64,000 nucleotides of DNA from Rhodothermales bacterium (GTDB lineage: Bacteria; Bacteroidota; Rhodothermia; Rhodothermales; VXPQ01): assembly GCA_951812335.1 (NCBI GenBank), contig OX638293.1, forward strand, positions 762,501-826,500. The letters run 5' to 3'. Position 1 is the first letter of the stretch. Every line of letters starts with the position of its first letter. Positions 1-64,000 of the stretch are shown here, piece by piece. The position numbers and the translations under genes are program-made. Below the pieces are notes generated by a model, which saw nothing but the letters and a program-made list of their open reading frames with translations, was not told the origin of the DNA and searched no databases.

Positions 1-160
1 ACTGGTGCGCATCCCCGGGCGGCATATGCACCCGCACCATGAGGAGGTCTTCGGCCTCGGTCAGTCCGGGGCGGCACAGCCAGTGATGCGGCCCCCAGGG
101 GGCTTCTTCCACTTCCGCTTCCGTGGCGGTGACGAAACGCAGGGTTCGGTCGTCGGGCAT
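1..160 (-). CDS. Cupin-domain protein, N-terminal part (cut by window edge)
   Basis: The minus strand opens with ATG at 160-158 and stays open to the window edge, giving about 53 residues. The visible end, RVHMPPGDAHQ, resembles the entry to a cupin barrel, where a Pro-Gly turn precedes the metal-binding His residues. The rest lies outside the window, so metal ligands and function cannot be judged. It lies downstream of, and in the same direction as, the large dehydrogenase-like gene, separated by a 260-bp repeat element. Confidence 0.5.
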   Translation of the reverse strand, partial: MPDDRTLRFVTATEAEVEEAPWGPHHWLCRPGLTEAEDLLMVRVHMPPGDAHQ

Positions 161-170
161 GGTTTTTGTT

Positions 171-430
171 AAGGATACTCTGATTAAATCCGCAAAGTTC
201 AGAGGCTGAAAGGGGTGCGCTGGCAAGGAATGACGAAGCAATGTGGCAGGCCCCACATAATGAGGAATGACACAGCCAGCGTGCCCCTCTCTGCCTCCCG
301 AAGGGCGCTTCACGCCCGCCGACGCCCGGAATCTGCGGTGTTTTCCACTAATTTCAATGATGCAAATACAATATCTTTTACGCACGAGCGTGAAGCGCTG
401 GTCAAAGTGGATTTGATCAGAGTATCCTTA
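171..430. repeat. Long copy of a dispersed inverted-repeat element (copy E1)
   Basis: This 260-bp non-coding segment is bounded by near-perfect inverted ends: AAGGATACTCTGATTAAATC on the left, and the complement of GATTTGATCAGAGTATCCTT on the right (one mismatch in about 21). The interior shares the stretch GCCTCCCGAAGGGC and a CGTGAAG segment with the copy at 17484. Seven other copies or half-copies lie in other intergenic spaces of this window. No transposase is encoded, so it resembles a MITE or a palindromic intergenic repeat. Its right end includes the TAA stop codon of the neighbouring gene. Confidence 0.8.
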
Positions 431-3400
431 ATTATCTCCTTCCGGCTCCTTTTCCGGATCCAGCGAAACCAGCACGCCCTGCATCGCCACATAGTGGCCC
501 GCGTACGTGCAGATGAACGGGTAGTCGCCGGGCGGCGGCATGGTGAAGGTTACCTCTACGGTTTCCCCGGGTCCCGCCGTGGCGGTGTACGCAATGATTT
601 TCTCGTCGTGTTCCGGCGGAATGTAGTCGTGTTTTGCGGCGGTGAGGCCCGCCATGCCCACCGGGTTGATGTATTCCCAGTGTTCCAGCACGACCACGTT
701 GTGCGTCATGGCCGGCGAGGTGGCGTTGTTCACGAAGCGGATAGTGACAAGTTCGCCGGCTACAGCCTCGATGAACCGGGTGTCGAAGGCCATCTCATCC
801 CCTACGGAAGCGATCGTAATCACCCCGTCCCGGTCCGGGCGCGTACCTCCCCTCGAAGCGCCCGCTTCTTCCTCTGCACCCCCGGTCATGTCCATCGTCG
901 TTATTTCCCCGGTCAGGATGCCGCTCATCCGGTGGAACGCGACATGACCTACGGCTTCCTTGACGGCGCCCGTCATGGCGTCCGCGTTGTTCGCGGCCCG
1001 CAGGAATCCTCGCGCGTGTTTCGCGCCCGCAGCCGTGGCGGCGTGCGGAATCCATGCATCCCGGGCGTTTTCGGGCGCGGTGAGCATGGCGAATACGGCT
1101 GCCCCCGTCTCGTCGGAGGGAGGAGCATCCGCGAGGGCGAGCAAGGCGGCAAGCCGCACGCGCGCGTCTTCATCTTCCAGCACATTACTTGCCATCAAGG
1201 CGTCGCGTGAGGCGTCGGTCGGCGGCAGAACGCTTGCGGCGGCTCGACGCACGGCTGCGGAGGGATGGTTCAGCGCTTCCGCAGCGGCGCCGAAGGCTTC
1301 GTTATGGGCGCCGTCCAGCATGCCCAGGCCGTGCAGTGTCCACAAGGCATGCAATGCGCCCGGATTGAGGCCGAGGGAATCCATGGACGTATCGCGCACA
1401 AGGCCGTACAGGTCCATCGCCACATCCTGTTCGCCCCGCTCCACAAGGAGCCGCTGGGCCGTTTGCCGCCAGAACATGTTGTCGTGCCGGAGTGCGGCGA
1501 CGAGTTCCTGCGGCGAAGCGCCGGAGAGGTCCATGGTTTCGTCCGAAGCGGCATCCTTATGCACGATGCGATAGATGCGGCCGTGCTCGCGGTCCCGCAG
1601 ATCGGTCACGTACGCATTGTTTTGTCCGTGCTCCCAACCTTCCCGGAACGGACCGAGGTTATGTTGCGGGATGTAGTTGTACCAGTCGACCATCCAAAGT
1701 GCGCCGTCGGGGCCTACCTCGGCAAGGATGGGAATGGTCCACTCGTCGTCGCTGGCGAGCATGTTCCACTTGTTGAGCGCCTTGTAGTCGCTGCCGTCGG
1801 GCTCGATAGCGAATCGCCCCAGTGTGCGGACGGTCGGCCCGGCGACGAATGCGATGCGATTCCAGTATTCTTCGGGGAAATCGCGCGCCGTGTACAAGGC
1901 ATGTCCGGATGCGGCCGTGTAATTGCCTTTCCAGTCTCCCTGACGGGTGCGGGTCGTTACGGGGTGTACGCGCCGGTCTTCGGCAATAGTGCCGAGCCGG
2001 ACGGGGGTCCATCCGCGCACCGCCTCGTAATACCGATTCGGGACGGGCATGTATACGCTGGGATTGTTGTTGGCTGTCGAAGCAAACGCGATACCCTCCT
2101 CGCTGAAACCGAATCCCCAGGTGTTGTTGTTCGTCATCCGCACGAATTCAAGTTTGGCCCCGTCCGGTTTGAACCGGAAGAAGCCCATCGGGAATTGGTG
2201 GGATTCGCCGCCGACCGTTCCGTCGAAGCCCGAATAGCCCACGACGCCCCATATCCAGTTGTCGAAACCCATCCGGATGTTGTTGGGCCCCGCGTGGGTG
2301 TCGAACGTTCCCCAGCCCTCGAAAAGGACTTCCTGCACATCGGCTTTGTCGTCTCCGTCGGTGTCTTTCAGGAAGAAGGTATACGGCGCCTGTACCACCA
2401 CGACGCCGCCGTTCGCAAAGGCGAATCCGGTCGGGATGCTCAGGTTCTCGGCGAACACGTTGAACGAGTCGGCCCGGCCGTCTCCGTCGGTATCTTCAAG
2501 AATCGTGATACGGTCGTTGCCCTGTCCGACCTCTTCATGAAGCTGGTTCGGGTAATCGATGGTTTCTGCAATCCATAGTCTTCCGCGTTCGTCCCATGCC
2601 ATATAGATGGGCTTGACGATGTCGGGCTCCGCCGCAAAGAGTCGGATCTCGAATCCCGGCGGCGCCACCATGCGGGACATGGACGTTTCAATGTCCAGGG
2701 GCAGCTGCATGGGGCGCAGCTTGCGCTCGTTTTCCGGGTTCGAGTTGTATTCGAGAGAAGGCAGTACGGCGTCGACGTACTCGTACGGCATCGATCTGGG
2801 CACGACGTCGAGCGCCCAGTCTCCGGCGGCCCACTTGATGCCCCGTGCAACCAGTTGCTGGAATCCAGGCTGCGACCAGGTTCGTTCGTCGTGCCCCCAG
2901 GCCGTGTAGAAAACTCTTCCCTCGCCGTGCGTCCGCACCCATGTCCACGGCTCGGTGTGATCGCCCTCGCGGCGCACTTCGAGCACGGTGCGATCAGGGT
3001 TGTGGTTTGTGTGGATGTACGTTTCGTCCCAGCTTTCGAATTCCGGCACGCCGAGGATGGCGGGATGTGTCGGATCCGTGCGTTCCGTACGCACGACGCC
3101 GATACCGTGGCTGTCGAAGGCCGCGCCGACGAGCGCGATATAGGCCTCCGAGTTGCGAAACATGGCCGAGGCGCAATGCAGGGGGACGAATCCGCCGCCC
3201 TCCGCGACATACTCGAGCAGGGCCTGTTCCTGCGCGTCCGTCACTTCCAGATAGTTAGCGTAGAACGCCACCGCGTCGAATTGACGCAAGTTCTCGAGAT
3301 GGATGGTCTCGACTTCGTCCGTGTAGAAGATGTTCACGCCCATTGCGTACAGCGCCGAGATGATTTGCTGGGCGCGGGCTGCGGGTTGATGGTGCCCGTG

Positions 3401-3526
3401 GTCACCGAGGAACAGGACGGACACGGTAGACTGGTCGTCCGGCCGGAGCGCTGGCGAGGCGGTGGCGGCGGAACATAAAACGACGGTGAGAAGAAGAACG
3501 CCGGCAAAGGGAGCGAAACGACGCAT
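428..3526 (-). CDS. Exported ThuA / membrane-bound-dehydrogenase-type propeller / HEAT / azurin-like fusion protein
   Basis: A 1032-residue multidomain protein. The start at 3526 is chosen because it begins a clean signal peptide (MRRFAPFAGVLLLTVVL, then ASP); longer in-frame starts only add a non-hydrophobic leader that runs into the upstream gene. Domains in order: a ThuA/GATase-like domain (about 35-245), a propeller of the putative membrane-bound dehydrogenase type (about 290-690, with DTDGDGRAD-like acidic loops), HEAT-like repeats (about 700-880) and a C-terminal cupredoxin domain (about 910-1025). The cupredoxin carries THNVVV and CTYAGHYVAM, giving His, Cys, His and Met copper ligands as in azurin. 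Such proteins are known mainly from Planctomycetes and Bacteroidota and are thought to oxidise sugars or alcohols in the periplasm; the substrate is unknown. It follows a stand-alone ThuA gene by 49 bp, so the two probably form an operon. Confidence 0.85.
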   Translation of the reverse strand: MRRFAPFAGVLLLTVVLCSAATASPALRPDDQSTVSVLFLGDHGHHQPAARAQQIISALYAMGVNIFYTDEVETIHLENLRQFDAVAFYANYLEVTDAQEQALLEYVAEGGGFVPLHCASAMFRNSEAYIALVGAAFDSHGIGVVRTERTDPTHPAILGVPEFESWDETYIHTNHNPDRTVLEVRREGDHTEPWTWVRTHGEGRVFYTAWGHDERTWSQPGFQQLVARGIKWAAGDWALDVVPRSMPYEYVDAVLPSLEYNSNPENERKLRPMQLPLDIETSMSRMVAPPGFEIRLFAAEPDIVKPIYMAWDERGRLWIAETIDYPNQLHEEVGQGNDRITILEDTDGDGRADSFNVFAENLSIPTGFAFANGGVVVVQAPYTFFLKDTDGDDKADVQEVLFEGWGTFDTHAGPNNIRMGFDNWIWGVVGYSGFDGTVGGESHQFPMGFFRFKPDGAKLEFVRMTNNNTWGFGFSEEGIAFASTANNNPSVYMPVPNRYYEAVRGWTPVRLGTIAEDRRVHPVTTRTRQGDWKGNYTAASGHALYTARDFPEEYWNRIAFVAGPTVRTLGRFAIEPDGSDYKALNKWNMLASDDEWTIPILAEVGPDGALWMVDWYNYIPQHNLGPFREGWEHGQNNAYVTDLRDREHGRIYRIVHKDAASDETMDLSGASPQELVAALRHDNMFWRQTAQRLLVERGEQDVAMDLYGLVRDTSMDSLGLNPGALHALWTLHGLGMLDGAHNEAFGAAAEALNHPSAAVRRAAASVLPPTDASRDALMASNVLEDEDARVRLAALLALADAPPSDETGAAVFAMLTAPENARDAWIPHAATAAGAKHARGFLRAANNADAMTGAVKEAVGHVAFHRMSGILTGEITTMDMTGGAEEEAGASRGGTRPDRDGVITIASVGDEMAFDTRFIEAVAGELVTIRFVNNATSPAMTHNVVVLEHWEYINPVGMAGLTAAKHDYIPPEHDEKIIAYTATAGPGETVEVTFTMPPPGDYPFICTYAGHYVAMQGVLVSLDPEKEPEGDN

Positions 3527-3575
3527 GGCAGGAGTTGTGCGTTGGATGGAAAGCAATAGGGTGTGTGCGGGAGCG

Positions 3576-4325
3576 CTACGGGGTACGGCGGGCGGCCCAT
3601 TCCACGCTGTTGCGGAGGATACGGGCGTACGCAGGGTGCTGGTGCGCTGCGCCGTCATGGCCCAGCGTGTTTACGACGATCCGCCCGTTCGTATGGTGGA
3701 CGGTCCACACGATCGGGTATGTTTCGCCGGTTTCGACTTCTTCCGCTTCGGCGAGCACATGGATGGGCGAGCCCTCCGGGTCTCGTTCGGAGCGGTACAA
3801 TTCGTCTTCGATGGTGAATTCAGCCGGTACGTCCGCCATCACCGGATGGTCGGGTTCGATGACCTGCACCGTGAAGGTACCGTATTGCCGGTGGCTCCGG
3901 GACCCTCCGCCCACGAGTTCCCGGTTGTATTCCGGCCAGTCCGACCAGTTGTACCATGCTCCCGGATGTCCGATCACCAGCCCTTTGCCCGCCCCGACGA
4001 AATAAAACACGCCCTCGTGCAATTCCGGGTCGGTCATCGGCTGGTTCGTCACGATGCGGAGTACATTGAGCGTGTCGAGGGCGGGGAGTATGTGCGCCAG
4101 CATGTCGGTATAGGCCGCATGGATACCGGCTTCTCCGAGGACGCCCGCATCTTCCTCATGGAACCACCGGTCGAAATCGTGGGAACTGCCCCCTCCAGCC
4201 GTAAGGACGGAAATAGGGTCGGGCGCCTCGGACGCGGGAGTCTGCGCCTGCGCGTAGACGGATACGGTCAGGGTTGCGAATAGCAGGAAGCTCGCTCGCC
4301 CGGTAGCGTGCAAGAGCGTTGTCAT
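3576..4325 (-). CDS. Exported ThuA-domain protein
   Basis: A 249-residue protein with an N-terminal signal sequence ending near YAQAQT and a single ThuA-like (class I GATase-like fold) domain. Recognisable pieces are the early DFDRWFHEED segment, GAGKGLVIGHPGAW in the middle and VWTVHHTNGRIVVNTLGHD near the C-terminus, typical of the trehalose-utilisation ThuA superfamily in Bacteroidota and Planctomycetes. It lies directly upstream of the large fusion protein, which also starts with a ThuA domain, so the two probably act on the same periplasmic sugar substrate. The biochemical reaction of this subgroup is not established. Confidence 0.8.
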   Translation of the reverse strand: MTTLLHATGRASFLLFATLTVSVYAQAQTPASEAPDPISVLTAGGGSSHDFDRWFHEEDAGVLGEAGIHAAYTDMLAHILPALDTLNVLRIVTNQPMTDPELHEGVFYFVGAGKGLVIGHPGAWYNWSDWPEYNRELVGGGSRSHRQYGTFTVQVIEPDHPVMADVPAEFTIEDELYRSERDPEGSPIHVLAEAEEVETGETYPIVWTVHHTNGRIVVNTLGHDGAAHQHPAYARILRNSVEWAARRTP

Positions 4326-4425
4326 AATCGATGCGGGTCCAGGCGTTCGCGGAATCGCCCGCTACGTTTCCGAAATGGTATAAAACAAAATGATACTTCC
4401 CGCTGCCTGCCGATTTTTCCCGTGG

Positions 4426-4722
4426 TCATGATTTGAGCAACCCGATTACATATTCTTCGTGCATACGTTCTTCGATTTGCGATTGTCTGGCCTTTCCCCA
4501 GCGAGCAGGCATCATACGTTTGTCGCGGTCAAGATGCCGGACACCGATGCCTGCCAGATTGAAGCCGATGTTTTCTCCTATTGCGGCGAGTCCTTTGTGC
4601 GTTTCTACATCTATGCCGCGCAGAATGGATGTCCCGACGACGATAATAGCGGCCTTTCCTTGTTTCAGTACCCGATGCATTTCCTGTAAGGCTACCGGTG
4701 AAATTCGATCGTTGTTCCCTCA
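4426..4722 (-). pseudogene. C-terminal relic of a DNA methyltransferase
   Basis: About 98 codons on the minus strand read as the C-terminus of a site-specific DNA methylase: ALQEMHRVLKQGKAAIIVVG is the usual segment after the catalytic core, followed by GIGVRHLDRDKRMMPARW and a terminal MHEEYVIG. There is an in-frame stop just upstream and no N-terminal half with the SAM-binding and catalytic motifs, so it cannot be active. The break lies beside the paired TATGCA palindromes at 4740-4787, which may mark the deletion boundary. Confidence 0.7.
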
Positions 4723-4739
4723 ATATATTTAAGAGCTTT

Positions 4740-4787
4740 TATGCAAAAAATGCATAAAAGAGGCTGCTACTATGCAAAAAACGCATA
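4740..4787. promoter_or_regulatory. Paired TATGCA-A5-TGCATA palindromes, first site
   Basis: Two copies of a palindrome, TATGCAAAAAATGCATA at 4740 and TATGCAAAAAACGCATA at 4771, start exactly 31 bp apart. The same pair with the same spacing occurs at 13680-13727. The symmetry and the near-three-turn spacing fit cooperative binding of a dimeric regulator upstream of the sulfatase gene at 4949. A repeat-element or recombination-site origin is equally possible. Confidence 0.5.
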
Positions 4788-4796
4788 ATAGAAATT

Positions 4797-4823
4797 TGCG
4801 GACTTAATCAGCGTATCTTTAAG
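4797..4823. repeat. Half-copy of the dispersed hairpin element (E2)
   Basis: GCGGACTTAATCAGCGTATC matches the right terminal arm of the dispersed element, with one change (AGAG to AGCG). No partner arm is visible nearby, so this is a decayed or partial copy upstream of the sulfatase gene. Confidence 0.6.
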
Positions 4824-4948
4824 GTGTGAATACAGCCTCGAATCGACGAAACACCTGACTTGATTGACGGATTTTCAGAAATACAAGGATATTCTTACGA
4901 TATTATTCCGATCCTTTCAACCGATAAAAAAACCTTTTAACGAAGCCT

Positions 4949-6466
4949 ATGCGTAGCATGATCGATTTGGCTTTAAAGATCGGGGCGCCTCTCGCGATTT
5001 TCCTTGCCGGGTTCACTGGTGGGGCTTCGGGTTTTTCGATACGCGATGCATCAGAGAACGCATCCGGTTTGTCCAACCGCAACATCGTGCTCTTCGTCGC
5101 CGACGATCATGGACAGGATACGGGAGCGTACGGGAATCCGGTCCTTCGAACCCCGCATCTCGATGTCTTCGCCGACGAGGGGATGCTGTTCACGCACGCT
5201 TTTGCGACAACCGCCAGTTGCAGCGCAAGCCGTTCCGTATTGCTTACCGGCTTGCACAACCACCGCAACGGGCAATACGGTCATGTGCATGACTTTCATC
5301 ACTTCATGGCGTTCGACAACATCCGGTCCTTGCCGGTATTGCTGGAGGAAGCGGGCTACCGCACGGCCCGCGCCGGAAAATACCATGTGGCGCCAGAGGC
5401 CGTTTTTCGTTTCGGGGAAGCCATTCCCGGGAATTCCCGCGACGTCGTGACCATGGTGGACCATGCCCGCCCGTTTCTCGAGGCGGAAAGCGAGCGCCCT
5501 TTCTTCTTTTATATCGCCACCAGCGACCCGCACCGCGGAGGGGGCACGACCTCGGACGACGCGTTTGCGCCGGATCGTTTCGGCAACCGTCCGGCGGGCT
5601 ATCCCGGCATCGATCCTGTTCTGTACGATCCGGAGGAAGTCGTCGTGCCGCCCTGGCTTCCCGATACGCCGGCTGCGCGCGCCGAACTGGCGCAGTACTA
5701 CCAGTCCGTATCGCGTATCGACCAGGGATTCGGATATCTGGTGCAGGTGCTGAAGGAGGCGGGTCGCTACGACGATACGCTCATTCTTTACCTGTCGGAT
5801 CATGGCATTGCCATGCCGGGAGCCAAAACAACCGTGTACGAACCCGGTTTGCGTTCCCCGCTGATCGTTCGCCATCCCGATGCGGCGGAACGCGGCGTCG
5901 CGACCGACGCCATGGTGAGTTGGGTGGATATTGCACCGACGATTCTGGACTTCGCCGGGGTTGCCGAGCCGACGTATCTGCAGCAGGTTCGATCGGAAGG
6001 TATTCGTATGCATTTGCCGGACGAGCACGGCTTGCACGGGCGTTCCTTCCTGGGTCTTCTGGAGGGCGACGACGGGGCCGGCTTCGATCGCATCTACGCA
6101 TCGCACACGTTCCACGAGATTCAGATGTATTATCCCATGCGCGTCGTGCGGGATCGGGAATACAAACTTATCTGGAATGTGGCGCACGATCTTCCTTTCC
6201 CCTTCTCCACGGATTTGTGGGCGGCGTCTACCTGGCAACAGGCGTACCGGCAAGGGCCGGATGCGCGCTACGGGGTCCGGTCCGTGGAGGATTACATACA
6301 CCGACCCGAGTTCGAGTTGTACGACATGCGCGCCGATCCGTGGGAATCGAGAAATCTGGCGTATCTTTCGGAGTACGCAGAGGTACTGGCCGCTTACCGG
6401 GACATGCTGTGGGATTTCGAGGTGCACACGTCGGATCCGTGGCTGCGCAAACAGGAATACGAATAG
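4949..6466 (+). CDS. Exported sulfatase, sulfamidase-like (S1 family)
   Basis: A 505-residue type I sulfatase with an N-terminal hydrophobic signal. The first metal-binding stretch is NIVLFVADDHGQD and the active-site motif is CSASR within SCSASRSVLLTG; the Cys would be converted to formylglycine by a maturase not present in this window. SDHG (in LYLSDHGIAMPG) and the tail DLRADPWE-type segment are typical of the family. The order of motifs and the HNHRNGQYGH segment resemble heparan N-sulfatase (sulfamidase)-type enzymes, but substrate assignment is inference. It would remove sulfate from polysaccharides in the periplasm or outside the cell. It is followed directly by a hairpin and a second sulfatase. 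Confidence 0.88.
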   Translation: MRSMIDLALKIGAPLAIFLAGFTGGASGFSIRDASENASGLSNRNIVLFVADDHGQDTGAYGNPVLRTPHLDVFADEGMLFTHAFATTASCSASRSVLLTGLHNHRNGQYGHVHDFHHFMAFDNIRSLPVLLEEAGYRTARAGKYHVAPEAVFRFGEAIPGNSRDVVTMVDHARPFLEAESERPFFFYIATSDPHRGGGTTSDDAFAPDRFGNRPAGYPGIDPVLYDPEEVVVPPWLPDTPAARAELAQYYQSVSRIDQGFGYLVQVLKEAGRYDDTLILYLSDHGIAMPGAKTTVYEPGLRSPLIVRHPDAAERGVATDAMVSWVDIAPTILDFAGVAEPTYLQQVRSEGIRMHLPDEHGLHGRSFLGLLEGDDGAGFDRIYASHTFHEIQMYYPMRVVRDREYKLIWNVAHDLPFPFSTDLWAASTWQQAYRQGPDARYGVRSVEDYIHRPEFELYDMRADPWESRNLAYLSEYAEVLAAYRDMLWDFEVHTSDPWLRKQEYE

Positions 6467-6505
6467 AGGATACTCTGAATTTCGCGGACTTAACCAGAGT
6501 ATCCT
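6467..6505. repeat. Compact hairpin copy of the dispersed element (E3)
   Basis: AGGATACTCTG at 6467-6477 pairs perfectly with CAGAGTATCCT at 6495-6505, leaving a 17-base loop. It begins on the base after the TAG stop of the upstream sulfatase and ends 12 bases before the next sulfatase start, so the transcript between the two genes should carry this stem-loop. No T-run follows, which argues against a standard terminator. Confidence 0.75.
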
Positions 6506-6517
6506 GGATTTTTGATT

Positions 6518-7969
6518 ATGAGGTCCGGATCGTTCCGAGGGAAAAGGCCGTCTGCGGCCATACTGCTCACGCTGTGTCTGGCGGCATGGGGGCTTGCCGG
6601 CTGCGGCGCGCCCGACCGTGGAGTCGCCGACGAGGGGGCTGCAGGCGCTTCCCCGAACATCGTATTTATTCTGGCCGACGATCTCGGCTACGGGGATGTG
6701 GGCGTTTTCGGGCAGTCCCGCATCGCGACGCCCAGCCTGGACCGCATGGCGGCGGAAGGTCTCCGGTTTACGCAGTTTTATTCGGGTTCGACCGTGTGCG
6801 CCCCGTCGCGCAGCGTGCTCATGGACGGGCGTCACACGGGGCATACCTACATCCGGGGCAACAGGGAAATACGTCCCTACGGGCAGGAGCCCATCCCCGA
6901 TTCGGTCGTGACCTTTGCCGAAGTGCTCAAGGGCGCCGGATACCGGACCGGGCTTGTGGGCAAGTGGGGGCTGGGCGGTCCCGACACGCCGGGGCATCCG
7001 AACCGCCAGGGATTCGATTATTTTTTCGGCTACCTCGGGCAACGGCACGCCCACAATTACTATACCGACTTCCTTTTCCATAACGAGGCGCGCGTGCCGG
7101 TGGTCGGCAACAGAATGCCCGAACCGCCCAGCGGGGACGGCGCCGGCGAGGCCCTCGACAAGATCACCTACAGCCACGATCTTTTTGCGGATTCGGCGCT
7201 GGCCTTCATCGACCGGAATCGGGAAGGCCCCTTTATCCTCTACTTCGCATTGACGATTCCCCACGCCAACAATGAAGCGGGGCCTCGCGGTATGGAAGTC
7301 CCCGACTACGGACGCTACGAGCACATGGACTGGCCGGACGCCGAGAAGGGAATGGCAGCGATGGTTACCCGGATGGACGCCGACATAGGCCGTTTGCTGG
7401 ATCGCCTCGAGGAGCACGGCATTGCCGAAAACACGCTCGTTTTCTTCACGAGCGACAACGGCCCGCACCGCGAAGGGGGGCGCGATCCGGAGTATTTCGA
7501 TTCGAACGGACCGCTCCGGGGCCTCAAACGGGATTTGTACGAAGGCGGCATTCGCGTGCCCGCCATTGCCTGGTGGCCGGGAAGCGTGGAGGCGGCGGCC
7601 GTCACGGATCATGTGGGATATTTCCCCGATATGTTGCCGACCTTTGCCGGCCTGGCCGGGGTCGCTCCCCCGGAAGACATTGACGGGATCGACATGACGC
7701 CGACCTTGCTGGGCCGCCCCGGGGACCAGCGCCAACACGAATATCTGTACTGGGAGTTCCATGAGGACGACCTGGCGCAGGCTGTACGGATGGGTTCGTG
7801 GAAGGGGGTGCGTACGCCGGCGCACGATGCGATCGAAGTATATGATCTCGATGCGGACCTTTCGGAAACGACCGACATTGCCGCGCAGCATCCCGATGTG
7901 GCGGCGCGCCTCGACAGCATCATGCAGGCGGCCCACCGCCCGTCGTCTATCCAGTGGACGAGAAGGTAG
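6518..7969 (+). CDS. Lipoprotein sulfatase, arylsulfatase A-like (S1 family)
   Basis: A 483-residue sulfatase. ATG at 6518 is preferred over a TTG two codons earlier. The N-terminus is a lipoprotein signal with the lipobox LAGC. Motifs: NIVFILADDLGYGD (metal ligands), VCAPSRSVLMDG (formylglycine Cys, C-x-P-S-R), GKWGLGG and TSDNGPHREGG. Length and motifs fit arylsulfatase A-type S1 enzymes acting at the cell surface on sulfated glycans. It is co-directional with the preceding sulfatase and the following PhoD gene, with hairpin elements in both gaps, suggesting one transcription unit for sulfate and phosphate release. Confidence 0.88.
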   Translation: MRSGSFRGKRPSAAILLTLCLAAWGLAGCGAPDRGVADEGAAGASPNIVFILADDLGYGDVGVFGQSRIATPSLDRMAAEGLRFTQFYSGSTVCAPSRSVLMDGRHTGHTYIRGNREIRPYGQEPIPDSVVTFAEVLKGAGYRTGLVGKWGLGGPDTPGHPNRQGFDYFFGYLGQRHAHNYYTDFLFHNEARVPVVGNRMPEPPSGDGAGEALDKITYSHDLFADSALAFIDRNREGPFILYFALTIPHANNEAGPRGMEVPDYGRYEHMDWPDAEKGMAAMVTRMDADIGRLLDRLEEHGIAENTLVFFTSDNGPHREGGRDPEYFDSNGPLRGLKRDLYEGGIRVPAIAWWPGSVEAAAVTDHVGYFPDMLPTFAGLAGVAPPEDIDGIDMTPTLLGRPGDQRQHEYLYWEFHEDDLAQAVRMGSWKGVRTPAHDAIEVYDLDADLSETTDIAAQHPDVAARLDSIMQAAHRPSSIQWTRR

Positions 7970-7987
7970 ACCGATCGGTCTACTTTG

Positions 7988-8052
7988 AGGATACTCTGAT
8001 CGAAACCGCTTCTCTCAGCCTCTGAACTTTGCGGACTTAATCAGAGTATTCT
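7988..8052. repeat. Hairpin copy of the dispersed element (E4)
   Basis: The left arm AGGATACTCTGATC and right arm ATCAGAGTATTCT bracket about 65 bp between the sulfatase stop and the PhoD start. The single change in the right arm (C to T) would still pair as G-U in RNA. The inner sequence TTTGCGGACTTAATCAGAG matches the right ends of E2 and E3. Confidence 0.75.
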
Positions 8053-8098
8053 TTTTTACCCCCCTTATCGCGCATCGGAAACAGATTTTCCTGGACCC

Positions 8099-10720
8099 GT
8101 GAAGACATTCCGACCGATCTCTTTGGCCCTTTGGGGAGCGATTGCCCTTGCATGGGCTGGTTGCGGTCCGACGGACCGGGCGGCGTTTCATGCGGCGCAT
8201 CCCGTGGTCGAACGCCCGTGGATCGGCCCGGAATACTGGTCGAATCCGCTTCAGGACTGGCGAATCCGGGACGGGCGTATCGAATGCCTGACCCGCCGTG
8301 AAAACCGGAATGTAGCGCTGCTTGTGCGGGAGGTGGCCGAAGGAAAAGGAGACGTCCATATGCGGGTTCGCCTCGGGGTCATCGCTTCCGATACGCCGCT
8401 GCCGGATTCGGGTCGGGCGGGTTTTCGTATCGGCGCGCGCGGCGCGTTCCGCGATTATCGGGATACCGCGCTGCGGGGATCCGGATTGGATGTGGGCGTG
8501 ACGGCCCTGGGCAGTTTGTTTATCGGCGGGTCTTCCGAAACCGCGAGGGGCGTGTCTTCGCCCGCGCTGTTTCCGGATGGGGTCTTTCCTGCGGAGGGCG
8601 TGTTTCTGGATATGCGGGCGGTACAACAGGAGGACGGGCGGTACAATCTCCGATTGCGGCTGGGGGGTCTGGATGGGGAGGTTCTCGGAACGATCGAGGC
8701 GCCGGTGGACGCCGATGCGTTGACCGGGGGGCTGGCGCTGGTGGTCGATTTCGATACCGCCGGGTTGTCCGGCGAGGATACGAATCGGCCGAGCTTCTGG
8801 TTCGAGGACTGGCAGGTGAACGGCACACGGGTGCGGGCATACCCCGAGCGTACATTCGGCCCCGTTCTGTTCGCTATGCACACCCTGAGCAAGGGCGCCC
8901 TTTCCATGACGGCCCAGATGCCGCCGCTCTCGGACGACGATGCGCAGGAGGTACGGCTGACGGTTCGTAACAGGGGGCAATGGGAAGAGGTCGGACAGGC
9001 CCCGATCGATCCTATGGCGCGCACGGCGACCTTTGCCGTGGCCGGTTGGCCCGATTCGCTGGATGTTTCCTATCGCCTTGCGTACGATCTGACGAGCGCG
9101 TCAGGGAATCCGGTCGAGCATGTGTTCGAAGGCACGGTCCGCCGCGATCCGGTGGACCAGGAAGAGATCGTGGTGGCGGGCTTCACGGGAAACAACGACC
9201 TCGGGTTTCCTCATGCCGATCTGGTGCGGCGCGTCGCGTGGCACGACCCGGACATTCTGCTTTTCACCGGGGACAACATTTACGAGAGCATAGGCGGCTA
9301 CGGCTATGTGGAAGGGCCGCTCGATACCGCGATGCTCGATTACCTGCGCAAGTGGTATCTCTTCGGCTGGGAATACGGCGAACTTACGAAAGATATTCCC
9401 ACGGTCGCCATTCCCGATGACCATGACGTGTATCACGGCAACGTATGGGGCGCCGGAGGCAAGGCCACCGGGCCCGGGGCTACGAAGAAAGAGCGACAGG
9501 ATACGGGCGGATATGTCATGCCGGCGTCCTGGGTGAACGCCGTGCAGCGGACGCAGACCGCGCACCTGCCGCCGCCGTACGATCCTGCGCCTGTGGAACA
9601 GGGTATAGGCGTCTATTACACCGATCTCGTGTACGGGGGCGTCAGCTTCGGGATCATCGAAGACCGCAAATGGAAAGATTCGCCGAAAATGGTGTTGCCT
9701 GCGTATCTCGACATCGAAAACGGGTGGGCGGAGAACCGGCTCACAAACCCGCCCGAGGCGCTGCGCGCGCCGACCGCCGACCTCCTGGGCCAGCGACAAC
9801 TTGATTTTCTGGAGCATTGGGCCGCGGACTGGTCGCACGGCGCGTGGATGAAATTTCTCATGTCCCAGACCATTTTCGTCAATGTGGCGACCCTGCCGCA
9901 GGCGGCTCCGAGCGATGTGGTAGTGCCCCGTCTCGAAATTTTCGACGTGAGCGAGTATGCTCCCAACGATCGCATCGTGCAGGACATGGACTCCAATGGC
10001 TGGCCGAAGCACGGGCGGGATGCCGCGATCCGGGCCATCCGCAAGGGGTTCGCTTTTCATCTTGCGGGGGATCAGCATCTCGGAAGCACGATCCGGTACG
10101 GCGTGGACGCCTGGGGCGATGCAGGCTATGCGCTGTGCGTGCCTTCCGTGGCCAATTTCTATCCCCGGCGGTGGTATCCCCCCATTCCCGGCGCCAACCG
10201 CCCGGAAGGCGCCCCGAAGAACACGGGCGATTTTCTGGACGGATTCGGCAATCACATGACGGTGCTTGCAGTTTCCAACCCCTATGAGACGGGTATGGAG
10301 CCGAGGAATCTGTACGACCGGGCTCCGGGCTACGGGATCGTGCGGCTGAACCGGGAAGCGCGTACCCTGCATATCGCCAACTGGCCTCGCCACGTGGATC
10401 CGGAAGACGGCGCGCCGTACCCCGGCTGGCCCGTCACCATCGGGCAGATGGACAATTACGGCAGAGAGGCGACAGCCTGGTTGCCGCAGATACAGGTGCG
10501 CGGGATGCTGGACCCTGTCGTGCAGGTGATCGACGAAGCTTCCGGCGAGATCGTCTACACGCTGCGCATTGCCGGGACGACATTTTCGCCGAAAGTGTTC
10601 GCCGCAGGCTCCTATACGCTGCGCGTCGGCGACCCGGACGGCGCCATGCAGACCTTCACGGGCGTTCGGAGCGCTGCGTCTCCCGATGCCTCAACGCTGG
10701 ATGTGGCGTTTGGAGGGTGA
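8099..10720 (+). CDS. PhoD-like alkaline phosphatase lipoprotein
   Basis: An 873-residue protein that starts with GTG and has a lipoprotein signal (WAGC lipobox near residue 21). The first half (about 30-330) is a beta-rich domain of unknown role; the second half carries PhoD-type metallophosphatase motifs: LFTGDNIYE, AIPDDHDVYHGN and FHLAGDQHLG, which supply Asp, Asn and His metal ligands. PhoD enzymes hydrolyse phosphomono- and diesters using Ca/Fe; here the enzyme should face the periplasm or cell exterior. It lies downstream of two sulfatases, consistent with stripping charged groups from extracellular organic matter. The exact substrate is unknown. Confidence 0.82.
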   Translation: MKTFRPISLALWGAIALAWAGCGPTDRAAFHAAHPVVERPWIGPEYWSNPLQDWRIRDGRIECLTRRENRNVALLVREVAEGKGDVHMRVRLGVIASDTPLPDSGRAGFRIGARGAFRDYRDTALRGSGLDVGVTALGSLFIGGSSETARGVSSPALFPDGVFPAEGVFLDMRAVQQEDGRYNLRLRLGGLDGEVLGTIEAPVDADALTGGLALVVDFDTAGLSGEDTNRPSFWFEDWQVNGTRVRAYPERTFGPVLFAMHTLSKGALSMTAQMPPLSDDDAQEVRLTVRNRGQWEEVGQAPIDPMARTATFAVAGWPDSLDVSYRLAYDLTSASGNPVEHVFEGTVRRDPVDQEEIVVAGFTGNNDLGFPHADLVRRVAWHDPDILLFTGDNIYESIGGYGYVEGPLDTAMLDYLRKWYLFGWEYGELTKDIPTVAIPDDHDVYHGNVWGAGGKATGPGATKKERQDTGGYVMPASWVNAVQRTQTAHLPPPYDPAPVEQGIGVYYTDLVYGGVSFGIIEDRKWKDSPKMVLPAYLDIENGWAENRLTNPPEALRAPTADLLGQRQLDFLEHWAADWSHGAWMKFLMSQTIFVNVATLPQAAPSDVVVPRLEIFDVSEYAPNDRIVQDMDSNGWPKHGRDAAIRAIRKGFAFHLAGDQHLGSTIRYGVDAWGDAGYALCVPSVANFYPRRWYPPIPGANRPEGAPKNTGDFLDGFGNHMTVLAVSNPYETGMEPRNLYDRAPGYGIVRLNREARTLHIANWPRHVDPEDGAPYPGWPVTIGQMDNYGREATAWLPQIQVRGMLDPVVQVIDEASGEIVYTLRIAGTTFSPKVFAAGSYTLRVGDPDGAMQTFTGVRSAASPDASTLDVAFGG

Positions 10721-10815
10721 GAGGGAATGCTTGCTGGCGCAGTGCGGCATGCTTCTTCTGCCGGGAATCGCCCTTCGGATTTCCAGAACAACGAGACCGG
10801 TGCTCCGGATGCTTC

Positions 10816-11964
10816 TCAGATATCTTTCAGGAGCCGGGAGGCGGCCACGGCACGGATTCGTTTTGCGAGGGGGAAACTCTCTGCGCCGGCATGAATCACA
10901 TCAATAGAATTCAGATTCAGATCGTCGAGCGCCGAACGCATCGAGGGCGTCACGGCAGGGGCCGTCGTACGTTTGATCTCGAAGCCGCGCAATCCGGACC
11001 CTTCCTGCACCACGAGGTCGATCTCCGCACCGGAATGCGTTCTCCAGAAATAACATTGCCGATCTTCCACGCCGAGCGCCAGAATCAGGTTTTCGAGAAT
11101 GAACCCCTCCCATGATGCGCCGATCTTGGGATGCCGCTCCAGTTCCAGGCGCGTGGTTACCTGGAGAAAGCGGTGCAGTACCCCGGAATCACGCAGGTAA
11201 ATCTTCGGTGATTTGACTTGGCGTTTCCCCAGATTGGCCCTCCAGGGCTTCAAACTCCGCACCATAAAGGTAGCTTCAAGAATATCCAGATACCGGCGTA
11301 CGGCGTGGTGCGAGACGCCAAAGGCTCGCCCCAACTCCGAACCGTTCCATATCTGGGCGTGATAATGGGCAAGCATAGACCAAAAGCGATCTAGCAGCGT
11401 ACTGGAGACGGCAATGCCGAATTGGGGGATGTCCCGCGCCAGAAAAGTCTGTAAAAAATCCCCGCGCCAGCGATAGCTTTCCTTATGACTGTGCGCCGTG
11501 AAAGAACGCGGGAACCCCCCTCGAAGCCAGAGAAGATCGGCCTTGTCTTCGGCAACTTCGCACAGGGAAAGTCCGGGGAGTTCATAATGGGCGATGCGGC
11601 CGGCGAGGCTCTCGGAACTTTGACGGAGCAAGGTTGGGGATGCACTGCCCAGCACCAGAAAGCGGGCCGGATTGGGCGAGCGATCGGACAACACCCGCAG
11701 GGTCGGAAAAAGCTCGGGGCGGTGCTGGATTTCGTCCAGGATCACCAGTCCGCGCAAGGAGGAAAGGGCAAGCATGGGATCGGCGAGACGCGCCAGATCG
11801 ACAGTGGATTCGAGATCGAAGAAATGTGTCGGCCCACTTCGCAGGCGAGCAATTTCCCCGGCCAGGGTCGTTTTGCCTACCTGCCGCGCCCCAAGCAAAG
11901 CCACCACCGGATTCCGGAAAATGAGTTGCTCCAATGCTTTTATATGCGCATCGCGACGGATCAT
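10816..11964 (-). CDS. AAA ATPase with DUF4143 (AAA_14 type)
   Basis: A 382-residue protein with Walker A GARQVGKTT near residue 25, Walker B VILDEIQ, and a C-terminal DUF4143 domain (HSGAEIDLVV and FEIKRT resemble a nuclease-like DxE-K arrangement). These single-gene ATPases are widespread in bacteria and archaea, frequently on mobile DNA, and have no settled function. It stands alone, convergent with the PhoD gene and divergent from the decarboxylase, which fits lateral acquisition as a one-gene cargo. Confidence 0.85.
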   Translation of the reverse strand: MIRRDAHIKALEQLIFRNPVVALLGARQVGKTTLAGEIARLRSGPTHFFDLESTVDLARLADPMLALSSLRGLVILDEIQHRPELFPTLRVLSDRSPNPARFLVLGSASPTLLRQSSESLAGRIAHYELPGLSLCEVAEDKADLLWLRGGFPRSFTAHSHKESYRWRGDFLQTFLARDIPQFGIAVSSTLLDRFWSMLAHYHAQIWNGSELGRAFGVSHHAVRRYLDILEATFMVRSLKPWRANLGKRQVKSPKIYLRDSGVLHRFLQVTTRLELERHPKIGASWEGFILENLILALGVEDRQCYFWRTHSGAEIDLVVQEGSGLRGFEIKRTTAPAVTPSMRSALDDLNLNSIDVIHAGAESFPLAKRIRAVAASRLLKDI

Positions 11965-12130
11965 ACGTGCAACGATACAAAAATTCCTTGAAAATTGGAA
12001 GGGGGTCGTCCAATTTTCAGGGTTCTTAAAACAAGCGACATACTGAAAAACATGAAACGGAAGATTTAGAAATCAATGGGCGATCTCCTATTTTTCAAAC
12101 CTCTTCCAAACATAAGGATCCATACGCATC

Positions 12131-13597
12131 ATGCCTGATCTCCCCGAATCTCCGCCGGCAGGCGACCTGGAATCCGAAGAGTTCCGTCGTGCGGGGCACG
12201 CCGTCATAGACTGGATCGCCGACTACATTGCGCATCCGGAACGGCTGCGCGTGCAGCCCGATGTCGAATCTGGGGCGCTGCTCGACAAGTTGCCGGAGGA
12301 AGCGCCTGTCCGTCCGTCTCCGCAGGGCGATATTCTCGCCGATTTCGAGCGCACCATCGTGCCCCACGCGATGCACTGGAATCATCCCGGTTTCATGGGA
12401 TATTTCTCTGCCGGCGGGTCGTTTCCGGGGGTGCTGGCGGAAACCCTGATCGCTGCGCTGAACAACATCGGCCTGATGTGGAGTTCGTCGCCTGCCCTGA
12501 CCGAACTCGAAGAAAAAACCTTGCAATGGCTGGCCAAGCTGTTGGGGTTGCCGCTTTCCTGGTTCGGCATGATCCATGGAACGGCTTCCACGGCCAGCCT
12601 CCATGCGATGATCGCTGCGCGCGAATTCGCCGCCTCCGCGGCCAGAAAAGAAGGATCGGCGCTGGACCTCAACCGCCTGGTCATTTATACGTCGGAGCAC
12701 GCGCATTCATCCGTCGAAAAAACCACGGCGGCCCTTGGCCTCGGCTGGGAAGCGTGCCGCAAGATCGAGGTGGACGAGCGGTACGCCGTGAAGCCCGATG
12801 CGCTGCGCGAGGCGATCGCTTCGGACCTGCGAAACGGTTTTGCTCCCATTGCGGTCGTTGCGACGATAGGCACTACGGGGTGTACGGCGGTGGATCCGGT
12901 TTCCGCCATCGCGGATGTTGCCGCCGAACATGCGCTCTGGCTGCACATCGATGCGGCCTATGCGGGCGCGTCCGCCATGCTTCCGGAGATGCGCCATCAT
13001 TTTGCAGGGTGCGAGCGCGCCGACTCGTTCGTCGTCAATCCCCACAAGTGGATGTTCGTCCCCATGGACCTGACGGCATTCTATACGGCGCGTCCGGAAT
13101 ATCTGCGGGACGCCCTCTCGCTGGTGCCGGAGTACCTGCGGAGCCGCGAATACTCCCGGACCGTCAATTATATGGAGTACGCCATCCCGCTGGGGCGCCG
13201 GTTTCGCGCCCTGAAACTCTGGTACGTACTGCGTTCACTCGGCGCCGAACGCATTGCGGACACCCTGCGCGAGCACATCCGGCTTGCCCGCCTCCTTGCC
13301 GGGTGGGTCGATGCCTCCCCCGGCTTCGAGCGCTTGGCCCCGACCGATTTTTCGCTCGTCTGTCTTCGTTTCCGTCCCGAGGGCGCCAGTGAAGAAGAGA
13401 CCGACGCCGCCAACGAGCGCCTCCTGCACGCGATCAACGAAACCGGCGAGTTCTTCCTTTCCCATACCAAATTACGGGGACGGTACACGATACGGGTCGC
13501 TATCGGGAATCTGCGTACGACGGAAGAGCATGTCCGCCGCCTTTGGGAACTTCTGCAGGAACTGGCAGCGGATGCGGAGTCTGCAGGTGGGCGTTAG
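12131..13597 (+). CDS. PLP-dependent aromatic L-amino-acid decarboxylase family protein
   Basis: A 488-residue group II decarboxylase. NPHKWMF contains the lysine that binds pyridoxal phosphate, HIDAAYAGAS contains the Asp that pairs with the ring nitrogen, and HWNHPGFMGYF near the N-terminus is the substrate-side segment of aromatic L-amino-acid (DOPA/tryptophan/tyrosine) decarboxylases. The enzyme would release CO2 to yield an aromatic amine in the cytosol. No transporter or partner lies beside it, so the physiological substrate stays open. Confidence 0.88.
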   Translation: MPDLPESPPAGDLESEEFRRAGHAVIDWIADYIAHPERLRVQPDVESGALLDKLPEEAPVRPSPQGDILADFERTIVPHAMHWNHPGFMGYFSAGGSFPGVLAETLIAALNNIGLMWSSSPALTELEEKTLQWLAKLLGLPLSWFGMIHGTASTASLHAMIAAREFAASAARKEGSALDLNRLVIYTSEHAHSSVEKTTAALGLGWEACRKIEVDERYAVKPDALREAIASDLRNGFAPIAVVATIGTTGCTAVDPVSAIADVAAEHALWLHIDAAYAGASAMLPEMRHHFAGCERADSFVVNPHKWMFVPMDLTAFYTARPEYLRDALSLVPEYLRSREYSRTVNYMEYAIPLGRRFRALKLWYVLRSLGAERIADTLREHIRLARLLAGWVDASPGFERLAPTDFSLVCLRFRPEGASEEETDAANERLLHAINETGEFFLSHTKLRGRYTIRVAIGNLRTTEEHVRRLWELLQELAADAESAGGR

Positions 13598-13679
13598 AAC
13601 GCTCATTGCGCATCCGGCATGCGGGTTTACGGTCTGAAAGGCTGGCGGGGCTTGGTCAGCGCGGGGCGCAAAGGCCAAC

Positions 13680-13727
13680 TATGCAGAAATTGCATAAAAA
13701 GAGAGGGCATTATGCAAAAAATGCATA
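13680..13727. promoter_or_regulatory. Paired TATGCA-N5-TGCATA palindromes, second site
   Basis: TATGCAGAAATTGCATA at 13680 and TATGCAAAAAATGCATA at 13711 again start 31 bp apart, as at 4740-4787, and the bases between them are similarly purine-rich. The pair lies in the 252-bp gap between the decarboxylase and the yceI-like gene. A shared regulator site or a mobile repeat are both possible. Confidence 0.5.
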
Positions 13728-13849
13728 GATGACGAGTTTTTGCGAGGCTGTCCGGAAAAATGGCGCAGCCTTATGTTCGCAGAACCGTACGGCCCGAATA
13801 CGGTAGAACACACGCATTTATTTCACATATTCACAACCTTTTTCGCACC

Positions 13850-14467
13850 ATGAAATCCATTCGTTTTCTTACCGCCGCCTTTTTGGCCACCGCTTTCCTT
13901 TTGACCGGCGCAGCGCTTCCGGTTCACGATCGCGCCGAAGTCGTCACCTTCCATCCGGACAAGACCCATTCCAACGTCGGGTTCAAGGTTCGTCATCTCG
14001 GAATTTCCAATGTGCGCGGCGCTTTCGGCGAGTACGACGCCACGGTGCAGTTCGATCCGGAAGACCTGAGTACGCTCTCCGTGGAGGCGACCATCCGGAC
14101 AAGCAGCGTCGACACCGGGAACGAGCGCCGCGACAACCATCTTCGCTCGGACGATTTTTTCAATGCCGAGGAATACCCGGAACTGCGGTTCGTGAGCAAG
14201 GAGGTTCGCGATCTTGAGGACGGCGAATTTAAGCTCGTTGGCGAATTGACCATCCGGGACGTTACAAAGGAGATCGCACTGGACGCCGAATTCCTGGGCA
14301 TGGCCGCGGGTCGAGAGGGACGGAAGGCCGGGTTCGAGGCGAGGACGACGATCGACCGTTTCGAGTACAATCTGAAATTCGACAGGCTGACGGAAACCGG
14401 CGGTCTGGTAGTAGGAAGCGACGTGGAGATCGTTCTGGAAATGGAGCTCGACGAGCAAGCCGGATAA
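13850..14467 (+). CDS. Exported YceI-family protein
   Basis: A 205-residue protein. The start at 13850 is chosen because it begins a typical signal peptide; the ATG-like codons further upstream lead into non-hydrophobic sequence. The mature part has the YceI lipocalin-like pattern: FHPDKTHSNVGFKVRHLG at the start, RDNHLRSDDFFNAEEYP in the middle, and a final strand VGSDVEIVLEMEL. YceI proteins bind isoprenoid-type lipids in the periplasm; the ligand here is unknown. It is followed by doxX and DUF4199 genes in the same direction. Confidence 0.9.
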   Translation: MKSIRFLTAAFLATAFLLTGAALPVHDRAEVVTFHPDKTHSNVGFKVRHLGISNVRGAFGEYDATVQFDPEDLSTLSVEATIRTSSVDTGNERRDNHLRSDDFFNAEEYPELRFVSKEVRDLEDGEFKLVGELTIRDVTKEIALDAEFLGMAAGREGRKAGFEARTTIDRFEYNLKFDRLTETGGLVVGSDVEIVLEMELDEQAG

Positions 14468-14566
14468 TCCGTCCCGGAGATGTGCAGTCCGTTCCGGATG
14501 TCGGACGCTCTCGCGGGGATATTAGTTGCCGGGAAAAGGAGGGGAACAGTAATCGGGACTTGCTTT

Positions 14567-14580
14567 TGTAAGCGCTTTCG
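14567..14580. promoter_or_regulatory. Possible LacI-family operator upstream of doxX-like gene
   Basis: TGTAAGCGCTTTCG is a near-palindrome around AAGCGCTT and matches the general LacI/GalR operator pattern (TG-AA-CG-TT-CA) except at the last base. It lies 43 bp before the doxX-like start. A single occurrence cannot prove regulation. Confidence 0.3.
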
Positions 14581-14622
14581 CCTAACTAATAAGGGTGTTT
14601 CTTAACCAATCCCTTCGGAAAG

Positions 14623-15036
14623 ATGTCAAATTTTTTTAATTCCCCCACTGGTCGCTCCATTCGGAGCATTACCCATGCGTTTGCGCGCATTCTTATCGGC
14701 CTTTTGTTCATGCAACACGGCGCCCAGAAACTCTTCGGCTGGTTTGGCGGTATGGGCGAAGCCGGGGGATCGGCGGAATTGTTCTCGCTCATGGGGCTTG
14801 CAGGCGTACTTGAATTTTTCGGTGGCCTGCTTGTCGTCGTGGGACTTCTGACCACCCCGGTTGCAGCCATTCTTGCGCTCATGATGCTTGTGGCCTATTT
14901 CATGGCCCATGCGCCGCAAGGCGGCCTGCCGATTCAGAACCATGGAGAACTTGCGCTGCTGTATATGTGCGCGTTCGGTTTGCTCGCGGTGTACGGTCCC
15001 GGCCCGGCCAGCCTGGAAGGGAAATTGAAAAAGTAG
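14623..15036 (+). CDS. DoxX-family membrane protein
   Basis: A 137-residue protein with four hydrophobic segments. The opening RILIGLLFMQHGAQKLFGWFGG is the recognisable first membrane segment of DoxX-like proteins, followed by GVLEFFGGLLVVVGLLT. The family is a small inner-membrane group linked in some bacteria to quinone or thiosulfate oxidation and to oxidative stress; its reaction here is unknown. It is 10 bp upstream of the DUF4199 gene and probably cotranscribed with it. Confidence 0.88.
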   Translation: MSNFFNSPTGRSIRSITHAFARILIGLLFMQHGAQKLFGWFGGMGEAGGSAELFSLMGLAGVLEFFGGLLVVVGLLTTPVAAILALMMLVAYFMAHAPQGGLPIQNHGELALLYMCAFGLLAVYGPGPASLEGKLKK

Positions 15037-15046
15037 GTATGGGATC

Positions 15047-15592
15047 ATGAAGCGGATGTTGCTTTACTACGGCGGGATCGGCGCCGCCATCATGATCGGC
15101 GTCAACCTGCTCGTGCTGCTCGTCACGGGCATCCCCGATGCGGAGGATTTCGCGATGGGCGAGATCGTCGGGTACACGACGATCGTGGCTGCGCTCGCCA
15201 TTCCCATCTATCTCGGCGTCAAGGAATACCGGGACAAGATGTCCGGCGGCGGCATTTCCTTCGGGAAAGCCTGGCTGGTGGGTATCGTCGTCACCGAACT
15301 TCCGGCCGTTGCCTTCGCCGCCTACAATCTGCTCTATGTGAAAGTCATCGACCCCGATTTCACGCAGAAGTACATGGATTACCAGACGGAGTTGGCCCGC
15401 GCATCCATGACGGCGGAAGAATTTCAGGTATTCGAAAGCACGATGGCGTCCCAAAATATCCTGCTGACCAATATCGCCTTTCAAACGGTCGTGATGTATG
15501 TGACCGTGCTGCTGATCGGCATCGGGCTTTCTCTCCTTCTGGCGATCTTTTTGAGGCGCAAGGCGCAGGCGGCGGAAGATGTACTCGCCTGA
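15047..15592 (+). CDS. DUF4199 membrane protein
   Basis: A 181-residue protein with four predicted membrane helices (about 5-25, 38-57, 72-95 and 146-170) and the YLGVKEYRDK / GISFGKAW segment characteristic of DUF4199 proteins in Bacteroidota. Function is unknown. An N-terminal copy of this gene with nearly the same DNA sequence, lacking its middle, is present at 24998-25228. Confidence 0.82.
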   Translation: MKRMLLYYGGIGAAIMIGVNLLVLLVTGIPDAEDFAMGEIVGYTTIVAALAIPIYLGVKEYRDKMSGGGISFGKAWLVGIVVTELPAVAFAAYNLLYVKVIDPDFTQKYMDYQTELARASMTAEEFQVFESTMASQNILLTNIAFQTVVMYVTVLLIGIGLSLLLAIFLRRKAQAAEDVLA

Positions 15593-15698
15593 TCTCTCCT
15601 TTCGTTCTCTTTTCTCTCAGGAGATTTTTCCGAAGCGCGACGCGGGCGAGGCGATACAGCCAGTAAATCTTTCGTAATTGCGCACAAGACAGTCCGTG

Positions 15699-17396
15699 CT
15701 ACCTTGCCCGGCGCGCAGGGTCCGGCCAGCGAATTTCGACGCCCTGCCGCCTCAGGGATTGCTGGAAATCTTCCAGTAATTGCGGCTTGGCGCGTACTTG
15801 CCGGGGTGCATGATTCCCGTGCTTGCAGAACGCCGCCAGTTGGCCCGCGGCTTCCCCGATATTCCACTCCACAGGATGCAGGCGATAGCACCCGTTCGTA
15901 ATGTGCGTCGTTCCGATGTTCTTGGCGGCGGGCAGCAGGTTCTCCATGCGCACGGGAAGCAGGGCGCCCAGAGGAATTTCAAAGGGCAGGGACCCGATGT
16001 CGATATAATTATCCCCGCCGGTGGACGGGTGCAGGTCGATGCGGTAACTGCCGATCCCTACGGAGTCCGGGAAAGAGGCGGCGGTAACTTCTCCTTGCGG
16101 CAAGCCCGTCTCCGCCATGCGCGCCTCCACGCCCACATGCTGTTCGAGCACGGTGAATTCGGCCCGGATACGCCGCGCCTCGCGAATGTACGGTCGTTTT
16201 GCAAATCCGTGCCGGGTACCCGTCAGATCGCCGCGCAGCCGCAGGCCGGGCCAGCCCTCGCCCCCATCGGGTCGGGGGGCTTCCGTTTGCAACCAGTAGA
16301 AGAGCGATCGACTCAGACCCAGCGCCCCGTCGAGATGCCGGGCTTTCTCCGCCTTGTCGACATCCACGAAATTGCCCAGGAGGTAATCGTTCTGCGGCCA
16401 GTTGACCAGGGTGACGCCGCCCGGATACGTTCCCGGCGCAAAGTTCGCCGGGTCAATGAGGCGCCGGTAGGTCCACCATCCCCCGTCGTCCGTCCGCGGG
16501 TCGAACGGCAGCGTGCGCGGTTCGAGCGTAATCGGATGGCTATAGGTGAAACTCAGCAGGGGCCCGGGCCAGGGGGGCGCGAGGTCGGGCGCGTAGTCGC
16601 GCCAGAATGCGTACTCGGCGGGCCGTTCAATGACGTGATTTTCTCCGTCCACATGCTCCATGGCGAAGCACCAGGTGGCCGCCTGCATATTTTGCGGTTG
16701 CGGCCCGGCGGGGGCATGCGGTTCGCCGGTCTGATCCATCGATTCCGCCCCGGTTACGTATTCGACCCCGGCCAGCGGGAGCACATCTCCGAGTTCCGTG
16801 GCGTCGATAAAGAAGGGGGCGGTCAATTCGGTTTCGTTGCCCATGCGCCCGTCGCGCATGCGCACGGATTCGATGCGGTTGCCCGTGACGCTTGCGGAAA
16901 TGCACACATGCTCCAGCAATACGGTAAGCTGCCCGCTGCTTACATACCGGGCCAGCATTTCTTCCAGCACGGCCAGCGCGACGCGGGGTTCGTGGCAGAT
17001 GCGCGAAACCCCGCAATTTCCCGGATTGAACGGGTCCGGCGCCCCTCCGGCCAGCGGATAGGCCTCTCGGTAAAAGGCCCGCACCCGCCGCCGGAAATCG
17101 AGGTACGAAGCGGGCGCCCCGAACTGTTCGATCCACGGGTGTTCGTCGGGGGGAACCGCCTGCTGGGTCAATTGCCCGCCGATCCAGTCCGTTTCTTCTG
17201 TCAGAATAACCCGGGATCCGCTGCGCAAGGCCCCCAGCGCTGCCGCCACGCCGCCTGTGCCTCCGCCAATGATCACCACATCGGCGCACCGCTCGCGGGC
17301 CGGGGGGTACGGAGGGTCGAGCAGGGCTTGGCGCGCGCCCAGCGTTCCGATTCCGGCGACCGTAGCCAGACTGCAAAGAAAATTTCTGCGATCCAT
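15699..17396 (-). CDS. Tat-exported FAD-dependent oxidoreductase
   Basis: A 565-residue flavoprotein. The start at 17396 gives a twin-arginine signal (DRRNFLCSL, then a hydrophobic stretch). A classical dinucleotide-binding motif follows, VVIIGGGTGGVAAALGA, then ETDWIGGQLTQQAVPPDEH, typical of the FAD_oxidored family often annotated as xanthan-lyase-like or NAD(P)-binding proteins. The C-terminal part has NIGTTHITNGCYRLHPVEWNIGEA-type sequence closing the FAD site (shown here in pieces). Export by Tat suggests that it folds with FAD in the cytosol and works in the periplasm. The substrate is unknown. Confidence 0.85.
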   Translation of the reverse strand: MDRRNFLCSLATVAGIGTLGARQALLDPPYPPARERCADVVIIGGGTGGVAAALGALRSGSRVILTEETDWIGGQLTQQAVPPDEHPWIEQFGAPASYLDFRRRVRAFYREAYPLAGGAPDPFNPGNCGVSRICHEPRVALAVLEEMLARYVSSGQLTVLLEHVCISASVTGNRIESVRMRDGRMGNETELTAPFFIDATELGDVLPLAGVEYVTGAESMDQTGEPHAPAGPQPQNMQAATWCFAMEHVDGENHVIERPAEYAFWRDYAPDLAPPWPGPLLSFTYSHPITLEPRTLPFDPRTDDGGWWTYRRLIDPANFAPGTYPGGVTLVNWPQNDYLLGNFVDVDKAEKARHLDGALGLSRSLFYWLQTEAPRPDGGEGWPGLRLRGDLTGTRHGFAKRPYIREARRIRAEFTVLEQHVGVEARMAETGLPQGEVTAASFPDSVGIGSYRIDLHPSTGGDNYIDIGSLPFEIPLGALLPVRMENLLPAAKNIGTTHITNGCYRLHPVEWNIGEAAGQLAAFCKHGNHAPRQVRAKPQLLEDFQQSLRRQGVEIRWPDPARRAR

Positions 17397-17483
17397 CGAA
17401 TCCGTAATCAATACCGGTCAAACAGGGACAAAACTCCTTGTGAAGATCTGCCGTCCATGATACGAATCACGCCGGTGGTTCGT

Positions 17484-17582
17484 TATAGGATACTCTGATT
17501 AAGTCCTCGCAGCCTCCCGAAGGGCACTTCCTGTGCGAACGTGAAGTGCTGAGCGAAGCGGTTTTGATCAGAGTATCCTATA
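17484..17582. repeat. Mid-length copy of the dispersed element (E5)
   Basis: About 99 bp bounded by TATAGGATACTCTGATTAAG and the complementary right end TTGATCAGAGTATCCTATA. The interior (GCCTCCCGAAGGGC and CGTGAAGTGCTG) is shared with the 260-bp copy E1, showing that they are one family. It sits between two divergent genes, so it could overlap their promoters. Confidence 0.8.
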
Positions 17583-17674
17583 GTATCTTGTTGCATGGTG
17601 TCCGGCTACCGTATTCCGCCGACCGGCTTTCATGGTATCCGGCCTCGCATCAACGTCCCGCTGTTTCATCCGGT

Positions 17675-20050
17675 GTGATCCGGCCCCTCTTCTATATCTT
17701 CCTGCTGTCGATCAGCGCCGTCTGGACGACTGCCGCGCAGGTGCGCATCGGGGGAACGGTTACGGATGAGCAAACCGAAACCCCCCTGTCCGGCGCGCAT
17801 GTGTTCACGGAAGACATGGCGCAGGGCGCCATTACGAATGCGGAGGGGCGTTTTGTGCTCGAATTGCCCGCGCTTCCCGAGGCTGTCGTCGTCCAGCACC
17901 TCGGGTATGCTCCTCGCGTATTCCCGGTGCCCCCGGAAGCCTCGGAATCGCTTGTCATCCGGCTGACCCCTATCGTGATTCCGCTGGAGGAGGTGCTGGT
18001 GTCGGGCGAGGGCTTCGCGTCCGGCCTAATGGCGCAGGTGATCCGCCGCAAGCAGCGCATGTTCGCGGACGTATCGTTGCTTCGCATGGTGGGCCAGACG
18101 CGGCTCGTCCTCGAAGGCGACGAACGCATCGTCCATCTCGGCGATACCGCCTTCGACCTGCTGTGGCTGTACGGCGAAGCCGAACCGACGGATCTCATCC
18201 ATCATGCCTCCCGCGCCGAGGTGAGCGCCGTAAGCCGGACCGGTGCGTGGGACGAGGAACTCCCCCTGCCCGCTCCGCACGACGTGGCGAACCTGTACGA
18301 GGATTTCGTGACCGTTCAGGGGCAACGGATGATCGGTCCCACCCATCCCGACGCACTGGAACATTATGTCTTCCGGGTGGCCGCGGAGCGCATGCTCGGC
18401 GACCGCACGATCTATGACCTGAACGTTTCGCCCATTGGCGAGGAGGAGGCTGCGTTTATAGGGCAGATTTCCGTGATGGACGAGGAGTTCGTGCTGCTGG
18501 AAGCCCGGCTTTTCCCGGCCCGGCACGTGGTTTTTCCCGACCCGACGTCCGGCTGGAGTGTCCGGTACGTGCAGCACTTCCGGGAGGTCGCTGCCGGGTT
18601 CTGGGCCCCTGTCAATCTCGATATGGAGGGGACGCTCCGCGCCGCCGTCGATACGCAACGTCTGCGTACCGTGGCGTTCAGCCGGCGGACGCTGCTGACC
18701 GGGCACCGTACCAACGTCCCGGCAGAACAGCTTGCATCGATAACTACGCCCTGGAGCGACCCGGATTTTCGATACGGGCAGGTGCTGATGCCGATGACGG
18801 TGCGCGAACTGGACGCGGTCGCCGATCTTCGCGCCGCCAACCTGACGCTGAGCGAGGCGTTTCCTCCCGAACGGCGCGCCGGGCGTTTCGTCGGGTTTCT
18901 GGATCCGGAGATTCCTGACCGGTTGCAATGGCCCGTGGTCATGGGATACCGGTTCCGATTCCGGTACAATCGGGTGGATGGCCTGTTGAGCAGCGTCGGG
19001 AACGAGCTGGACCTGTTTTCCGGCGCCCGCCTGTTGTGGGGTCTCGGTCAGGCGACCGGCTTCAAGAAGACTCGGTCCTATGTTTCTCTGGCGGCCCCGC
19101 TTGGCGAACAGATTCTTCTTCGCATTTCGCGTGAACGGGATATTGCGTCACAGGGCGTCTGGTCCGGATACAGCGAGGCGCTCGCTTCGGTGCAATCGGC
19201 GCTCGGCGGACAGGATTACTTCGATTATTTCCGGCGAACCCGGTACGGAGCCGGCCTGGAGACGATATGGCGGGGATTGCATCTCGCCGCCGGCGTCGAG
19301 CAGGAAAAGGCGGAATCGATAGAGCGGCAGGTGATCCGTTCCTGGCCGTACGCACAGGCCTTTCGGGCCAATCCTCCCGTTGTGGACGACACATTCCGGT
19401 CGGTGTACGCGGCTCTTGCGCTGCCTCGCCGCGCAACCCGAACCATCCGGTCCGCCGCGTTGCGCGTCAAGCACAGTTCGCCGCAGGGGCTTGCGAGCGA
19501 CGCCGCATTTACTTTGCTGGGAGGCCATATCGACCTGGCGCAGCCCACCCTGCACAGGCACCGCCCGACGCCTGCGGGCCTGCATATCCGCCTGCAGGCC
19601 GGTACGTCCTTCGGCGATCTTCCGCCGCAGCGGACCGCGCTGCTCGATACCGGACTTGAACTTTTCGACGGCCTCCGGCTAAACCGGCGTCATGCTTTCC
19701 GTTCTCTGCACGGACGGCCTTTGCAAGGGGCGCGGCACGCCGCCGTCTTCTGGCGTCACGACTTCACGACGCTCCCGTTCGAATGGGTCCGGCTGTGGCC
19801 GCTTGTCCGCCTGCGCATGGGGATCGCGCTGTTTGGGGCGCACGGGCGCGTTCGGGGACAGCCTGCCGCATCTGCGCATGATTGCATGCTCCTAACGTAT
19901 TGCGGGGACCGTTCCGTCCACGAGGTCGGCGTCTCGCTGACCCGGATCGGCGGCGCGCCGCTCCGCATGGACATCGCCCGCCGCCTCGGGGGGTTCGGAG
20001 AGATTCCGGGGGGACGGGTGGTGCTGGGGTTTGGGGTGGAGTTGAATTGA
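17675..20050 (+). CDS. Outer-membrane barrel protein with carboxypeptidase-regulatory N-domain, DUF5686-like
   Basis: A 791-residue protein if translation begins at GTG 17675, which opens a signal peptide ending near TTAAQ; the longer in-frame start lies inside repeat E5 and is unlikely. Residues about 25-105 form a carboxypeptidase-D regulatory-like domain (GGTVTDEQTETPLSGAHV, with GYAPR). The remainder resembles the DUF5686 family: a mixed region followed by many beta strands of an outer-membrane barrel. Role unknown; such proteins are cell-envelope components in Bacteroidota. Confidence 0.65.
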   Translation: MIRPLFYIFLLSISAVWTTAAQVRIGGTVTDEQTETPLSGAHVFTEDMAQGAITNAEGRFVLELPALPEAVVVQHLGYAPRVFPVPPEASESLVIRLTPIVIPLEEVLVSGEGFASGLMAQVIRRKQRMFADVSLLRMVGQTRLVLEGDERIVHLGDTAFDLLWLYGEAEPTDLIHHASRAEVSAVSRTGAWDEELPLPAPHDVANLYEDFVTVQGQRMIGPTHPDALEHYVFRVAAERMLGDRTIYDLNVSPIGEEEAAFIGQISVMDEEFVLLEARLFPARHVVFPDPTSGWSVRYVQHFREVAAGFWAPVNLDMEGTLRAAVDTQRLRTVAFSRRTLLTGHRTNVPAEQLASITTPWSDPDFRYGQVLMPMTVRELDAVADLRAANLTLSEAFPPERRAGRFVGFLDPEIPDRLQWPVVMGYRFRFRYNRVDGLLSSVGNELDLFSGARLLWGLGQATGFKKTRSYVSLAAPLGEQILLRISRERDIASQGVWSGYSEALASVQSALGGQDYFDYFRRTRYGAGLETIWRGLHLAAGVEQEKAESIERQVIRSWPYAQAFRANPPVVDDTFRSVYAALALPRRATRTIRSAALRVKHSSPQGLASDAAFTLLGGHIDLAQPTLHRHRPTPAGLHIRLQAGTSFGDLPPQRTALLDTGLELFDGLRLNRRHAFRSLHGRPLQGARHAAVFWRHDFTTLPFEWVRLWPLVRLRMGIALFGAHGRVRGQPAASAHDCMLLTYCGDRSVHEVGVSLTRIGGAPLRMDIARRLGGFGEIPGGRVVLGFGVELN

Positions 20051-20157
20051 AGGTGGCGAATTCCCCGGTAAATCGGGAAGTGGAACGATTGCCAATTCCG
20101 GATATCAATAGAAATCGACTCGGAGCGCGACCGGATTCTCGAGATTGCGCGGAATCT

Positions 20158-21102
20158 TCATTGAAAAAAAATCTGCGTAACCGTGTTGGCGTAACTACCG
20201 AAAACACCCTCTCCATCCCGGACGTTCGAGAAAAGGGGCACGGGTTCCGCAAAGGGGTCTTCTGTGTTTCTTCGCTGTAGTTCCAGGTCGCGGTGGTATT
20301 CGAAATAATCACTTCCCATGGAGGTTACCACAAGTTCCGCCCGAAGGGGAAGGTCGTCTTCAAAAATGTCCATGCGCAAGACAAATTGTTTGGTTGCGTT
20401 CTCGAAGGCGTCGTCGCTTACGTAGACGGCGCCGACAACGCTTTGGGCCTCCGTTTCCAGTGGTTGTCCCCCCACGTCTGCAGGATTAGCGCGCAGGGCC
20501 AGATCGGCAGACGAGAACCAAACCTCATGCCATTCTCTATTATCGAGACGTTCACCGGGAGGAATGAATGCATAACACCCAATGCGGTAATAGTTTTCGC
20601 CCGCTAGGTCTTCCAGCGACAGGATAACCTCAAATCTGACGCGCGAATCATTCTGTTCCACTTTGCGGGTATGCACCGTCACACTGGGCCGCGCCGGGAC
20701 GGTGCTCTCTGCATGAATCGTTGCGAAGCCCGGCCTGCTTACTTCTATGCGGTATGTCTGTCCGGGAATTGGAAAGGGGCCGCTCGCGTAGCCTTTGTCC
20801 GCCAAATAGATCAGTTCGTTCTCTTCTCCCTGATTCGCGACAGCGACCCGGGCGTCCGTAATCCGTAGTTCTTCGGTTGTCGCCAGTTCGTCGATCCCCG
20901 CCGTTCGATACACATCGACCCGGATAGGGGAATCGGGGTGGATGAAGCCGTAGAGCGCGAGGGCAGGCGGTTGTTCCGGCACGTCGATGTCAACGACACT
21001 CTTGCAGCCTGTCGTCAGGAAGGCGAGCAGGATCGCGAGGCTGCATGGAGTACTCCATGCCTGAAGCGAGCGCCTGTGGCTGTCCCTAAAACGAAAACCC
21101 AT
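20158..21102 (-). CDS. DUF4249 lipoprotein
   Basis: A 314-residue protein with a lipoprotein signal (TTGC lipobox at about residue 33) followed by a beta-rich DUF4249 region: VDIDVPEQPPALALYGFI, then GQTYRIEVSRPGF. DUF4249 genes in Bacteroidota usually follow a TonB-dependent receptor gene, as here: the start overlaps the 3' end of the receptor gene by 17 bp, pointing to translational coupling. The protein probably works with the receptor at the outer membrane; the ligand is unknown. Confidence 0.82.
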   Translation of the reverse strand: MGFRFRDSHRRSLQAWSTPCSLAILLAFLTTGCKSVVDIDVPEQPPALALYGFIHPDSPIRVDVYRTAGIDELATTEELRITDARVAVANQGEENELIYLADKGYASGPFPIPGQTYRIEVSRPGFATIHAESTVPARPSVTVHTRKVEQNDSRVRFEVILSLEDLAGENYYRIGCYAFIPPGERLDNREWHEVWFSSADLALRANPADVGGQPLETEAQSVVGAVYVSDDAFENATKQFVLRMDIFEDDLPLRAELVVTSMGSDYFEYHRDLELQRRNTEDPFAEPVPLFSNVRDGEGVFGSYANTVTQIFFQ

Positions 21103-23458
21103 AGCTTATACTCGGGATCATGACAAAGGGGCTGAATTGCTCGTAGACCACCCGGCCGTCCGCTTGCGTTTTGGCGGTCAGAAAGAAAGAATTTTTTCGC
21201 GCATAGGCATTGTATAGTCCGAGCGTCCAGGTGCGGGTTTTTCTCCCGGTCGTTTTGGTATGCCGGAAGGCGAAATCGAAGCGGTGGTAGGTCGGCTCGC
21301 GCGCATTATGACGCGAACCGTACACATAGGCATCGGGTGCGGGATCATAGTAAGGGTCGGTCCGGAAGCCTGCGAAATCCTCGACGGCGGGTACCCGCGC
21401 GGCGGGTAGCCAGATGGCGTTCCCGGTAGCCAGCACCCAGGTGGCGGACGCCAACCAGCGTTTGGATAACCGATAGGCTCCGGTGACCGCCATGTTGTGC
21501 CGCCGGTCGTAACGATCCGGAAAAGATCGTCCGGCGTCGATATTCGCGAACCGGCGCGTGGAGCGCCCCAGAGCGTACCCAAGCCATCCCGTGAGGCGTC
21601 CCGTTCGTTTTCGGACAAGTAGTTCCAGACCATAAGCCGTGCCGGCGCCTGTTTCAACACGCTTCTCCCAGTTGGCGGCGTCGATGCCAACCAGCGTACT
21701 CCCGGTAATCGGGGCTACGAGGTGACGCATGCGCTTGTAGTACGCATCGGCGCTGAGTTGAATGGCGCGGCGATGCAAAGCGTGCGTGCCTCCCACTGTG
21801 ACTTGCCATGCTTCTTCGGGGCGCACCTTCCCGGTGGCCGGCAGCCAGAGGTCTATCGGAATACCGATACCGCTTCGGCTCAATAGATGCACGAACTGGG
21901 TCGCCCTCGTTACAGAAGCCTCCAGGGTCGTACGCGCTCCCCGGCGATACCGCAAGGCGAAACGCGGTTCGGGAAACGCATAGCCGGTTTCATCGACGAA
22001 AAACGTGCTGAAGCGAAAGCCGAGGGTCAACGCCAGCGCATCCGTAGGGGCCATGTGGCCCTCGGCGTACGCGGCCCCTGAAACGGCGTGCAGGCGCTCG
22101 ATTTCGCCAGTGGCGATCCTTTCCCTGGGCCTGCCCGGCGCGCTTTCCTCATCGACCGTACGTTTTGAGCTCGGCGTAAAACGATGACGGGTCGCCACGC
22201 CGCCCAAGCGAAGCTGGTAGGTCCGGCGCGCAACGAATTGCACGTCGCTTCGCGCCGACCAGTCGGCGATTCCGGAAATGAAAGAAATGGAAGAAAAGGA
22301 GCTATTCGTTTCCGGCTCGGTAAAAACAGACCTTTCGTAAAATTCCAGGCCATAGGCCGTACGGGCGACGGAAGCATTCGCCAACAGCCCGGGGCGTAGC
22401 TGACCCTGCCAGCGAAGAGAGGCGGTCAGGTTTCCCCAATCGAGGCGCCCCCGGTAGTTTTCCGTTGCGTCAAGAAAAATCTTCTCTTTATAGCGGGTCC
22501 AGAAACGATCCTTTCCGCCGTAAACACTGGCGTACACCCCATGCCTGCGGGATACGTACGAGAGTTTGCCGACCAGATCGTAGAAATAATAGCCGTATTT
22601 GTCGTCCGGCGGTCGAAAAAGCTGGAACAGGGCGTCCAGATAGGTGCGCCGCGCAGAAAGTACATACGCCATTTTCCCCTTCCTGAGGGGCCCCTCTGTC
22701 GTGACCTGTGAACTGATCACGCCCACACTGCCGCGTGTGCGGCGGCTCTGGAGGTTGCCTTCTTTAAGCGCGATGTCCATCACGGAAGAAAGCCGCCCTC
22801 CATATTGCGCCGAGCCGGGTCCCTTGGTCAGCGAAACGGATCGAATGATATCCGGATTGAACGCCGAGAGAAAACCCAGCATATGATTGATGTTATAGAT
22901 AGGCGTCCCATCCAGCAAGACGAGGTTCTGGTCGGGGCCGCCCCCGCGGACATAGAGGCCGGAGGCGCCTTCCCGACCGCCCTGCACTCCCGGCATCAGT
23001 TGCAATGCCTTAACCACATCGACTTCGCCGCCAAGGGCGGGCAATCGTTTAATTTCTTCCGGGGACAAATGCAGTACGCTTGCGGAAGTAGCCGGTATGG
23101 GGTCGTATTCGTCCGTCACATACACGCTGTCCAGCGCAATGACGGTTGGAACCAAGCCAATCTGCAACAGGGTGTCGCGCGCTACAGGAAGGACGAGCCG
23201 CCGGGTCTCGTATCCGAGATAACTTAGGCGCAGCGCGATCCTGCTTTCGGGCAAAACCAGTGCGAAGCGTCCGTAGGAGTCGGTAGTGGCGCCCAGGCGC
23301 GAGGAGTCCGCCTGAATATTAACTCCGATCAGAGCCTCCCCGGTTTCGGTGTCCGTCACCGTTCCGGAAACGGTGACATCGGGGGACTGCGCCAAGGAGA
23401 CGCACTGGAAGAGTAGCGAGAGCAGGCATAACGCGCCATATCTGACCTTGAGGCGCAT
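21086..23458 (-). CDS. TonB-dependent outer-membrane receptor
   Basis: A 790-residue receptor. The start at 23458 (MRLKVRYGALCLLSLLF) gives a signal peptide ending near SLAQSP. A carboxypeptidase-regulatory domain (about 25-105; GTVTDTETGEALIGVN) precedes the plug (VDVVKALQLMPGVQGG, then GGGPDQNLVLLDGTPIYN), then a 22-strand-type barrel ending in an aromatic residue (SISYGFSF). It would import a substrate across the outer membrane using TonB energy. It is paired with the overlapping DUF4249 gene. Confidence 0.9.
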   Translation of the reverse strand: MRLKVRYGALCLLSLLFQCVSLAQSPDVTVSGTVTDTETGEALIGVNIQADSSRLGATTDSYGRFALVLPESRIALRLSYLGYETRRLVLPVARDTLLQIGLVPTVIALDSVYVTDEYDPIPATSASVLHLSPEEIKRLPALGGEVDVVKALQLMPGVQGGREGASGLYVRGGGPDQNLVLLDGTPIYNINHMLGFLSAFNPDIIRSVSLTKGPGSAQYGGRLSSVMDIALKEGNLQSRRTRGSVGVISSQVTTEGPLRKGKMAYVLSARRTYLDALFQLFRPPDDKYGYYFYDLVGKLSYVSRRHGVYASVYGGKDRFWTRYKEKIFLDATENYRGRLDWGNLTASLRWQGQLRPGLLANASVARTAYGLEFYERSVFTEPETNSSFSSISFISGIADWSARSDVQFVARRTYQLRLGGVATRHRFTPSSKRTVDEESAPGRPRERIATGEIERLHAVSGAAYAEGHMAPTDALALTLGFRFSTFFVDETGYAFPEPRFALRYRRGARTTLEASVTRATQFVHLLSRSGIGIPIDLWLPATGKVRPEEAWQVTVGGTHALHRRAIQLSADAYYKRMRHLVAPITGSTLVGIDAANWEKRVETGAGTAYGLELLVRKRTGRLTGWLGYALGRSTRRFANIDAGRSFPDRYDRRHNMAVTGAYRLSKRWLASATWVLATGNAIWLPAARVPAVEDFAGFRTDPYYDPAPDAYVYGSRHNAREPTYHRFDFAFRHTKTTGRKTRTWTLGLYNAYARKNSFFLTAKTQADGRVVYEQFSPFVMIPSISYGFSF

Positions 23459-23869
23459 AGCGGGAAATCGTTGTGGAGAGGTATACCGTTGAAGACGGTT
23501 TATAATCATGATTGATTCTGATACGTCCATCCGATTCTCAAGCGCCACGAGATAGCGCGAATTTTCTGTTTAATACCCGGCAAGAAAGAAAACGATTGCC
23601 GAACAGGCTTTTTATATGCGAGTCGTATTAGTTAATTTTATTATCAGAAAAACGAAATTGCCTATTAAAATAAGGAAGGCTGAGTTTGAGGATTGGGAAA
23701 ATCTATAAAATCTTCGATTGAACCAAAAAAACTTTTTAAGAAAATCTTAAATATTTAATCGTGAATATTGATGGAAAAAAATTTTATACTGTATCGCGAG
23801 CCGACGAATGGGGCTCATTGGCCCATGGTTCGAACCTAACCAACCCTGATCACCTTATCGGTAAAAGCG
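23459..23869. other. Gene-free, A+T-rich boundary of the accessory island
   Basis: No convincing coding sequence was found on either strand here. Base composition shifts to A+T-rich at about 23.56 kb, marking the left edge of the accessory island that runs to about 36.8 kb. The upstream regions of the TonB-receptor gene and of the frameshifted exported-protein gene lie here; no clear promoter could be assigned. Confidence 0.5.
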
Positions 23870-24641
23870 ATGAAAAAGAAGTTACAACAGCAGTTGCTGG
23901 GCATCGGAGTGCTTGTTATTTCGACGATGCTTTGGGGATGAGGACTATCAGGAATTTATCCTTGCTGCCCGTGTATATAACGGTGCGGATGTATCATTCA
24001 TTGGGGAGTTGAAAAATCCTTTTGCAAAGGAAATGGTGGCTAGGGCGCTTGAACTGAGGAAGACCGAACAACAGAGGCCCCGGGAAGCTCCGGGGCTGGC
24101 TAAATCGGCGACAAGTGATTGTGAAACTGTCGACGCTTCAAATAATACAGATATTATGGACTGCATTTCGAATTATACCACGGATTTTTCGTATGGGACC
24201 TCGTCTATCCTGTTTTCGAGCTATGACAGAAGTGCAGGCGCTTACAATATGCGCGTTAGAATAATTAACCAGAGCTATTGCAAAGGGCTTAAAAAGAAAG
24301 CCTACGGAGTTACCGCCATGAGCATTCGGAAATCCGGTTCCGGGGATCCGTTTTTTGGGCTAACAGAAAGCTCGTGTCCAACCTACAATGTGATTGAGCA
24401 GTCAAGTACTGTTGAGTATCGCCGAACGGGTGATTATTTTAGTGTTGTAGTAAAAGTAGAAAATAGTTCATGGCAAACGGGACGCTGTGAAGTACGTCAC
24501 AGAACTAGTCGTTCTGGAGGCGCCCAAAGCCGGCATACTGCCAAGTATACCTCCATCGATTTTCGTTATTGGAGTGATGGCGAGCCTTATGTCCGAGAGT
24601 CGGGACCGTATTCAATTATTAATAATAAAAAGCTTGAGTAA
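23870..24641 (+). pseudogene. Exported protein of unknown family, signal peptide out of frame
   Basis: ATG at 23870 encodes a typical Sec signal (MKKKLQQQLLGIGVLVISTM, then LWG) that stops at 23939. Directly after a GGGG run the +1 frame continues as DEDYQEFILAARVYNGADVS and stays open for about 230 codons to 24641. Removing one G would join the two parts, so this is one gene with a one-base frameshift (mutation, sequencing error or slippage). The mature part has Cys residues (DCET, MDCIS, SYCKG, SSCPT, GRCEV) and looks like a secreted beta-rich protein. The family is not recognised. Confidence 0.6.
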
Positions 24642-24680
24642 TGTATGAGGGAAGGAGTTCCGATGGGCGCTATGTGTATT

Positions 24681-24721
24681 GAAGAGGGTCACTGTCTCAC
24701 GCCAGCGGCCCTCTTCCTTTT
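24681..24721 (+). terminator. Rho-independent terminator
   Basis: GAAGAGGGTC and GGCCCTCTTC form a stem of about nine pairs and are followed by CTTTTT. It lies 40 bp after the frameshifted exported-protein gene and is correctly oriented to end its transcript. Confidence 0.65.
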
Positions 24722-24766
24722 TCGGAGCGAACTTGTCGAAATAAATACTAAACTGGCTCAAGCCCA

Positions 24767-24910
24767 ATCACCGCCTCGCTTCCGCATCGAACGCCTTCAT
24801 TGCAGCCTGCAAGCGGGCTACCAGGTCGGGATACATGGCCGCCCGATCGTATTTTTCCTCAGGATCCTCGTCCAGATGGTACAGCGCGGGTTCTCCTGCC
24901 GTCCCTTCGT
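24767..24910 (-). pseudogene. C-terminal relic of a sulfatase
   Basis: The minus strand reads GEPALYHLDEDPEEKYDRA, then a stretch ending AFDAEARR and a stop, almost identical to the last 46 codons of the intact sulfatase at 36846-38210 (also at DNA level). Nothing upstream encodes the rest of the enzyme, so this is a duplicated fragment. It marks a recombination joint inside the island. Confidence 0.8.
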
Positions 24911-24997
24911 TCAGCGCTTCACGTTCGCAAGTACAGGATATCATGATTTCATCATCGGAATCAGCGGGAAACACTGCGAATTCGGGGCGTCGCGAAC

Positions 24998-25228
24998 GTG
25001 AAGCGGATGTTGCTTTACTACGGCGGGATCGGCGCCGCCATCATGATCGGCGTCAACCTGCTCGTGCTGCTCGTCACGGGCATCCCCGATGCGGAGGATT
25101 TCGCGATGGGCGAGATCGTCGGGTACACGATGATCGTGGCTGCGCTCGCCATTCCCATCTATCTCGGCGTCAGGGAATACCGGGACAAGAGGTACTCGCC
25201 TGATCTCCCTCTCGTTTTCTTTTCCTAA
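24998..25228 (+). pseudogene. Internally deleted copy of the DUF4199 gene
   Basis: The first 64 codons match the DUF4199 gene at 15047 almost exactly, but the start codon is now GTG. After YLGVREYRDK the sequence jumps to the 3' end of the gene (GTACTCGCCTGATCTC), deleting about 350 bp and shifting the frame. The downstream flank also resembles the flank at 15600. A short 76-residue product could be made but would have only two membrane helices. Confidence 0.8.
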
Positions 25229-25437
25229 GGGGATCCTTCTGAAGCGCAAGGCGCGGGAGGCGGCGCCGTCGTAGACATCCTTTCGCAATCGCGTACGGGG
25301 CGTTCGGAGCACAGCCAATTATTCAAGCATTCTTTCAAGGTGTTTGAAAAGTCGGATGCGGATTCGTGTTGTAATGTGCTTGCACGTGGTCTCGACCTCG
25401 CTTTGATCTGGCTCCTATTCATCATCCTCTTACTACC

Positions 25438-25830
25438 ATGAAACGTTTTTCCTTCATCCATCGCGTATTTCTCGTCTGTTCTCTGGCGGTCTTGCTTTTC
25501 AGCTCGGCCCCTGCGCAGGCCGAGAATCCTTCAGAATGCTTTGCCTCCTCTGTGGTGGCCTTTTTCGATTCGGCTCCTGACGCTCCTGTGCTCCTGGCCG
25601 AAGCTCCTGTGCTTTTGCCCGTTGTATTCTCCGAGGCCGGCTTGACCGTGGCGGAGACTGTCAATTTTTCGGATTCGACTGGTTTCCATGCCGAGCAGGA
25701 GCGTTGGGGTTGGTTTAGGAAGGCCGTGAGGTGGGTTTGTAGAAGAGCAGCGAATGTCGGTGGTTTTCTTTCCGGAAGCGATGGCGCTGAGCAAGACATG
25801 CTTCAGGGATGTGAGGATCGATGGGGTTGA
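25438..25830 (+). CDS. Small exported Trp/Cys protein of unknown family (130 aa)
   Basis: A 130-residue protein with a clear signal peptide ending near PAQAEN. The mature part begins with a Cys (PSECFAS), continues through an Ala/Val/Pro-rich stretch and ends in a cationic Trp-rich helix, ERWGWFRKAVRWVCRRA, followed by LQGCEDRWG. The two C-terminal Cys residues could form a disulfide. The arrangement (signal, low-complexity stretch, Trp/Lys/Arg helix with Cys, late Cys) resembles that of the proteins at 30255 and 35588 although sequence similarity is slight. A truncated copy follows at 26700-26955. I do not recognise the family; a secreted peptide, toxin or envelope protein are all possible. 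Confidence 0.7.
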   Translation: MKRFSFIHRVFLVCSLAVLLFSSAPAQAENPSECFASSVVAFFDSAPDAPVLLAEAPVLLPVVFSEAGLTVAETVNFSDSTGFHAEQERWGWFRKAVRWVCRRAANVGGFLSGSDGAEQDMLQGCEDRWG

Positions 25831-25874
25831 CGCTCCTTCGATTTGCTAATCCGTAGGCGATGTATTAATCTGCA

Positions 25875-25906
25875 GGGGCGCCCACGTTCATCGTCGTGGG
25901 TGCCCC
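25875..25906 (+). other. 12-bp stem-loop between the 130-aa and 223-aa genes, unit 1
   Basis: GGGGCGCCCACG and CGTGGGTGCCCC form a 12-pair stem with one G-T pair and an 8-base loop (TTCATCGT). No T-run follows, so it may be a processing or attenuation structure between two co-directional genes rather than a full terminator. It recurs in the other two units. Confidence 0.6.
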
Positions 25907-25955
25907 TGTCTTACTTGACCGCCTTCCTCGTTTCTGCTTTTTCAACCCAACCGTC

Positions 25956-26627
25956 ATGAAGCGCTTCTTCCTGCCCTCGCTGTTTTTTTTGATCCTGGGG
26001 ATTTTTTTGCCCGTTGGAACCCTCTTCGCACAAGACGAGGTCGATTGTAATCCGTATAAGAATGCGCAATTTCGACCGGATTTACAGATTTATCGTGTTA
26101 CCAATCCTGCTACGCGAATGCGTCTAATTCCGGCGAGAAAGCTTGGCGGGCTTGTTACAGATATAGATTTTATGATTGAAGATGGAGATGCTTTCGAAGA
26201 TATTGACCAGGCTATTCAGGAAATTCTTAATAATGATGATTTTATCCCTTTTAATCATAGAAAGACATTAGGATTTTATTTAGATTTATTACCTCCAATG
26301 ATTGAAAATTATGAACCATCTAATCAGGAGCGGATCGGATCTTATATTGACTATCTTATAAAAGAGGAAGGCTTAGGGATTGATTTGATTGCCAGGGCGC
26401 TTCCTCTTTTGCAGGGTTATTGGTCCGATGCTCGTATCGATTCCGTTGCTTCGGTAGCATATGCTGCAGCTTCGAAGATGCTTACGCTGTATGAGGAAGG
26501 CAGTTATCCTCCTGCAGTCGACAAAAAATACGCCAACTCCGGTAAGTATGATGAACGTGACTGGCCCTGTGTTGCGATGCTGTATCGCCCATTTCTGGAT
26601 GATCTTTCCTCCTTTATGCAGGACTGA
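25956..26627 (+). CDS. Exported 223-aa protein of unknown family, array copy 1
   Basis: A 223-residue protein; ATG 25956 begins a signal peptide ending near TLFAQD. The mature part starts DEVDCNPYK and is mostly predicted helical, with conserved blocks RPDLQIYR, RLIPARKL, QAIQEILNNDDFIPFNH, YEPSN-ERIG-YIDYL-KEEGLGIDL, LPLLQGYWSDARIDSVASVA and WPCVAMLYRPFLDDL. Two Cys (residues near 29 and 211) could pair. Copies 2 and 3 follow in tandem. I recognise no family; three copies suggest selection for dosage or diversity. Confidence 0.75.
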   Translation: MKRFFLPSLFFLILGIFLPVGTLFAQDEVDCNPYKNAQFRPDLQIYRVTNPATRMRLIPARKLGGLVTDIDFMIEDGDAFEDIDQAIQEILNNDDFIPFNHRKTLGFYLDLLPPMIENYEPSNQERIGSYIDYLIKEEGLGIDLIARALPLLQGYWSDARIDSVASVAYAAASKMLTLYEEGSYPPAVDKKYANSGKYDERDWPCVAMLYRPFLDDLSSFMQD

Positions 26628-26645
26628 AACGGCCTCGTGAGGAGC

Positions 26646-26697
26646 GTGTCCGCTAAACTGTGTGTACGGATGATCACGTACACAGTTTTCAGAACAC
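26646..26697. mobile_element. 52-bp end-to-end relic of the IS256-type element, unit 1
   Basis: GTGTCCGCTAAACTGTGTGT on the left and CACGTACACAGTTTTCAGAA, then CAC, on the right are the two terminal inverted repeats of the full element at 28652-29969, joined with almost nothing between. It lies at the same place, after the 223-aa gene, as the full element in unit 3. It is a deletion derivative or an empty precursor. Confidence 0.7.
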
Positions 26698-26699
26698 GG

Positions 26700-26955
26700 C
26701 CTTGACGCTCCTGTGCTCCTGGCCGAAGCTCCTGTGCTTTTGCCCGTTGTATTCTCCGAGGCCGGCTTGACCGTGGCGGAGACTGTCAATTTTTCGGATT
26801 CGACTGGTTTCCATGCCGAGCAGGAGCGTTGGGGTTGGTTTAAGAAGGTCGTGAGGTGGGTTTGCAGAAAAGCAGCGCGTCTCGGTGGTTTTCTCTCCGG
26901 AAGCTTTTCCGCTGAGCAAGACATGCTTCAGGGATGTGAGGACCGATGGGGTTGA
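26700..26955 (+). pseudogene. Truncated copy of the 130-aa exported-protein gene, unit 2
   Basis: From 26700 the sequence matches the 130-aa gene from codon 48 onward (APVLLAEAPVLLPVVFSE to the end, DMLQGCEDRWG), with the changes WFKKVVRWVCRKAARLGG. The signal peptide and the first third are missing; the 5' breakpoint falls at GACGCTCCT, a 9-base motif that also occurs at the 3' end of the intact gene. Without a signal peptide it is probably not functional, although the Trp/Cys helix is kept intact. Confidence 0.7.
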
Positions 26956-26999
26956 CGCTCCTTCGATTTGCTAATCCGTAGGCGATGTATTAATATCCG

Positions 27000-27031
27000 G
27001 GGGCGCTCACGTTCATCGTCGTGGGCGCCCC
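27000..27031 (+). other. 12-bp stem-loop, unit 2
   Basis: GGGGCGCTCACG and CGTGGGCGCCCC form the same hairpin as in unit 1 with a conserved loop TTCATCGT. One arm base and its opposite base changed between units (CCC/GGGT to CTC/GGGC), leaving pairing largely intact. Confidence 0.55.
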
Positions 27032-27080
27032 TGTCTTACTTGACCGCCTTCCTCGTTTCTGCTTTTTCAATCCAACCGTT

Positions 27081-27752
27081 ATGAAGCGCTTCTTCCCGCC
27101 CTCGCTGTTTTTTTTAATCCTGGGGATTTCTTTGCCCGTTGGAGTCCTCTTCGGACAAGACGAGGTCGATTGTAATCCGTATAAGCATGTGCAATATCGA
27201 CCGGATTTGCAGATTTATCGTGCTACCTATCCAACCACGCGAATGAGTTTAATTCCGGCAAGAAAACTTGCTAATCTGTCTATGAATATAGGTATTATGA
27301 TTGAAGATAAAGCTCCTCTTGAAATCGTTGATCAAGCTATTCAAGAAATTCTTTCGAATGATAATTTTTTTCCTTATAATCATAGCAAGGCATTATCATT
27401 TTATTTGAAAGATTTATTACCTCCAATGATTGAAGATTATGAACCGTCTAATAGAGAACGGATCGGATATTATATTGACTATCTTATGAAAGAGGAAGGT
27501 TTAGGGATTGATTTGATTGCCAAGGCGCTTCCTCTTTTGCAGGGTTATTGGTCCGATGCTCGTATCGATTCGGTTGCTTCGGTAGCGCATGCTGCAGCTT
27601 CGAAGATGCTTACGCTGTATGAGGAAGGCGGTTATCCTCCTCCGGCCAGAAAGGAACACGCCAACTCTGGTAAGTATGAACGCGACTGGGCGTGTGTCTC
27701 GATGCTGTATCGTCCATTTCTGGATGATCTTGCCTCCTTTATGGAGGACTGA
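27081..27752 (+). CDS. Exported 223-aa protein of unknown family, array copy 2
   Basis: A 223-residue paralogue of the copy at 25956 with the same signal peptide, the same two Cys and the same conserved blocks. It is almost identical to copy 3 and differs from copy 1 mainly in residues about 35-110 (for example ANLSMNIGIMIEDKAP and FFPYNHSKALSFYLKDLLPP). Its partner 130-aa gene is truncated. The three copies share their start region and the stem-loop about 50 bp upstream, so they are likely to be regulated alike. Confidence 0.75.
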   Translation: MKRFFPPSLFFLILGISLPVGVLFGQDEVDCNPYKHVQYRPDLQIYRATYPTTRMSLIPARKLANLSMNIGIMIEDKAPLEIVDQAIQEILSNDNFFPYNHSKALSFYLKDLLPPMIEDYEPSNRERIGYYIDYLMKEEGLGIDLIAKALPLLQGYWSDARIDSVASVAHAAASKMLTLYEEGGYPPPARKEHANSGKYERDWACVSMLYRPFLDDLASFMED

Positions 27753-27770
27753 AACGGCCTCGTGAGGGGC

Positions 27771-27822
27771 GTGTCCGCTAAACTATGCGTACGGATGATC
27801 ACGTACACAGTTTTCAGAGCAC
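27771..27822. mobile_element. 52-bp end-to-end relic of the IS256-type element, unit 2
   Basis: GTGTCCGCTAAACTATGCGT and CACGTACACAGTTTTCAGAG, then CAC, are again the two ends of the 28652-29969 element, 52 bp in total, directly after the second 223-aa gene. It equals the relic of unit 1 except for a few bases. Confidence 0.7.
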
Positions 27823-27874
27823 CGCCTTGAAGCTCCTTCGATTTGCTAATCCGTAGGCGATGTATTAATATCCG

Positions 27875-27906
27875 GGGGCGCTCACGTTCATCGTCGTGGG
27901 CGCCCC
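27875..27906 (+). other. 12-bp stem-loop, unit 3
   Basis: The same GGGGCGCTCACG / CGTGGGCGCCCC hairpin as in unit 2, now only about 50 bp downstream of the IS relic because the whole 130-aa gene has been lost in this unit. Confidence 0.55.
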
Positions 27907-27955
27907 TGCCTTACTTGACCGCCTTCCTCGTTTCTACTTTTTCAACCCAACCGGC

Positions 27956-28627
27956 ATGAAGCGCTTCTTCCCGCCCTCGCTGTTTTTTTTGATCCTGGGG
28001 ATTTCTTTCCCCGTTGGAGTCCTCTTCGGACAAGACGAGGTCGATTGTAATCCGTATAAGCATGTGCAATATCGACCGGATTTGCAGATTTATCGTGCTA
28101 CCTATCCAACCACGCGAATGAGTTTAATTCCGGCAAGAAAGCTTGCTAATCTGTCTATGAATATAGGTATTATGATTGAAGATAAAGCTCCTCTTGAATT
28201 CGTTGATCAAGCTATTCAAGAAATTCTTTCGAATGATAATTTTTTTCCTTATAATCATAGCAAGGCATTATCATTTTATTTGAAAGATTTATTACCTCCA
28301 ATAATTGAAGATTATGAACCGTCTAATAGAGAACGGATCGGATATTATATTGACTATCTTATGAAAGAGGAAGGTTTAGGGATTGATTTGATTGCCAAGG
28401 CGCTTCCTCTTTTGCAGGGTTATTGGTCCGATGCTCGTATCGATTCCGTTGCTTCGGTAGCGCATGCTGCAGCTTCGAAGATGCTTACGCTGTATGAGGA
28501 AGGCGGTTATCCTCCTGCGGCCAGAAAGAAATACGCCAACTCTGGTAAGTATGAACGCGACTGGGCGTGTGTCTCGATGCTGTATCGTCCATTTCTGGAT
28601 GATCTTGCCTCCTTTATGCAGGACTGA
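27956..28627 (+). CDS. Exported 223-aa protein of unknown family, array copy 3
   Basis: A 223-residue paralogue that differs from copy 2 at only a few positions (for example EFVDQ for EIVDQ, PPIIEDY for PPMIEDY, PAARKKY for PPARKEH, a final MQD for MED). It has the same signal peptide and Cys pair. In this unit the 130-aa partner is absent and the 3' IS relic is replaced by the complete IS256-family element. The near identity to copy 2 indicates recent duplication. Confidence 0.75.
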   Translation: MKRFFPPSLFFLILGISFPVGVLFGQDEVDCNPYKHVQYRPDLQIYRATYPTTRMSLIPARKLANLSMNIGIMIEDKAPLEFVDQAIQEILSNDNFFPYNHSKALSFYLKDLLPPIIEDYEPSNRERIGYYIDYLMKEEGLGIDLIAKALPLLQGYWSDARIDSVASVAHAAASKMLTLYEEGGYPPAARKKYANSGKYERDWACVSMLYRPFLDDLASFMQD

Positions 28628-28651
28628 AACGGCCTCGTGAGGGGCGTGGGC

Positions 28652-29969
28652 GTGTCCGCTAAACGGTGTAAGCGGGATTATTGTTCGATGGGGACTCTGT
28701 CCCCGTAGAGTATGACGAACTGGTTGAGGGCGGCCTTCCAGTCCCGGATCGGCCGCTTCCACTTCTTCGAGGCTTCGCGCAGGCCCAGGTAGAGCAGTTT
28801 GCGCACGGCGTCGTCGTTGGGGAAAGCGCCCCGTCCCTTGACGATTTTGCGCAGGCTGTAGTTCAGCGATTCGATCGCATTGGTGGTGTAGACCACCTTG
28901 CGGATCACAGGCGCATAGTCGAAGAAAGGCGCCAGACGCTCCCAGTCCTTCCTCCAGAGCGGAGCGATAGCCGGGTACTTCTCGCTCCATTGTCTCTCGA
29001 AAGCCTCGAGCGCCGCGAGAGCAGCCTCTTCGCTCGGCGCTGCGTAGAGCGCGCGCAAAGACGACGCCACCGGCTTGCGCTCCTTCCAGGGCACGTAGCG
29101 CAGGCTCTTGCGCACCTGGTGCACCACGCACAACTGCACCCGCGCATGTGGAAAGATCGTCTCTATCGCCTCGGGAAGACCCTTCAGACCGTCTACGCAC
29201 GCAATGAAGCAGTCCTGCATCCCCCGCGCCTTCAACTCGCCGAAGATGGCGAGCCACGAAACAGCCCCCTCTGTCGGAGCGATCCAAAGGCCAAGCACCT
29301 TTTTTTCTCCTTCAATATCTATCGCCAGCGCCATGTAGACCGCGCGCCTTCACCGATCCCTCCTCGCGAGACTTTACGAACAAGGCGTCGAAGTACACGA
29401 TCGGATACACACGCTCCAAAGGACGAGCCTGCCATGCAGTCACTTCCTCGAGTACGCTCGCGGTCACCTCCGAGATAAGCGTAGAGGAGACCTCTGCGCC
29501 GTAGAGACGCTTCAACGTGTCCCGAATAGCCCGCGTACTCTGGCCCTGCGCGTAGAGATACACGATCGTCTCGTCCAGGCCCGCTACCCGGCGCTGGCGC
29601 TTCTCTACGATCTTAGGCTCGAAACTGCCGTTGCGATCACGAGGAACCGCAAGATCCAGCGAACCCGACTCGCTCTCGAGCCGCTTCGCAGTGCGTCCGT
29701 TGCGGGAATTGCCGCTCTTGCGACCCGACGGATCGTGCGGAGGGTAGCCGAGATGATGCGTCATCTCACCCTCCAGCGCCGCCTCGAGAGCACGCTTGCC
29801 TATCGTCTTGAGCAAGCCCCCCTCCCCGAATAGGTCCCGGGCATCTCCCTTGAAATCCTTCAGCAACTCGTCCAGAAGAGCCTGCTGTTTGTCTGTAAGT
29901 TCGGTCATCGGCTTCACCTCCTTGTGAAACTATGTGTACGATTGACCACGTACACAGTTTTCAGGACAC
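28652..29969 (-). mobile_element. IS256-family insertion sequence (about 1.3 kb)
   Basis: The left end GTGTCCGCTAAACGGTGTAA and the right end, read inward on the minus strand as GTGTCCTGAAAACTGTGTAC, form imperfect terminal repeats matching at about 16 of 21 positions. Length and the encoded transposase fit the IS256 (Mutator-like) family. The transposase gene is frameshifted, so the element cannot move by itself. Short end-to-end relics of the same ends lie at 26646 and 27771. Confidence 0.8.
28678..29917 (-). pseudogene. IS256-family transposase, frameshifted
   Basis: The N-terminal frame (29917 to 29312, about 201 aa) contains HHLGYPPHDPSGRKSGNSRN and the first catalytic Asp in VYFDALFVKSREEG. 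The C-terminal frame (29334 to 28678, 218 aa) contains the second Asp (ACVDGLKGLPEAI) and the Glu (TTNAIESLN). The join is broken at about 29325: KARG continues as LHGAGDRY and stops, while the correct frame would read VYMALAIDIEG. A two-base loss in a GCGCGCG run explains it. IS256 transposases are normally one frame, so this is a mutation. Confidence 0.8.
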
Positions 29970-30140
29970 GGCTCCCTAAAATTTCTTTAGCCGTCTTCCT
30001 CTGCCCAAGGCGGCATAGCTCGACGCAGCGCTGCACGTAAAAACGCTGGAAAAACTGTCCGGTTTTTTGGATCGTTTCTGCTCCGCAAATAGGACTATGT
30101 GTCAAGAGTTGTCTATAACTCCCAATTCGTAATGCATGCC

Positions 30141-30170
30141 TTGACATCGCAATAGTGAAGAGACTATAAT
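30141..30170 (+). promoter_or_regulatory. Consensus sigma70-type promoter, copy A
   Basis: TTGACA at 30141-30146 and TATAAT at 30165-30170 with an 18-base spacer, 85 bp before the 134-aa gene. Both hexamers equal the Escherichia coli consensus, and the region is conserved in three copies, which supports a real promoter. Confidence 0.65.
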
Positions 30171-30254
30171 GACTTCCACTTCACGGAAGGCATACGCATC
30201 ATTTCGTGGACGTTTCACTGTACGCTCGCTTTCAACTTACCTGGTGGCTCCGTT

Positions 30255-30659
30255 ATGAAAAACTTATTGCTCACCCTCGGCTGTGCGCTCATCGGCTTTC
30301 TGGCGATTGCACCTGTAACCGTGCATCAGGCTCGCGCAAATGCTGTTCCTGTGCCGACTACGTCCCCATTCGTTCCGACTTCCACTGCATCCATCGGAGC
30401 TCCTCCGGGTAGCTTCGGAGTAGACGCTTCAGCTCTATCACCTAGATGGTGGCGAAAATTTGTGGCTTGGGTTGATCGTCAGATTTGCCGGGCTACGGTA
30501 TATGTTTATGACAGAAATGAGAACGGTGTCATAGACTCTGAAGACCGCCCAGATCCTTCTGATTATCTGGATAATCCATACCTATGGGATAATTATGATG
30601 ATTATTATAGGTATTTGGGTTATAGTTATGAGTACTGTGATATGATTCGTGCTTCTTAG
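30255..30659 (+). CDS. Small exported protein with Trp-rich helix and EF-hand-type loop (134 aa)
   Basis: A 134-residue protein with a signal peptide ending near QARANA, a Pro/Ser/Thr-rich stretch, a Trp-rich amphipathic segment (PRWWRKFVAWVDRQICRA), and DRNENGVIDSED, which fits a 12-residue EF-hand calcium loop (Asp1, Asn3, Asn5, Gly6, Ile8, Asp9, Asp12). A Tyr/Asp-rich tail ends in CDMIRAS. Two Cys could form a disulfide. A paralogue with a shorter tail is at 35588. The family is not recognised; a calcium-responsive secreted or surface protein is an inference from the loop only. Confidence 0.7.
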   Translation: MKNLLLTLGCALIGFLAIAPVTVHQARANAVPVPTTSPFVPTSTASIGAPPGSFGVDASALSPRWWRKFVAWVDRQICRATVYVYDRNENGVIDSEDRPDPSDYLDNPYLWDNYDDYYRYLGYSYEYCDMIRAS

Positions 30660-30688
30660 TTTTAATTCATATTTTATTTTCCTACACT

Positions 30689-30733
30689 ACAAAGGAGAAG
30701 CCTTGAATACTAAGTTCGAGGTCTCTCCTTTGT
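30689..30733 (+). terminator. Long hairpin after the 134-aa gene
   Basis: ACAAAGGAGA pairs with TCTCCTTTGT (10 bp), and inside it CCTTGAA pairs mostly with TTCGAGG. It lies 30 bp after the stop and is conserved at 35968-36012. No long T-run follows, so terminator function is likely but not certain. Confidence 0.55.
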
Positions 30734-30769
30734 TATAGGGAATTATCCGGAAAGATTGACGGCATCTTG

Positions 30770-30929
30770 TCGCCAGCGTTCTGTATGGCAGGAGTTTCCT
30801 CGATGTGTGCTTGTTCGCTTCTGGTCCGCTCACGTAGATTTCGTCTACCTCGACAGGCCCGCCGAACACGTCGTTGTCGTTCTCTTCGAATGCCTTGCGG
30901 ATGCGCTGGAGCAGATGCCGGGCCGTATC
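30770..30929 (-). pseudogene. IS1595-family transposase relic (catalytic-domain start)
   Basis: On the minus strand the sequence reads HLLQRIRKAFEENDNDVFGG, then PVEVDEIYVSGPEANKH, the beginning of an ISXO2-like catalytic domain (VDE holds a catalytic Asp). It is cut at 30929, where IS3 sequence in the other direction begins, and ends in frame decay towards 30780. It is the missing second half of the type of transposase whose first half lies at 31520. Confidence 0.7.
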
Positions 30930-31277
30930 TTAACTGAGGAAGCCATTGCCCGCTACGGCGCGCCTGAAGTTTTCAATACCGACCAAGGGGCGCAGTTTAC
31001 CTCCGAGGCATCCGCCGGTTCGCTCAAGAAGCATGGGGTGCGTATCTCTATGGATGGCAAGGGCCGCTGGCTGGACAATGTGTACGTGGAGCGCCTCTGG
31101 CGCAGCCTCAAGAAGGAAGAAGTCTACCGGCATGCGTACGAGACGGTGGCCGAGGCCAGGAAAGGAATCGCCGAGTATCTGCGCTATTTCAACGAAGAAC
31201 GTCCTCGCCAGGGGCTTGACAACCGAACCCCCGACGACGTATTCTACAAACGAAAACCGCTGCACAAGGCGGCATAA
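30930..31277 (+). pseudogene. IS3-family transposase (OrfB) C-terminal relic
   Basis: About 115 codons read EEAIARYGAPEVFNTDQGAQ, FTSEA, GVRISMDGKGRWLDNVYVER and YFNEERPRQGL, the integrase-like core of IS3-family OrfB with the second Asp (NTDQ) and the Glu (LKKEEVY). The first catalytic Asp and OrfA are missing. The inverted-repeat-like end follows at about 31310-31340 (GGTCCAGTTTTTTCGGACC). Pieces of this same 3' end precede the exported-protein genes at 30005 and 35306. Confidence 0.8.
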
Positions 31278-31464
31278 CCCGACGCAGCGCTACACGTAAA
31301 AACGCTGGAAAAATGGTCCAGTTTTTTCGGACCGTTTCCGCCCCGCAAGTAGGACTATGTGTCAAGAGTTGTCTATAACTCCCAATTCGTAATGCATGCC
31401 TTGACATCGCAATAGTGAAGGGGCTATAATAACTTCCGTTTCACGGAAGACATACACATCGTTT
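31249..31464 (+). repeat. Segmental duplication, copy B (promoter without its gene)
   Basis: Matches copies A and C from the IS3 end through the promoter and the CGGAAGACATACACATC stretch, then diverges where IS1595 sequence begins. The exported-protein gene that follows the promoter in the other copies is absent here. Confidence 0.75.
31401..31430 (+). promoter_or_regulatory. Consensus sigma70-type promoter, copy B
   Basis: TTGACA at 31401-31406 and TATAAT at 31425-31430, 18-base spacer, same as copies A and C except for two bases between and after the hexamers. It now faces the IS1595 relic, the coiled-coil protein gene and the glycosyltransferase-like gene and may drive them. Confidence 0.6.
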
Positions 31465-31519
31465 GGGAATTACAGATCAAAGTTGACATTTTCTATTTAA
31501 GTTCATATCCTACAGGCAT

Positions 31520-31930
31520 TTGGAACAAACGGACCGAATCATGAATAAAGCACTTGGAAAAGCGCACCGCAACGGCATAAGCCTAATGCAATTGGCCGAC
31601 ATGTTTCCTGACGAGGGAGCGGCCCGAAAATGGTTCGAGACACGCATCTGGCCGGCCGGTCGCCATTGTCTGCGCTGCAAGAGCAGAAAGACGCGCGAAG
31701 CCTCTCACGCAAAAATGCCTTACTGGTGCACCGACTGCCACCCCCGCTCTTCCGTCAAGTTCGGCGCCGTTATGCAAGCATCGAAACCGCCGCTTCGCAA
31801 ATGGGTGTACGCCATGTACCTGCATATGACGAGCCTTAGGGGCGTATCCAACATGAAACCGCATCGGGATATAGGCGTCAGCCAGGATACGGCCTGGCAT
31901 CTGCTCCAACGCATCCACTCACTTAAACAT
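31520..31930 (+). pseudogene. IS1595-family transposase N-terminal relic
   Basis: About 135 codons encode the N-terminal part of an IS1595/ISXO2-type transposase: LMQLADMFPDEGAARKWFET, the zinc ribbon HCLRC...YWCTDC, and the helix-turn-helix-like stretch MKPHRDIGVSQDTAWHLLQR. It stops being transposase-like at LQRI and continues without a stop into the next gene (ATG 31940), forming a 357-codon chimeric open frame. Confidence 0.75.
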
Positions 31931-31939
31931 TTCAAAGCT

Positions 31940-32593
31940 ATGAACATATCGAAAAAAATATGTATACTTTTTTTGTTCATTTTGCCGAATCTTACCGTAT
32001 ACGGTCAGATTGAAGAAATTTATCAAAAAGGGCGCACTGAATGGATGAAAGCATTAGAATTTGCAGTCGAGGAAGCACAACTAAAAATTGAAGCAAATAA
32101 TCTATGGATTGCAGCGAGTAATAACAAAAAGGAAATTAAAGATTTAAAAAAAAATAACGAGACGCAAACAAAGCAAATAAATACTGTACAAAGAAGAATA
32201 AAGGGCTGGAAGGCAAGGAAAAAAAGTGATCATATCGCTCTAAGAAAAAATAAAGCAAGAGGATTTAAATTTTTTGGTAACATAGCAGGAATGAATTCTA
32301 TTGATTCTGAAAAATTCATTACCATATATCAAAAAAAAGAAAAAATAGCGAAAAAGAGAGCATTGGAAGATAATGAAGAAGCATGGCTTGAAGTAGCAGA
32401 AAAATGGCAAGAAGTACTAAATAAGGTAAATGAAGTAATGCACGCATCAGGTAACGCGGCACAGTATTTCTTTTTGGGGGCAGAGATGATGAAGCCCGGG
32501 ATAGTAATAGGAAACGATCAAGAGGCAAAAAGAGAAATGGAAAATTTCAAGCTACAGGTACTTCGTGAATTAGATGAAAACGGATCGTTTTAA
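31940..32593 (+). CDS. Exported coiled-coil protein of unknown function
   Basis: 217 residues from ATG 31940, which begins a signal peptide (MNISKKICILFLFILPN, cleavage near VYGQ). The mature part is very rich in Lys, Glu and Asn, and residues about 50-110 and 125-165 look like long charged helices or coiled coil (NNKKEIKDLKKNNETQTKQI). DNA here is A+T-rich. An open frame fuses it in phase to the upstream IS1595 relic, but the signal peptide argues for an independent start. Its end overlaps the start of the glycosyltransferase-like gene by 20 bp, indicating translational coupling and a joint role. Family not recognised. Confidence 0.65.
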   Translation: MNISKKICILFLFILPNLTVYGQIEEIYQKGRTEWMKALEFAVEEAQLKIEANNLWIAASNNKKEIKDLKKNNETQTKQINTVQRRIKGWKARKKSDHIALRKNKARGFKFFGNIAGMNSIDSEKFITIYQKKEKIAKKRALEDNEEAWLEVAEKWQEVLNKVNEVMHASGNAAQYFFLGAEMMKPGIVIGNDQEAKREMENFKLQVLRELDENGSF

Positions 32594-34367
32594 GGTACTA
32601 CACATTAGAGCAAACAACCTTGCGCCTGGTGTAGGATTGATTAGGTCGAATCGCGAGGGCTGCGTACGTACGTTGCCCCTGCACACCGTGCGATTGCTGC
32701 AGAGCCTGAAGGGATTCGCTTCCCTGAGGGAGCATGTTCAAAGCATGTCAAGGGCAACAGGCAGGGGCCATCCAGGTGAGGAAGGGACATGGCTGAGCCT
32801 TCTCAGAGATCTTGCAGAGGAAGGTTTTCTGCGACCAGAGAATGATGTGCGTCAACAAATCGATAGAATAGCACGAAATCGAAAGATATCTGAATCCGAC
32901 GCGACCGCTATCAGGCGTATAGGGATACCTACGGCGAGTCGGCCGGATTACCTAAAGAGAGCAATAGAAACATTCTCCGAACGAACACGGCGACACGGGC
33001 GTGAAGTAGGGTTCGTTGTGATGGACGATTCCAAGGAAGAAGCAGGCAGGTTACGAAACGTCGAAGTCGTCCGGATATTGAGAGAGAAAGCAAACATCGA
33101 TATTAAATATGTTGATCGGCACATGCGGGAAGCCCAAGCGCAAGAGATTATCCGGAAAAGCGGTGTTCCCGCAGAAGTGGTACGATTTGCTCTTTTTGGT
33201 CCAGAGGGAGCTACGGACACATACGGCGCTCCCAGGAATGCCCTGTTGCTTGAAACTTCTGGGGAAGCACACATCCAAACAGACGACGACACGACTGCAG
33301 AGATGCTCGAAGTTCCTTGTGCGGACAACGGATTAGCGCTAAGTGGGAAGCACCAGGCAGAGGATTGTACAATGTTCCGGGATCATCGTGAAATTGTCGA
33401 GACGTTCTGGACAGCAGACATAGATCCCCTTGCCATCCATGAGCGATTGCTTGGCAAACATCCCGGTGCTGTAATCGGGGAGTTCCTCGATATGAAAGCA
33501 TTCGTGAATATTGACGAGACCGAAGAGTCGATCCTGGACGCAATCGCTCGCCCGGATGCGAGAGTGGCGATATCGTTCACGGGAGCTGCTGGAGATACCG
33601 GTATGGACGAGTTCTATCACCGATTATTTCCAGGAGACAGTGAATACGAGCAACTTATTGAGAATGCCTTGAAGTACGACAGATTGCTACGATCAAGATA
33701 TGTATTGCGCATCGCCCCCAGATACGTAATCAACAATGGCCTATCCTGCGTGAGTATGAGCGTCGGCCTCGATAATCGAAGCCTTCTGCCGCCATTCATA
33801 ACTTGCGGCAGGAGCGGAGACACCATATTCGGTACACTTCTCAAGACATGCTTTCCCATGGCATTGAAGGGATATATGCCGAGATATGCAATCCAGCACA
33901 AGCCGGCAGTATTGAGGAGGCCTTATCAGGGCTCACCGGAATTTCCAAGACTGACTAGCAATCAATTGCTGATGTATTCGATAAGGCAATTCGCCAGGCA
34001 ACCGATCGGAGAAGGAGCAAGCGCTCTGCGAATGATCGGTACAATGCTAATGAACCTCGGAGAAATGCAACGGAGTCATTTTCTGGAGCACACAACCGCT
34101 ATCGTATCGGAAATAGTACGAGGACATGTATATCAGGGTACGAAAGCGCTGAACGAAGACGAGGACGGCCCAGATCAATGGGAGCGGGATATGCTTGGAT
34201 ACATTGACTCTGCTCTTGAAGCAGTCGAAGAACCCGGTTTTGGAGTACCGTCCGATTTACCCGGAAGCATATCGGAGCGTCTTGATACTTTCCAAAGGAG
34301 GACTGTACAGTTTGGAAAATTGCTCTGGTATTGGCCGGAGATGATGCACACCAGTGCACAAGTTTAG
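32574..34367 (+). CDS. Glycosyltransferase-like protein with PqqD-like N-terminal domain
   Basis: A 597-residue protein. Residues about 10-90 resemble a PqqD-like winged helix (TLPLHTVRLLQSLKGFASL, then WLSLLRDLAEEGFLRPEND), the fold that binds leader peptides in RiPP pathways. From about 112 a GT-A fold is suggested by RIGIPTASRPDYLKRAIETF, VVMDDSK and the DxD-type motif IQTDDDT near 237 after ALLLETSGEAH. Sugar and acceptor are unknown. It is coupled to the exported coiled-coil gene upstream. The TAG stop is followed by 61 further in-frame sense codons of protein-like composition. Alternative: an uncharacterised GT-like family with no catalytic role. Confidence 0.6.
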   Translation: MKTDRFKVLHIRANNLAPGVGLIRSNREGCVRTLPLHTVRLLQSLKGFASLREHVQSMSRATGRGHPGEEGTWLSLLRDLAEEGFLRPENDVRQQIDRIARNRKISESDATAIRRIGIPTASRPDYLKRAIETFSERTRRHGREVGFVVMDDSKEEAGRLRNVEVVRILREKANIDIKYVDRHMREAQAQEIIRKSGVPAEVVRFALFGPEGATDTYGAPRNALLLETSGEAHIQTDDDTTAEMLEVPCADNGLALSGKHQAEDCTMFRDHREIVETFWTADIDPLAIHERLLGKHPGAVIGEFLDMKAFVNIDETEESILDAIARPDARVAISFTGAAGDTGMDEFYHRLFPGDSEYEQLIENALKYDRLLRSRYVLRIAPRYVINNGLSCVSMSVGLDNRSLLPPFITCGRSGDTIFGTLLKTCFPMALKGYMPRYAIQHKPAVLRRPYQGSPEFPRLTSNQLLMYSIRQFARQPIGEGASALRMIGTMLMNLGEMQRSHFLEHTTAIVSEIVRGHVYQGTKALNEDEDGPDQWERDMLGYIDSALEAVEEPGFGVPSDLPGSISERLDTFQRRTVQFGKLLWYWPEMMHTSAQV

Positions 34368-34550
34368 GGCACCGCCAACGTTTGGCTGAATCTCCTCGGG
34401 CATCTCGTATCATTTCTCCCGACCCTTGATCCGGAAGCATGTGCGGTGCTCGAGCGTGAGTGGGCTCGGCGTGGTCCGCACCCTCGTGTTCCTGCAATGC
34501 ATCCCATTCGACGACAAGTTGCGCCTCCTCGGCCTAAAGTTAATGGACGG
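34368..34550 (+). other. Open in-frame tail after the TAG stop of the glycosyltransferase-like gene
   Basis: Reading through the TAG at 34365 gives 61 codons (GTANVWLNLLGHLVSFLPTL, DPEACAVLEREWARRG and so on) before TGA at 34551. The composition looks like a protein C-terminus. This could be an ancestral C-terminus cut off by a stop mutation, a readthrough extension or chance. The rest of the gap to 34663 shows no gene. Confidence 0.35.
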
Positions 34551-34663
34551 TGAAGTTGTCAAATACTTCTAAAAATGTAATCTCACGGAACATATTACAA
34601 AACATTGCTTAATTCCGTGCGGAAAACACGAAAAAATCAGATGTACAGCAACATGGGGTCGAA

Positions 34664-35176
34664 ATGCCATATATATCTTACCCCCCCCCCCCCCCCCCGA
34701 ATTCACATAAATTTAACAAAAAGGTACTTGAAAATGAGATCATAGAAAAAGCCTGCAAAGATTTTCTTAAAACGGAGGCCTCACATGCGGAAAAGATCGA
34801 TATCCTGCTCGCGCTCAGATATATTCATGAGAACCTTCTGTCGCCTTCCTTGTCCGTAAAGAAGGTAATCGAACAACGCAACATTCGGACCCACAACTTC
34901 TACGACCGATTCGCAGGCGAAGTTACGCTGAACGGTAATGCACGAAGAACGCCCGGAGAATACATAGCATGGGCGCGCATCCATGTGGCGCGGCGCATAC
35001 TCGAGCATGGCGCCTGTAATTTGAAGGAACTGGCGTCCGCGGTCGGATTCAATTCGTACCGAAGTTTCTATCGGGCGTGCCGCAAGCATCTCGGCTGCAA
35101 ACCGTCGGAAGCGGCGAAAATGGTTCAAGGCGCGTATCTGGCCGGCCGGTCGCCATTGCCCGCGCTGCGAGCGTAG
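34664..35176 (+). CDS. AraC-type transcription regulator with poly-C tract in its start (probably phase-variable)
   Basis: 170 codons. Codons 6-12 span a run of 18 C (34681-34698) that encodes six Pro. The C-terminal region (about 60-150) has an AraC-type double helix-turn-helix: NIRTHNFYDRF, TPGEYIAWARIHVARRIL and LKELASAVGFNSYRSFYRAC. With C18 the frame is open from ATG 34664; C17 or C19 closes it from that start, while C19 or C16 would instead connect upstream ATGs at 34641 and 34653. The last 18 codons come from an IS1595 relic read out of frame, so the C-terminus has been altered. It probably controls neighbouring exported-protein genes, by inference from location. Confidence 0.65.
   Translation: MPYISYPPPPPPNSHKFNKKVLENEIIEKACKDFLKTEASHAEKIDILLALRYIHENLLSPSLSVKKVIEQRNIRTHNFYDRFAGEVTLNGNARRTPGEYIAWARIHVARRILEHGACNLKELASAVGFNSYRSFYRACRKHLGCKPSEAAKMVQGAYLAGRSPLPALRA
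34681..34698. repeat. Homopolymeric C18 tract
   Basis: Eighteen consecutive C residues inside the start of the AraC-type gene. Such tracts are classic slipped-strand contingency sequences. No other run of comparable length was noticed in the window. Confidence 0.9.
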
Positions 35177-35297
35177 AAGGACGCGCGAAGCCTCTCATGC
35201 AAAAATGTCCTACTGGCGCACCGACTGCCGTTGCTACTTTTCCGTTAAGGTCGGCGCCGTTACGCAGGTGTCGAAACTGCCGCTTCGCAAATGGGTC
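35116..35297 (+). mobile_element. IS1595-family relic (zinc-ribbon region)
   Basis: DNA matches 31627-31810 (AAATGGTTC, ATCTGGCCGGCCGGTCGCCA, CTCATGCAAAAATG) with several stops and frameshifts, so only the zinc-ribbon part of the transposase remains. It truncates the AraC-type gene and runs into the IS3 end of duplication copy C. Confidence 0.7.
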
Positions 35298-35473
35298 GTG
35301 TGGGAGAAGCAAACGAAAACCGCTGCCCAGGGCGGCATAACCCAACGCAGCGCTACACGTAAAACGCTGGAAAAAATGTCTGAAGTGGTTTAGTATTTAT
35401 CGGACCGTTTATGTCCCGCAAATAGGACTATGTGTCAAGAGTTGTCTATAACTCCCAATTCGTAATGCATGCC

Positions 35474-35503
35474 TTGACATCGCAATAGTGAAGAGACTAT
35501 AAT
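35474..35503 (+). promoter_or_regulatory. Consensus sigma70-type promoter, copy C
   Basis: TTGACA at 35474-35479 and TATAAT at 35498-35503 with an 18-base spacer, 85 bp before the 116-aa gene, identical to copy A. Confidence 0.65.
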
Positions 35504-35587
35504 GACTTCCACTTCACGGAAGGCATACGCATCATTTCGTGGACGTTTCACTGTACGCTCGCTTTCAACTTACCTGGTGGCTCCGTT

Positions 35588-35938
35588 ATGAAAAACTTAT
35601 TGCTCACCCTCGGCTGTGCGCTCATCGGCTTTCTGGCGATTGCACCTGTAACCGTGCATCAGGCTCGCGCAAATGCTGTTCCTGTGCCGACTACGTCTCC
35701 ATTCGTTCCGACTTCCACTGCATCCATCGGAGCTCCTCCGGGTAGCTTCGGAGTAGACGCTTCAGCTCTATCACCTAAATGGTGGCGAAAATTTGTGGCT
35801 TGGGTTGATCGTCAGATTTGCCGGGCTACGGTATATGTTTATGACAGAAATGAGGACGGTGTCATCAACTCTGAAGACTACGAAAATTACCCATACGAAT
35901 GGGGTTATGATGAATGTGATATGATTCGTGCTTCTTAG
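35588..35938 (+). CDS. Small exported protein with Trp-rich helix and EF-hand-type loop (116 aa), paralogue
   Basis: Identical to the 134-aa protein at 30255 for the first 80 or so residues except Arg to Lys in PKWWRKF. The loop reads DRNEDGVINSED (Asn5 to Asp and Asp9 to Asn, still EF-hand-compatible). The Tyr/Asp-rich tail is 18 residues shorter (YENYPYEWGYDE) but both end in CDMIRAS. Variation confined to the tail and loop suggests that the tail tolerates or favours change. Function unknown. Confidence 0.7.
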   Translation: MKNLLLTLGCALIGFLAIAPVTVHQARANAVPVPTTSPFVPTSTASIGAPPGSFGVDASALSPKWWRKFVAWVDRQICRATVYVYDRNEDGVINSEDYENYPYEWGYDECDMIRAS

Positions 35939-35967
35939 TTTTAATTTATATTTTATTTGCTTACACT

Positions 35968-36012
35968 ACAAAGAAGAGGCCTTGAATATTAAATTCGAGG
36001 TCTCTCCTTTGT
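35968..36012 (+). terminator. Long hairpin after the 116-aa gene
   Basis: ACAAAGAAGA pairs with TCTCCTTTGT (one mismatch) and CCTTGAAT with ATTCGAGG, as after the paralogous gene at 30689-30733; GTTATT follows. Probable transcription end or 3'-stabilising structure. Confidence 0.55.
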
Positions 36013-36118
36013 TATTAAGAGTTCTAGTAATTACAAAAAAGTATGATAAAGAGGTGGTTTTTTGATTAAAAATTCATTATGAATGCATCTTTTTTGTATG
36101 TTTTTAATGTCCATAACC

Positions 36119-36817
36119 ATGAACATCCAGGAATTCAAAAATCGTATTCGCCAGAACATACGAATAATCAATGATCCCGACGGTGCTGCCGAGGTATTGA
36201 GTATATCCGCCCAAGCGCTCCGGAAACGGTTCAGGCAGGAAGCGCATGATCGTCTATGGATGTTCATCCTGAAGCAGAAGGTAGCACACTTTCTGGAGAA
36301 TTTGCATCCCTACCCAACGGGAGAAAACGGGCAATTCCCTACTGCGGAAAAAGTCATTGATTTGTACTGCTCTGTATTACCTGATCCTGATCGTACATGG
36401 TTTAGAGATGTGCAAGAAATAATTACATTGATAAACGATAATCCGTTCGATTTCAATCTCAATGTAGCCTGGATCAAGAATGAATTAAATATTCAAGACA
36501 AGATGTATACGCAGAGATTTAACTACTTCACACGTATGCGTGTGACGGAATATATCCGATGGCATCGGCTGATCATGGCAAAACATCTGCTTTCCCATTC
36601 TTCTCTGAAAATAGGAGACATCGCGCTGCTGATCGGATACAACTCGCTTTCCGCTTTCTCCAAGGCGTTTGCTAAGGATGTGGGCTTTTCTCCGAAGATA
36701 TATCGAGCAACCCATCCGGTGCACTCTTCTCGAAATTCTACTCAAGCCGATCTCGTCCAGGAGACGAAGGCCTTCATCGCGAAGAGCGAATCGTTGAAAC
36801 GGAAGGCCTCCGGATGA
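36119..36817 (+). CDS. AraC-type transcription regulator
   Basis: 232 residues from ATG 36119 (an alternative in-frame ATG lies 12 codons earlier). The C-terminal 100 residues form an AraC-type DNA-binding domain: NVAWIKNELNIQDKMYTQRF, RVTEYIRWHRLIMAKHLL and IGDIALLIGYNSLSAFSKAF, ending with FSPKIYR. The N-terminal part (about 20-60) has another helix-turn-helix-like stretch (AAEVLSISAQALRKRF). No ligand-binding cupin is present. It is beside the exported-protein copy C and ends 28 bp from the convergent sulfatase gene; its target is unknown. Confidence 0.8.
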   Translation: MNIQEFKNRIRQNIRIINDPDGAAEVLSISAQALRKRFRQEAHDRLWMFILKQKVAHFLENLHPYPTGENGQFPTAEKVIDLYCSVLPDPDRTWFRDVQEIITLINDNPFDFNLNVAWIKNELNIQDKMYTQRFNYFTRMRVTEYIRWHRLIMAKHLLSHSSLKIGDIALLIGYNSLSAFSKAFAKDVGFSPKIYRATHPVHSSRNSTQADLVQETKAFIAKSESLKRKASG

Positions 36818-36845
36818 GAGGCGCCGCCCTCGAAACCGAAAGCTT

Positions 36846-38210
36846 TCACCGCCTCGCTTCCGCATCGAACGCCTCCATTGCAGCCTGCAAGCGGGCTACC
36901 AGGTCCGGATAGATATCCGCCCGATCGTATTTTTCCTCAGGATCCTCGTCCAGATGGTACAGGGCGGGTTCTCCTGTCGCTTCTTCGGGCAGCGCCGGAA
37001 TCCGTAATTTCCAGGGCCCCTCCCGGACCGCTTCGATCCGGTCTCCCCGGTAATAATAGAGGACATCCCTTGGAGACGAGGCGGCCCGCGTCGTCAGGAA
37101 GGGCAGCGCACTGGTTCCGTCCAGATTATCCGGCGCCGCAATGCCCGCCGCCTCCAGCAGCGTCGGGAACACGTCGAGCGAGGCCAGCATGTCGGCGGAG
37201 ACACGCCCTGCGGGTATCCGGCCCGGCCAGCGGGCAATGAACGGCACCCGGAAGCCCCCCTCGAACGTGGTTCCCTTGTATCCGCGCAAAGGTCCTGTCG
37301 ATCCGCTGTGCCACGGCTTGACGGGTTCGTGCAGCGGCATCGTATCGGTCTGGAACATGCGATCCGGCATGGCCTGCCATGGACCGTTGTCGCTGGTGAA
37401 GATCATTAGGGTGTGCTTGTCCAGTCCCTGGGCCTTGAGCGTAGCCAGAATCTCCCCGACGCTCCAGTCGATGGTTTCGATCACGTCTCCGTACCGTCCC
37501 TTTCGGGACCGCCCGTCCCGGTGCGGGGCCGGGTACACGGGCACGTGCGGCATCCCGTACGCCAGATACAGGAAGAAAGGCTCCGGCCCGGCTTCCTCGA
37601 TGAACCGGATGGCTTCTTTCGTGTACGTAACCGTCAGCGTGTCCTGGTTCAGGGGTTCGCGGATCGGCTCCAGATCCCTGAACAGGTACAGCGGCACGTC
37701 GGTCTGCACCCACGGACGGATCATGTCGTTGCTGTAGCGCAGGCCGTAATAACGGTCGAATCCTCGCGAGACAGGCATGTAGGCGTCCTCTGCATGTCCG
37801 AGGTGCCATTTCCCGATCATCATGGTCCGGTAGCCGTGTTCCTGCAACGGTTCCCCGATCAGCGTTTCTTCCAGCGGCAGCCCGTTTTTCGAACCCGGCC
37901 CAAGATTATGCGGGAGGTGACGAATGGGGTAGCGGCCCGTGAGCAAGCCGCCCCGCGACGGCGTGCAAACCGCCGCGGCCACATAGAAGGACGTCAGGCG
38001 GATCCCTTCGTCGGCCATGCGGTCGAGCTGCGGCGTACGTATGGTCGGATTCCCGTAACTGCTCAGGTCTCCGTATCCCATGTCGTCCGCGAACAGCACG
38101 ATGAGGTTCGGGGGCGCCTCCGGCGCTTGTCCGAAAGCGTCCGCATGCGTAAAAAACGCCAGCAGGCATACTATGGCCGGCAAGAGCGTCCGGCGTGACC
38201 TATGCTTCAT
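36846..38210 (-). CDS. Exported sulfatase, arylsulfatase A-like (S1 family)
   Basis: 454 residues from ATG 38210 (MKHRSRRTLLPAIVCLL signal, cleavage near AFGQA). Motifs: NLIVLFADDMGYGD, VCTPSRGGLLTGRYP (formylglycine Cys), GKWHLGH, FTSDNGPW, and GTTFEGGFRVP. The C-terminal 46 codons have a duplicated relic at 24767-24910. It follows another sulfatase and a sulfatase remnant on the same strand, so the locus was once a three-sulfatase run. Probable role: desulfation of extracellular polysaccharides. Confidence 0.88.
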   Translation of the reverse strand: MKHRSRRTLLPAIVCLLAFFTHADAFGQAPEAPPNLIVLFADDMGYGDLSSYGNPTIRTPQLDRMADEGIRLTSFYVAAAVCTPSRGGLLTGRYPIRHLPHNLGPGSKNGLPLEETLIGEPLQEHGYRTMMIGKWHLGHAEDAYMPVSRGFDRYYGLRYSNDMIRPWVQTDVPLYLFRDLEPIREPLNQDTLTVTYTKEAIRFIEEAGPEPFFLYLAYGMPHVPVYPAPHRDGRSRKGRYGDVIETIDWSVGEILATLKAQGLDKHTLMIFTSDNGPWQAMPDRMFQTDTMPLHEPVKPWHSGSTGPLRGYKGTTFEGGFRVPFIARWPGRIPAGRVSADMLASLDVFPTLLEAAGIAAPDNLDGTSALPFLTTRAASSPRDVLYYYRGDRIEAVREGPWKLRIPALPEEATGEPALYHLDEDPEEKYDRADIYPDLVARLQAAMEAFDAEARR

Positions 38211-38236
38211 GATTTTCAGGGGTATGGTCATGTCCT

Positions 38237-38256
38237 GGACTTAATCGGAGTATCCT
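38237..38256. repeat. Half-copy of the dispersed element (E6)
   Basis: GACTTAATCGGAGTATCCTG is the right arm of the element with one change (CAGAG to CGGAG). It lies between the two minus-strand sulfatase genes; no left arm is visible. Confidence 0.6.
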
Positions 38257-38266
38257 GTTGTACCGG

Positions 38267-39949
38267 TTAGTGCGTCACGCCCACTCGTTCCGCCCAGGCT
38301 TCCCACATCGCTGTCAGGGTTTCCACCCGCTCCGGATGGACCGCTGCCAGATCGCGGGTTTCCGTGCGGTCCGCCTCCATATCGTATAACTCCCAATGCG
38401 TATCCGCTCCCCGCGCATCGACGAGTTTCCACCGGCCGCTGCGCACGGCCTTTCCGCCGTTCCATTCGAAGAACAGGGCGTCATGCCCTTCCCGCACCCC
38501 CTGCTCGAAGACGGGCAGCAGGGATTTGCCTTCAAGGGGGTGAATGCGTTCGTTACGCCAGGTTTCGGGGTATTCGGCGCCGGCGGCGTCTGCGGCGGTC
38601 GCCATCACATCGATAAGGTGTCCAATTTCGCGGGTAATCCCGCCTGCTCCGATGCGCTCAGGCCACCGGGCAATGAACGGCGTGGCGATGCCTCCCTCGT
38701 GGCTCCAGTTCTTGTAGTGTCGAAAGGGAGTGTTGCTCAGGAACGCCCACGGCGCATCCACGCTGTGCCAGGCGGCCATGGACCCCGGCGGATCGATCGG
38801 CGGATGATCGCGGTTCTGCTGGTTATGCACCACCTCCGCGGATCCGCCGTTGTCGGAAAGGAACATCACCAGCGTGTTTTCCTCTTGGCCCATCTCGCGA
38901 ATTTTGTCCAGCAGGCGGCCCATTTGCCGGTCCACGCGGTCGACCATGGCGGCGTACACCGCCATTTTCAGATCCCAGTCCGCTTTGCCCTCGACTTCCT
39001 CCCAGGGCAGAATGCGCAGGCTGTCGTCCCAGTAGCGGGTGGTGAAGGTCGAGGTACGCTGCCATCGTTCGATAATGGTTCCGTATTCCGGCAATGCCCA
39101 TGCGGAATCGATAATCCCCATTTCGATCTGCCGCTCGTGGCGTCGGCGCCGCAGGACATCCCATCCCTCCATGTATTTCCCCCTGTATTTTTCGATGTCC
39201 TCGGGACGGGCCTGCAGGGGATCGTGCGGAGCCTGATAGGCGATATAGAGAAAGAAAGGCTTGTCGACGTGTTCGCTTTCGTGCTGGTTCAGATAGTCGA
39301 GGGCCTTTTCCGTGTAGGCGTCCGTCGAATAGAAATCCGGGTCGTCCGGGGTGTACGGTCGAAATACCTGGCCGTCGATCGCCCAGGTGCGCTCATGCCC
39401 GGGTGTTTTTCTTGCAGGCGGCGGTTCGCCGGGCCGTTGCTTCCCGGGATTGAAATGATTGACGGCGCCGTCCACGAGCCCGTAATAGCGGTCGAACCCC
39501 CGGTCGAACGGATTTTCCAGGCCGTGCCACTTCCCGGTCATATAGGTGCGATAGCCCGCTTCGCGCAGCACTTCCGCAATGGTCACTCCGTTCCGGAGCG
39601 TGTCGATCCGTTCCCCCATGCCGACCTGGTGGGCGTACAGGCCGGTCATGAGAGAGGCCCTGGTGGGGAAGCATTTGCTCGTGTTATAGAACTGGGTGAA
39701 TCGCATGCCCTCCTCCGCGAGGCGGTCGAGGTGCGGGGTGGCGATTTCCCCGCCGTACGATCCGAGGTCCGAGAAACCCATGTCGTCCACCATGACGAGA
39801 ACGATATTGGGCCGGTCGTCGCTCCGGGGGTTTTCTGCCAAGCGGAGATCCGGCTGCACTCCCGCCGGCCGGATCGCGGCGCACAAAATACCTGCTGTGA
39901 CAAATGCAGCTACGGTCAAGCCCACTGCACGCAATGTTTCGTATGCCAT
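38267..39949 (-). CDS. Exported sulfatase with CFPTR active-site motif (S1_4-like)
   Basis: 560 residues with an N-terminal hydrophobic anchor or signal. Motifs: NIVLVMVDDMGFSDLGSYGG, KCFPTRASLMTGLYAHQVGM (formylglycine Cys with Thr instead of Ser in the C-x-P-S-R motif, as seen in S1_4 arylsulfatases), FLSDNGGSAE, and HEGGIATPFIARWP. Its length, with a large insertion at about 270-340, fits alkyl/aryl sulfatases of that group. It starts one base after the stop of the remnant at 39951-40202, reflecting an old operon junction. Confidence 0.87.
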   Translation of the reverse strand: MAYETLRAVGLTVAAFVTAGILCAAIRPAGVQPDLRLAENPRSDDRPNIVLVMVDDMGFSDLGSYGGEIATPHLDRLAEEGMRFTQFYNTSKCFPTRASLMTGLYAHQVGMGERIDTLRNGVTIAEVLREAGYRTYMTGKWHGLENPFDRGFDRYYGLVDGAVNHFNPGKQRPGEPPPARKTPGHERTWAIDGQVFRPYTPDDPDFYSTDAYTEKALDYLNQHESEHVDKPFFLYIAYQAPHDPLQARPEDIEKYRGKYMEGWDVLRRRRHERQIEMGIIDSAWALPEYGTIIERWQRTSTFTTRYWDDSLRILPWEEVEGKADWDLKMAVYAAMVDRVDRQMGRLLDKIREMGQEENTLVMFLSDNGGSAEVVHNQQNRDHPPIDPPGSMAAWHSVDAPWAFLSNTPFRHYKNWSHEGGIATPFIARWPERIGAGGITREIGHLIDVMATAADAAGAEYPETWRNERIHPLEGKSLLPVFEQGVREGHDALFFEWNGGKAVRSGRWKLVDARGADTHWELYDMEADRTETRDLAAVHPERVETLTAMWEAWAERVGVTH

Positions 39950-39950
39950 G

Positions 39951-40202
39951 TCATTCGTAGAGATTTCTGAATAGGTCCATCTTCGGTTCCGATCGAACGT
40001 CCTCGATCACCGCTTCGAGGCGCCGCACCACATCCGGATATCTTTCGGAGAGATCGTGGGCCAGGATGAAGACGATTTTGGGCGGGCGGCGTTCCTCCGG
40101 CGGGTCGTCGAGGGGATCGGCATGGGCGGGGAGGACGGAAACCGCTGTCGCCGCAAGCGCAATCGGCAGTGCCTGTACGTGTGCAAAAAGGGGATGGCGC
40201 AT
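39951..40202 (-). pseudogene. Internally deleted sulfatase remnant
   Basis: 83 codons on the minus strand: a signal peptide (MRHPLFAHVQALPIALAATA) and the entry to a sulfatase fold (PPKIVFILA, where a DD metal motif should follow) are joined directly to a sulfatase-like C-terminus (HDLSERYPDVVRRLEAVIED). The formylglycine motif and the whole core are missing. The reading frame survived the deletion, so a short secreted peptide may still be made, but it cannot be a sulfatase. Confidence 0.7.
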
Positions 40203-40403
40203 GGAGTCGGTGCGGGCGGACAACTACGATACTGTCGGAGATGCAGGGTTACTTGATACGAACGGGGCGGCATATTATCAATTCGCGGCGCCAATGGGAG
40301 GCTATCGTAACCGCGCCTTTCCGAGAACATCCCGGCGGGAGGAAAGGTATGCAAATCGTTGCTGCGTTTCGTTCCTCTTTTTGCCATCCCTTCGTTTTCC
40401 CCG

Positions 40404-41351
40404 ATGTTCGCCCAGGTACATGTTCGTGATCTCTGGAAGGCGTACGGCGCCGTGCAGGCCGCCTGCGGGGTGACGTTCGATGTGGCGCCGGGCGAGATTT
40501 TCGGCCTGTTGGGGCCGAACGGCGCAGGCAAGACCACCACGGTCGAGTGCATGCTGGGATTGCGGCAACCGGATCGGGGCGTAGTGCGGATAGGCGGGAT
40601 CGACGCCCGGCAGCATCCGCGCGATATGCAGCAGCGCATCGGGGCGACGCTTCAGACGAACGCCTTGCAGGAAAAAATAACGCCTCGGGAAGCGCTCCGG
40701 CTCTTCGGCTCTTTTTACCGGGAGGCGGAAGAAGCCGATGTCCTCTTGCAGCGGTTCGCGCTGGAGGACCGGGCCGATGCGGCCTTCTCCACGCTGTCGG
40801 GAGGGCAGCGCCGGCGGCTGGCGCTGGCGCTGGCGTTCGTCAATCGGCCCGAGGTGGTGTTACTGGACGAACCCACGACCGGTCTGGATCCGTCTTCGCG
40901 CCGCGATCTGCACCGCCGCATTCTGGACATGAAAGAAGAGGGGCGGACCGTCCTTCTCACGACGCATTACATGGAAGAGGCGGAAACCCTGTGCGACCGC
41001 GTGGCGATCATGCACCGCGGCAGACTCGTTGCAGAGGGCGCCCCCCGCGACCTGATGGGCAGTCTCGGCACGGCGCCTTCGGTCCATCTCGAAACGTCCG
41101 GCCCGCTGCCGCCGGAGACCTTCGAGGAAATCGAGGGGGTGCGCGACCTAAAACAGACGGGCTGCACGGTCCGCTTCCGGTCGGAGCAGGTGCAGGGGAC
41201 GCTTTCCGAGCTGACGAAGCGGCTGGAAACGGCGGGCGCCGGGATCGTCGAACTGCATGTCCGGCGGGCGACGCTGGAGGAGGTGCTTATCGAGTTGACG
41301 CAAGAAGAAGGCGATGCGTCGAGCGGATCGGATGGAGGGCCGTTGGCATGA
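40404..41351 (+). CDS. ABC exporter ATP-binding protein (CcmA/drug-exporter type)
   Basis: 315 residues from ATG 40404. Walker A GPNGAGKTTT, signature LSGGQRRRLALAL, Walker B VVLLDEPTTGLD and the His-switch (TTHYMEEAE) are all present. The C-terminal extension (about 215-315) is the kind found in ABC-2-type exporters. Its stop overlaps the start of the permease gene (ATGA), so the two are translationally coupled and form one exporter. Substrate unknown. Confidence 0.92.
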   Translation: MFAQVHVRDLWKAYGAVQAACGVTFDVAPGEIFGLLGPNGAGKTTTVECMLGLRQPDRGVVRIGGIDARQHPRDMQQRIGATLQTNALQEKITPREALRLFGSFYREAEEADVLLQRFALEDRADAAFSTLSGGQRRRLALALAFVNRPEVVLLDEPTTGLDPSSRRDLHRRILDMKEEGRTVLLTTHYMEEAETLCDRVAIMHRGRLVAEGAPRDLMGSLGTAPSVHLETSGPLPPETFEEIEGVRDLKQTGCTVRFRSEQVQGTLSELTKRLETAGAGIVELHVRRATLEEVLIELTQEEGDASSGSDGGPLA

Positions 41352-42958
41352 CGTACGCTTTTCTGATCGAACTGCGGCTCTATTACCGGAACAGGATGGC
41401 CCTGATCTACGGCTATCTTTTCCCGCTGATTTTTCTGGTGGCCTTTCTTGTGCTGTACCGGCACGAACCGGTGCCGCTCGTGAACCACATGGGCGAGTTG
41501 CTTACCGTGACGGCCCTTGGCGGGGCCTGCTTCGGCCTGCCCACGTCCATGGTAGGCGAGCGGGAGCGGGGGATCTGGCGCCGGTACCGGGCGACCCCCG
41601 TTTCCACGCTGCGCCTGGTGCTGACGGCGGTGGCGGCCCGGTATCTGGTCCTGCTTTCCGCCGCCCTTCTTCAGATTGTACCGGCCATACTTCTGGGCAT
41701 GCCGTTTCCCGAGCATATTGCCGGGCTGTGGGTCGCTTTCACGTTCGTGTCCTTCGCCTTTCTCGGGCTGGGCCTGGTCATCGCCATGCTCGCCGACACG
41801 GTGCCGGCCGTACAGGCGCTGGGGCAGTCCATTTTCCTGCCGATGCTGATTATCGGCGGGGTGGCCGTGCGTATCGAAAGCCTGCCCGAATGGGCGCAGC
41901 ATCTGTCCGCTTTCTTTCCCGGCCGCTATGCGGTCGAGGCGATACAGGGTACGGTGAACGGAAGCGGACTGGGCGAAGCAGGCTTCAGCTTGCTGGCCCT
42001 CCTGCTGATCGGGGTCGCCGGATGCTTTGCTTCGGCGAAGATGTTTCGATGGGATACGCGGGAGCGAGGCGGTACGCGGCGCGGCAAGGTATGGGCGGGC
42101 GCTGCCCTCGCGGCATGGGTGCTGGTCGGGGTGCTTGCGGAAGGTACGGGTCGCGCGCTGCCGCATGGACGATTGCCCGCCGACGGCGTAGCGTCCCTGA
42201 CCGATGCGCTTCGTTCCCCCGGCGCAGAGACAAAAAACCTCTCTAACGTATACGGGACGCAAGCGGATTCGGTTACGATTGATTCGGTTACGGTTGCGGA
42301 GCACGCTGCGGATTCTGTCGGCGTTGGAGCAGAGCCGGGGGATTCGCCGCCGGAATCCTCAGGCCCGCAAAGCGACGCCGAAACCGCAGACGCCGTATCC
42401 GGGGAAGCGGTCGAGGCGCCCCCGCCACCTCCGCCGCCCCCGCCCATCGACTACCCCGATTCCTGGGAAGAAGTGACAATGGAGGATATCGACCGGGACA
42501 TCCGGTTCGATGCGCTTCCCTACGATCAGGGGCTGGAGGCTCCGGTCGCCGCGCTGGACGAGCCCATGTATCCGGATATCGAGGAAACAATCCGGTGCGT
42601 CCTCTACGATCTGGAGGTATGGCCGCCGGCCTGGACGGGGGACCCTGTGCAGCGGGCGCGCAATGTGCTGTACGTGGCGGCGGTTCCGGACATGTACCAG
42701 ATGAGCGGGATCGAGCGGTGGGTGCCGCACGCCGTATTCGAGCATCTGGGGAATGCGCATCCCGAAGATGAATTGATCAAGGTGCTCTACTGGATCGCCG
42801 CCAATCCCTACGAAGGGGAGGTTTCCGCCGCAAGCAGGCTTACGGATATGTGCCTGCGGATCGGCGGCCCCGACGACACGCTCATGCTGCAGCAGCGGAC
42901 CGGGTGGTACGCGGCCAAGCTGCTGGGCCGGATCACCGGGCATATCGAGGTGAGGTAA
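41348..42958 (+). CDS. ABC-2 type permease with unusual C-terminal domain
   Basis: 536 residues. Residues 1-235 form an ABC-2 permease with six predicted membrane segments (IYGYLFPLIFLVAFLVLY, the ERERGIWRRYRATPVS loop, ALGQSIFLPMLIIGG). About 260 further residues follow: another hydrophobic segment (VWAGAALAAWVLVGVLA), a linker ending in a run of about ten Pro, and a domain of roughly 160 residues (IDYPDSWEEVTMEDIDRDIR to the end) with no recognised family. Standard ABC-2 permeases end after about 250 residues, so this is a fusion; the tail may bind substrate or an envelope partner. The last 46 bp are repeated at 46089-46134. Confidence 0.8.
   Translation: MTYAFLIELRLYYRNRMALIYGYLFPLIFLVAFLVLYRHEPVPLVNHMGELLTVTALGGACFGLPTSMVGERERGIWRRYRATPVSTLRLVLTAVAARYLVLLSAALLQIVPAILLGMPFPEHIAGLWVAFTFVSFAFLGLGLVIAMLADTVPAVQALGQSIFLPMLIIGGVAVRIESLPEWAQHLSAFFPGRYAVEAIQGTVNGSGLGEAGFSLLALLLIGVAGCFASAKMFRWDTRERGGTRRGKVWAGAALAAWVLVGVLAEGTGRALPHGRLPADGVASLTDALRSPGAETKNLSNVYGTQADSVTIDSVTVAEHAADSVGVGAEPGDSPPESSGPQSDAETADAVSGEAVEAPPPPPPPPPIDYPDSWEEVTMEDIDRDIRFDALPYDQGLEAPVAALDEPMYPDIEETIRCVLYDLEVWPPAWTGDPVQRARNVLYVAAVPDMYQMSGIERWVPHAVFEHLGNAHPEDELIKVLYWIAANPYEGEVSAASRLTDMCLRIGGPDDTLMLQQRTGWYAAKLLGRITGHIEVR
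42912..42957 (+). repeat. 46-bp direct repeat, left copy (3' end of the permease gene)
   Basis: The final 46 bp of the permease gene, beginning CGGCCAAGCTGCTGGGCCGG and ending TGAGGTA, recur without a mismatch at 46089-46134. The two copies bracket the subtilase gene. Confidence 0.85.
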
Positions 42959-42993
42959 GCAATTTTGTCCGGTGCGTTTCGTTTCTTTTATTT

Positions 42994-43013
42994 AGGGATA
43001 CTCTGATTAAGCC
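42994..43013. repeat. Half-copy of the dispersed element (E7)
   Basis: AGGGATACTCTGATTAAGCC is the left arm of the element, 49 bp upstream of the subtilase start. No right arm is seen. Confidence 0.6.
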
Positions 43014-43062
43014 TCTTCCGTCTCATTTTTTCCGGCACGCTCCATCCGATATACCCCGAACA

Positions 43063-46059
43063 ATGAACACACTGTCTTCTTTTTGGGGGCAGCGGGCGCG
43101 CCTGTTTTGCATTCGGCGGGCCCTGCTTTTGACCTTGGCCGGGTTCCTGACTGTGCCTTTGGCCCTGGCACAGGAACAGCCGGCTTATGAGCCTCATGTC
43201 GTCATCGTGCAGTTTGAGCCAGGCATTGTCATTGGGGAAGGGGTTTCCAAGACAGGCTTGCAGGTTTTTGACCGCATGGTTTCCGGATACGGCGTGCACA
43301 TGATCGAGCGCATGTTTCCGTTTCTGGATCACGTGCAGCCCACACCCGAGACCGCGCGGAATCTCGCAGCGCTTCGCCGCACCTACTATGTCCGGTACAG
43401 CGCCGACGATGATCCCGGAGACGTAGCGAAGGCCCTGATGGCTTCGCCTGGCGTGACCTATGCCGAGACGCATGCCGTGCCTGTACTGGCCAACCGCCTT
43501 ACGGGGCCTGACGTTACCGTAGAGCCCGATGATTCTTTATTCAGTGACCAGACGTATCTCAGGCATATGCGTCTGCCCGAAGCCTGGGACATTGTCAAGG
43601 GAGAAGACGGCAACCCGCCCGTGGTTATCGCCATAACGGACACCGGCGGAGATTGGCGACACGAGGATCTTCTTGCGAATGTGTGGACCAATGCAAATGA
43701 GATTCCGGACAACGGCATAGACGACGATAACAACGGGTTCATTGACGATGTGCATGGGGTGAATCTGAGCAATGGAGATGACGCCGATAACGACCCGTAT
43801 ACTCCGGGTAACACCCATGGTACGCACGTCGCAGGTGTAGCCAGTGCCGTGACCGACAATAGCACCGGTGTTGCCGGAGCAGCGTGGAATGCCCGGCTCA
43901 TGCATATTCACGGCTACTACCGAGGCATCCTGTATGCTGCCGCCAACGGCGCCGACATCATAAATACAAGTTGGGTTACGTCAGGGTCGAGTAAAACTTC
44001 AACGCAAGCCCTCGACCTCGCAACGGACATGGGCGCTCTTGTGGTAGCAGGGGCAGCCAATAGTGCCAGGAATATCGACGACTTCGCAAACTATCCTTAC
44101 GGGCATCCTCGCGTTCTTGCTGTCGGCGCCACGGCCAAAGATTCACGCAGAAAGGCGGGATTTTCAAATTACGGAAAGGGGGTCGATGTCTTTGCCCCTG
44201 GTGAAGACATCATTACTACAGCACCGGAGGGCGAATACGCGCTTTCCATAGACGGCACGTCATTTGCATCTCCTCTGGTTAGTGGGGTGGCCGCATTGGT
44301 GAAGACCCGGTATCCGGACATTTCGCCGGATGCATTGCGGGAGCAAATTCGTCTTTCGAGCGAGAATATGGACGCGGAGAATCCGGGTTATGCAGGACTT
44401 TTGGGACGCGGGTATGTCCATGCCGAGGCGGCTCTGCAAACGCCTGAGCTACCAGCCATTCGTGTCAAGCGGTGGTCATGGACGGATTCCGACGGCGACA
44501 AAGAAATTACCTCAGGGGAGGAGGTGACCATCACGGCTACGATGGTCAATTACCTGACCGATGCCCGGCAGCTGAGCGTAGGTCTGACGACGGCCCAATC
44601 GTATCCGTATATAGATATACCAACGGCCGAGCAAACGGTAGGCCGCCTGGCTCGTGGCGATTCCACCGAGGTTACGTTGCGGTTCACGGTAGCCCCCGAT
44701 GCGCCCGTAAACAGTAGGGTGCGATTCTATACCCGTATTCGGGACGGAGCATTCGTAGACGAGCCCGACCAATTCGCATTTGGCGTAAACAGGAATCTCG
44801 ATGTGGTGCACGCCGCACTCAGTGCGCTGTACGTGTCCACGAACGGCAACCTCTGGGATAACAATTCCGACTGGGATATCACTACGGTTCCCTCGCTGAG
44901 TCGGTTGTCCCGGTGGCATGGGGTCTCGGTCTATCTGGGTTTGATGGACGGTCTCAGTTTGTCGGGCAACAATCTAACGGGGATATTACCGATTGATCTT
45001 GGCGATCTCTCCAGTCTCAGGCTACTGAAACTTGGGAAGAATTCACTTACCGGGGAGATTCCGAGCACCCTCGACAACCTCTCGCAATTGCGAGAACTGG
45101 ATCTGAAGGATAATTTTCTTACCGGGGCGATACCCATTGCACTGGGCGGTCTTCCACGATTGCAACGACTGGATTTGTCGGGCAATACCCTTTCGTGGGC
45201 AATTCCCGGGGAATTGGGCAATCTCTCGCAAATGCAACGGCTGGATTTGTCGGACAATTTCCTTACCGGTACGATCCCCAGCGAATTGGGCAATCTCTCG
45301 AAATTGCAATGGCTGTATCTGCAGGGCAACGCTTTGACGGGCAGGCTGCCGAGGAGTCTTATGCGACTGGAGAATCTGCAGAGGTTGAATTTTGGCGACC
45401 AGGACCTATGCGCGCCAGCGGACGATGCATTCCAGGCATGGCTCGGCAGCATTTCGAAGACAAGCGGTCCCACTTGTAGCGGGATCCATTTTGCAGACAA
45501 CGTGCCAGACCAATCCTTTACACGTGCGCAGCCAATCGCCCCGATCGTCTTGCCCGAAGCTATTGGGGGCGCATCGCGAGTTGACTATACGTTGACGCCC
45601 GCACTGCCGGAAGCGCTGACCTTTGACAAGGCTAACCGCACTATCAGCGGGAAGCCGACGTCGGCCATGTCGGCCACACCCTATACGTACAAGGCCACCG
45701 ATGCGAACGGAGCCACTGACAGGCTGACCTTTAGCATCGAGGTGATTTTTCCGGACAATGCTGAGAATGAATCGTTGCCGCAAGCGTTTGCCCTGCACGG
45801 CAACTATCCCAATCCCTTCCGGCATTCCACGCGGCTGATATTTGATCTTCCGTGGCCCGCCCGTGTGACGGTTGAAGTGATGGATGTGGTGGGCCGGCGC
45901 GTATTGACGGTCCCTTCGGTTGATTTGGCATCCGGACGGCAGCGCGGCATAGACCTGAGCGGAGCTTCGCTGTCCTCGGGGCTATACCTGTACCGGGTGC
46001 ATGCGTCATCGCCGAAAGGCAGTGTGGTGCAGGTGGGGCGCTTCGTGCGTATCCGATAA
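43063..46059 (+). CDS. Secreted subtilisin-like protease with leucine-rich repeats and T9SS-type tail
   Basis: 998 residues. A signal peptide ends near LALAQEQ. The S8 catalytic residues are Asp (VIAITDTGGDWRHEDL), His (NTHGTHVAGVASAV) and Ser (DGTSFASPLVSGVAALVK). After the catalytic domain come a beta-rich region, five or six plant-like leucine-rich repeats (LDLSDNFLTGTIPSELGNLS), an Ig-like putative domain (about 815-905) and a C-terminal NYPNPFRHSTRLIFDLP...GLYLYRV tail as used for type IX secretion sorting. It should be secreted or displayed and digest proteins; the repeats may bind a partner. The gene lies between two copies of a 46-bp repeat. Confidence 0.9.
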   Translation: MNTLSSFWGQRARLFCIRRALLLTLAGFLTVPLALAQEQPAYEPHVVIVQFEPGIVIGEGVSKTGLQVFDRMVSGYGVHMIERMFPFLDHVQPTPETARNLAALRRTYYVRYSADDDPGDVAKALMASPGVTYAETHAVPVLANRLTGPDVTVEPDDSLFSDQTYLRHMRLPEAWDIVKGEDGNPPVVIAITDTGGDWRHEDLLANVWTNANEIPDNGIDDDNNGFIDDVHGVNLSNGDDADNDPYTPGNTHGTHVAGVASAVTDNSTGVAGAAWNARLMHIHGYYRGILYAAANGADIINTSWVTSGSSKTSTQALDLATDMGALVVAGAANSARNIDDFANYPYGHPRVLAVGATAKDSRRKAGFSNYGKGVDVFAPGEDIITTAPEGEYALSIDGTSFASPLVSGVAALVKTRYPDISPDALREQIRLSSENMDAENPGYAGLLGRGYVHAEAALQTPELPAIRVKRWSWTDSDGDKEITSGEEVTITATMVNYLTDARQLSVGLTTAQSYPYIDIPTAEQTVGRLARGDSTEVTLRFTVAPDAPVNSRVRFYTRIRDGAFVDEPDQFAFGVNRNLDVVHAALSALYVSTNGNLWDNNSDWDITTVPSLSRLSRWHGVSVYLGLMDGLSLSGNNLTGILPIDLGDLSSLRLLKLGKNSLTGEIPSTLDNLSQLRELDLKDNFLTGAIPIALGGLPRLQRLDLSGNTLSWAIPGELGNLSQMQRLDLSDNFLTGTIPSELGNLSKLQWLYLQGNALTGRLPRSLMRLENLQRLNFGDQDLCAPADDAFQAWLGSISKTSGPTCSGIHFADNVPDQSFTRAQPIAPIVLPEAIGGASRVDYTLTPALPEALTFDKANRTISGKPTSAMSATPYTYKATDANGATDRLTFSIEVIFPDNAENESLPQAFALHGNYPNPFRHSTRLIFDLPWPARVTVEVMDVVGRRVLTVPSVDLASGRQRGIDLSGASLSSGLYLYRVHASSPKGSVVQVGRFVRIR

Positions 46060-46088
46060 AAGAGCTGGGGCTATGCGGATAGGGTGAC

Positions 46089-46134
46089 CGGCCAAGCTGC
46101 TGGGCCGGATCACCGGGCATATCGAGGTGAGGTA
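46089..46134 (+). repeat. 46-bp direct repeat, right copy
   Basis: Exact copy of the 3' end of the ABC permease gene (42912-42957), now 30 bp after the subtilase stop and not part of any complete gene. It is followed at once by IS3-like debris. Confidence 0.85.
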
Positions 46135-46255
46135 GGGCTTCCCGCAGATATTCAGCACCGACCAGGTGGGCGCGGTTTACCTCACAGGCATTCACAAACG
46201 TGTTCGAGCCGCCCGGCGTGGGCATCTCGATGGATCGCGAGGCCTGTTGGCTGCA
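46135..46255 (+). mobile_element. Degenerate IS3-family OrfB relic
   Basis: CAGATATTCAGCACCGACCA reads as QIFSTDQ, the usual second-Asp motif of IS3 OrfB; later GTGGGCATCTCGATGGATCG reads GISMD in another frame. Several frameshifts separate the pieces. The rest of the gap to 46368 shows no gene. Confidence 0.5.
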
Positions 46256-46368
46256 CTCCCCATTTTTAGCATTGCCTGGCCGGAAATCCGTCCGGAAAAT
46301 AATATTTTAGTCCTTCCTGCATCCCTCACAAAAAACTCCCGCTTTTCGAGACCTGCCCGCACAACGAC

Positions 46369-47835
46369 ATGCATCGCCTCTTTTTGCGCCTCGGCGTTTT
46401 CGCTTTCCTTGCCGTCTCCGCCGCGGCATGTACGGTAGATACGGCTCCGGACGCTTCCGCCCCTAACATCCTGTTTCTTTTCGCCGACGATCTACAGGCC
46501 GACGCCATCGGTGCGTACGGCAACGGATATATCCGTACCCCGAACCTGGATCGCCTCATTGAGGATGGGTACTCGTTCCGGCGAGCCTACAACATGGGCG
46601 CCCACCACGGGGCCGTCTGTGCGCCCAGCCGGGCGATGCTGATGAGCGGGCGCAGCCTGTTCCGCGTCTACGACAATCTGGATTCCGTGCGCACATTCCC
46701 GGAAATCCTCCAGGAAGCGAATTACCGGACCTTCGGCACGGGCAAATGGCACCAGAGCCGGTCGTCGTTCGCACGCAGTTTCGGGGAGGGGAATGCCGTG
46801 TTCTTTGGCGGGATGGCCGATCATTTCAACGTACCGCTGGAGCATCTGCAGGAGGACGGCAGCTTCACGGAGCCTGTCCTGCAGAGCTTTTCCACGACGC
46901 GGTTCGCCGATGCGGCCGTGGATTTTCTGAAGGATTACGGCGCCTCGGATCGGGATAGTCCCTTCCTGGTCTATGTGTCCTTCACCGTACCCCACGATCC
47001 CCGGACGCCGCCTGCCAGCCATGCGGCGGACTATGCGGGGACGGGGATGCCGCTGCCCCCCAATTTCCTGCCGGCCCATCCGTTTCATATCGGGCGGATG
47101 ACTGTCCGGGACGAGGTGCTTGCGGGATGGCCCCGGCGCCCGGACGTGATACGCGACCAGCTTGCCGAGTACTACGGGCTGATTACACACATGGACGAGG
47201 AAATCGCCCGGATCCTGAGCGAACTGAAGGAACAGGGCCTTACCGAAAACACCGTCATCGTATTTGCGTCCGATCACGGCCTCGCGGTGGGGCGCCACGG
47301 CCTGCTCGGCAAACAGAACCTGTACGAGCACAGTGCAAAGACCCCACTTGTCGTGCAGGGCCCCGGTATTCCGCAGGGAGAAACCGACGCACTCGTGTAT
47401 TTGCACGATTTGTTCGCGACCGTGCTGGGGATGGCCGGCGTCGAAGCGCCCGCCGGGGGGGATGCGCGGGATTTGTCCGCATTATGGAAGGGGGAGGATG
47501 CGTCTGCGCGGGATCGTCTTTTTCTGGCCTACGAGGATCTGCACCGGTCCGTGGTGGAAGATCGATGGAAGCTGATCCGCTATCCCAAAATCCACTATAC
47601 GCAGCTTTTCGACCTGCACGCGGACCCGTACGAACTGCGCAATCTTGCGGGCGATCCGGCGTACGCCGAGGAGCAGGCGCGCCTGATGGCGCTTCTCGAA
47701 GCTGCGCAACAGGAGTTCGGCGACCCGCACCCTCTGACTTCCGAAACCCGCATGCCGATGGAGTTCGACTACTCGGATATCGTCCGCACCCCGGACCGGC
47801 ATCAGCCCGAAGAAGTGGTGCAGAAATATTTTTGA
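46369..47835 (+). CDS. Lipoprotein sulfatase (S1 family)
   Basis: 488 residues with a lipoprotein-like signal (SAAAC lipobox near residue 21). Motifs: NILFLFADDLQADAIGAYGN, VCAPSRAMLMSGR (formylglycine Cys), GKWHQSR, and FASDHGLAVGRHGLLGKQNL. The last motif and overall length resemble iduronate-2-sulfatase or choline-sulfatase-like S1 groups; exact substrate unknown. It is the fifth intact sulfatase of the window and lies behind the repeat and IS debris. Confidence 0.88.
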   Translation: MHRLFLRLGVFAFLAVSAAACTVDTAPDASAPNILFLFADDLQADAIGAYGNGYIRTPNLDRLIEDGYSFRRAYNMGAHHGAVCAPSRAMLMSGRSLFRVYDNLDSVRTFPEILQEANYRTFGTGKWHQSRSSFARSFGEGNAVFFGGMADHFNVPLEHLQEDGSFTEPVLQSFSTTRFADAAVDFLKDYGASDRDSPFLVYVSFTVPHDPRTPPASHAADYAGTGMPLPPNFLPAHPFHIGRMTVRDEVLAGWPRRPDVIRDQLAEYYGLITHMDEEIARILSELKEQGLTENTVIVFASDHGLAVGRHGLLGKQNLYEHSAKTPLVVQGPGIPQGETDALVYLHDLFATVLGMAGVEAPAGGDARDLSALWKGEDASARDRLFLAYEDLHRSVVEDRWKLIRYPKIHYTQLFDLHADPYELRNLAGDPAYAEEQARLMALLEAAQQEFGDPHPLTSETRMPMEFDYSDIVRTPDRHQPEEVVQKYF

Positions 47836-47853
47836 TGGGGAGGTTTTGATATT

Positions 47854-47891
47854 TTGACATCATGACACTATATTTATGACATCATGATGTC
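47854..47891. promoter_or_regulatory. Palindromic operator region upstream of the toxin-antitoxin pair
   Basis: GACATCATGATGTC at 47878-47891 is a perfect 14-bp palindrome, and TTGACATCATGACA at 47854 carries another GACATCATGA half. They lie just before the antitoxin gene, as expected for an autoregulatory binding site. Confidence 0.6.
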
Positions 47892-47920
47892 ACCCCGTAC
47901 GTATCCCGTATACACCCCGT

Positions 47921-48163
47921 ATGTCATCCCGTATTACCCTACGCAATGTCGATCCGGAACTCTCGCGGCGGCTTCGCGCGATCAGCGCAGCCCGCGGCGA
48001 GAGTTTGAACGGCACCGTATTGCGCCTGCTGCGGCGCGCAACGGGGTTGAATATGCGTCGCGAGCGCCTGGAACGGTACGCCACGTGGACCGCCGAAGAT
48101 GTCGAGGAATTCACCGAGGCGCTGCGTGCGCAGCGCAAGGTTGACGAGCGGTACTGGAGATGA
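47921..48163 (+). CDS. Ribbon-helix-helix-type antitoxin (VapB/FitA-like)
   Basis: 80 residues. The N-terminal SSRITLRNVDPELSRRLRAI, then GESLNGTVLRLLRRATG, has the strand-helix-helix pattern of Arc/RHH antitoxins; the C-terminal part would wrap the toxin. Its end overlaps the PIN-domain toxin start (ATGA), the normal layout of VapBC-type modules. It likely represses its own promoter at the palindromes upstream. Confidence 0.8.
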   Translation: MSSRITLRNVDPELSRRLRAISAARGESLNGTVLRLLRRATGLNMRRERLERYATWTAEDVEEFTEALRAQRKVDERYWR

Positions 48164-48570
48164 CCTCGGTGGACCTGCTTGTGCTCGACACCAGCGCCTA
48201 CTCGCATTTGCGAGCCGGGCATACCGGGGTGCTGGACTATGTAGCCGAAGCGGCTATGGTGGCCTTGCCTGTGACCGTGCTTGGGGAACTCGAGGCAGGG
48301 TTCGAATTGGGGCGCCGCACCAGGGAGAATCGGCAAGTGCTGTCCGAATTTCTTGACGAACCCTTTGTCAGCGTATTGGAGGTGACTGCACAAACCGCGT
48401 TGTATTACGCGCGCATATTTGCCGTATTGCGCCGGGCAGGTACCCCCATACCCATTAACGATGTATGGATTGCGGCGGCCACACAGGAGAGCCGTGGGCG
48501 TCTGTTGACGTTCGATCGGGATTATTGTCGCATTGCAACGCTTGACCATATCTTGCTCGACGCATCCTGA
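48160..48570 (+). CDS. PIN-domain ribonuclease toxin (VapC-like)
   Basis: 136 residues with the PIN-domain acidic residues: LLVLDTSAYSHL (Asp), TVLGELEAGF (Glu) and INDVWIAAAT (Asp), plus LLTFDRDY (fourth Asp). VapC toxins cut specific RNAs, often initiator tRNA or rRNA loops; the target here is unknown. It is coupled to the upstream antitoxin by an ATGA overlap. Confidence 0.88.
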   Translation: MTSVDLLVLDTSAYSHLRAGHTGVLDYVAEAAMVALPVTVLGELEAGFELGRRTRENRQVLSEFLDEPFVSVLEVTAQTALYYARIFAVLRRAGTPIPINDVWIAAATQESRGRLLTFDRDYCRIATLDHILLDAS

Positions 48571-48607
48571 CCCGGTTCAGATTTACAGATCACCCATCCT
48601 CGGTCTC

Positions 48608-49531
48608 ATGCACCCCCATGCCGGTCCGTTTACCGTTTTCCTCGTGCACACGCTTCTCGCCGCCCTGTGCGTGACGGCGCCGGGATGCATCCAACAGGAT
48701 CAGCACATGCGCCCCTCTTCCGAGGTCCTGCAAGCAGAGATCGAATCGTTCGTTTCCGCCTGGCCGCAGGCGGAAATTGCCGTGGCGCTGATCGATCCGG
48801 AAACCGATACGCACCTTTCGATACAGGGGGACCGGGTTTTTCATGCCGCAAGCACTATGAAGGTACCCGTGCTGATCGAAGTATACCGGCAGGCCGCGGC
48901 GGGCCGTTTTTCTCTCGACGATTCCCTGCGGGTCGAAAACGATTTCACGTCTATCGTGGACGGGTCGCCGTTCCGCATCGGGGACGACTCGGACGACGCG
49001 CTCTACGAACATCTCGGACGCTCGCTGCCGATTCGCGATCTTGCCGAGCGTATGATCACGGTCTCTTCGAACCTTGCCACGAACCTGATCATTGAACTGG
49101 TGCAGGCCGATTCGGTGCAGCGCGCGATGGAAGGCATGGGAACGCGGACGATGCGCGTGCTGCGCGGAGTGGAGGACATCAAGGCGTTCGAACAGGGGCT
49201 GAATAATACGGCCACCGCTTCGGATCTCGCCGTGCTGCTCGACGCCATACGCCGCAACGAGGCGGTTTCGCCCGAAGCCAGCGAGGCGATGAGGGATATC
49301 CTGCTGGATCAGGAATTCAACGAGATGATTCCGGCGGGACTGCCGGGCACGGCGCGGGTTGCCCACAAGACGGGCTGGATTACGGGCATTACCCATGACG
49401 CGGCGATCGTCTTCCCGGAGAATGCGCCGTCGTACGTGCTGGTCATTCTGACGGAAGGATTCGACGACCACGCCACAGCCTCGCAGGTCGGGGCCGGGAT
49501 CGCCAGGATTGTGCACGAGGCGGTGCGGTGA
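48608..49531 (+). CDS. Class A beta-lactamase-like serine hydrolase (lipoprotein)
   Basis: 307 residues from ATG 48608. The signal has a possible lipobox (TAPGC). Active-site motifs: ASTMK (S-x-x-K), VSSN (S-x-N) and HKTGWI (KTG). These fit class A beta-lactamase-fold enzymes; the environmental subgroup may hydrolyse beta-lactams or act on cell-wall peptides. The usual Glu166 loop could not be placed with confidence. It stands alone between the toxin-antitoxin pair and the tRNA. Confidence 0.82.
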   Translation: MHPHAGPFTVFLVHTLLAALCVTAPGCIQQDQHMRPSSEVLQAEIESFVSAWPQAEIAVALIDPETDTHLSIQGDRVFHAASTMKVPVLIEVYRQAAAGRFSLDDSLRVENDFTSIVDGSPFRIGDDSDDALYEHLGRSLPIRDLAERMITVSSNLATNLIIELVQADSVQRAMEGMGTRTMRVLRGVEDIKAFEQGLNNTATASDLAVLLDAIRRNEAVSPEASEAMRDILLDQEFNEMIPAGLPGTARVAHKTGWITGITHDAAIVFPENAPSYVLVILTEGFDDHATASQVGAGIARIVHEAVR

Positions 49532-49539
49532 GCCCTCTG

Positions 49540-49612
49540 CTGCCCTGCCAGGATTCGAACCTGGAACCCCCTGATCCAGAGTCAGGTGCTCTGCCAATTG
49601 AGCTACAGGGCA
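49540..49612 (-). tRNA. tRNA-Gln (anticodon CTG)
   Basis: The minus strand folds as a 73-nt tRNA: acceptor stem TGCCCTG/CAGGGCA, D-arm TAGCTCAATTGGCAGAGCA, anticodon stem CCTGA/TCAGG with loop CTCTGGA (anticodon CTG, reading CAG), and T-arm with GGTTCGAATCC. The CCA end is not encoded. Confidence 0.95.
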
Positions 49613-49826
49613 GGGTGTGGTCTTGCGGACCTGTTACTACGGGTTGGGCAGGCGCGCGCACCTGCCGGAGTATAATACGGTGCGTCCCATCGCATCCTGC
49701 GCCACGACCTGCAATTTCTCATGCGTCAATGCTTCCGCTCCCCTGCGGTTCCGTTTCACCCGTATATTCAACCATATCGTGTCTCATGACAAGAGCTAGC
49801 CGGTTGCGCAACGAATCCGAAGCGAT

Positions 49827-50990
49827 ATGACGGATCCTACCCATGAAACGTGGATGACCACCTGCCTGGAGTTGGCCCGGCAGGGCGCCGGACTCGTCAG
49901 CCCCAATCCGATGGTAGGTGCGGTGCTTGTCGGGACCGACGGCACGCTTCTCGGCCAGGGGTTACACCACGAATACGGCGGCCCCCATGCAGAGGTATAC
50001 GCTATCCGGGACGCTGAGCGCCGCTACGGCAGCGATGCGTTGGAGCACGCCATCCTGTATGTCAATCTGGAGCCGTGTTCGCACCACGGAAAAACGCCGC
50101 CGTGCGTTGATCTCATTCTCGAAAAACGCATTCCCTGCGTGGTGGTCGGAGCGCAAGACCCGTTTTTTGAGGCGACCGGCAGTGGCCTGCATCGCCTGCG
50201 CGAACAGGGCGTAGAGGTCATCGAGGGGGTGTTGGAGGCCGAGTGCAAGCGGCTCAATGAGGCGTTCATGCACCATATCCGGACGGGGCGTCCTCTGGTT
50301 ACCTTGAAAATGGCCCAGACGCTCGATGCCCGGATCGCTGGTGCATCAGGCGCTTCCCGGTGGATATCGGGCGATCTTTCCCGCCGGTTGGTGCATCACT
50401 GGCGGGCCACCTCCGATGGCGTACTCGTTGGCACGGAGACGGCCCGGCACGACAATCCTTCCCTGACCGTGCGGCATGTAGAAGGACGCCACCCCGCACG
50501 CATCGTGCTGGACCGCACCGGGCGTCTTCCCGGCGATCTGAAACTTTTTACGGACGGCCAGGCCGAAAAGACGATTGTGGTAGCAGGCGAATCGGCCCGA
50601 ATTCCCTATGAGGAGGCTCTTGTCGAGTCCGGTGGGCGCGTGATTCGCGTGGCGGAGCAGGACGGCGCTCTCGAACTCGGAGAAATGCTCGAAGCGCTGG
50701 GCCATGATGTGGGTCCTGATGCGGGCCGCGAAGGGCTTCCCCTTCAGTCCCTGCTCGTCGAAGGAGGCGCTGCGCTTGCCGCCTCCCTCCTGCGGGAGGA
50801 CCTCGTGGACCGGCTGTTTCTGTTTCTTGCGCCGAAGGTGCTCGGTGCGGGTCCCGTTTCGATCGAAGGCATCGGCCGCGAAGACCTTGAACAGGCGCTT
50901 ACCTTCGTGGAGCACGCCTGGGAATCCGTCGGGGAGGACATGGTGTTCAAGGGATACCGGCGATCACTCGACGCAACGCCGGAAGATTGA
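49827..50990 (+). CDS. ribD: Riboflavin biosynthesis deaminase/reductase RibD
   Basis: 387 residues with both domains. The N-terminal deaminase domain has the zinc site HAEVYA and PCSHHGKTPPC, converting diaminohydroxyphosphoribosylaminopyrimidine to the uracil form. The C-terminal reductase domain has TLKMAQTLDARIAG, GVLVGTETARHDNPSLTVR and LVEGGAALAASLL. It is 74 bp upstream of riboflavin synthase, so two riboflavin steps are neighbours. No FMN riboswitch was recognised upstream. Confidence 0.95.
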   Translation: MTDPTHETWMTTCLELARQGAGLVSPNPMVGAVLVGTDGTLLGQGLHHEYGGPHAEVYAIRDAERRYGSDALEHAILYVNLEPCSHHGKTPPCVDLILEKRIPCVVVGAQDPFFEATGSGLHRLREQGVEVIEGVLEAECKRLNEAFMHHIRTGRPLVTLKMAQTLDARIAGASGASRWISGDLSRRLVHHWRATSDGVLVGTETARHDNPSLTVRHVEGRHPARIVLDRTGRLPGDLKLFTDGQAEKTIVVAGESARIPYEEALVESGGRVIRVAEQDGALELGEMLEALGHDVGPDAGREGLPLQSLLVEGGAALAASLLREDLVDRLFLFLAPKVLGAGPVSIEGIGREDLEQALTFVEHAWESVGEDMVFKGYRRSLDATPED

Positions 50991-51064
50991 ATCGGCGGCC
51001 GGTTCTGCGCCGTACGGTCTCGCATACGACCATCCGTCGCACCGCCGCAAACTCAAACCAGGTT

Positions 51065-51661
51065 ATGTTCACGGGGATCATCGAGGAACAGGGCCGTCTC
51101 CAGGCTGCCAAGCCCCTTGAGGGAGGGAGACGCCTTACCATCGCCTGTTCGTTCGCTGGCGAACTCCGGGTCGATCAGAGCGTGTCGGTCAACGGGGTTT
51201 GCCTGACCGTAACCCGGATCGGAGATGGAACGTTCGAAGCCACGGCGGTCGAGGAAACCCTTGCCAAAACCACCCTCGGCGCCCTGGTTCCGGGCAGCAG
51301 CGTCAATCTCGAACGCGCCCTGCAGCCGGATCAGCGTCTCGACGGGCATATGGTGCAAGGGCATGTGGACGGGATAGGGACGATCGTATCCATCGAGCAC
51401 CTGCCCGACAGTTTTTTGTGTCGTATCGCCTTCGATCCAGCGTGTGCGCACCTGCTTGTTCCTGCCGGATCCGTGGCCGTAGACGGCATTTCGTTCACGG
51501 TGGCGCGTCTTGACGAAAAGACCTTTACGGTGTCGGTTATCCCGCATACGTGCGCGCTGACCAATGCGGGGTCCTGGGAGGCGTGCGGTCGAGTCAATCT
51601 GGAGTTCGATCTGGTCGGCAAATACATCGCGAGGGGGCTGGAAACGGGCCGAAACCGGTAG
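51065..51661 (+). CDS. ribE: Riboflavin synthase alpha chain
   Basis: 198 residues from ATG 51065 (MFTGIIEEQGRL, the invariant start of the family). Two lumazine-binding repeats are visible: SVSVNGVCLTVTRIGDGTFE in the first and GSVAVDGISFTVARLDEKTF in the second. GHMVQGHVDGIG joins the repeats. It makes riboflavin from two 6,7-dimethyl-8-ribityllumazine molecules in the cytosol, following RibD in the pathway. Confidence 0.95.
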   Translation: MFTGIIEEQGRLQAAKPLEGGRRLTIACSFAGELRVDQSVSVNGVCLTVTRIGDGTFEATAVEETLAKTTLGALVPGSSVNLERALQPDQRLDGHMVQGHVDGIGTIVSIEHLPDSFLCRIAFDPACAHLLVPAGSVAVDGISFTVARLDEKTFTVSVIPHTCALTNAGSWEACGRVNLEFDLVGKYIARGLETGRNR

Positions 51662-51766
51662 GTACGCTGCACCCCTTGCACGGGCGCTGTCCGAACCATC
51701 TTTGTGTTTCGGCGTTTGAGCGTTCTGTCGTTTTTTTGCGCTACATCTCCCCTGCCGAAAGCGGCC

Positions 51767-53296
51767 ATGCATCTGATTTCCGATATCGAGATTCTGGACG
51801 ACCCGGGCAAGACGCCCGGCAGGGGGCAGACGGCTGCGTCCTTGGCCGGCGAAGAGCTCGACAGGGCGCGTACGACGGCTGTCGAGGCCGAAGGGCAGCG
51901 CCGGGTATATATCGAGACGTACGGGTGTCAGATGAATGTCTCGGATTCCGAGATTTTGGCGTCCGTGCTCCGGCAAAACGGGTTCGGGCTTACCCGGAAT
52001 GAAGAAGAGGCGGACGTGGTTCTTCTGAACACGTGCGCCATCCGGGAGAATGCGGAGCAGAAGGTGCGCCGCCGCTTGCGGGATTTCCAGGGGCGCAAAC
52101 GCACCGGCAGAAACGTTTCGTCGAACGGCAACAGGTCGGTTTCCCCCTCCATTCGGCTCGGCGTGCTCGGCTGCATGGCCGAGCGCCTGCGCACCAAACT
52201 TCTCGAACAGGAGCGCCTTGTCGATCTCGTGGTGGGCCCGGACGCCTACCGCGATCTGCCCCGCCTTCTCCGCGAAACGGACGAAACCGGTCAGGCGGCC
52301 GTCAACGTGCACCTTTCCCGCGAGGAGACGTACGCCGACATTGCGCCGGTTCGCTACGATACGAACGGCGTTTCGGCATTCGTGTCCATCATGCGGGGCT
52401 GCGACAACATGTGTTCCTTCTGCGTGGTGCCCTTCACGAGAGGGCGCGAGCGCAGCCGTCCGGCGTCGAGCATTCTCTCCGAGTGCGCCCGGTTGGTCGA
52501 GGCGGGGTACAAGGAGGTGACCGTGCTGGGACAGAACGTGAATTCCTATCGTTTCCTGCAGGACAGCATGACGGTTGATTTTGCCGAACTGCTCCAGCGG
52601 ATCAGCTTCGTTTCGCCGGAATTACGGATCCGCTATTCGACCAGTCATCCGAAGGATTGCAGCGACGATTTGCTGCATTTGCATCGCGAGCGGCCCAACG
52701 TGTGCAACTACATCCATCTTCCCGTACAACACGGAAACACGGAAGTGCTCGAGCGCATGCGCCGCACGTACTCCCGGGACGAATATCTGCGTCTCATCGA
52801 ACGGGCGCGTACGCTGGCGCCGGATATTTCGCTCTCTACGGACATTATTGCCGGTTTTTGCGGCGAAACCGAAGTGCAGCACCGGGACACGCTCTCGTTG
52901 ATGGAGCAGGTGCGTTACGATTACGCCTATACGTTCATGTATTCCGAGCGCCCGGATACGTACGCTGCGCGGAAATACGAGGACGATATCCCCGAAGAGG
53001 TCAAGAAACGGCGGCTGAGCGAGATTATCGCCTTGCAACAGCGTATTTCCCTCGAAAGAAACCAGGAGGAGATCGGCCGGGAGCATGTGGTTCTCGTCGA
53101 GGGAGAAAGCAAACGCAGCACCCGACAGCTCTGTGGCCGCACGGATACGAACAAGATGGTTGTATTCGACCGGGAAACGTACGAGCCGGGGGAATATGTG
53201 CGTGTCCGCATCACCGGGTGCACATCCGCTACGCTGCTTGCCGACCCGCTCGGCCGCACGACCTTGTTCGAATTTGCCGCATCTGCCGCTGCGTAA
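51767..53296 (+). CDS. miaB: tRNA-2-methylthio-N6-dimethylallyladenosine synthase MiaB
   Basis: 509 residues from ATG 51767 (an upstream in-frame GTG at 51704 is less likely). N-terminal UPF0004 domain: [17 protein letters not shown] and [15 protein letters not shown]; radical-SAM motif CDNMCSFC, then [13 protein letters not shown]-terminal TRAM domain. It adds a methylthio group to i6A37 of tRNAs. In Bacteroidota miaB is often followed by a sigma54 activator gene and lptE, exactly as here. Confidence 0.95.
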
Positions 53297-53300
53297 TCGG

Positions 53301-54566
53301 ATGGACCGGGAATCGATACAGGAGCGCTTTGGTATCGTCGGCCGGTCGATGGCGTTGAGAAACGTCATTGACCGCGTGCGGCAGGTGGCCCGGACCGACA
53401 TCACCGTGCTTATTCAGGGGGAGAGCGGCACGGGCAAGGAGCTTATTGCCGAGGCGATCCACGGACTCGGCGCCCGGCGCCACCAGCCGTTCACTATCGT
53501 CAACTGCGGCGCCATCCCGGAGGGCCTCATCGAGTCGGAGTTGTTCGGCGCCGAGAAAGGAGCCTACACAGGGGCGGTCGAGCGGCGCACCGGGTACTTC
53601 GAGCAGTCCGATCGCGGCACCGTTTTCCTGGACGAGATCGGCGAAATGCCGCCCGCTGCGCAGATCCGTCTTCTTCGTGTGCTCGAGACCGGCCAATTCA
53701 CCCGTGTAGGGGCTTCGCAGGTGCGCAAGGTCGATGTGCGCATCGTAGCGGCTACGAACAAAGATCTGGCGCATGAAGTGCGCGCCGGACGATTTCGCGA
53801 GGATCTGTATTACCGGCTCAGCACCGTGCTCGTCGAGATTCCGCCGCTCCGGCAGCGTTCGGAGGACATTTTACCGCTCCTGAAAACGTTTCTGCACCGC
53901 TTCGCGCAGAAGTACGACAGTCCGGTGAAGCATCTCTCCGACGATGCCCGCGAGTTGCTCCTGCGCTATCGCTGGCCCGGGAACGTGCGCGAACTGCGCA
54001 ATGTCGCGGAGCAGATCGAAGTGCTCATCCGGGGCAAAGAGGTTACCGCTGCAGATATCCGTCCGTACCTGCGCGGCGTGCGTACGGAGCAGGATCGTTC
54101 GAAATTATTGCCCATCGTGCGCAAAACATCGGGGGATTCGGCAGATGCCCGCGAGCTCGAGCTGATCTATCGTGCGCTGTTCGAACTTCGTTCGCAAGTG
54201 CACCGAATGCGGGAGGAGATGAAGAGGCAGGGCCTCGTATCCGGCGACGGACCGGACGAATATCCTCCGCTGATCGAGGATGTGGCCTACGAAATCGAGG
54301 GAGATGAGGATGTGGGTCTGCGGAGCAGCGAAAACGTCGGAAACGGCAAACAGGATGCACAGGAGCCGGAAAGGGTTCATGACGAGCCGGAAGAAGCGGT
54401 TGCGGAGGAGGAAGAGACGTTTCCCACGCTGGAGGACGCAGAACGCCAGCTGATCGCGCGTGCCCTGAAAACATTCAACGGTAACCGCAGGCAAACGGCG
54501 AGAACGCTTGGGATTTCGGAGCGGACTCTTTACCGTAAGCTGAAAGAATTCGAGGAGGATTTGTGA
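53301..54566 (+). CDS. Sigma54-dependent transcription activator
   Basis: 421 residues: an AAA+ domain from the start (GESGTGKELIAEAIH Walker A; GAEKGAYTGAVERRTG, the loop that contacts sigma54, with Tyr instead of the usual Phe; FLDEIGEMP Walker B; LRYRWPGNVREL) and a C-terminal Fis-type helix-turn-helix (NGNRRQTARTLGISERTLYR). No receiver or other sensor domain precedes the AAA+ domain. It starts 4 bp after miaB and overlaps lptE by GTGA, so it is within one operon. Confidence 0.93.
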   Translation: MDRESIQERFGIVGRSMALRNVIDRVRQVARTDITVLIQGESGTGKELIAEAIHGLGARRHQPFTIVNCGAIPEGLIESELFGAEKGAYTGAVERRTGYFEQSDRGTVFLDEIGEMPPAAQIRLLRVLETGQFTRVGASQVRKVDVRIVAATNKDLAHEVRAGRFREDLYYRLSTVLVEIPPLRQRSEDILPLLKTFLHRFAQKYDSPVKHLSDDARELLLRYRWPGNVRELRNVAEQIEVLIRGKEVTAADIRPYLRGVRTEQDRSKLLPIVRKTSGDSADARELELIYRALFELRSQVHRMREEMKRQGLVSGDGPDEYPPLIEDVAYEIEGDEDVGLRSSENVGNGKQDAQEPERVHDEPEEAVAEEEETFPTLEDAERQLIARALKTFNGNRRQTARTLGISERTLYRKLKEFEEDL

Positions 54567-55096
54567 ACTTCGCCGTTGCCGTGCGTGCCCGCCTGTGTAC
54601 GCCCGCCGCATGCGTCGGCGTGTTGTTTGCCTTGCTGTCAGTCGGTTGCGGGCATTATAGCTTCACCGGCGCGTCCATTCCCGAGCATATCGGGACCGTC
54701 GCGATTCCGCTTACCGAAGACGCCACGTCCAATCCGATTCCGGATCTCGGCGGCCTGTTGACCGAGCGATTGGTCCAGCGCTTCGTTCGCCAGACTCGTC
54801 TGGAACTGGCTACCGACGAGACCCGGGCCGATGCCGTTCTCGGCACAGAAATCCGGCAGTATTCCGTGCGTCCTGCCGCTGTAGGCGGCGAGTACCGGGC
54901 GGCGTTGAACCAGCTTTCGATTACTGTTTCCGCCCGCTATTCGGACCGGGTGGAGGAACGGGAAGTTTTCCAGCGCAGTTTTTCCGCCTCGTTCGAATAC
55001 GATCCGGCCGATTTTACCGGCGAGGAAGAAGCCGCAAACGAAGCGCTCGACGATATCGCCGACGACATTTTTCAGGCGGCTACATCCAACTGGTAG
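54563..55096 (+). CDS. lptE: LptE-family LPS-assembly lipoprotein
   Basis: 177 residues, GTG start overlapping the upstream stop. Signal and lipobox SVGC near residue 29; the mature part GHYSFTGASIPEHIGTVAIP is the recognised start of Bacteroidota LptE-like proteins, ending with FTGEEEAANEALDDIADDIF. LptE plugs LptD in the outer membrane for lipopolysaccharide insertion. The order miaB, activator, lptE supports the call. Confidence 0.85.
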   Translation: MNFAVAVRARLCTPAACVGVLFALLSVGCGHYSFTGASIPEHIGTVAIPLTEDATSNPIPDLGGLLTERLVQRFVRQTRLELATDETRADAVLGTEIRQYSVRPAAVGGEYRAALNQLSITVSARYSDRVEEREVFQRSFSASFEYDPADFTGEEEAANEALDDIADDIFQAATSNW

Positions 55097-55100
55097 CCTT

Positions 55101-55139
55101 AAGGATGCTCTGATCAAAGCAGACTTAATCAGAGCATCT
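55101..55139. repeat. Hairpin copy of the dispersed element with compensatory change (E8)
   Basis: GATGCTCTGAT (55104-55114) pairs perfectly with ATCAGAGCATC (55128-55138). Other copies have GATACTC / GAGTATC; here both arms changed (A to G and T to C), keeping the pair. It begins 5 bp after the lptE stop and ends 30 bp before the GT2 gene. Confidence 0.75.
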
Positions 55140-55168
55140 GTAACATCCTCGACGAAACCGCATCCGGC

Positions 55169-56650
55169 ATGGCGTTTCTGTATGCAATAGCGATTGCCGT
55201 ATTAACCCTGTACGGCGCCAACCTGTTGTGGTTGTGCAAGCGTTCCGCAGGTGCGGGCCGCCTGATCCCGGATGCATCGTCCGATCCTCCTCGCGATCCT
55301 TCTTTTCCCTGGCCGTTTGTCACGGTCCAGTTGCCGATTTTCAACGAGCCGCTCGTGGTCGAACGGCTGATCGACGCCTGTGTGCAGCTTGATTACCCGC
55401 GGGACCGGTTCGAAATACAAGTGCTTGACGACTCGACAGACGATACGCCGCATCTTGTGACCCGTTGTATTGCCGCCGGAGCGTCGCGGGGGATGCGGAT
55501 CGTACATCTTCGCCGTCCGAACCGGGAAGGATACAAGGCGGGGGCCCTGCAATATGGACTGAAGTTGGCGCAGGGCGCTTTCATTGCCGTGTTCGACGCC
55601 GATTTTGTGCCTCGCCCCGATTTCCTGCGCCGGCTCATTCCATCCTTCGCCGATGAACGTCTTGGGGCCGTACAGGCGCGCTGGGGGCATCTCAACCAGG
55701 ATGCTTCGTTACTTACGCGCATTCAGGCTGTGGGTCTGGATACCCATTTCGCGGTAGAGCAGCTCGCACGTCGCCGCGCAGACTGCTTTTTGCATTTCAA
55801 CGGTACGGCGGGCGTGTGGCGCCGCACTGCCATTGTGGATGCCGGCGGGTGGCAGGCCGATACCATTGCGGAGGATCTCGACCTGAGTTACCGGGCGCAG
55901 CTTGCCGGGTGGGGCATCGAATTTATGGGGGATGTCGAAGTGCCTGCCGAACTTCCCTCTACCATCGAAGGGTTGCGGACCCAGCAGTTTCGCTGGACGA
56001 AAGGGTCTGTCGAGACCGCCCGCAAATTACTGCGAACCTTGTGGACTTCCCGGGAATCCTTCCGGCGCAAGGTGCAGGGTACGTTCCATATGACGGGTCA
56101 CCTGGTCTTTCCCTTCGTGCTGATCGCCGGATTGCTCCACGTTCCCCTGCAGGTAGCGGCGCATGCCGGTGTGGGCCCCGGCAAGGCCTATTTCGGATGG
56201 ATGGCGCTCGGGCTGATCGGATTCGCAGGGTTTAGTCTGGCGCAGATTTTTGCACAGCGGCGGCTGTACGCCGACTGGCCGCGCCGTCTTGGTATTCTTC
56301 CGGTTTTCATGGCCGGCACGATCGGCATGTCTATTCGCAATACCATTGCCGTGGTCGAAGCTTTTGCAGGGGTCCCCACGCCTTTTGTGCGTACGCCCAA
56401 GTTCGGCGGCGCCTCCGGACGCCGTGTTTCGCCGGGTGGTTTCGCCGGACGGCGCATTGCCGGATCGGTTGCCCTCCGTATGGCGTATCCGCTGGAATTC
56501 GCCATGGGGCTCTACTCGACGGCGGGTGTGGCGTATCTTTTGTTTACAGGGCAATGGGACGCCGTGGTCTTTCAGCTTTTTTTTGCGGTCGGCTTCGTCC
56601 TTGTCGCTGCGGCGACATTTTGGGAAGCACGGTCAAAGTCGGTCAGGTAA
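55169..56650 (+). CDS. Membrane glycosyltransferase, family 2 (cellulose-synthase-like)
   Basis: 493 residues with an N-terminal membrane segment, a GT2 domain (VTVQLPIFNEPLVVERLIDA, LDDSTDDT, AVFDADFVPRPDFL, and QQFRWTKGS as the QxxRW motif) and four or more C-terminal membrane segments. These features define processive beta-glycosyltransferases that build and export polysaccharide or glycolipid glucans at the inner membrane. The product is unknown. It may be read with lptE and the TPR gene as an envelope cluster. Confidence 0.9.
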   Translation: MAFLYAIAIAVLTLYGANLLWLCKRSAGAGRLIPDASSDPPRDPSFPWPFVTVQLPIFNEPLVVERLIDACVQLDYPRDRFEIQVLDDSTDDTPHLVTRCIAAGASRGMRIVHLRRPNREGYKAGALQYGLKLAQGAFIAVFDADFVPRPDFLRRLIPSFADERLGAVQARWGHLNQDASLLTRIQAVGLDTHFAVEQLARRRADCFLHFNGTAGVWRRTAIVDAGGWQADTIAEDLDLSYRAQLAGWGIEFMGDVEVPAELPSTIEGLRTQQFRWTKGSVETARKLLRTLWTSRESFRRKVQGTFHMTGHLVFPFVLIAGLLHVPLQVAAHAGVGPGKAYFGWMALGLIGFAGFSLAQIFAQRRLYADWPRRLGILPVFMAGTIGMSIRNTIAVVEAFAGVPTPFVRTPKFGGASGRRVSPGGFAGRRIAGSVALRMAYPLEFAMGLYSTAGVAYLLFTGQWDAVVFQLFFAVGFVLVAAATFWEARSKSVR

Positions 56651-56668
56651 CGTCCTCATACAGTCGAT

Positions 56669-57205
56669 ATGAAGCCGGACATTCAGAAAGCCGTTTCCTA
56701 TCTCAAGGAAGGCGATGCAGGGCGGGCCGCCTCTTTCCTCCGGGATACGATCAACCGCATGCCGGAGTATCCGACGGCGCATGTATTACTGGCCCAGGCC
56801 TGGGAGGAATTGGGGAAATGGGATCGCGCGCTGCATGCATGGCGCGAAGCGGTTCGCCTTGTACCGACCAGTCCTGTGGTCTTCCGCGGGCTGGAACGTG
56901 CTGCCCGGAAGGCGAATCCGCTGCCGCACGAACCGGATGCTTTCACGGATATCGACAGCCTCATTGCCAGTCTGGAATCGGCGCGTATCGTTCCCCGTCC
57001 CGATGCAGCGAGTTTACCGGCCCCGGATCTAGACGACGACATCGACGATGTGGCCAGTGAGACCCTTGCGACGATTTATGCATCCCAGCAGCGGTACAAC
57101 GAGGCCGCGCGCATCTACGATGTGCTTGCCGAACGGCACCCTGGACAAGCGGCGGCATTCAGGGAAAAAGCGACCCGTCTGCGATCCGGAAAAACGGAGG
57201 ATTGA
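56669..57205 (+). CDS. Tetratricopeptide-repeat protein
   Basis: 178 residues, no signal peptide. TPR-like helix pairs at about 4-70 (AVSYLKEGDAGRAASFLRDT, AHVLLAQAWEELGKWDRALH) and a last repeat at about 133-170 (ETLATIYASQQRYNEAARIY), separated by an acidic linker. Probably a cytosolic scaffold; partner unknown. It is 18 bp after the GT2 gene and its stop overlaps a possible TTG start of anmK, so the genes are cotranscribed. Confidence 0.8.
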   Translation: MKPDIQKAVSYLKEGDAGRAASFLRDTINRMPEYPTAHVLLAQAWEELGKWDRALHAWREAVRLVPTSPVVFRGLERAARKANPLPHEPDAFTDIDSLIASLESARIVPRPDAASLPAPDLDDDIDDVASETLATIYASQQRYNEAARIYDVLAERHPGQAAAFREKATRLRSGKTED

Positions 57206-57210
57206 CAGGT

Positions 57211-58407
57211 ATGCAGCGACTTCGGCAAATACAGGCAAGAGCATCCCGCATGGTCGCCGGTTTGATGAGCGGTACGTCGCTGGACGGCGTGGACGCCGTA
57301 CTGGCGCGTCTCGAAGGGACCGGGCAGGATATTACATTCGACATACTCGGGTTCGATCATATGCCCTGGCCCGATGCATTGCGCCAGCTTATTCTGGCCA
57401 ACTCGACGCTGGAGCATTCGACCGTGTTCGATATTTCCCAGTTGAATGTTCGTATCGCGCATGCGTATGCAGAAGCTGTCGAGCGTGTTGCCGTCGCTGC
57501 CGGACATGCCGTATCCGACATTGATCTGGTGGGTTCTCATGGCCAGACCATCCACCATGTACCGTTTCCGGTGGATTGCGCCGGCAGCGATATCACGTCC
57601 ACGCTTCAGGTGGGCGACCCGTCGGTGCTGGCTAATCTTCTGCAGGTTCCCGTCGTAGGCGATTTTCGGGTGGCGGATATGGCGCTGGGTGGGCAAGGCG
57701 CTCCTCTCGTGCCGTATTTCGATTACGTATGCTTTCGCGACGAACAGGAAACCCGCGGTTTGCTCAATCTCGGCGGGATCGCGAATATCACGATTCTTCC
57801 CGCCGGCGCAGATCGCAGCGACGTGCTCGCTTTCGATACGGGCCCCGGCAACATGGTGATCGATACCCTTTCAGCCGTGTTTTTCGGCGAACCCTACGAC
57901 GATGAGGGTCGCCGCGCCGCAAGAGGTCGCACCGACGACTCGGTGATGGCCGCCTTGCTGGAAGATGCGTATTTTGTCCGGGAACCGCCCAAATCCACCG
58001 GACGCGAGTATTTCGGTATGTCGTTTGCCGAACGACTCGTCATGCGGTGCCAGGAAGAGATGAACGATCCCGGTCCTGAGGATATCCTTGCCGCGGGAAC
58101 GATGCTGACCGTGCTGTCCGTTTACCAGGCGTATGCCCGCTTCGTGCGGGATTCCTGCACGCTGGATGCGCTTATTGTTTCCGGCGGCGGAGTTCGCAAT
58201 CGGTATCTGATGGATCGTCTCGCCAATGTATTTGCTCCCATACCTGTCCGCGCGATCGGGGAGTACGGTATTCGTTCCGACGCCAAGGAGGCGCTTTGCT
58301 TCGCCGTGCTGGCCCACGAGGCTGTGAATGGAGTGGAGACGAACCTGCCCTCGGTGACCGGCGCCTCCCGCGGCGCCACGCTCGGCAAACTCTGCATACC
58401 CGCGTAG
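57211..58407 (+). CDS. anmK: Anhydro-N-acetylmuramic acid kinase
   Basis: 398 residues from ATG 57211. VAGLMSGTSLDGVDAVLA is the ATP-binding signature, followed by LVGSHGQTIHHVP, GDFRVADMALGGQGAPLVPY and NLGGIANITILP. It phosphorylates and opens 1,6-anhydro-N-acetylmuramic acid during peptidoglycan recycling. It is followed 4 bp later by thiL. Confidence 0.95.
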   Translation: MQRLRQIQARASRMVAGLMSGTSLDGVDAVLARLEGTGQDITFDILGFDHMPWPDALRQLILANSTLEHSTVFDISQLNVRIAHAYAEAVERVAVAAGHAVSDIDLVGSHGQTIHHVPFPVDCAGSDITSTLQVGDPSVLANLLQVPVVGDFRVADMALGGQGAPLVPYFDYVCFRDEQETRGLLNLGGIANITILPAGADRSDVLAFDTGPGNMVIDTLSAVFFGEPYDDEGRRAARGRTDDSVMAALLEDAYFVREPPKSTGREYFGMSFAERLVMRCQEEMNDPGPEDILAAGTMLTVLSVYQAYARFVRDSCTLDALIVSGGGVRNRYLMDRLANVFAPIPVRAIGEYGIRSDAKEALCFAVLAHEAVNGVETNLPSVTGASRGATLGKLCIPA

Positions 58408-58411
58408 GCTC

Positions 58412-59464
58412 ATGTCCCCGGATTCGTCATTAACGCCCCTTCGTCAATACGGTGAGTTCGGACTCATCGATGCCATGCGCCGGACCCTTGGAGAGCCGTC
58501 AGGCGGGGAATTACTCACCGGCATTTCGGACGATGCCGCCGTGTACCGCATCGACGGAGATCACGTGCATGTCATCACTACCGATATGCTGGTCGAGGGT
58601 GTCCATTTCGACCGCCTCGTTATGCCGATGGAATACCTTGGCTCGAAAGCGATAGCCGTCAACGTGAGCGACATTGCGGCTATGAATGCCGAGCCGCGGT
58701 ACGCGACGATCGGGTTGGGTCTTCCGGAGAACGTTTTCGTCGAACAGATCGAGGAATTTTATCGAGGCGTGCGGAAGGCATGCGATCTCTACGGCGTGAT
58801 GGTCGTGGGCGGCGATACGACGGCGTCCCCCCGCTTGACCGTTTCCGTGACGATCGTCGGCGAGGCCGAAGGGTCCCGCATTGTACATCGCCGGGGGGCC
58901 GTTTCGGGAGATTTGCTATGTACGACGGGCGAGCTGGGAGGCGCCTATGCCGGTCTCCGGATTCTGTTGGAACAGCGCCGGGAACTCCAGGAAAAGGAAG
59001 AGGATTTTGTGCCGGATATCGACAAATACCGGTATGTGATTCAGCGGCAGCTTGTCCCGCGCGCCAGAATCGATGTGGTTCGGGATTGGGCAGCGCGCGG
59101 TGTCAGGCCGAACGCGCTCATCGACCTTTCGGACGGTATCGGATCGGATTTGCGGCATATCTGCCGTGCAAGCGAGTGTGGCGCCGAGTTGTATCTCGAT
59201 GCGCTGACCATTGCTCCGGAGACGTATGCCGTAGCCGAAGAATTAGGAGAGGACGTCGGGGCGCTTGCTCTTTTTGGCGGGGAAGATTACGAGTTGCTTT
59301 TTGCTGCGTCTCGCGAGGAGGTTGGCCGCATGGATTCCGAAACGTGCCATGTGATCGGCCGGTGTACGCCCGGGGCGGATGTGATGGTGCGGATGCCGGA
59401 TGGACAGCTATTGCCGCTGGAGCGAGGGGGGTACGAACATTTTGGCGCAGGGAATACATCGTGA
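58412..59464 (+). CDS. thiL: Thiamine-monophosphate kinase
   Basis: 350 residues. Motifs: GISDDAAVYR, TTDMLVEGVHFD, GSKAIAVNVSDIAAMNAEPR, VVGGDTTASP, and LIDLSDGIGSDLRHI with FGGEDYELLFA. These are the hallmark segments of ThiL, which phosphorylates thiamine monophosphate to the active cofactor. It probably shares an operon with anmK. Confidence 0.95.
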   Translation: MSPDSSLTPLRQYGEFGLIDAMRRTLGEPSGGELLTGISDDAAVYRIDGDHVHVITTDMLVEGVHFDRLVMPMEYLGSKAIAVNVSDIAAMNAEPRYATIGLGLPENVFVEQIEEFYRGVRKACDLYGVMVVGGDTTASPRLTVSVTIVGEAEGSRIVHRRGAVSGDLLCTTGELGGAYAGLRILLEQRRELQEKEEDFVPDIDKYRYVIQRQLVPRARIDVVRDWAARGVRPNALIDLSDGIGSDLRHICRASECGAELYLDALTIAPETYAVAEELGEDVGALALFGGEDYELLFAASREEVGRMDSETCHVIGRCTPGADVMVRMPDGQLLPLERGGYEHFGAGNTS

Positions 59465-59752
59465 ACGGACCCGAATACGTCCTTCGGTTAAAACGGAGGT
59501 TACTACTACCTCTGCCTCGCGTACCGTTGGGTATAACTTCGACAAATATGCACTTGATAGAGTGCGAAATGCATAATACATTGCCAATCTGGCTGGCCTT
59601 GGAAGGAGTCGTTACTTTACGAAAGATTTCTTTACGAAGGAGGCCAAGGGACAGTGTGCAAATCGGCACTACTGAGCGAAGCATGCAGGACATTCCTTAA
59701 GCCCGAAACTTCATTTCAGAAGGACCCTTTTACATCATTCCCCCACATTCCC

Positions 59753-62665
59753 ATGAAAAACCGAATACTACTGGCATTTGCATCCCTGGCGCTTCTGGCG
59801 CTTTCCCCCCTGTCGGTTTTGGCTCAGGGCTCGCTTGAAGGAACCGTAAGCGATGCGAACGGAATACCGTTGCCCGATGTGCAGGTGGCCATTACGGCAT
59901 TGAACATTGGCGATCTTACCGATATCGACGGGAATTACGTGATCGAGCAGGCGCCTGCAGGAACCCATATGGTGGATTTTCGCCTTATCGGATACGAGCC
60001 GGTGATCATGGAAACCACCGTGATGGATGGGGAAACGGCCCGGCTCGATGCAATCATGAACGAAGCCGTTATTCTCCTCGAGGCGGTGGCTGTGATAGGT
60101 AGTCGTGCGCAACCTCGTACGGTGACCGAATCGATGGTGCCCATCGACATAATCCGCAGCAGCGATATCACCGATCAAGGGGGTACGGATTTCGCCGACC
60201 TGCTGCGCAACGTGGTGCCGTCGTTCAACGTCAACATTCAGCCCATCAGTGACGCAGCGACATTTGCGCGCCCGGCAAACCTGCGCGGCCTTGCGCCCGA
60301 TCATACCCTGGTCCTGATCAACGGCAAGCGTCGCCATCGCACTGCGGTCATTACCTGGTACGGCAACGGCCTCGCCGACGGCTCCCAGGGCCCGGACATT
60401 GCGCTCATTCCCGGGCTGGCCCTCGAACAGGCCGAGGTGCTGCGCGACGGTGCGTCCGCTCAGTACGGTTCGGACGCCATTGCAGGGGTGATGAATTTTG
60501 TCCTCAGGGACGATAGGTCCGGCGGTTCTGTCGAGGTCAAGACGGGCGGGCACCTGTTGGGCGATACGAGCAACCGGGTAGACCGCGGGATATTGCCGGG
60601 GGATGGGGACATGTACACCGTGTCGGCCAACGTCGGGCTTCCGTTTGGCGAGGAGGGGTTTGTCAACCTGACCGGCGAGTTCGGCAACGCCCTTCCAACC
60701 GACCGCAGCATCCAGCGCAACGATGCAAACCGGATCATCGCGGCTGGCAATACCGCTGTGCGTGAACCCGCGCAGATCTGGGGGTCGCCCGAAGTGTCCA
60801 ACGAGATCAAGTTGTGGGTCAACGCAGGGCGTCCTGTCAACGACCAGATGGAGGTCTACGGCCATGGGAACTACGTGAGCAAGCAGGTCGAAGGCGGGTT
60901 CTATTTCCGTAACCCGAACACCCGCAGCGGCGTGTACGGGACCACGAACGCCGACGAGGAAGACATCCTCCTGGTCGGCGACTTGCTGGATGCGGCCGAC
61001 GGCGTGCTTGACGGATCCGCCGGCTGCCCCGAAGTCCGAGTCGAAAACGGCGTCGTGGCGGATCAGGCGGCCTGGAACGAGATGCTCAACAACCCCAACT
61101 GCTTCACCTTCCAGAAGATACTTCCGGGAGGCTTCACCCCGCAGTTCGGCGCCAATGTGCTCGACGCCTCCGCCGTGGCGGGTCTCCGGGGAACCCGGGG
61201 CCAAATGGACTGGGACGCCAGCGCAAGTTGGGGCAAGTCCAACATGGACTTCTACATGTACAATACGGTCAACGCTTCATTAGGGCCCGATCAGCCCTGC
61301 AGCGACGAGGGTGCTTCTCCGCACGTTCCCGACCAGCGCTGTACGCCGTACTTCAACCCCGGGGTCTACGACCAGCAGGAAATAAACTTCAACCTGGATC
61401 TCTCTTATCCCCTGAGCGAACACATCAATCTCGCGGGTGGCGGCGAATGGCGTCAGGAGCGCTTCGAGATCGTTCAGGGCGATGAGGCTTCCTGGACCGA
61501 GGGGCTGCTCGCAAATCAGGGCTTCACGCCCGGGTCGAACGGTTTCACGGGCTTCGGTCCCCTTACGGTAGGCAGCTGGAATCGTAGCAATTTCGCCGGC
61601 TACGGGGATCTCGAATACCGGGACATTGAGCTTGACCGGAACTTCAGCGTCGCCGGACGCATCGAGAATTTTTCGGACTTCGGCAGGACGATCAACGGAA
61701 AAGTCACGGGGCGTATAGGCTTTACCGAAGAGTTCGCCATGCGCGCCAGTATGAGTACGGGTTTCCGCGCGCCCACGCCGGGGCAGCAGAACGCTTTCAA
61801 TATCTCGACGATCTACGATCCCGACATCATGGATCTTACCAACAACGGTACGATTCCCTCGACCTCGCTGTTGGCCCAGCAGTATGGTGGCAAGCCGCTG
61901 GGGCCCGAAAAATCCGTCAACAAGGCGCTCGGCGCGGTACTCGAAAGAGGCCCCTTTATTCTCTCGGCGGACTTTTTCGAGATCACCATGACGGATCGTT
62001 TCACGACGAGCCAAAACTTCGCCCTCAGTACGGCCGATGTGCAGCGTCTGCTGCAAGAGGGCATCATCCGGCCCGGCGGCGTTCTCAAGAGGTTCCGCTT
62101 CTTCATCAACGACTTCGAAACGCGCACGCGCGGTCTCGATATCGTGGGTTCCTACCGGATGGAGGGTCAAGGGGGGGGGACCACAACGTTTAGCACCGCC
62201 TGGAATTGGACCTCCACCAAAGTGATCGATTTCAATCGCGAGACCCTGAGCGATCTCCGGATCCGGATCCTTCAGGAAGGGCTTCCCAAAATACGTGGGA
62301 ACGTGATGGCCAACCACGCCTTCACAAACGGAACGAGCGTCCTGGTGCGTGCAAGTTACTGGGGAGGCTACTTCGACGGCGAGAGCCCCTACTACGAGTC
62401 GGATCCCGATAATACGATCGACTATTCGGATATCGATAATACGATCAACTATCCGGCCCGTACGCTTGTGGATGTCGAAGCCACCCATTCGTTCACGGAC
62501 TACTTGACGTTTACGGTCGGAGCTCGGAACATACTGAACACCGTTCCTGAAGAATATCCAGGTGCTGCAGACGGTGTAGGTAACAGGTACGGCCAGTTTA
62601 CCCCGTTCGGCTTCAACGGGGCCTTCTACTATGCTCGCATCCGGTATCGCTGGGACTGGAAATAA
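59753..62665 (+). CDS. Large TonB-dependent receptor
   Basis: 970 residues from ATG 59753 (signal ending near SVLAQGS). A carboxypeptidase-regulatory domain (about 24-105; GTVSDANGIPLPDVQVAI) precedes a plug with PNLRGLAPDHTLVLINGKRR and VLRDGASAQYGSDAIAGVMN. The barrel ends in IRYRWDWK. The plug type (GLAPDHTLVLINGKRRH) is typical of receptors with long extracellular loops, as in sugar or siderophore uptake; the ligand is unknown. A run of nine G occurs at 62171-62179 inside the gene. The gap upstream (59465-59752) shows no gene. Confidence 0.9.
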   Translation: MKNRILLAFASLALLALSPLSVLAQGSLEGTVSDANGIPLPDVQVAITALNIGDLTDIDGNYVIEQAPAGTHMVDFRLIGYEPVIMETTVMDGETARLDAIMNEAVILLEAVAVIGSRAQPRTVTESMVPIDIIRSSDITDQGGTDFADLLRNVVPSFNVNIQPISDAATFARPANLRGLAPDHTLVLINGKRRHRTAVITWYGNGLADGSQGPDIALIPGLALEQAEVLRDGASAQYGSDAIAGVMNFVLRDDRSGGSVEVKTGGHLLGDTSNRVDRGILPGDGDMYTVSANVGLPFGEEGFVNLTGEFGNALPTDRSIQRNDANRIIAAGNTAVREPAQIWGSPEVSNEIKLWVNAGRPVNDQMEVYGHGNYVSKQVEGGFYFRNPNTRSGVYGTTNADEEDILLVGDLLDAADGVLDGSAGCPEVRVENGVVADQAAWNEMLNNPNCFTFQKILPGGFTPQFGANVLDASAVAGLRGTRGQMDWDASASWGKSNMDFYMYNTVNASLGPDQPCSDEGASPHVPDQRCTPYFNPGVYDQQEINFNLDLSYPLSEHINLAGGGEWRQERFEIVQGDEASWTEGLLANQGFTPGSNGFTGFGPLTVGSWNRSNFAGYGDLEYRDIELDRNFSVAGRIENFSDFGRTINGKVTGRIGFTEEFAMRASMSTGFRAPTPGQQNAFNISTIYDPDIMDLTNNGTIPSTSLLAQQYGGKPLGPEKSVNKALGAVLERGPFILSADFFEITMTDRFTTSQNFALSTADVQRLLQEGIIRPGGVLKRFRFFINDFETRTRGLDIVGSYRMEGQGGGTTTFSTAWNWTSTKVIDFNRETLSDLRIRILQEGLPKIRGNVMANHAFTNGTSVLVRASYWGGYFDGESPYYESDPDNTIDYSDIDNTINYPARTLVDVEATHSFTDYLTFTVGARNILNTVPEEYPGAADGVGNRYGQFTPFGFNGAFYYARIRYRWDWK

Positions 62666-62691
62666 GCGATGCTCAAGCGTACAGTGCAAGG

Positions 62692-62724
62692 AAAGGGGGC
62701 AGGGCATATGCCCCACCCCTTTTC
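62692..62724 (+). terminator. Rho-independent terminator after the TonB receptor gene
   Basis: The stem AAAGGGG...CCCCTTTT surrounds an inner palindrome GGGCATATGCCC, about 27 bp after the receptor stop. The following TTTTCTTTG fits termination. Confidence 0.75.
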
Positions 62725-62862
62725 TTTGTCAGGGATTTTCCATCTTTGCACCTGTTCGGCAGGCGCCTGCGTGGCGTGTACAGGTCTCGACGGCGCCCCG
62801 ATTTGTCTGCCCCGGTTCGGTTTCGCATATTCTTTGCGATCTATAATCCCGGCAAGTAGTAA

Positions 62863-64000
<1,138 letters not shown>

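Follow-up and report, generated by a model that had tools for sequence, protein, structure and literature searches.

Slipped-strand contingency loci have been described mostly from pathogens. Campylobacter, Helicobacter and Neisseria have SSR phasomes in which poly-G/C tracts lie in genes for modification enzymes, glycosyltransferases and surface proteins. One paper argues that homopolymer tracts near the 5' ends of genes act as a general prokaryotic mechanism (PMC2831843). The nearest known regulators to the one described here are bvgS and Spy1337. In Bordetella pertussis, bvgS is a phase-variable master regulator with a C6/C7 tract; one extra base truncates it and silences its regulon (PMC1891110). 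Spy1337 of Streptococcus pyogenes is an AraC-type regulator with a variable T tract (PMC7098570).

The window, a stretch of 64,000 nucleotides from a Rhodothermales bacterium, encodes a stand-alone AraC-type regulator with a run of 18 C near its coding start. We consider it probable (roughly 0.75) that this run is a slipped-strand contingency tract which would switch translation of the regulator ON and OFF. As in bvgS, a C homopolymer is found inside the coding sequence of a regulator. However, bvgS encodes a sensor kinase and its C6 tract is short, whereas the present protein is a stand-alone AraC domain, the tracts are 11-18 C long, and there are several independent copies per genome. As in Spy1337, a homopolymer is here proposed to control a regulator of the AraC family with an exported protein gene linked to it; the Spy1337 tract is intergenic and alters transcription, whereas the present tract lies within the 5' coding region, where a change of length would shift the reading frame. 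The genome holding the window is labelled G000 and the related genomes G001 to G005. The regulator and its leader comprise:

34550 to 35122, + strand: homology unit in common with the paralogs at G000:C1:220843 and 1512238, about 80% DNA identity
34559 to 34581, + strand: conserved block TCAAATACTTCTAAAAATGTAAT, a probable promoter/operator, essentially only 5' of the regulator family
34641 to 34655, + strand: upstream ATGs 34641 and 34653, in one shared frame; ATGs are conserved at these positions in the paralogs
34664 to 34666, + strand: ATG of the C18 allele; an interrupted G003 copy and the tract-free copy that opens a G004 contig both have its equivalent in frame
34664 to 35176, + strand: AraC-type regulator ORF as assembled, 170 amino acids, ON with C18
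34681 to 34698, + strand: C18 homopolymer, which sets the frame; homologous copies have C13, C12, C11 or an interrupted tract
34700 to 35119, + strand: conserved part of the protein, with an N-terminal helix and an AraC DNA-binding domain (two helix-turn-helices), without a sensor domain
35107 to 35295, + strand: remnant of an IS1595 transposase, joined to the ORF at its 3' end

The tract is far beyond chance length. The first-pass annotation of this DNA reported C18 at 34681-34698; inspection of the sequence places it there, within the ORF 34664-35176, and it is the only run of C10 or longer in the window. Nine C10 positions are observed in the window versus 0.26 expected from shuffled sequence, and a C run of 3-6 has an extension chance of 0.25-0.14 per base (C18 tract left out). 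There is no other run of C14 or longer across the 2,686,407-base genome. Exact C runs in G000, counted on both strands, drop about tenfold per added base (C7, 176; C8, 19; C9, 3), and less than one run over C9 is expected; beyond C9 there are only C11, C12, C13 and C18. Three of these four belong to the three copies of the regulator gene. The other, at G000:C1:2684532 (L177), is G11 on the coding strand. In an M15-peptidase protein, it immediately follows the lipoprotein signal, shifts the frame and is out of frame as assembled; it is a candidate fourth switch in G000.

Tract length sets the reading frame. Reading from ATG 34664, 17 + n + 1 is divisible by three only if n is a multiple of three; C16 or C19 would instead join the upstream ATGs 34641/34653 to the gene. 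This arithmetic had been given in the annotation and was recovered on recomputation. The window copy, as assembled, is ON from ATG 34664, and the two upstream ATGs yield with C18 only a short peptide, ending in MGSKCHIYLTPPPPPRIHINLTKRYLKMRS before a stop. The tract is preceded by start codons that are conserved and followed by the conserved DNA-binding domain.

The AraC-type identity is confirmed by two profiles which both exceed their gathering cut-offs: HTH_18 (E 9.8e-15; 55.1 bits versus 33.6) and HTH_AraC (E 4.2e-8; 33.6 bits versus 26.6). The ORF 34664-35176 had been taken as the regulator throughout; this stands for most of its length, but the last ~17 codons (about 35120-35176) come from the IS1595 transposase remnant. 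The predicted model of the 140-amino-acid conserved part has seven helices (pLDDT 80), with two helix-turn-helices in an AraC DNA-binding fold. Its best Foldseek matches are AraC-type DNA-binding domains, MarA and SoxS among them, with E-values of only 6e-3 or weaker and a TM of about 0.67-0.82 versus isolated-domain targets. The predicted fold is like MarA and SoxS in its DNA-binding domain and in having no ligand domain; it is unlike them in its sequence (about 20% identity), its additional N-terminal helix, and the poly-C tract which precedes this helix. A sensor or ligand-binding domain is present in many AraC/XylS members, though not in all. None was matched in the about 30-45 amino acids ahead of the AraC domain, and no NCBIfam equivalog was above cut-off for the regulator. 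The regulator is a bare DNA-binding domain without a sensor, and expression is thus its only evident control. Slippage during replication would change the tract length within a population; each change would shift the reading frame and turn translation ON or OFF. As the protein lacks a ligand domain, its regulon would be switched together with its expression.

The homology unit (about 34550-35122) takes in the conserved upstream block. This block, TCAAATACTNCTAAAAATGTAAT (34559-34581), is kept between species and is found in the six genomes essentially only before regulator copies. A regulon search with the 23-bp block returned regulator copies and one copy cut by a contig end; a single further match, with 3 mismatches, is not ahead of a regulator-family gene, and the block was not found at the exporter genes described below. 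We infer that it is likely to be a promoter or an autoregulatory site.

G000 has two paralogs of the regulator, at C1:220990 (+) and C1:1512671 (-), with 74% protein identity. At exactly the equivalent place they have tracts of C12 followed by GG, and of C13. The G002 copy has C11 at this position. In one G003 copy the tract is interrupted as CCCCCTCCCTCCC and remains in frame; another G003 copy is on contig C47, which stops just ahead of the expected tract (...CCGTCTTATTT). There are three tract-free copies: G004:C1:2707098, G003:C35, and one at the start of a G004 contig, which is truncated about 70 codons in. Comparison of related genomes for length variants, as had been suggested, thus gives C18, C13, C12, C11 and an interrupted tract at one conserved position. 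In the assembled sequences the window copy is ON, as are the interrupted copy of G003 and all three copies without a tract. The C13, C12 and C11 copies are OFF, being in frame with no upstream ATG; each would need one more C to be in frame with the counterpart of ATG 34664 (for the G002 C11 copy, the shortfall is counted from the nearest upstream ATG but one). Length therefore differs among copies and species, with both ON and OFF alleles. The mix of states across copies is suggestive; the state of any individual copy is uncertain, since assembled lengths of long C runs may err by a base or two. The family members without a tract (two G004 copies and G003:C35) count against a switch. Poly-proline was considered as the selected feature and ruled out: the tract-free copies have no poly-proline, yet are in frame at the start, and every codon of the tract is CCC.

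The regulator family was found by a genome-contig scan in three Rhodothermales MAGs only, with in addition a weak 27% match in a Marinagarivorans MAG. Other genera of Rhodothermales gave generic AraC-domain matches only. A phage origin was considered, and the gene family was not found among viral contigs.

The tract, or its exact length, could be a sequencing or assembly artefact in a gene that is normally in frame. Long C runs are error-prone; G000 is a single MAG contig with the sequencing technology not given, in which C18 may be miscounted by a base or two; and the three OFF alleles are each exactly one base short, which could reflect systematic under-calling and counts against a switch. 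However, poly-C occurs at the same place in two paralogs and in an independently assembled congener (G002, C11), and the contig of another congener (G003 C47) breaks there. An error would not strike one and the same position throughout a gene family, and the annotation's own worry over an artefact is largely answered by these independent assemblies; the explanation is quite unlikely, although exact counts stay uncertain. It is unlikely also that the copies are decaying pseudogenes in an IS-rich island and the tract neutral debris. IS1595 remnants and transposase fragments do surround the window copy, its C-terminus is fused to an IS remnant, and two of the three G000 copies are out of frame as assembled. 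Nevertheless, comparing the three G000 copies in pairs gives dN/dS of 0.054/0.19, 0.14/0.41 and 0.14/0.63 (ratios of 0.2-0.35), and there is no stop over 140 codons, which span the domain, in any of them, the OFF ones included. With their codons thus conserved, the OFF copies are not decaying. The upstream block and the position of the tract are also conserved, the latter across species.

Programmed slippage of RNA polymerase or the ribosome would make every allele yield in-frame and out-of-frame products in fixed proportion, with no heritable switch. All long-tract copies do read through the homopolymer, with start codons in two frames. Programmed slippage usually needs sites of conserved length and sequence. 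Tract length is not conserved here, and the tract-free copies manage without it; this mechanism is therefore improbable. Alternatively, the C run might lie in an untranslated leader or promoter, where its spacing tunes expression from a true start further downstream; poly-C promoter spacers are known, such as that of fetA in Neisseria (PMC5320596). This is very unlikely: there is no in-frame ATG, GTG or TTG for about 50 codons past the window tract, and the protein right after the tract (NSHKFN...) is conserved. The phase-variable switch put forward in the annotation is supported by the length differences among paralogs and congeners, by the presence of ON and OFF alleles, and by the constrained coding sequence downstream. 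The regulator would then be one of a small gene family, several of whose members each have their own switch.

The neighbourhood of the window copy includes:

32574 to 34367, + strand: 597-amino-acid protein, 38% identical to part of an 807-amino-acid C39-like protein beside a paralog
34347 to 35446, no strand: segment with the regulator and the IS1595 remnant, in place of which the collinear island of G005 has 104 bases
35588 to 35938, + strand: small exported protein (MKNLLLTLGC...) with 79% identity to the 30255-30659 protein

A second copy of the IS1595 remnant lies at 31615-31806. The 597-amino-acid protein has an 85% identical orthologue in G005, and nothing in NCBIfam matched it. One paralog (L046) adjoins a C39 peptidase ABC exporter, a thioredoxin-like protein and a membrane protein, as well as a small protein with a GG-like leader and the 807-amino-acid protein, which has a C39-like N-terminus. 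The G002 copy (L048) is beside the same exporter cassette. Remnants of the 807-amino-acid gene are found about 6 kb from the second paralog (L047) and adjoining the G005 copy. Five of the ten copies are thus near peptide-export genes: the C39 ABC exporter (L046, L048), or the 807/597-amino-acid companion (window, L047, G005). In L046 the GG-leader-like protein is encoded at 3689-4060 and the 807-amino-acid protein at 1227-3650; the catalytic Cys of the C39-like domain is apparently now Ser, and the C-terminal part is glycosyltransferase-like by eye. L046 is possibly a modified-peptide secretion locus.

The annotation had placed the tract in an island of amplified exported proteins. The segment at about 34347-35446 is missing from the G005 island, which is collinear with window positions 30113-30473, 31919-34346 and 35446-35806, minus 1.1 kb with the regulator and the IS remnant. 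The regulator therefore entered or left an existing island, and its neighbours in the window are not necessarily its targets. That the regulon would include nearby peptide-export or exported-protein genes is the least certain part of the proposal. The amplified small exported proteins of the window (25438-28624, and 30255-30659 / 35588-35938) are about 79-80% identical; there are three copies of a 243-amino-acid family, two of a 130-amino-acid family and two of 134/116 amino acids. A second AraC-type regulator, of 244 amino acids and without a tract, is encoded at 36083-36817. Its 72% identical homologue in G005 (L055 1874-2605) adjoins homologues of the window exported proteins 25438-25830 and 25896-26627, and it may for this reason be the local regulator of the amplified exported proteins.

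The annotation had also described poly-C contingency tracts as known from pathogens but rarely from environmental sulfatase-rich bacteria; in this genus, tracts of a contingency-like kind are not rare. There are 27 runs of C10-C13 in G001 and 28 in G002, where less than one is expected in each; these counts leave out arrays at contig ends and the tract of the G002 AraC-family copy, and each assembly is in about 50 contigs. Poly-C arrays at contig ends of G001, G002 and G003 were excluded, as they look like short-read artefacts. C9 runs number only 6 in G001 and 5 in G002; such a reversed length distribution is not given by chance. By coding score, nearly half of the runs in these two genomes are at gene starts, and others split genes between frames. 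The tract loci are L101-L159. Among the tract-bearing genes are a methyltransferase of type III (E 3e-114) and one of type I (E 9e-205); others encode type IIG restriction-methylation enzymes, HmaB (Hma defence), N6/N4 methyltransferases with HNH, glycosyltransferases, a TonB receptor and Calx-beta exported proteins. Homologous genes of G001 and G002 have tracts of unequal length, for example C12 versus C11 in type IIG, C12 versus C11 in HmaB, and C13 versus C11 in an N6/N4 methyltransferase. G003, G004 and G005 show little of this pattern, and no homologues of one tract-bearing methyltransferase were found in G000. In L104, L133 and L139 a repeated sequence with C10-C11 has a ARTRNPLGHNEE-like frame ahead of the tract; it occurs several times in G001 and G002 with different downstream sequences and is possibly a duplicated 5' module.

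The tract genes of G001 and G002 have the make-up of a classical phasome, one that is apparently genus-wide. As in Campylobacter, Helicobacter and Neisseria, tracts fall in type I/III methyltransferases, type IIG enzymes, glycosyltransferases and exported proteins; unlike those phasomes, they occur in uncultured Rhodothermales. MAG deposits of this sort from the Rhodothermales often come from sponges. The tract-bearing DNA methyltransferases are possibly phasevarions. The odds are about even that the genus runs a full poly-C/G phasome comparable to those of mucosal pathogens, reduced in G000 to three independently switching AraC copies and the lipoprotein peptidase, with at most eight regulator states. 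No paper linking Rhodothermales with phase variation was found in the literature searched, which is not proof of novelty.

The mechanism itself is of a known kind; the novelty lies in the host lineage, in the multi-copy arrangement and in a phasome that is apparently genus-wide. If the switch is real, bet-hedging by poly-C tracts would extend well outside the pathogens, to an uncultured lineage not known as pathogenic. The same gene classes would be found behind the tracts, together with a multi-copy phase-variable transcription factor.
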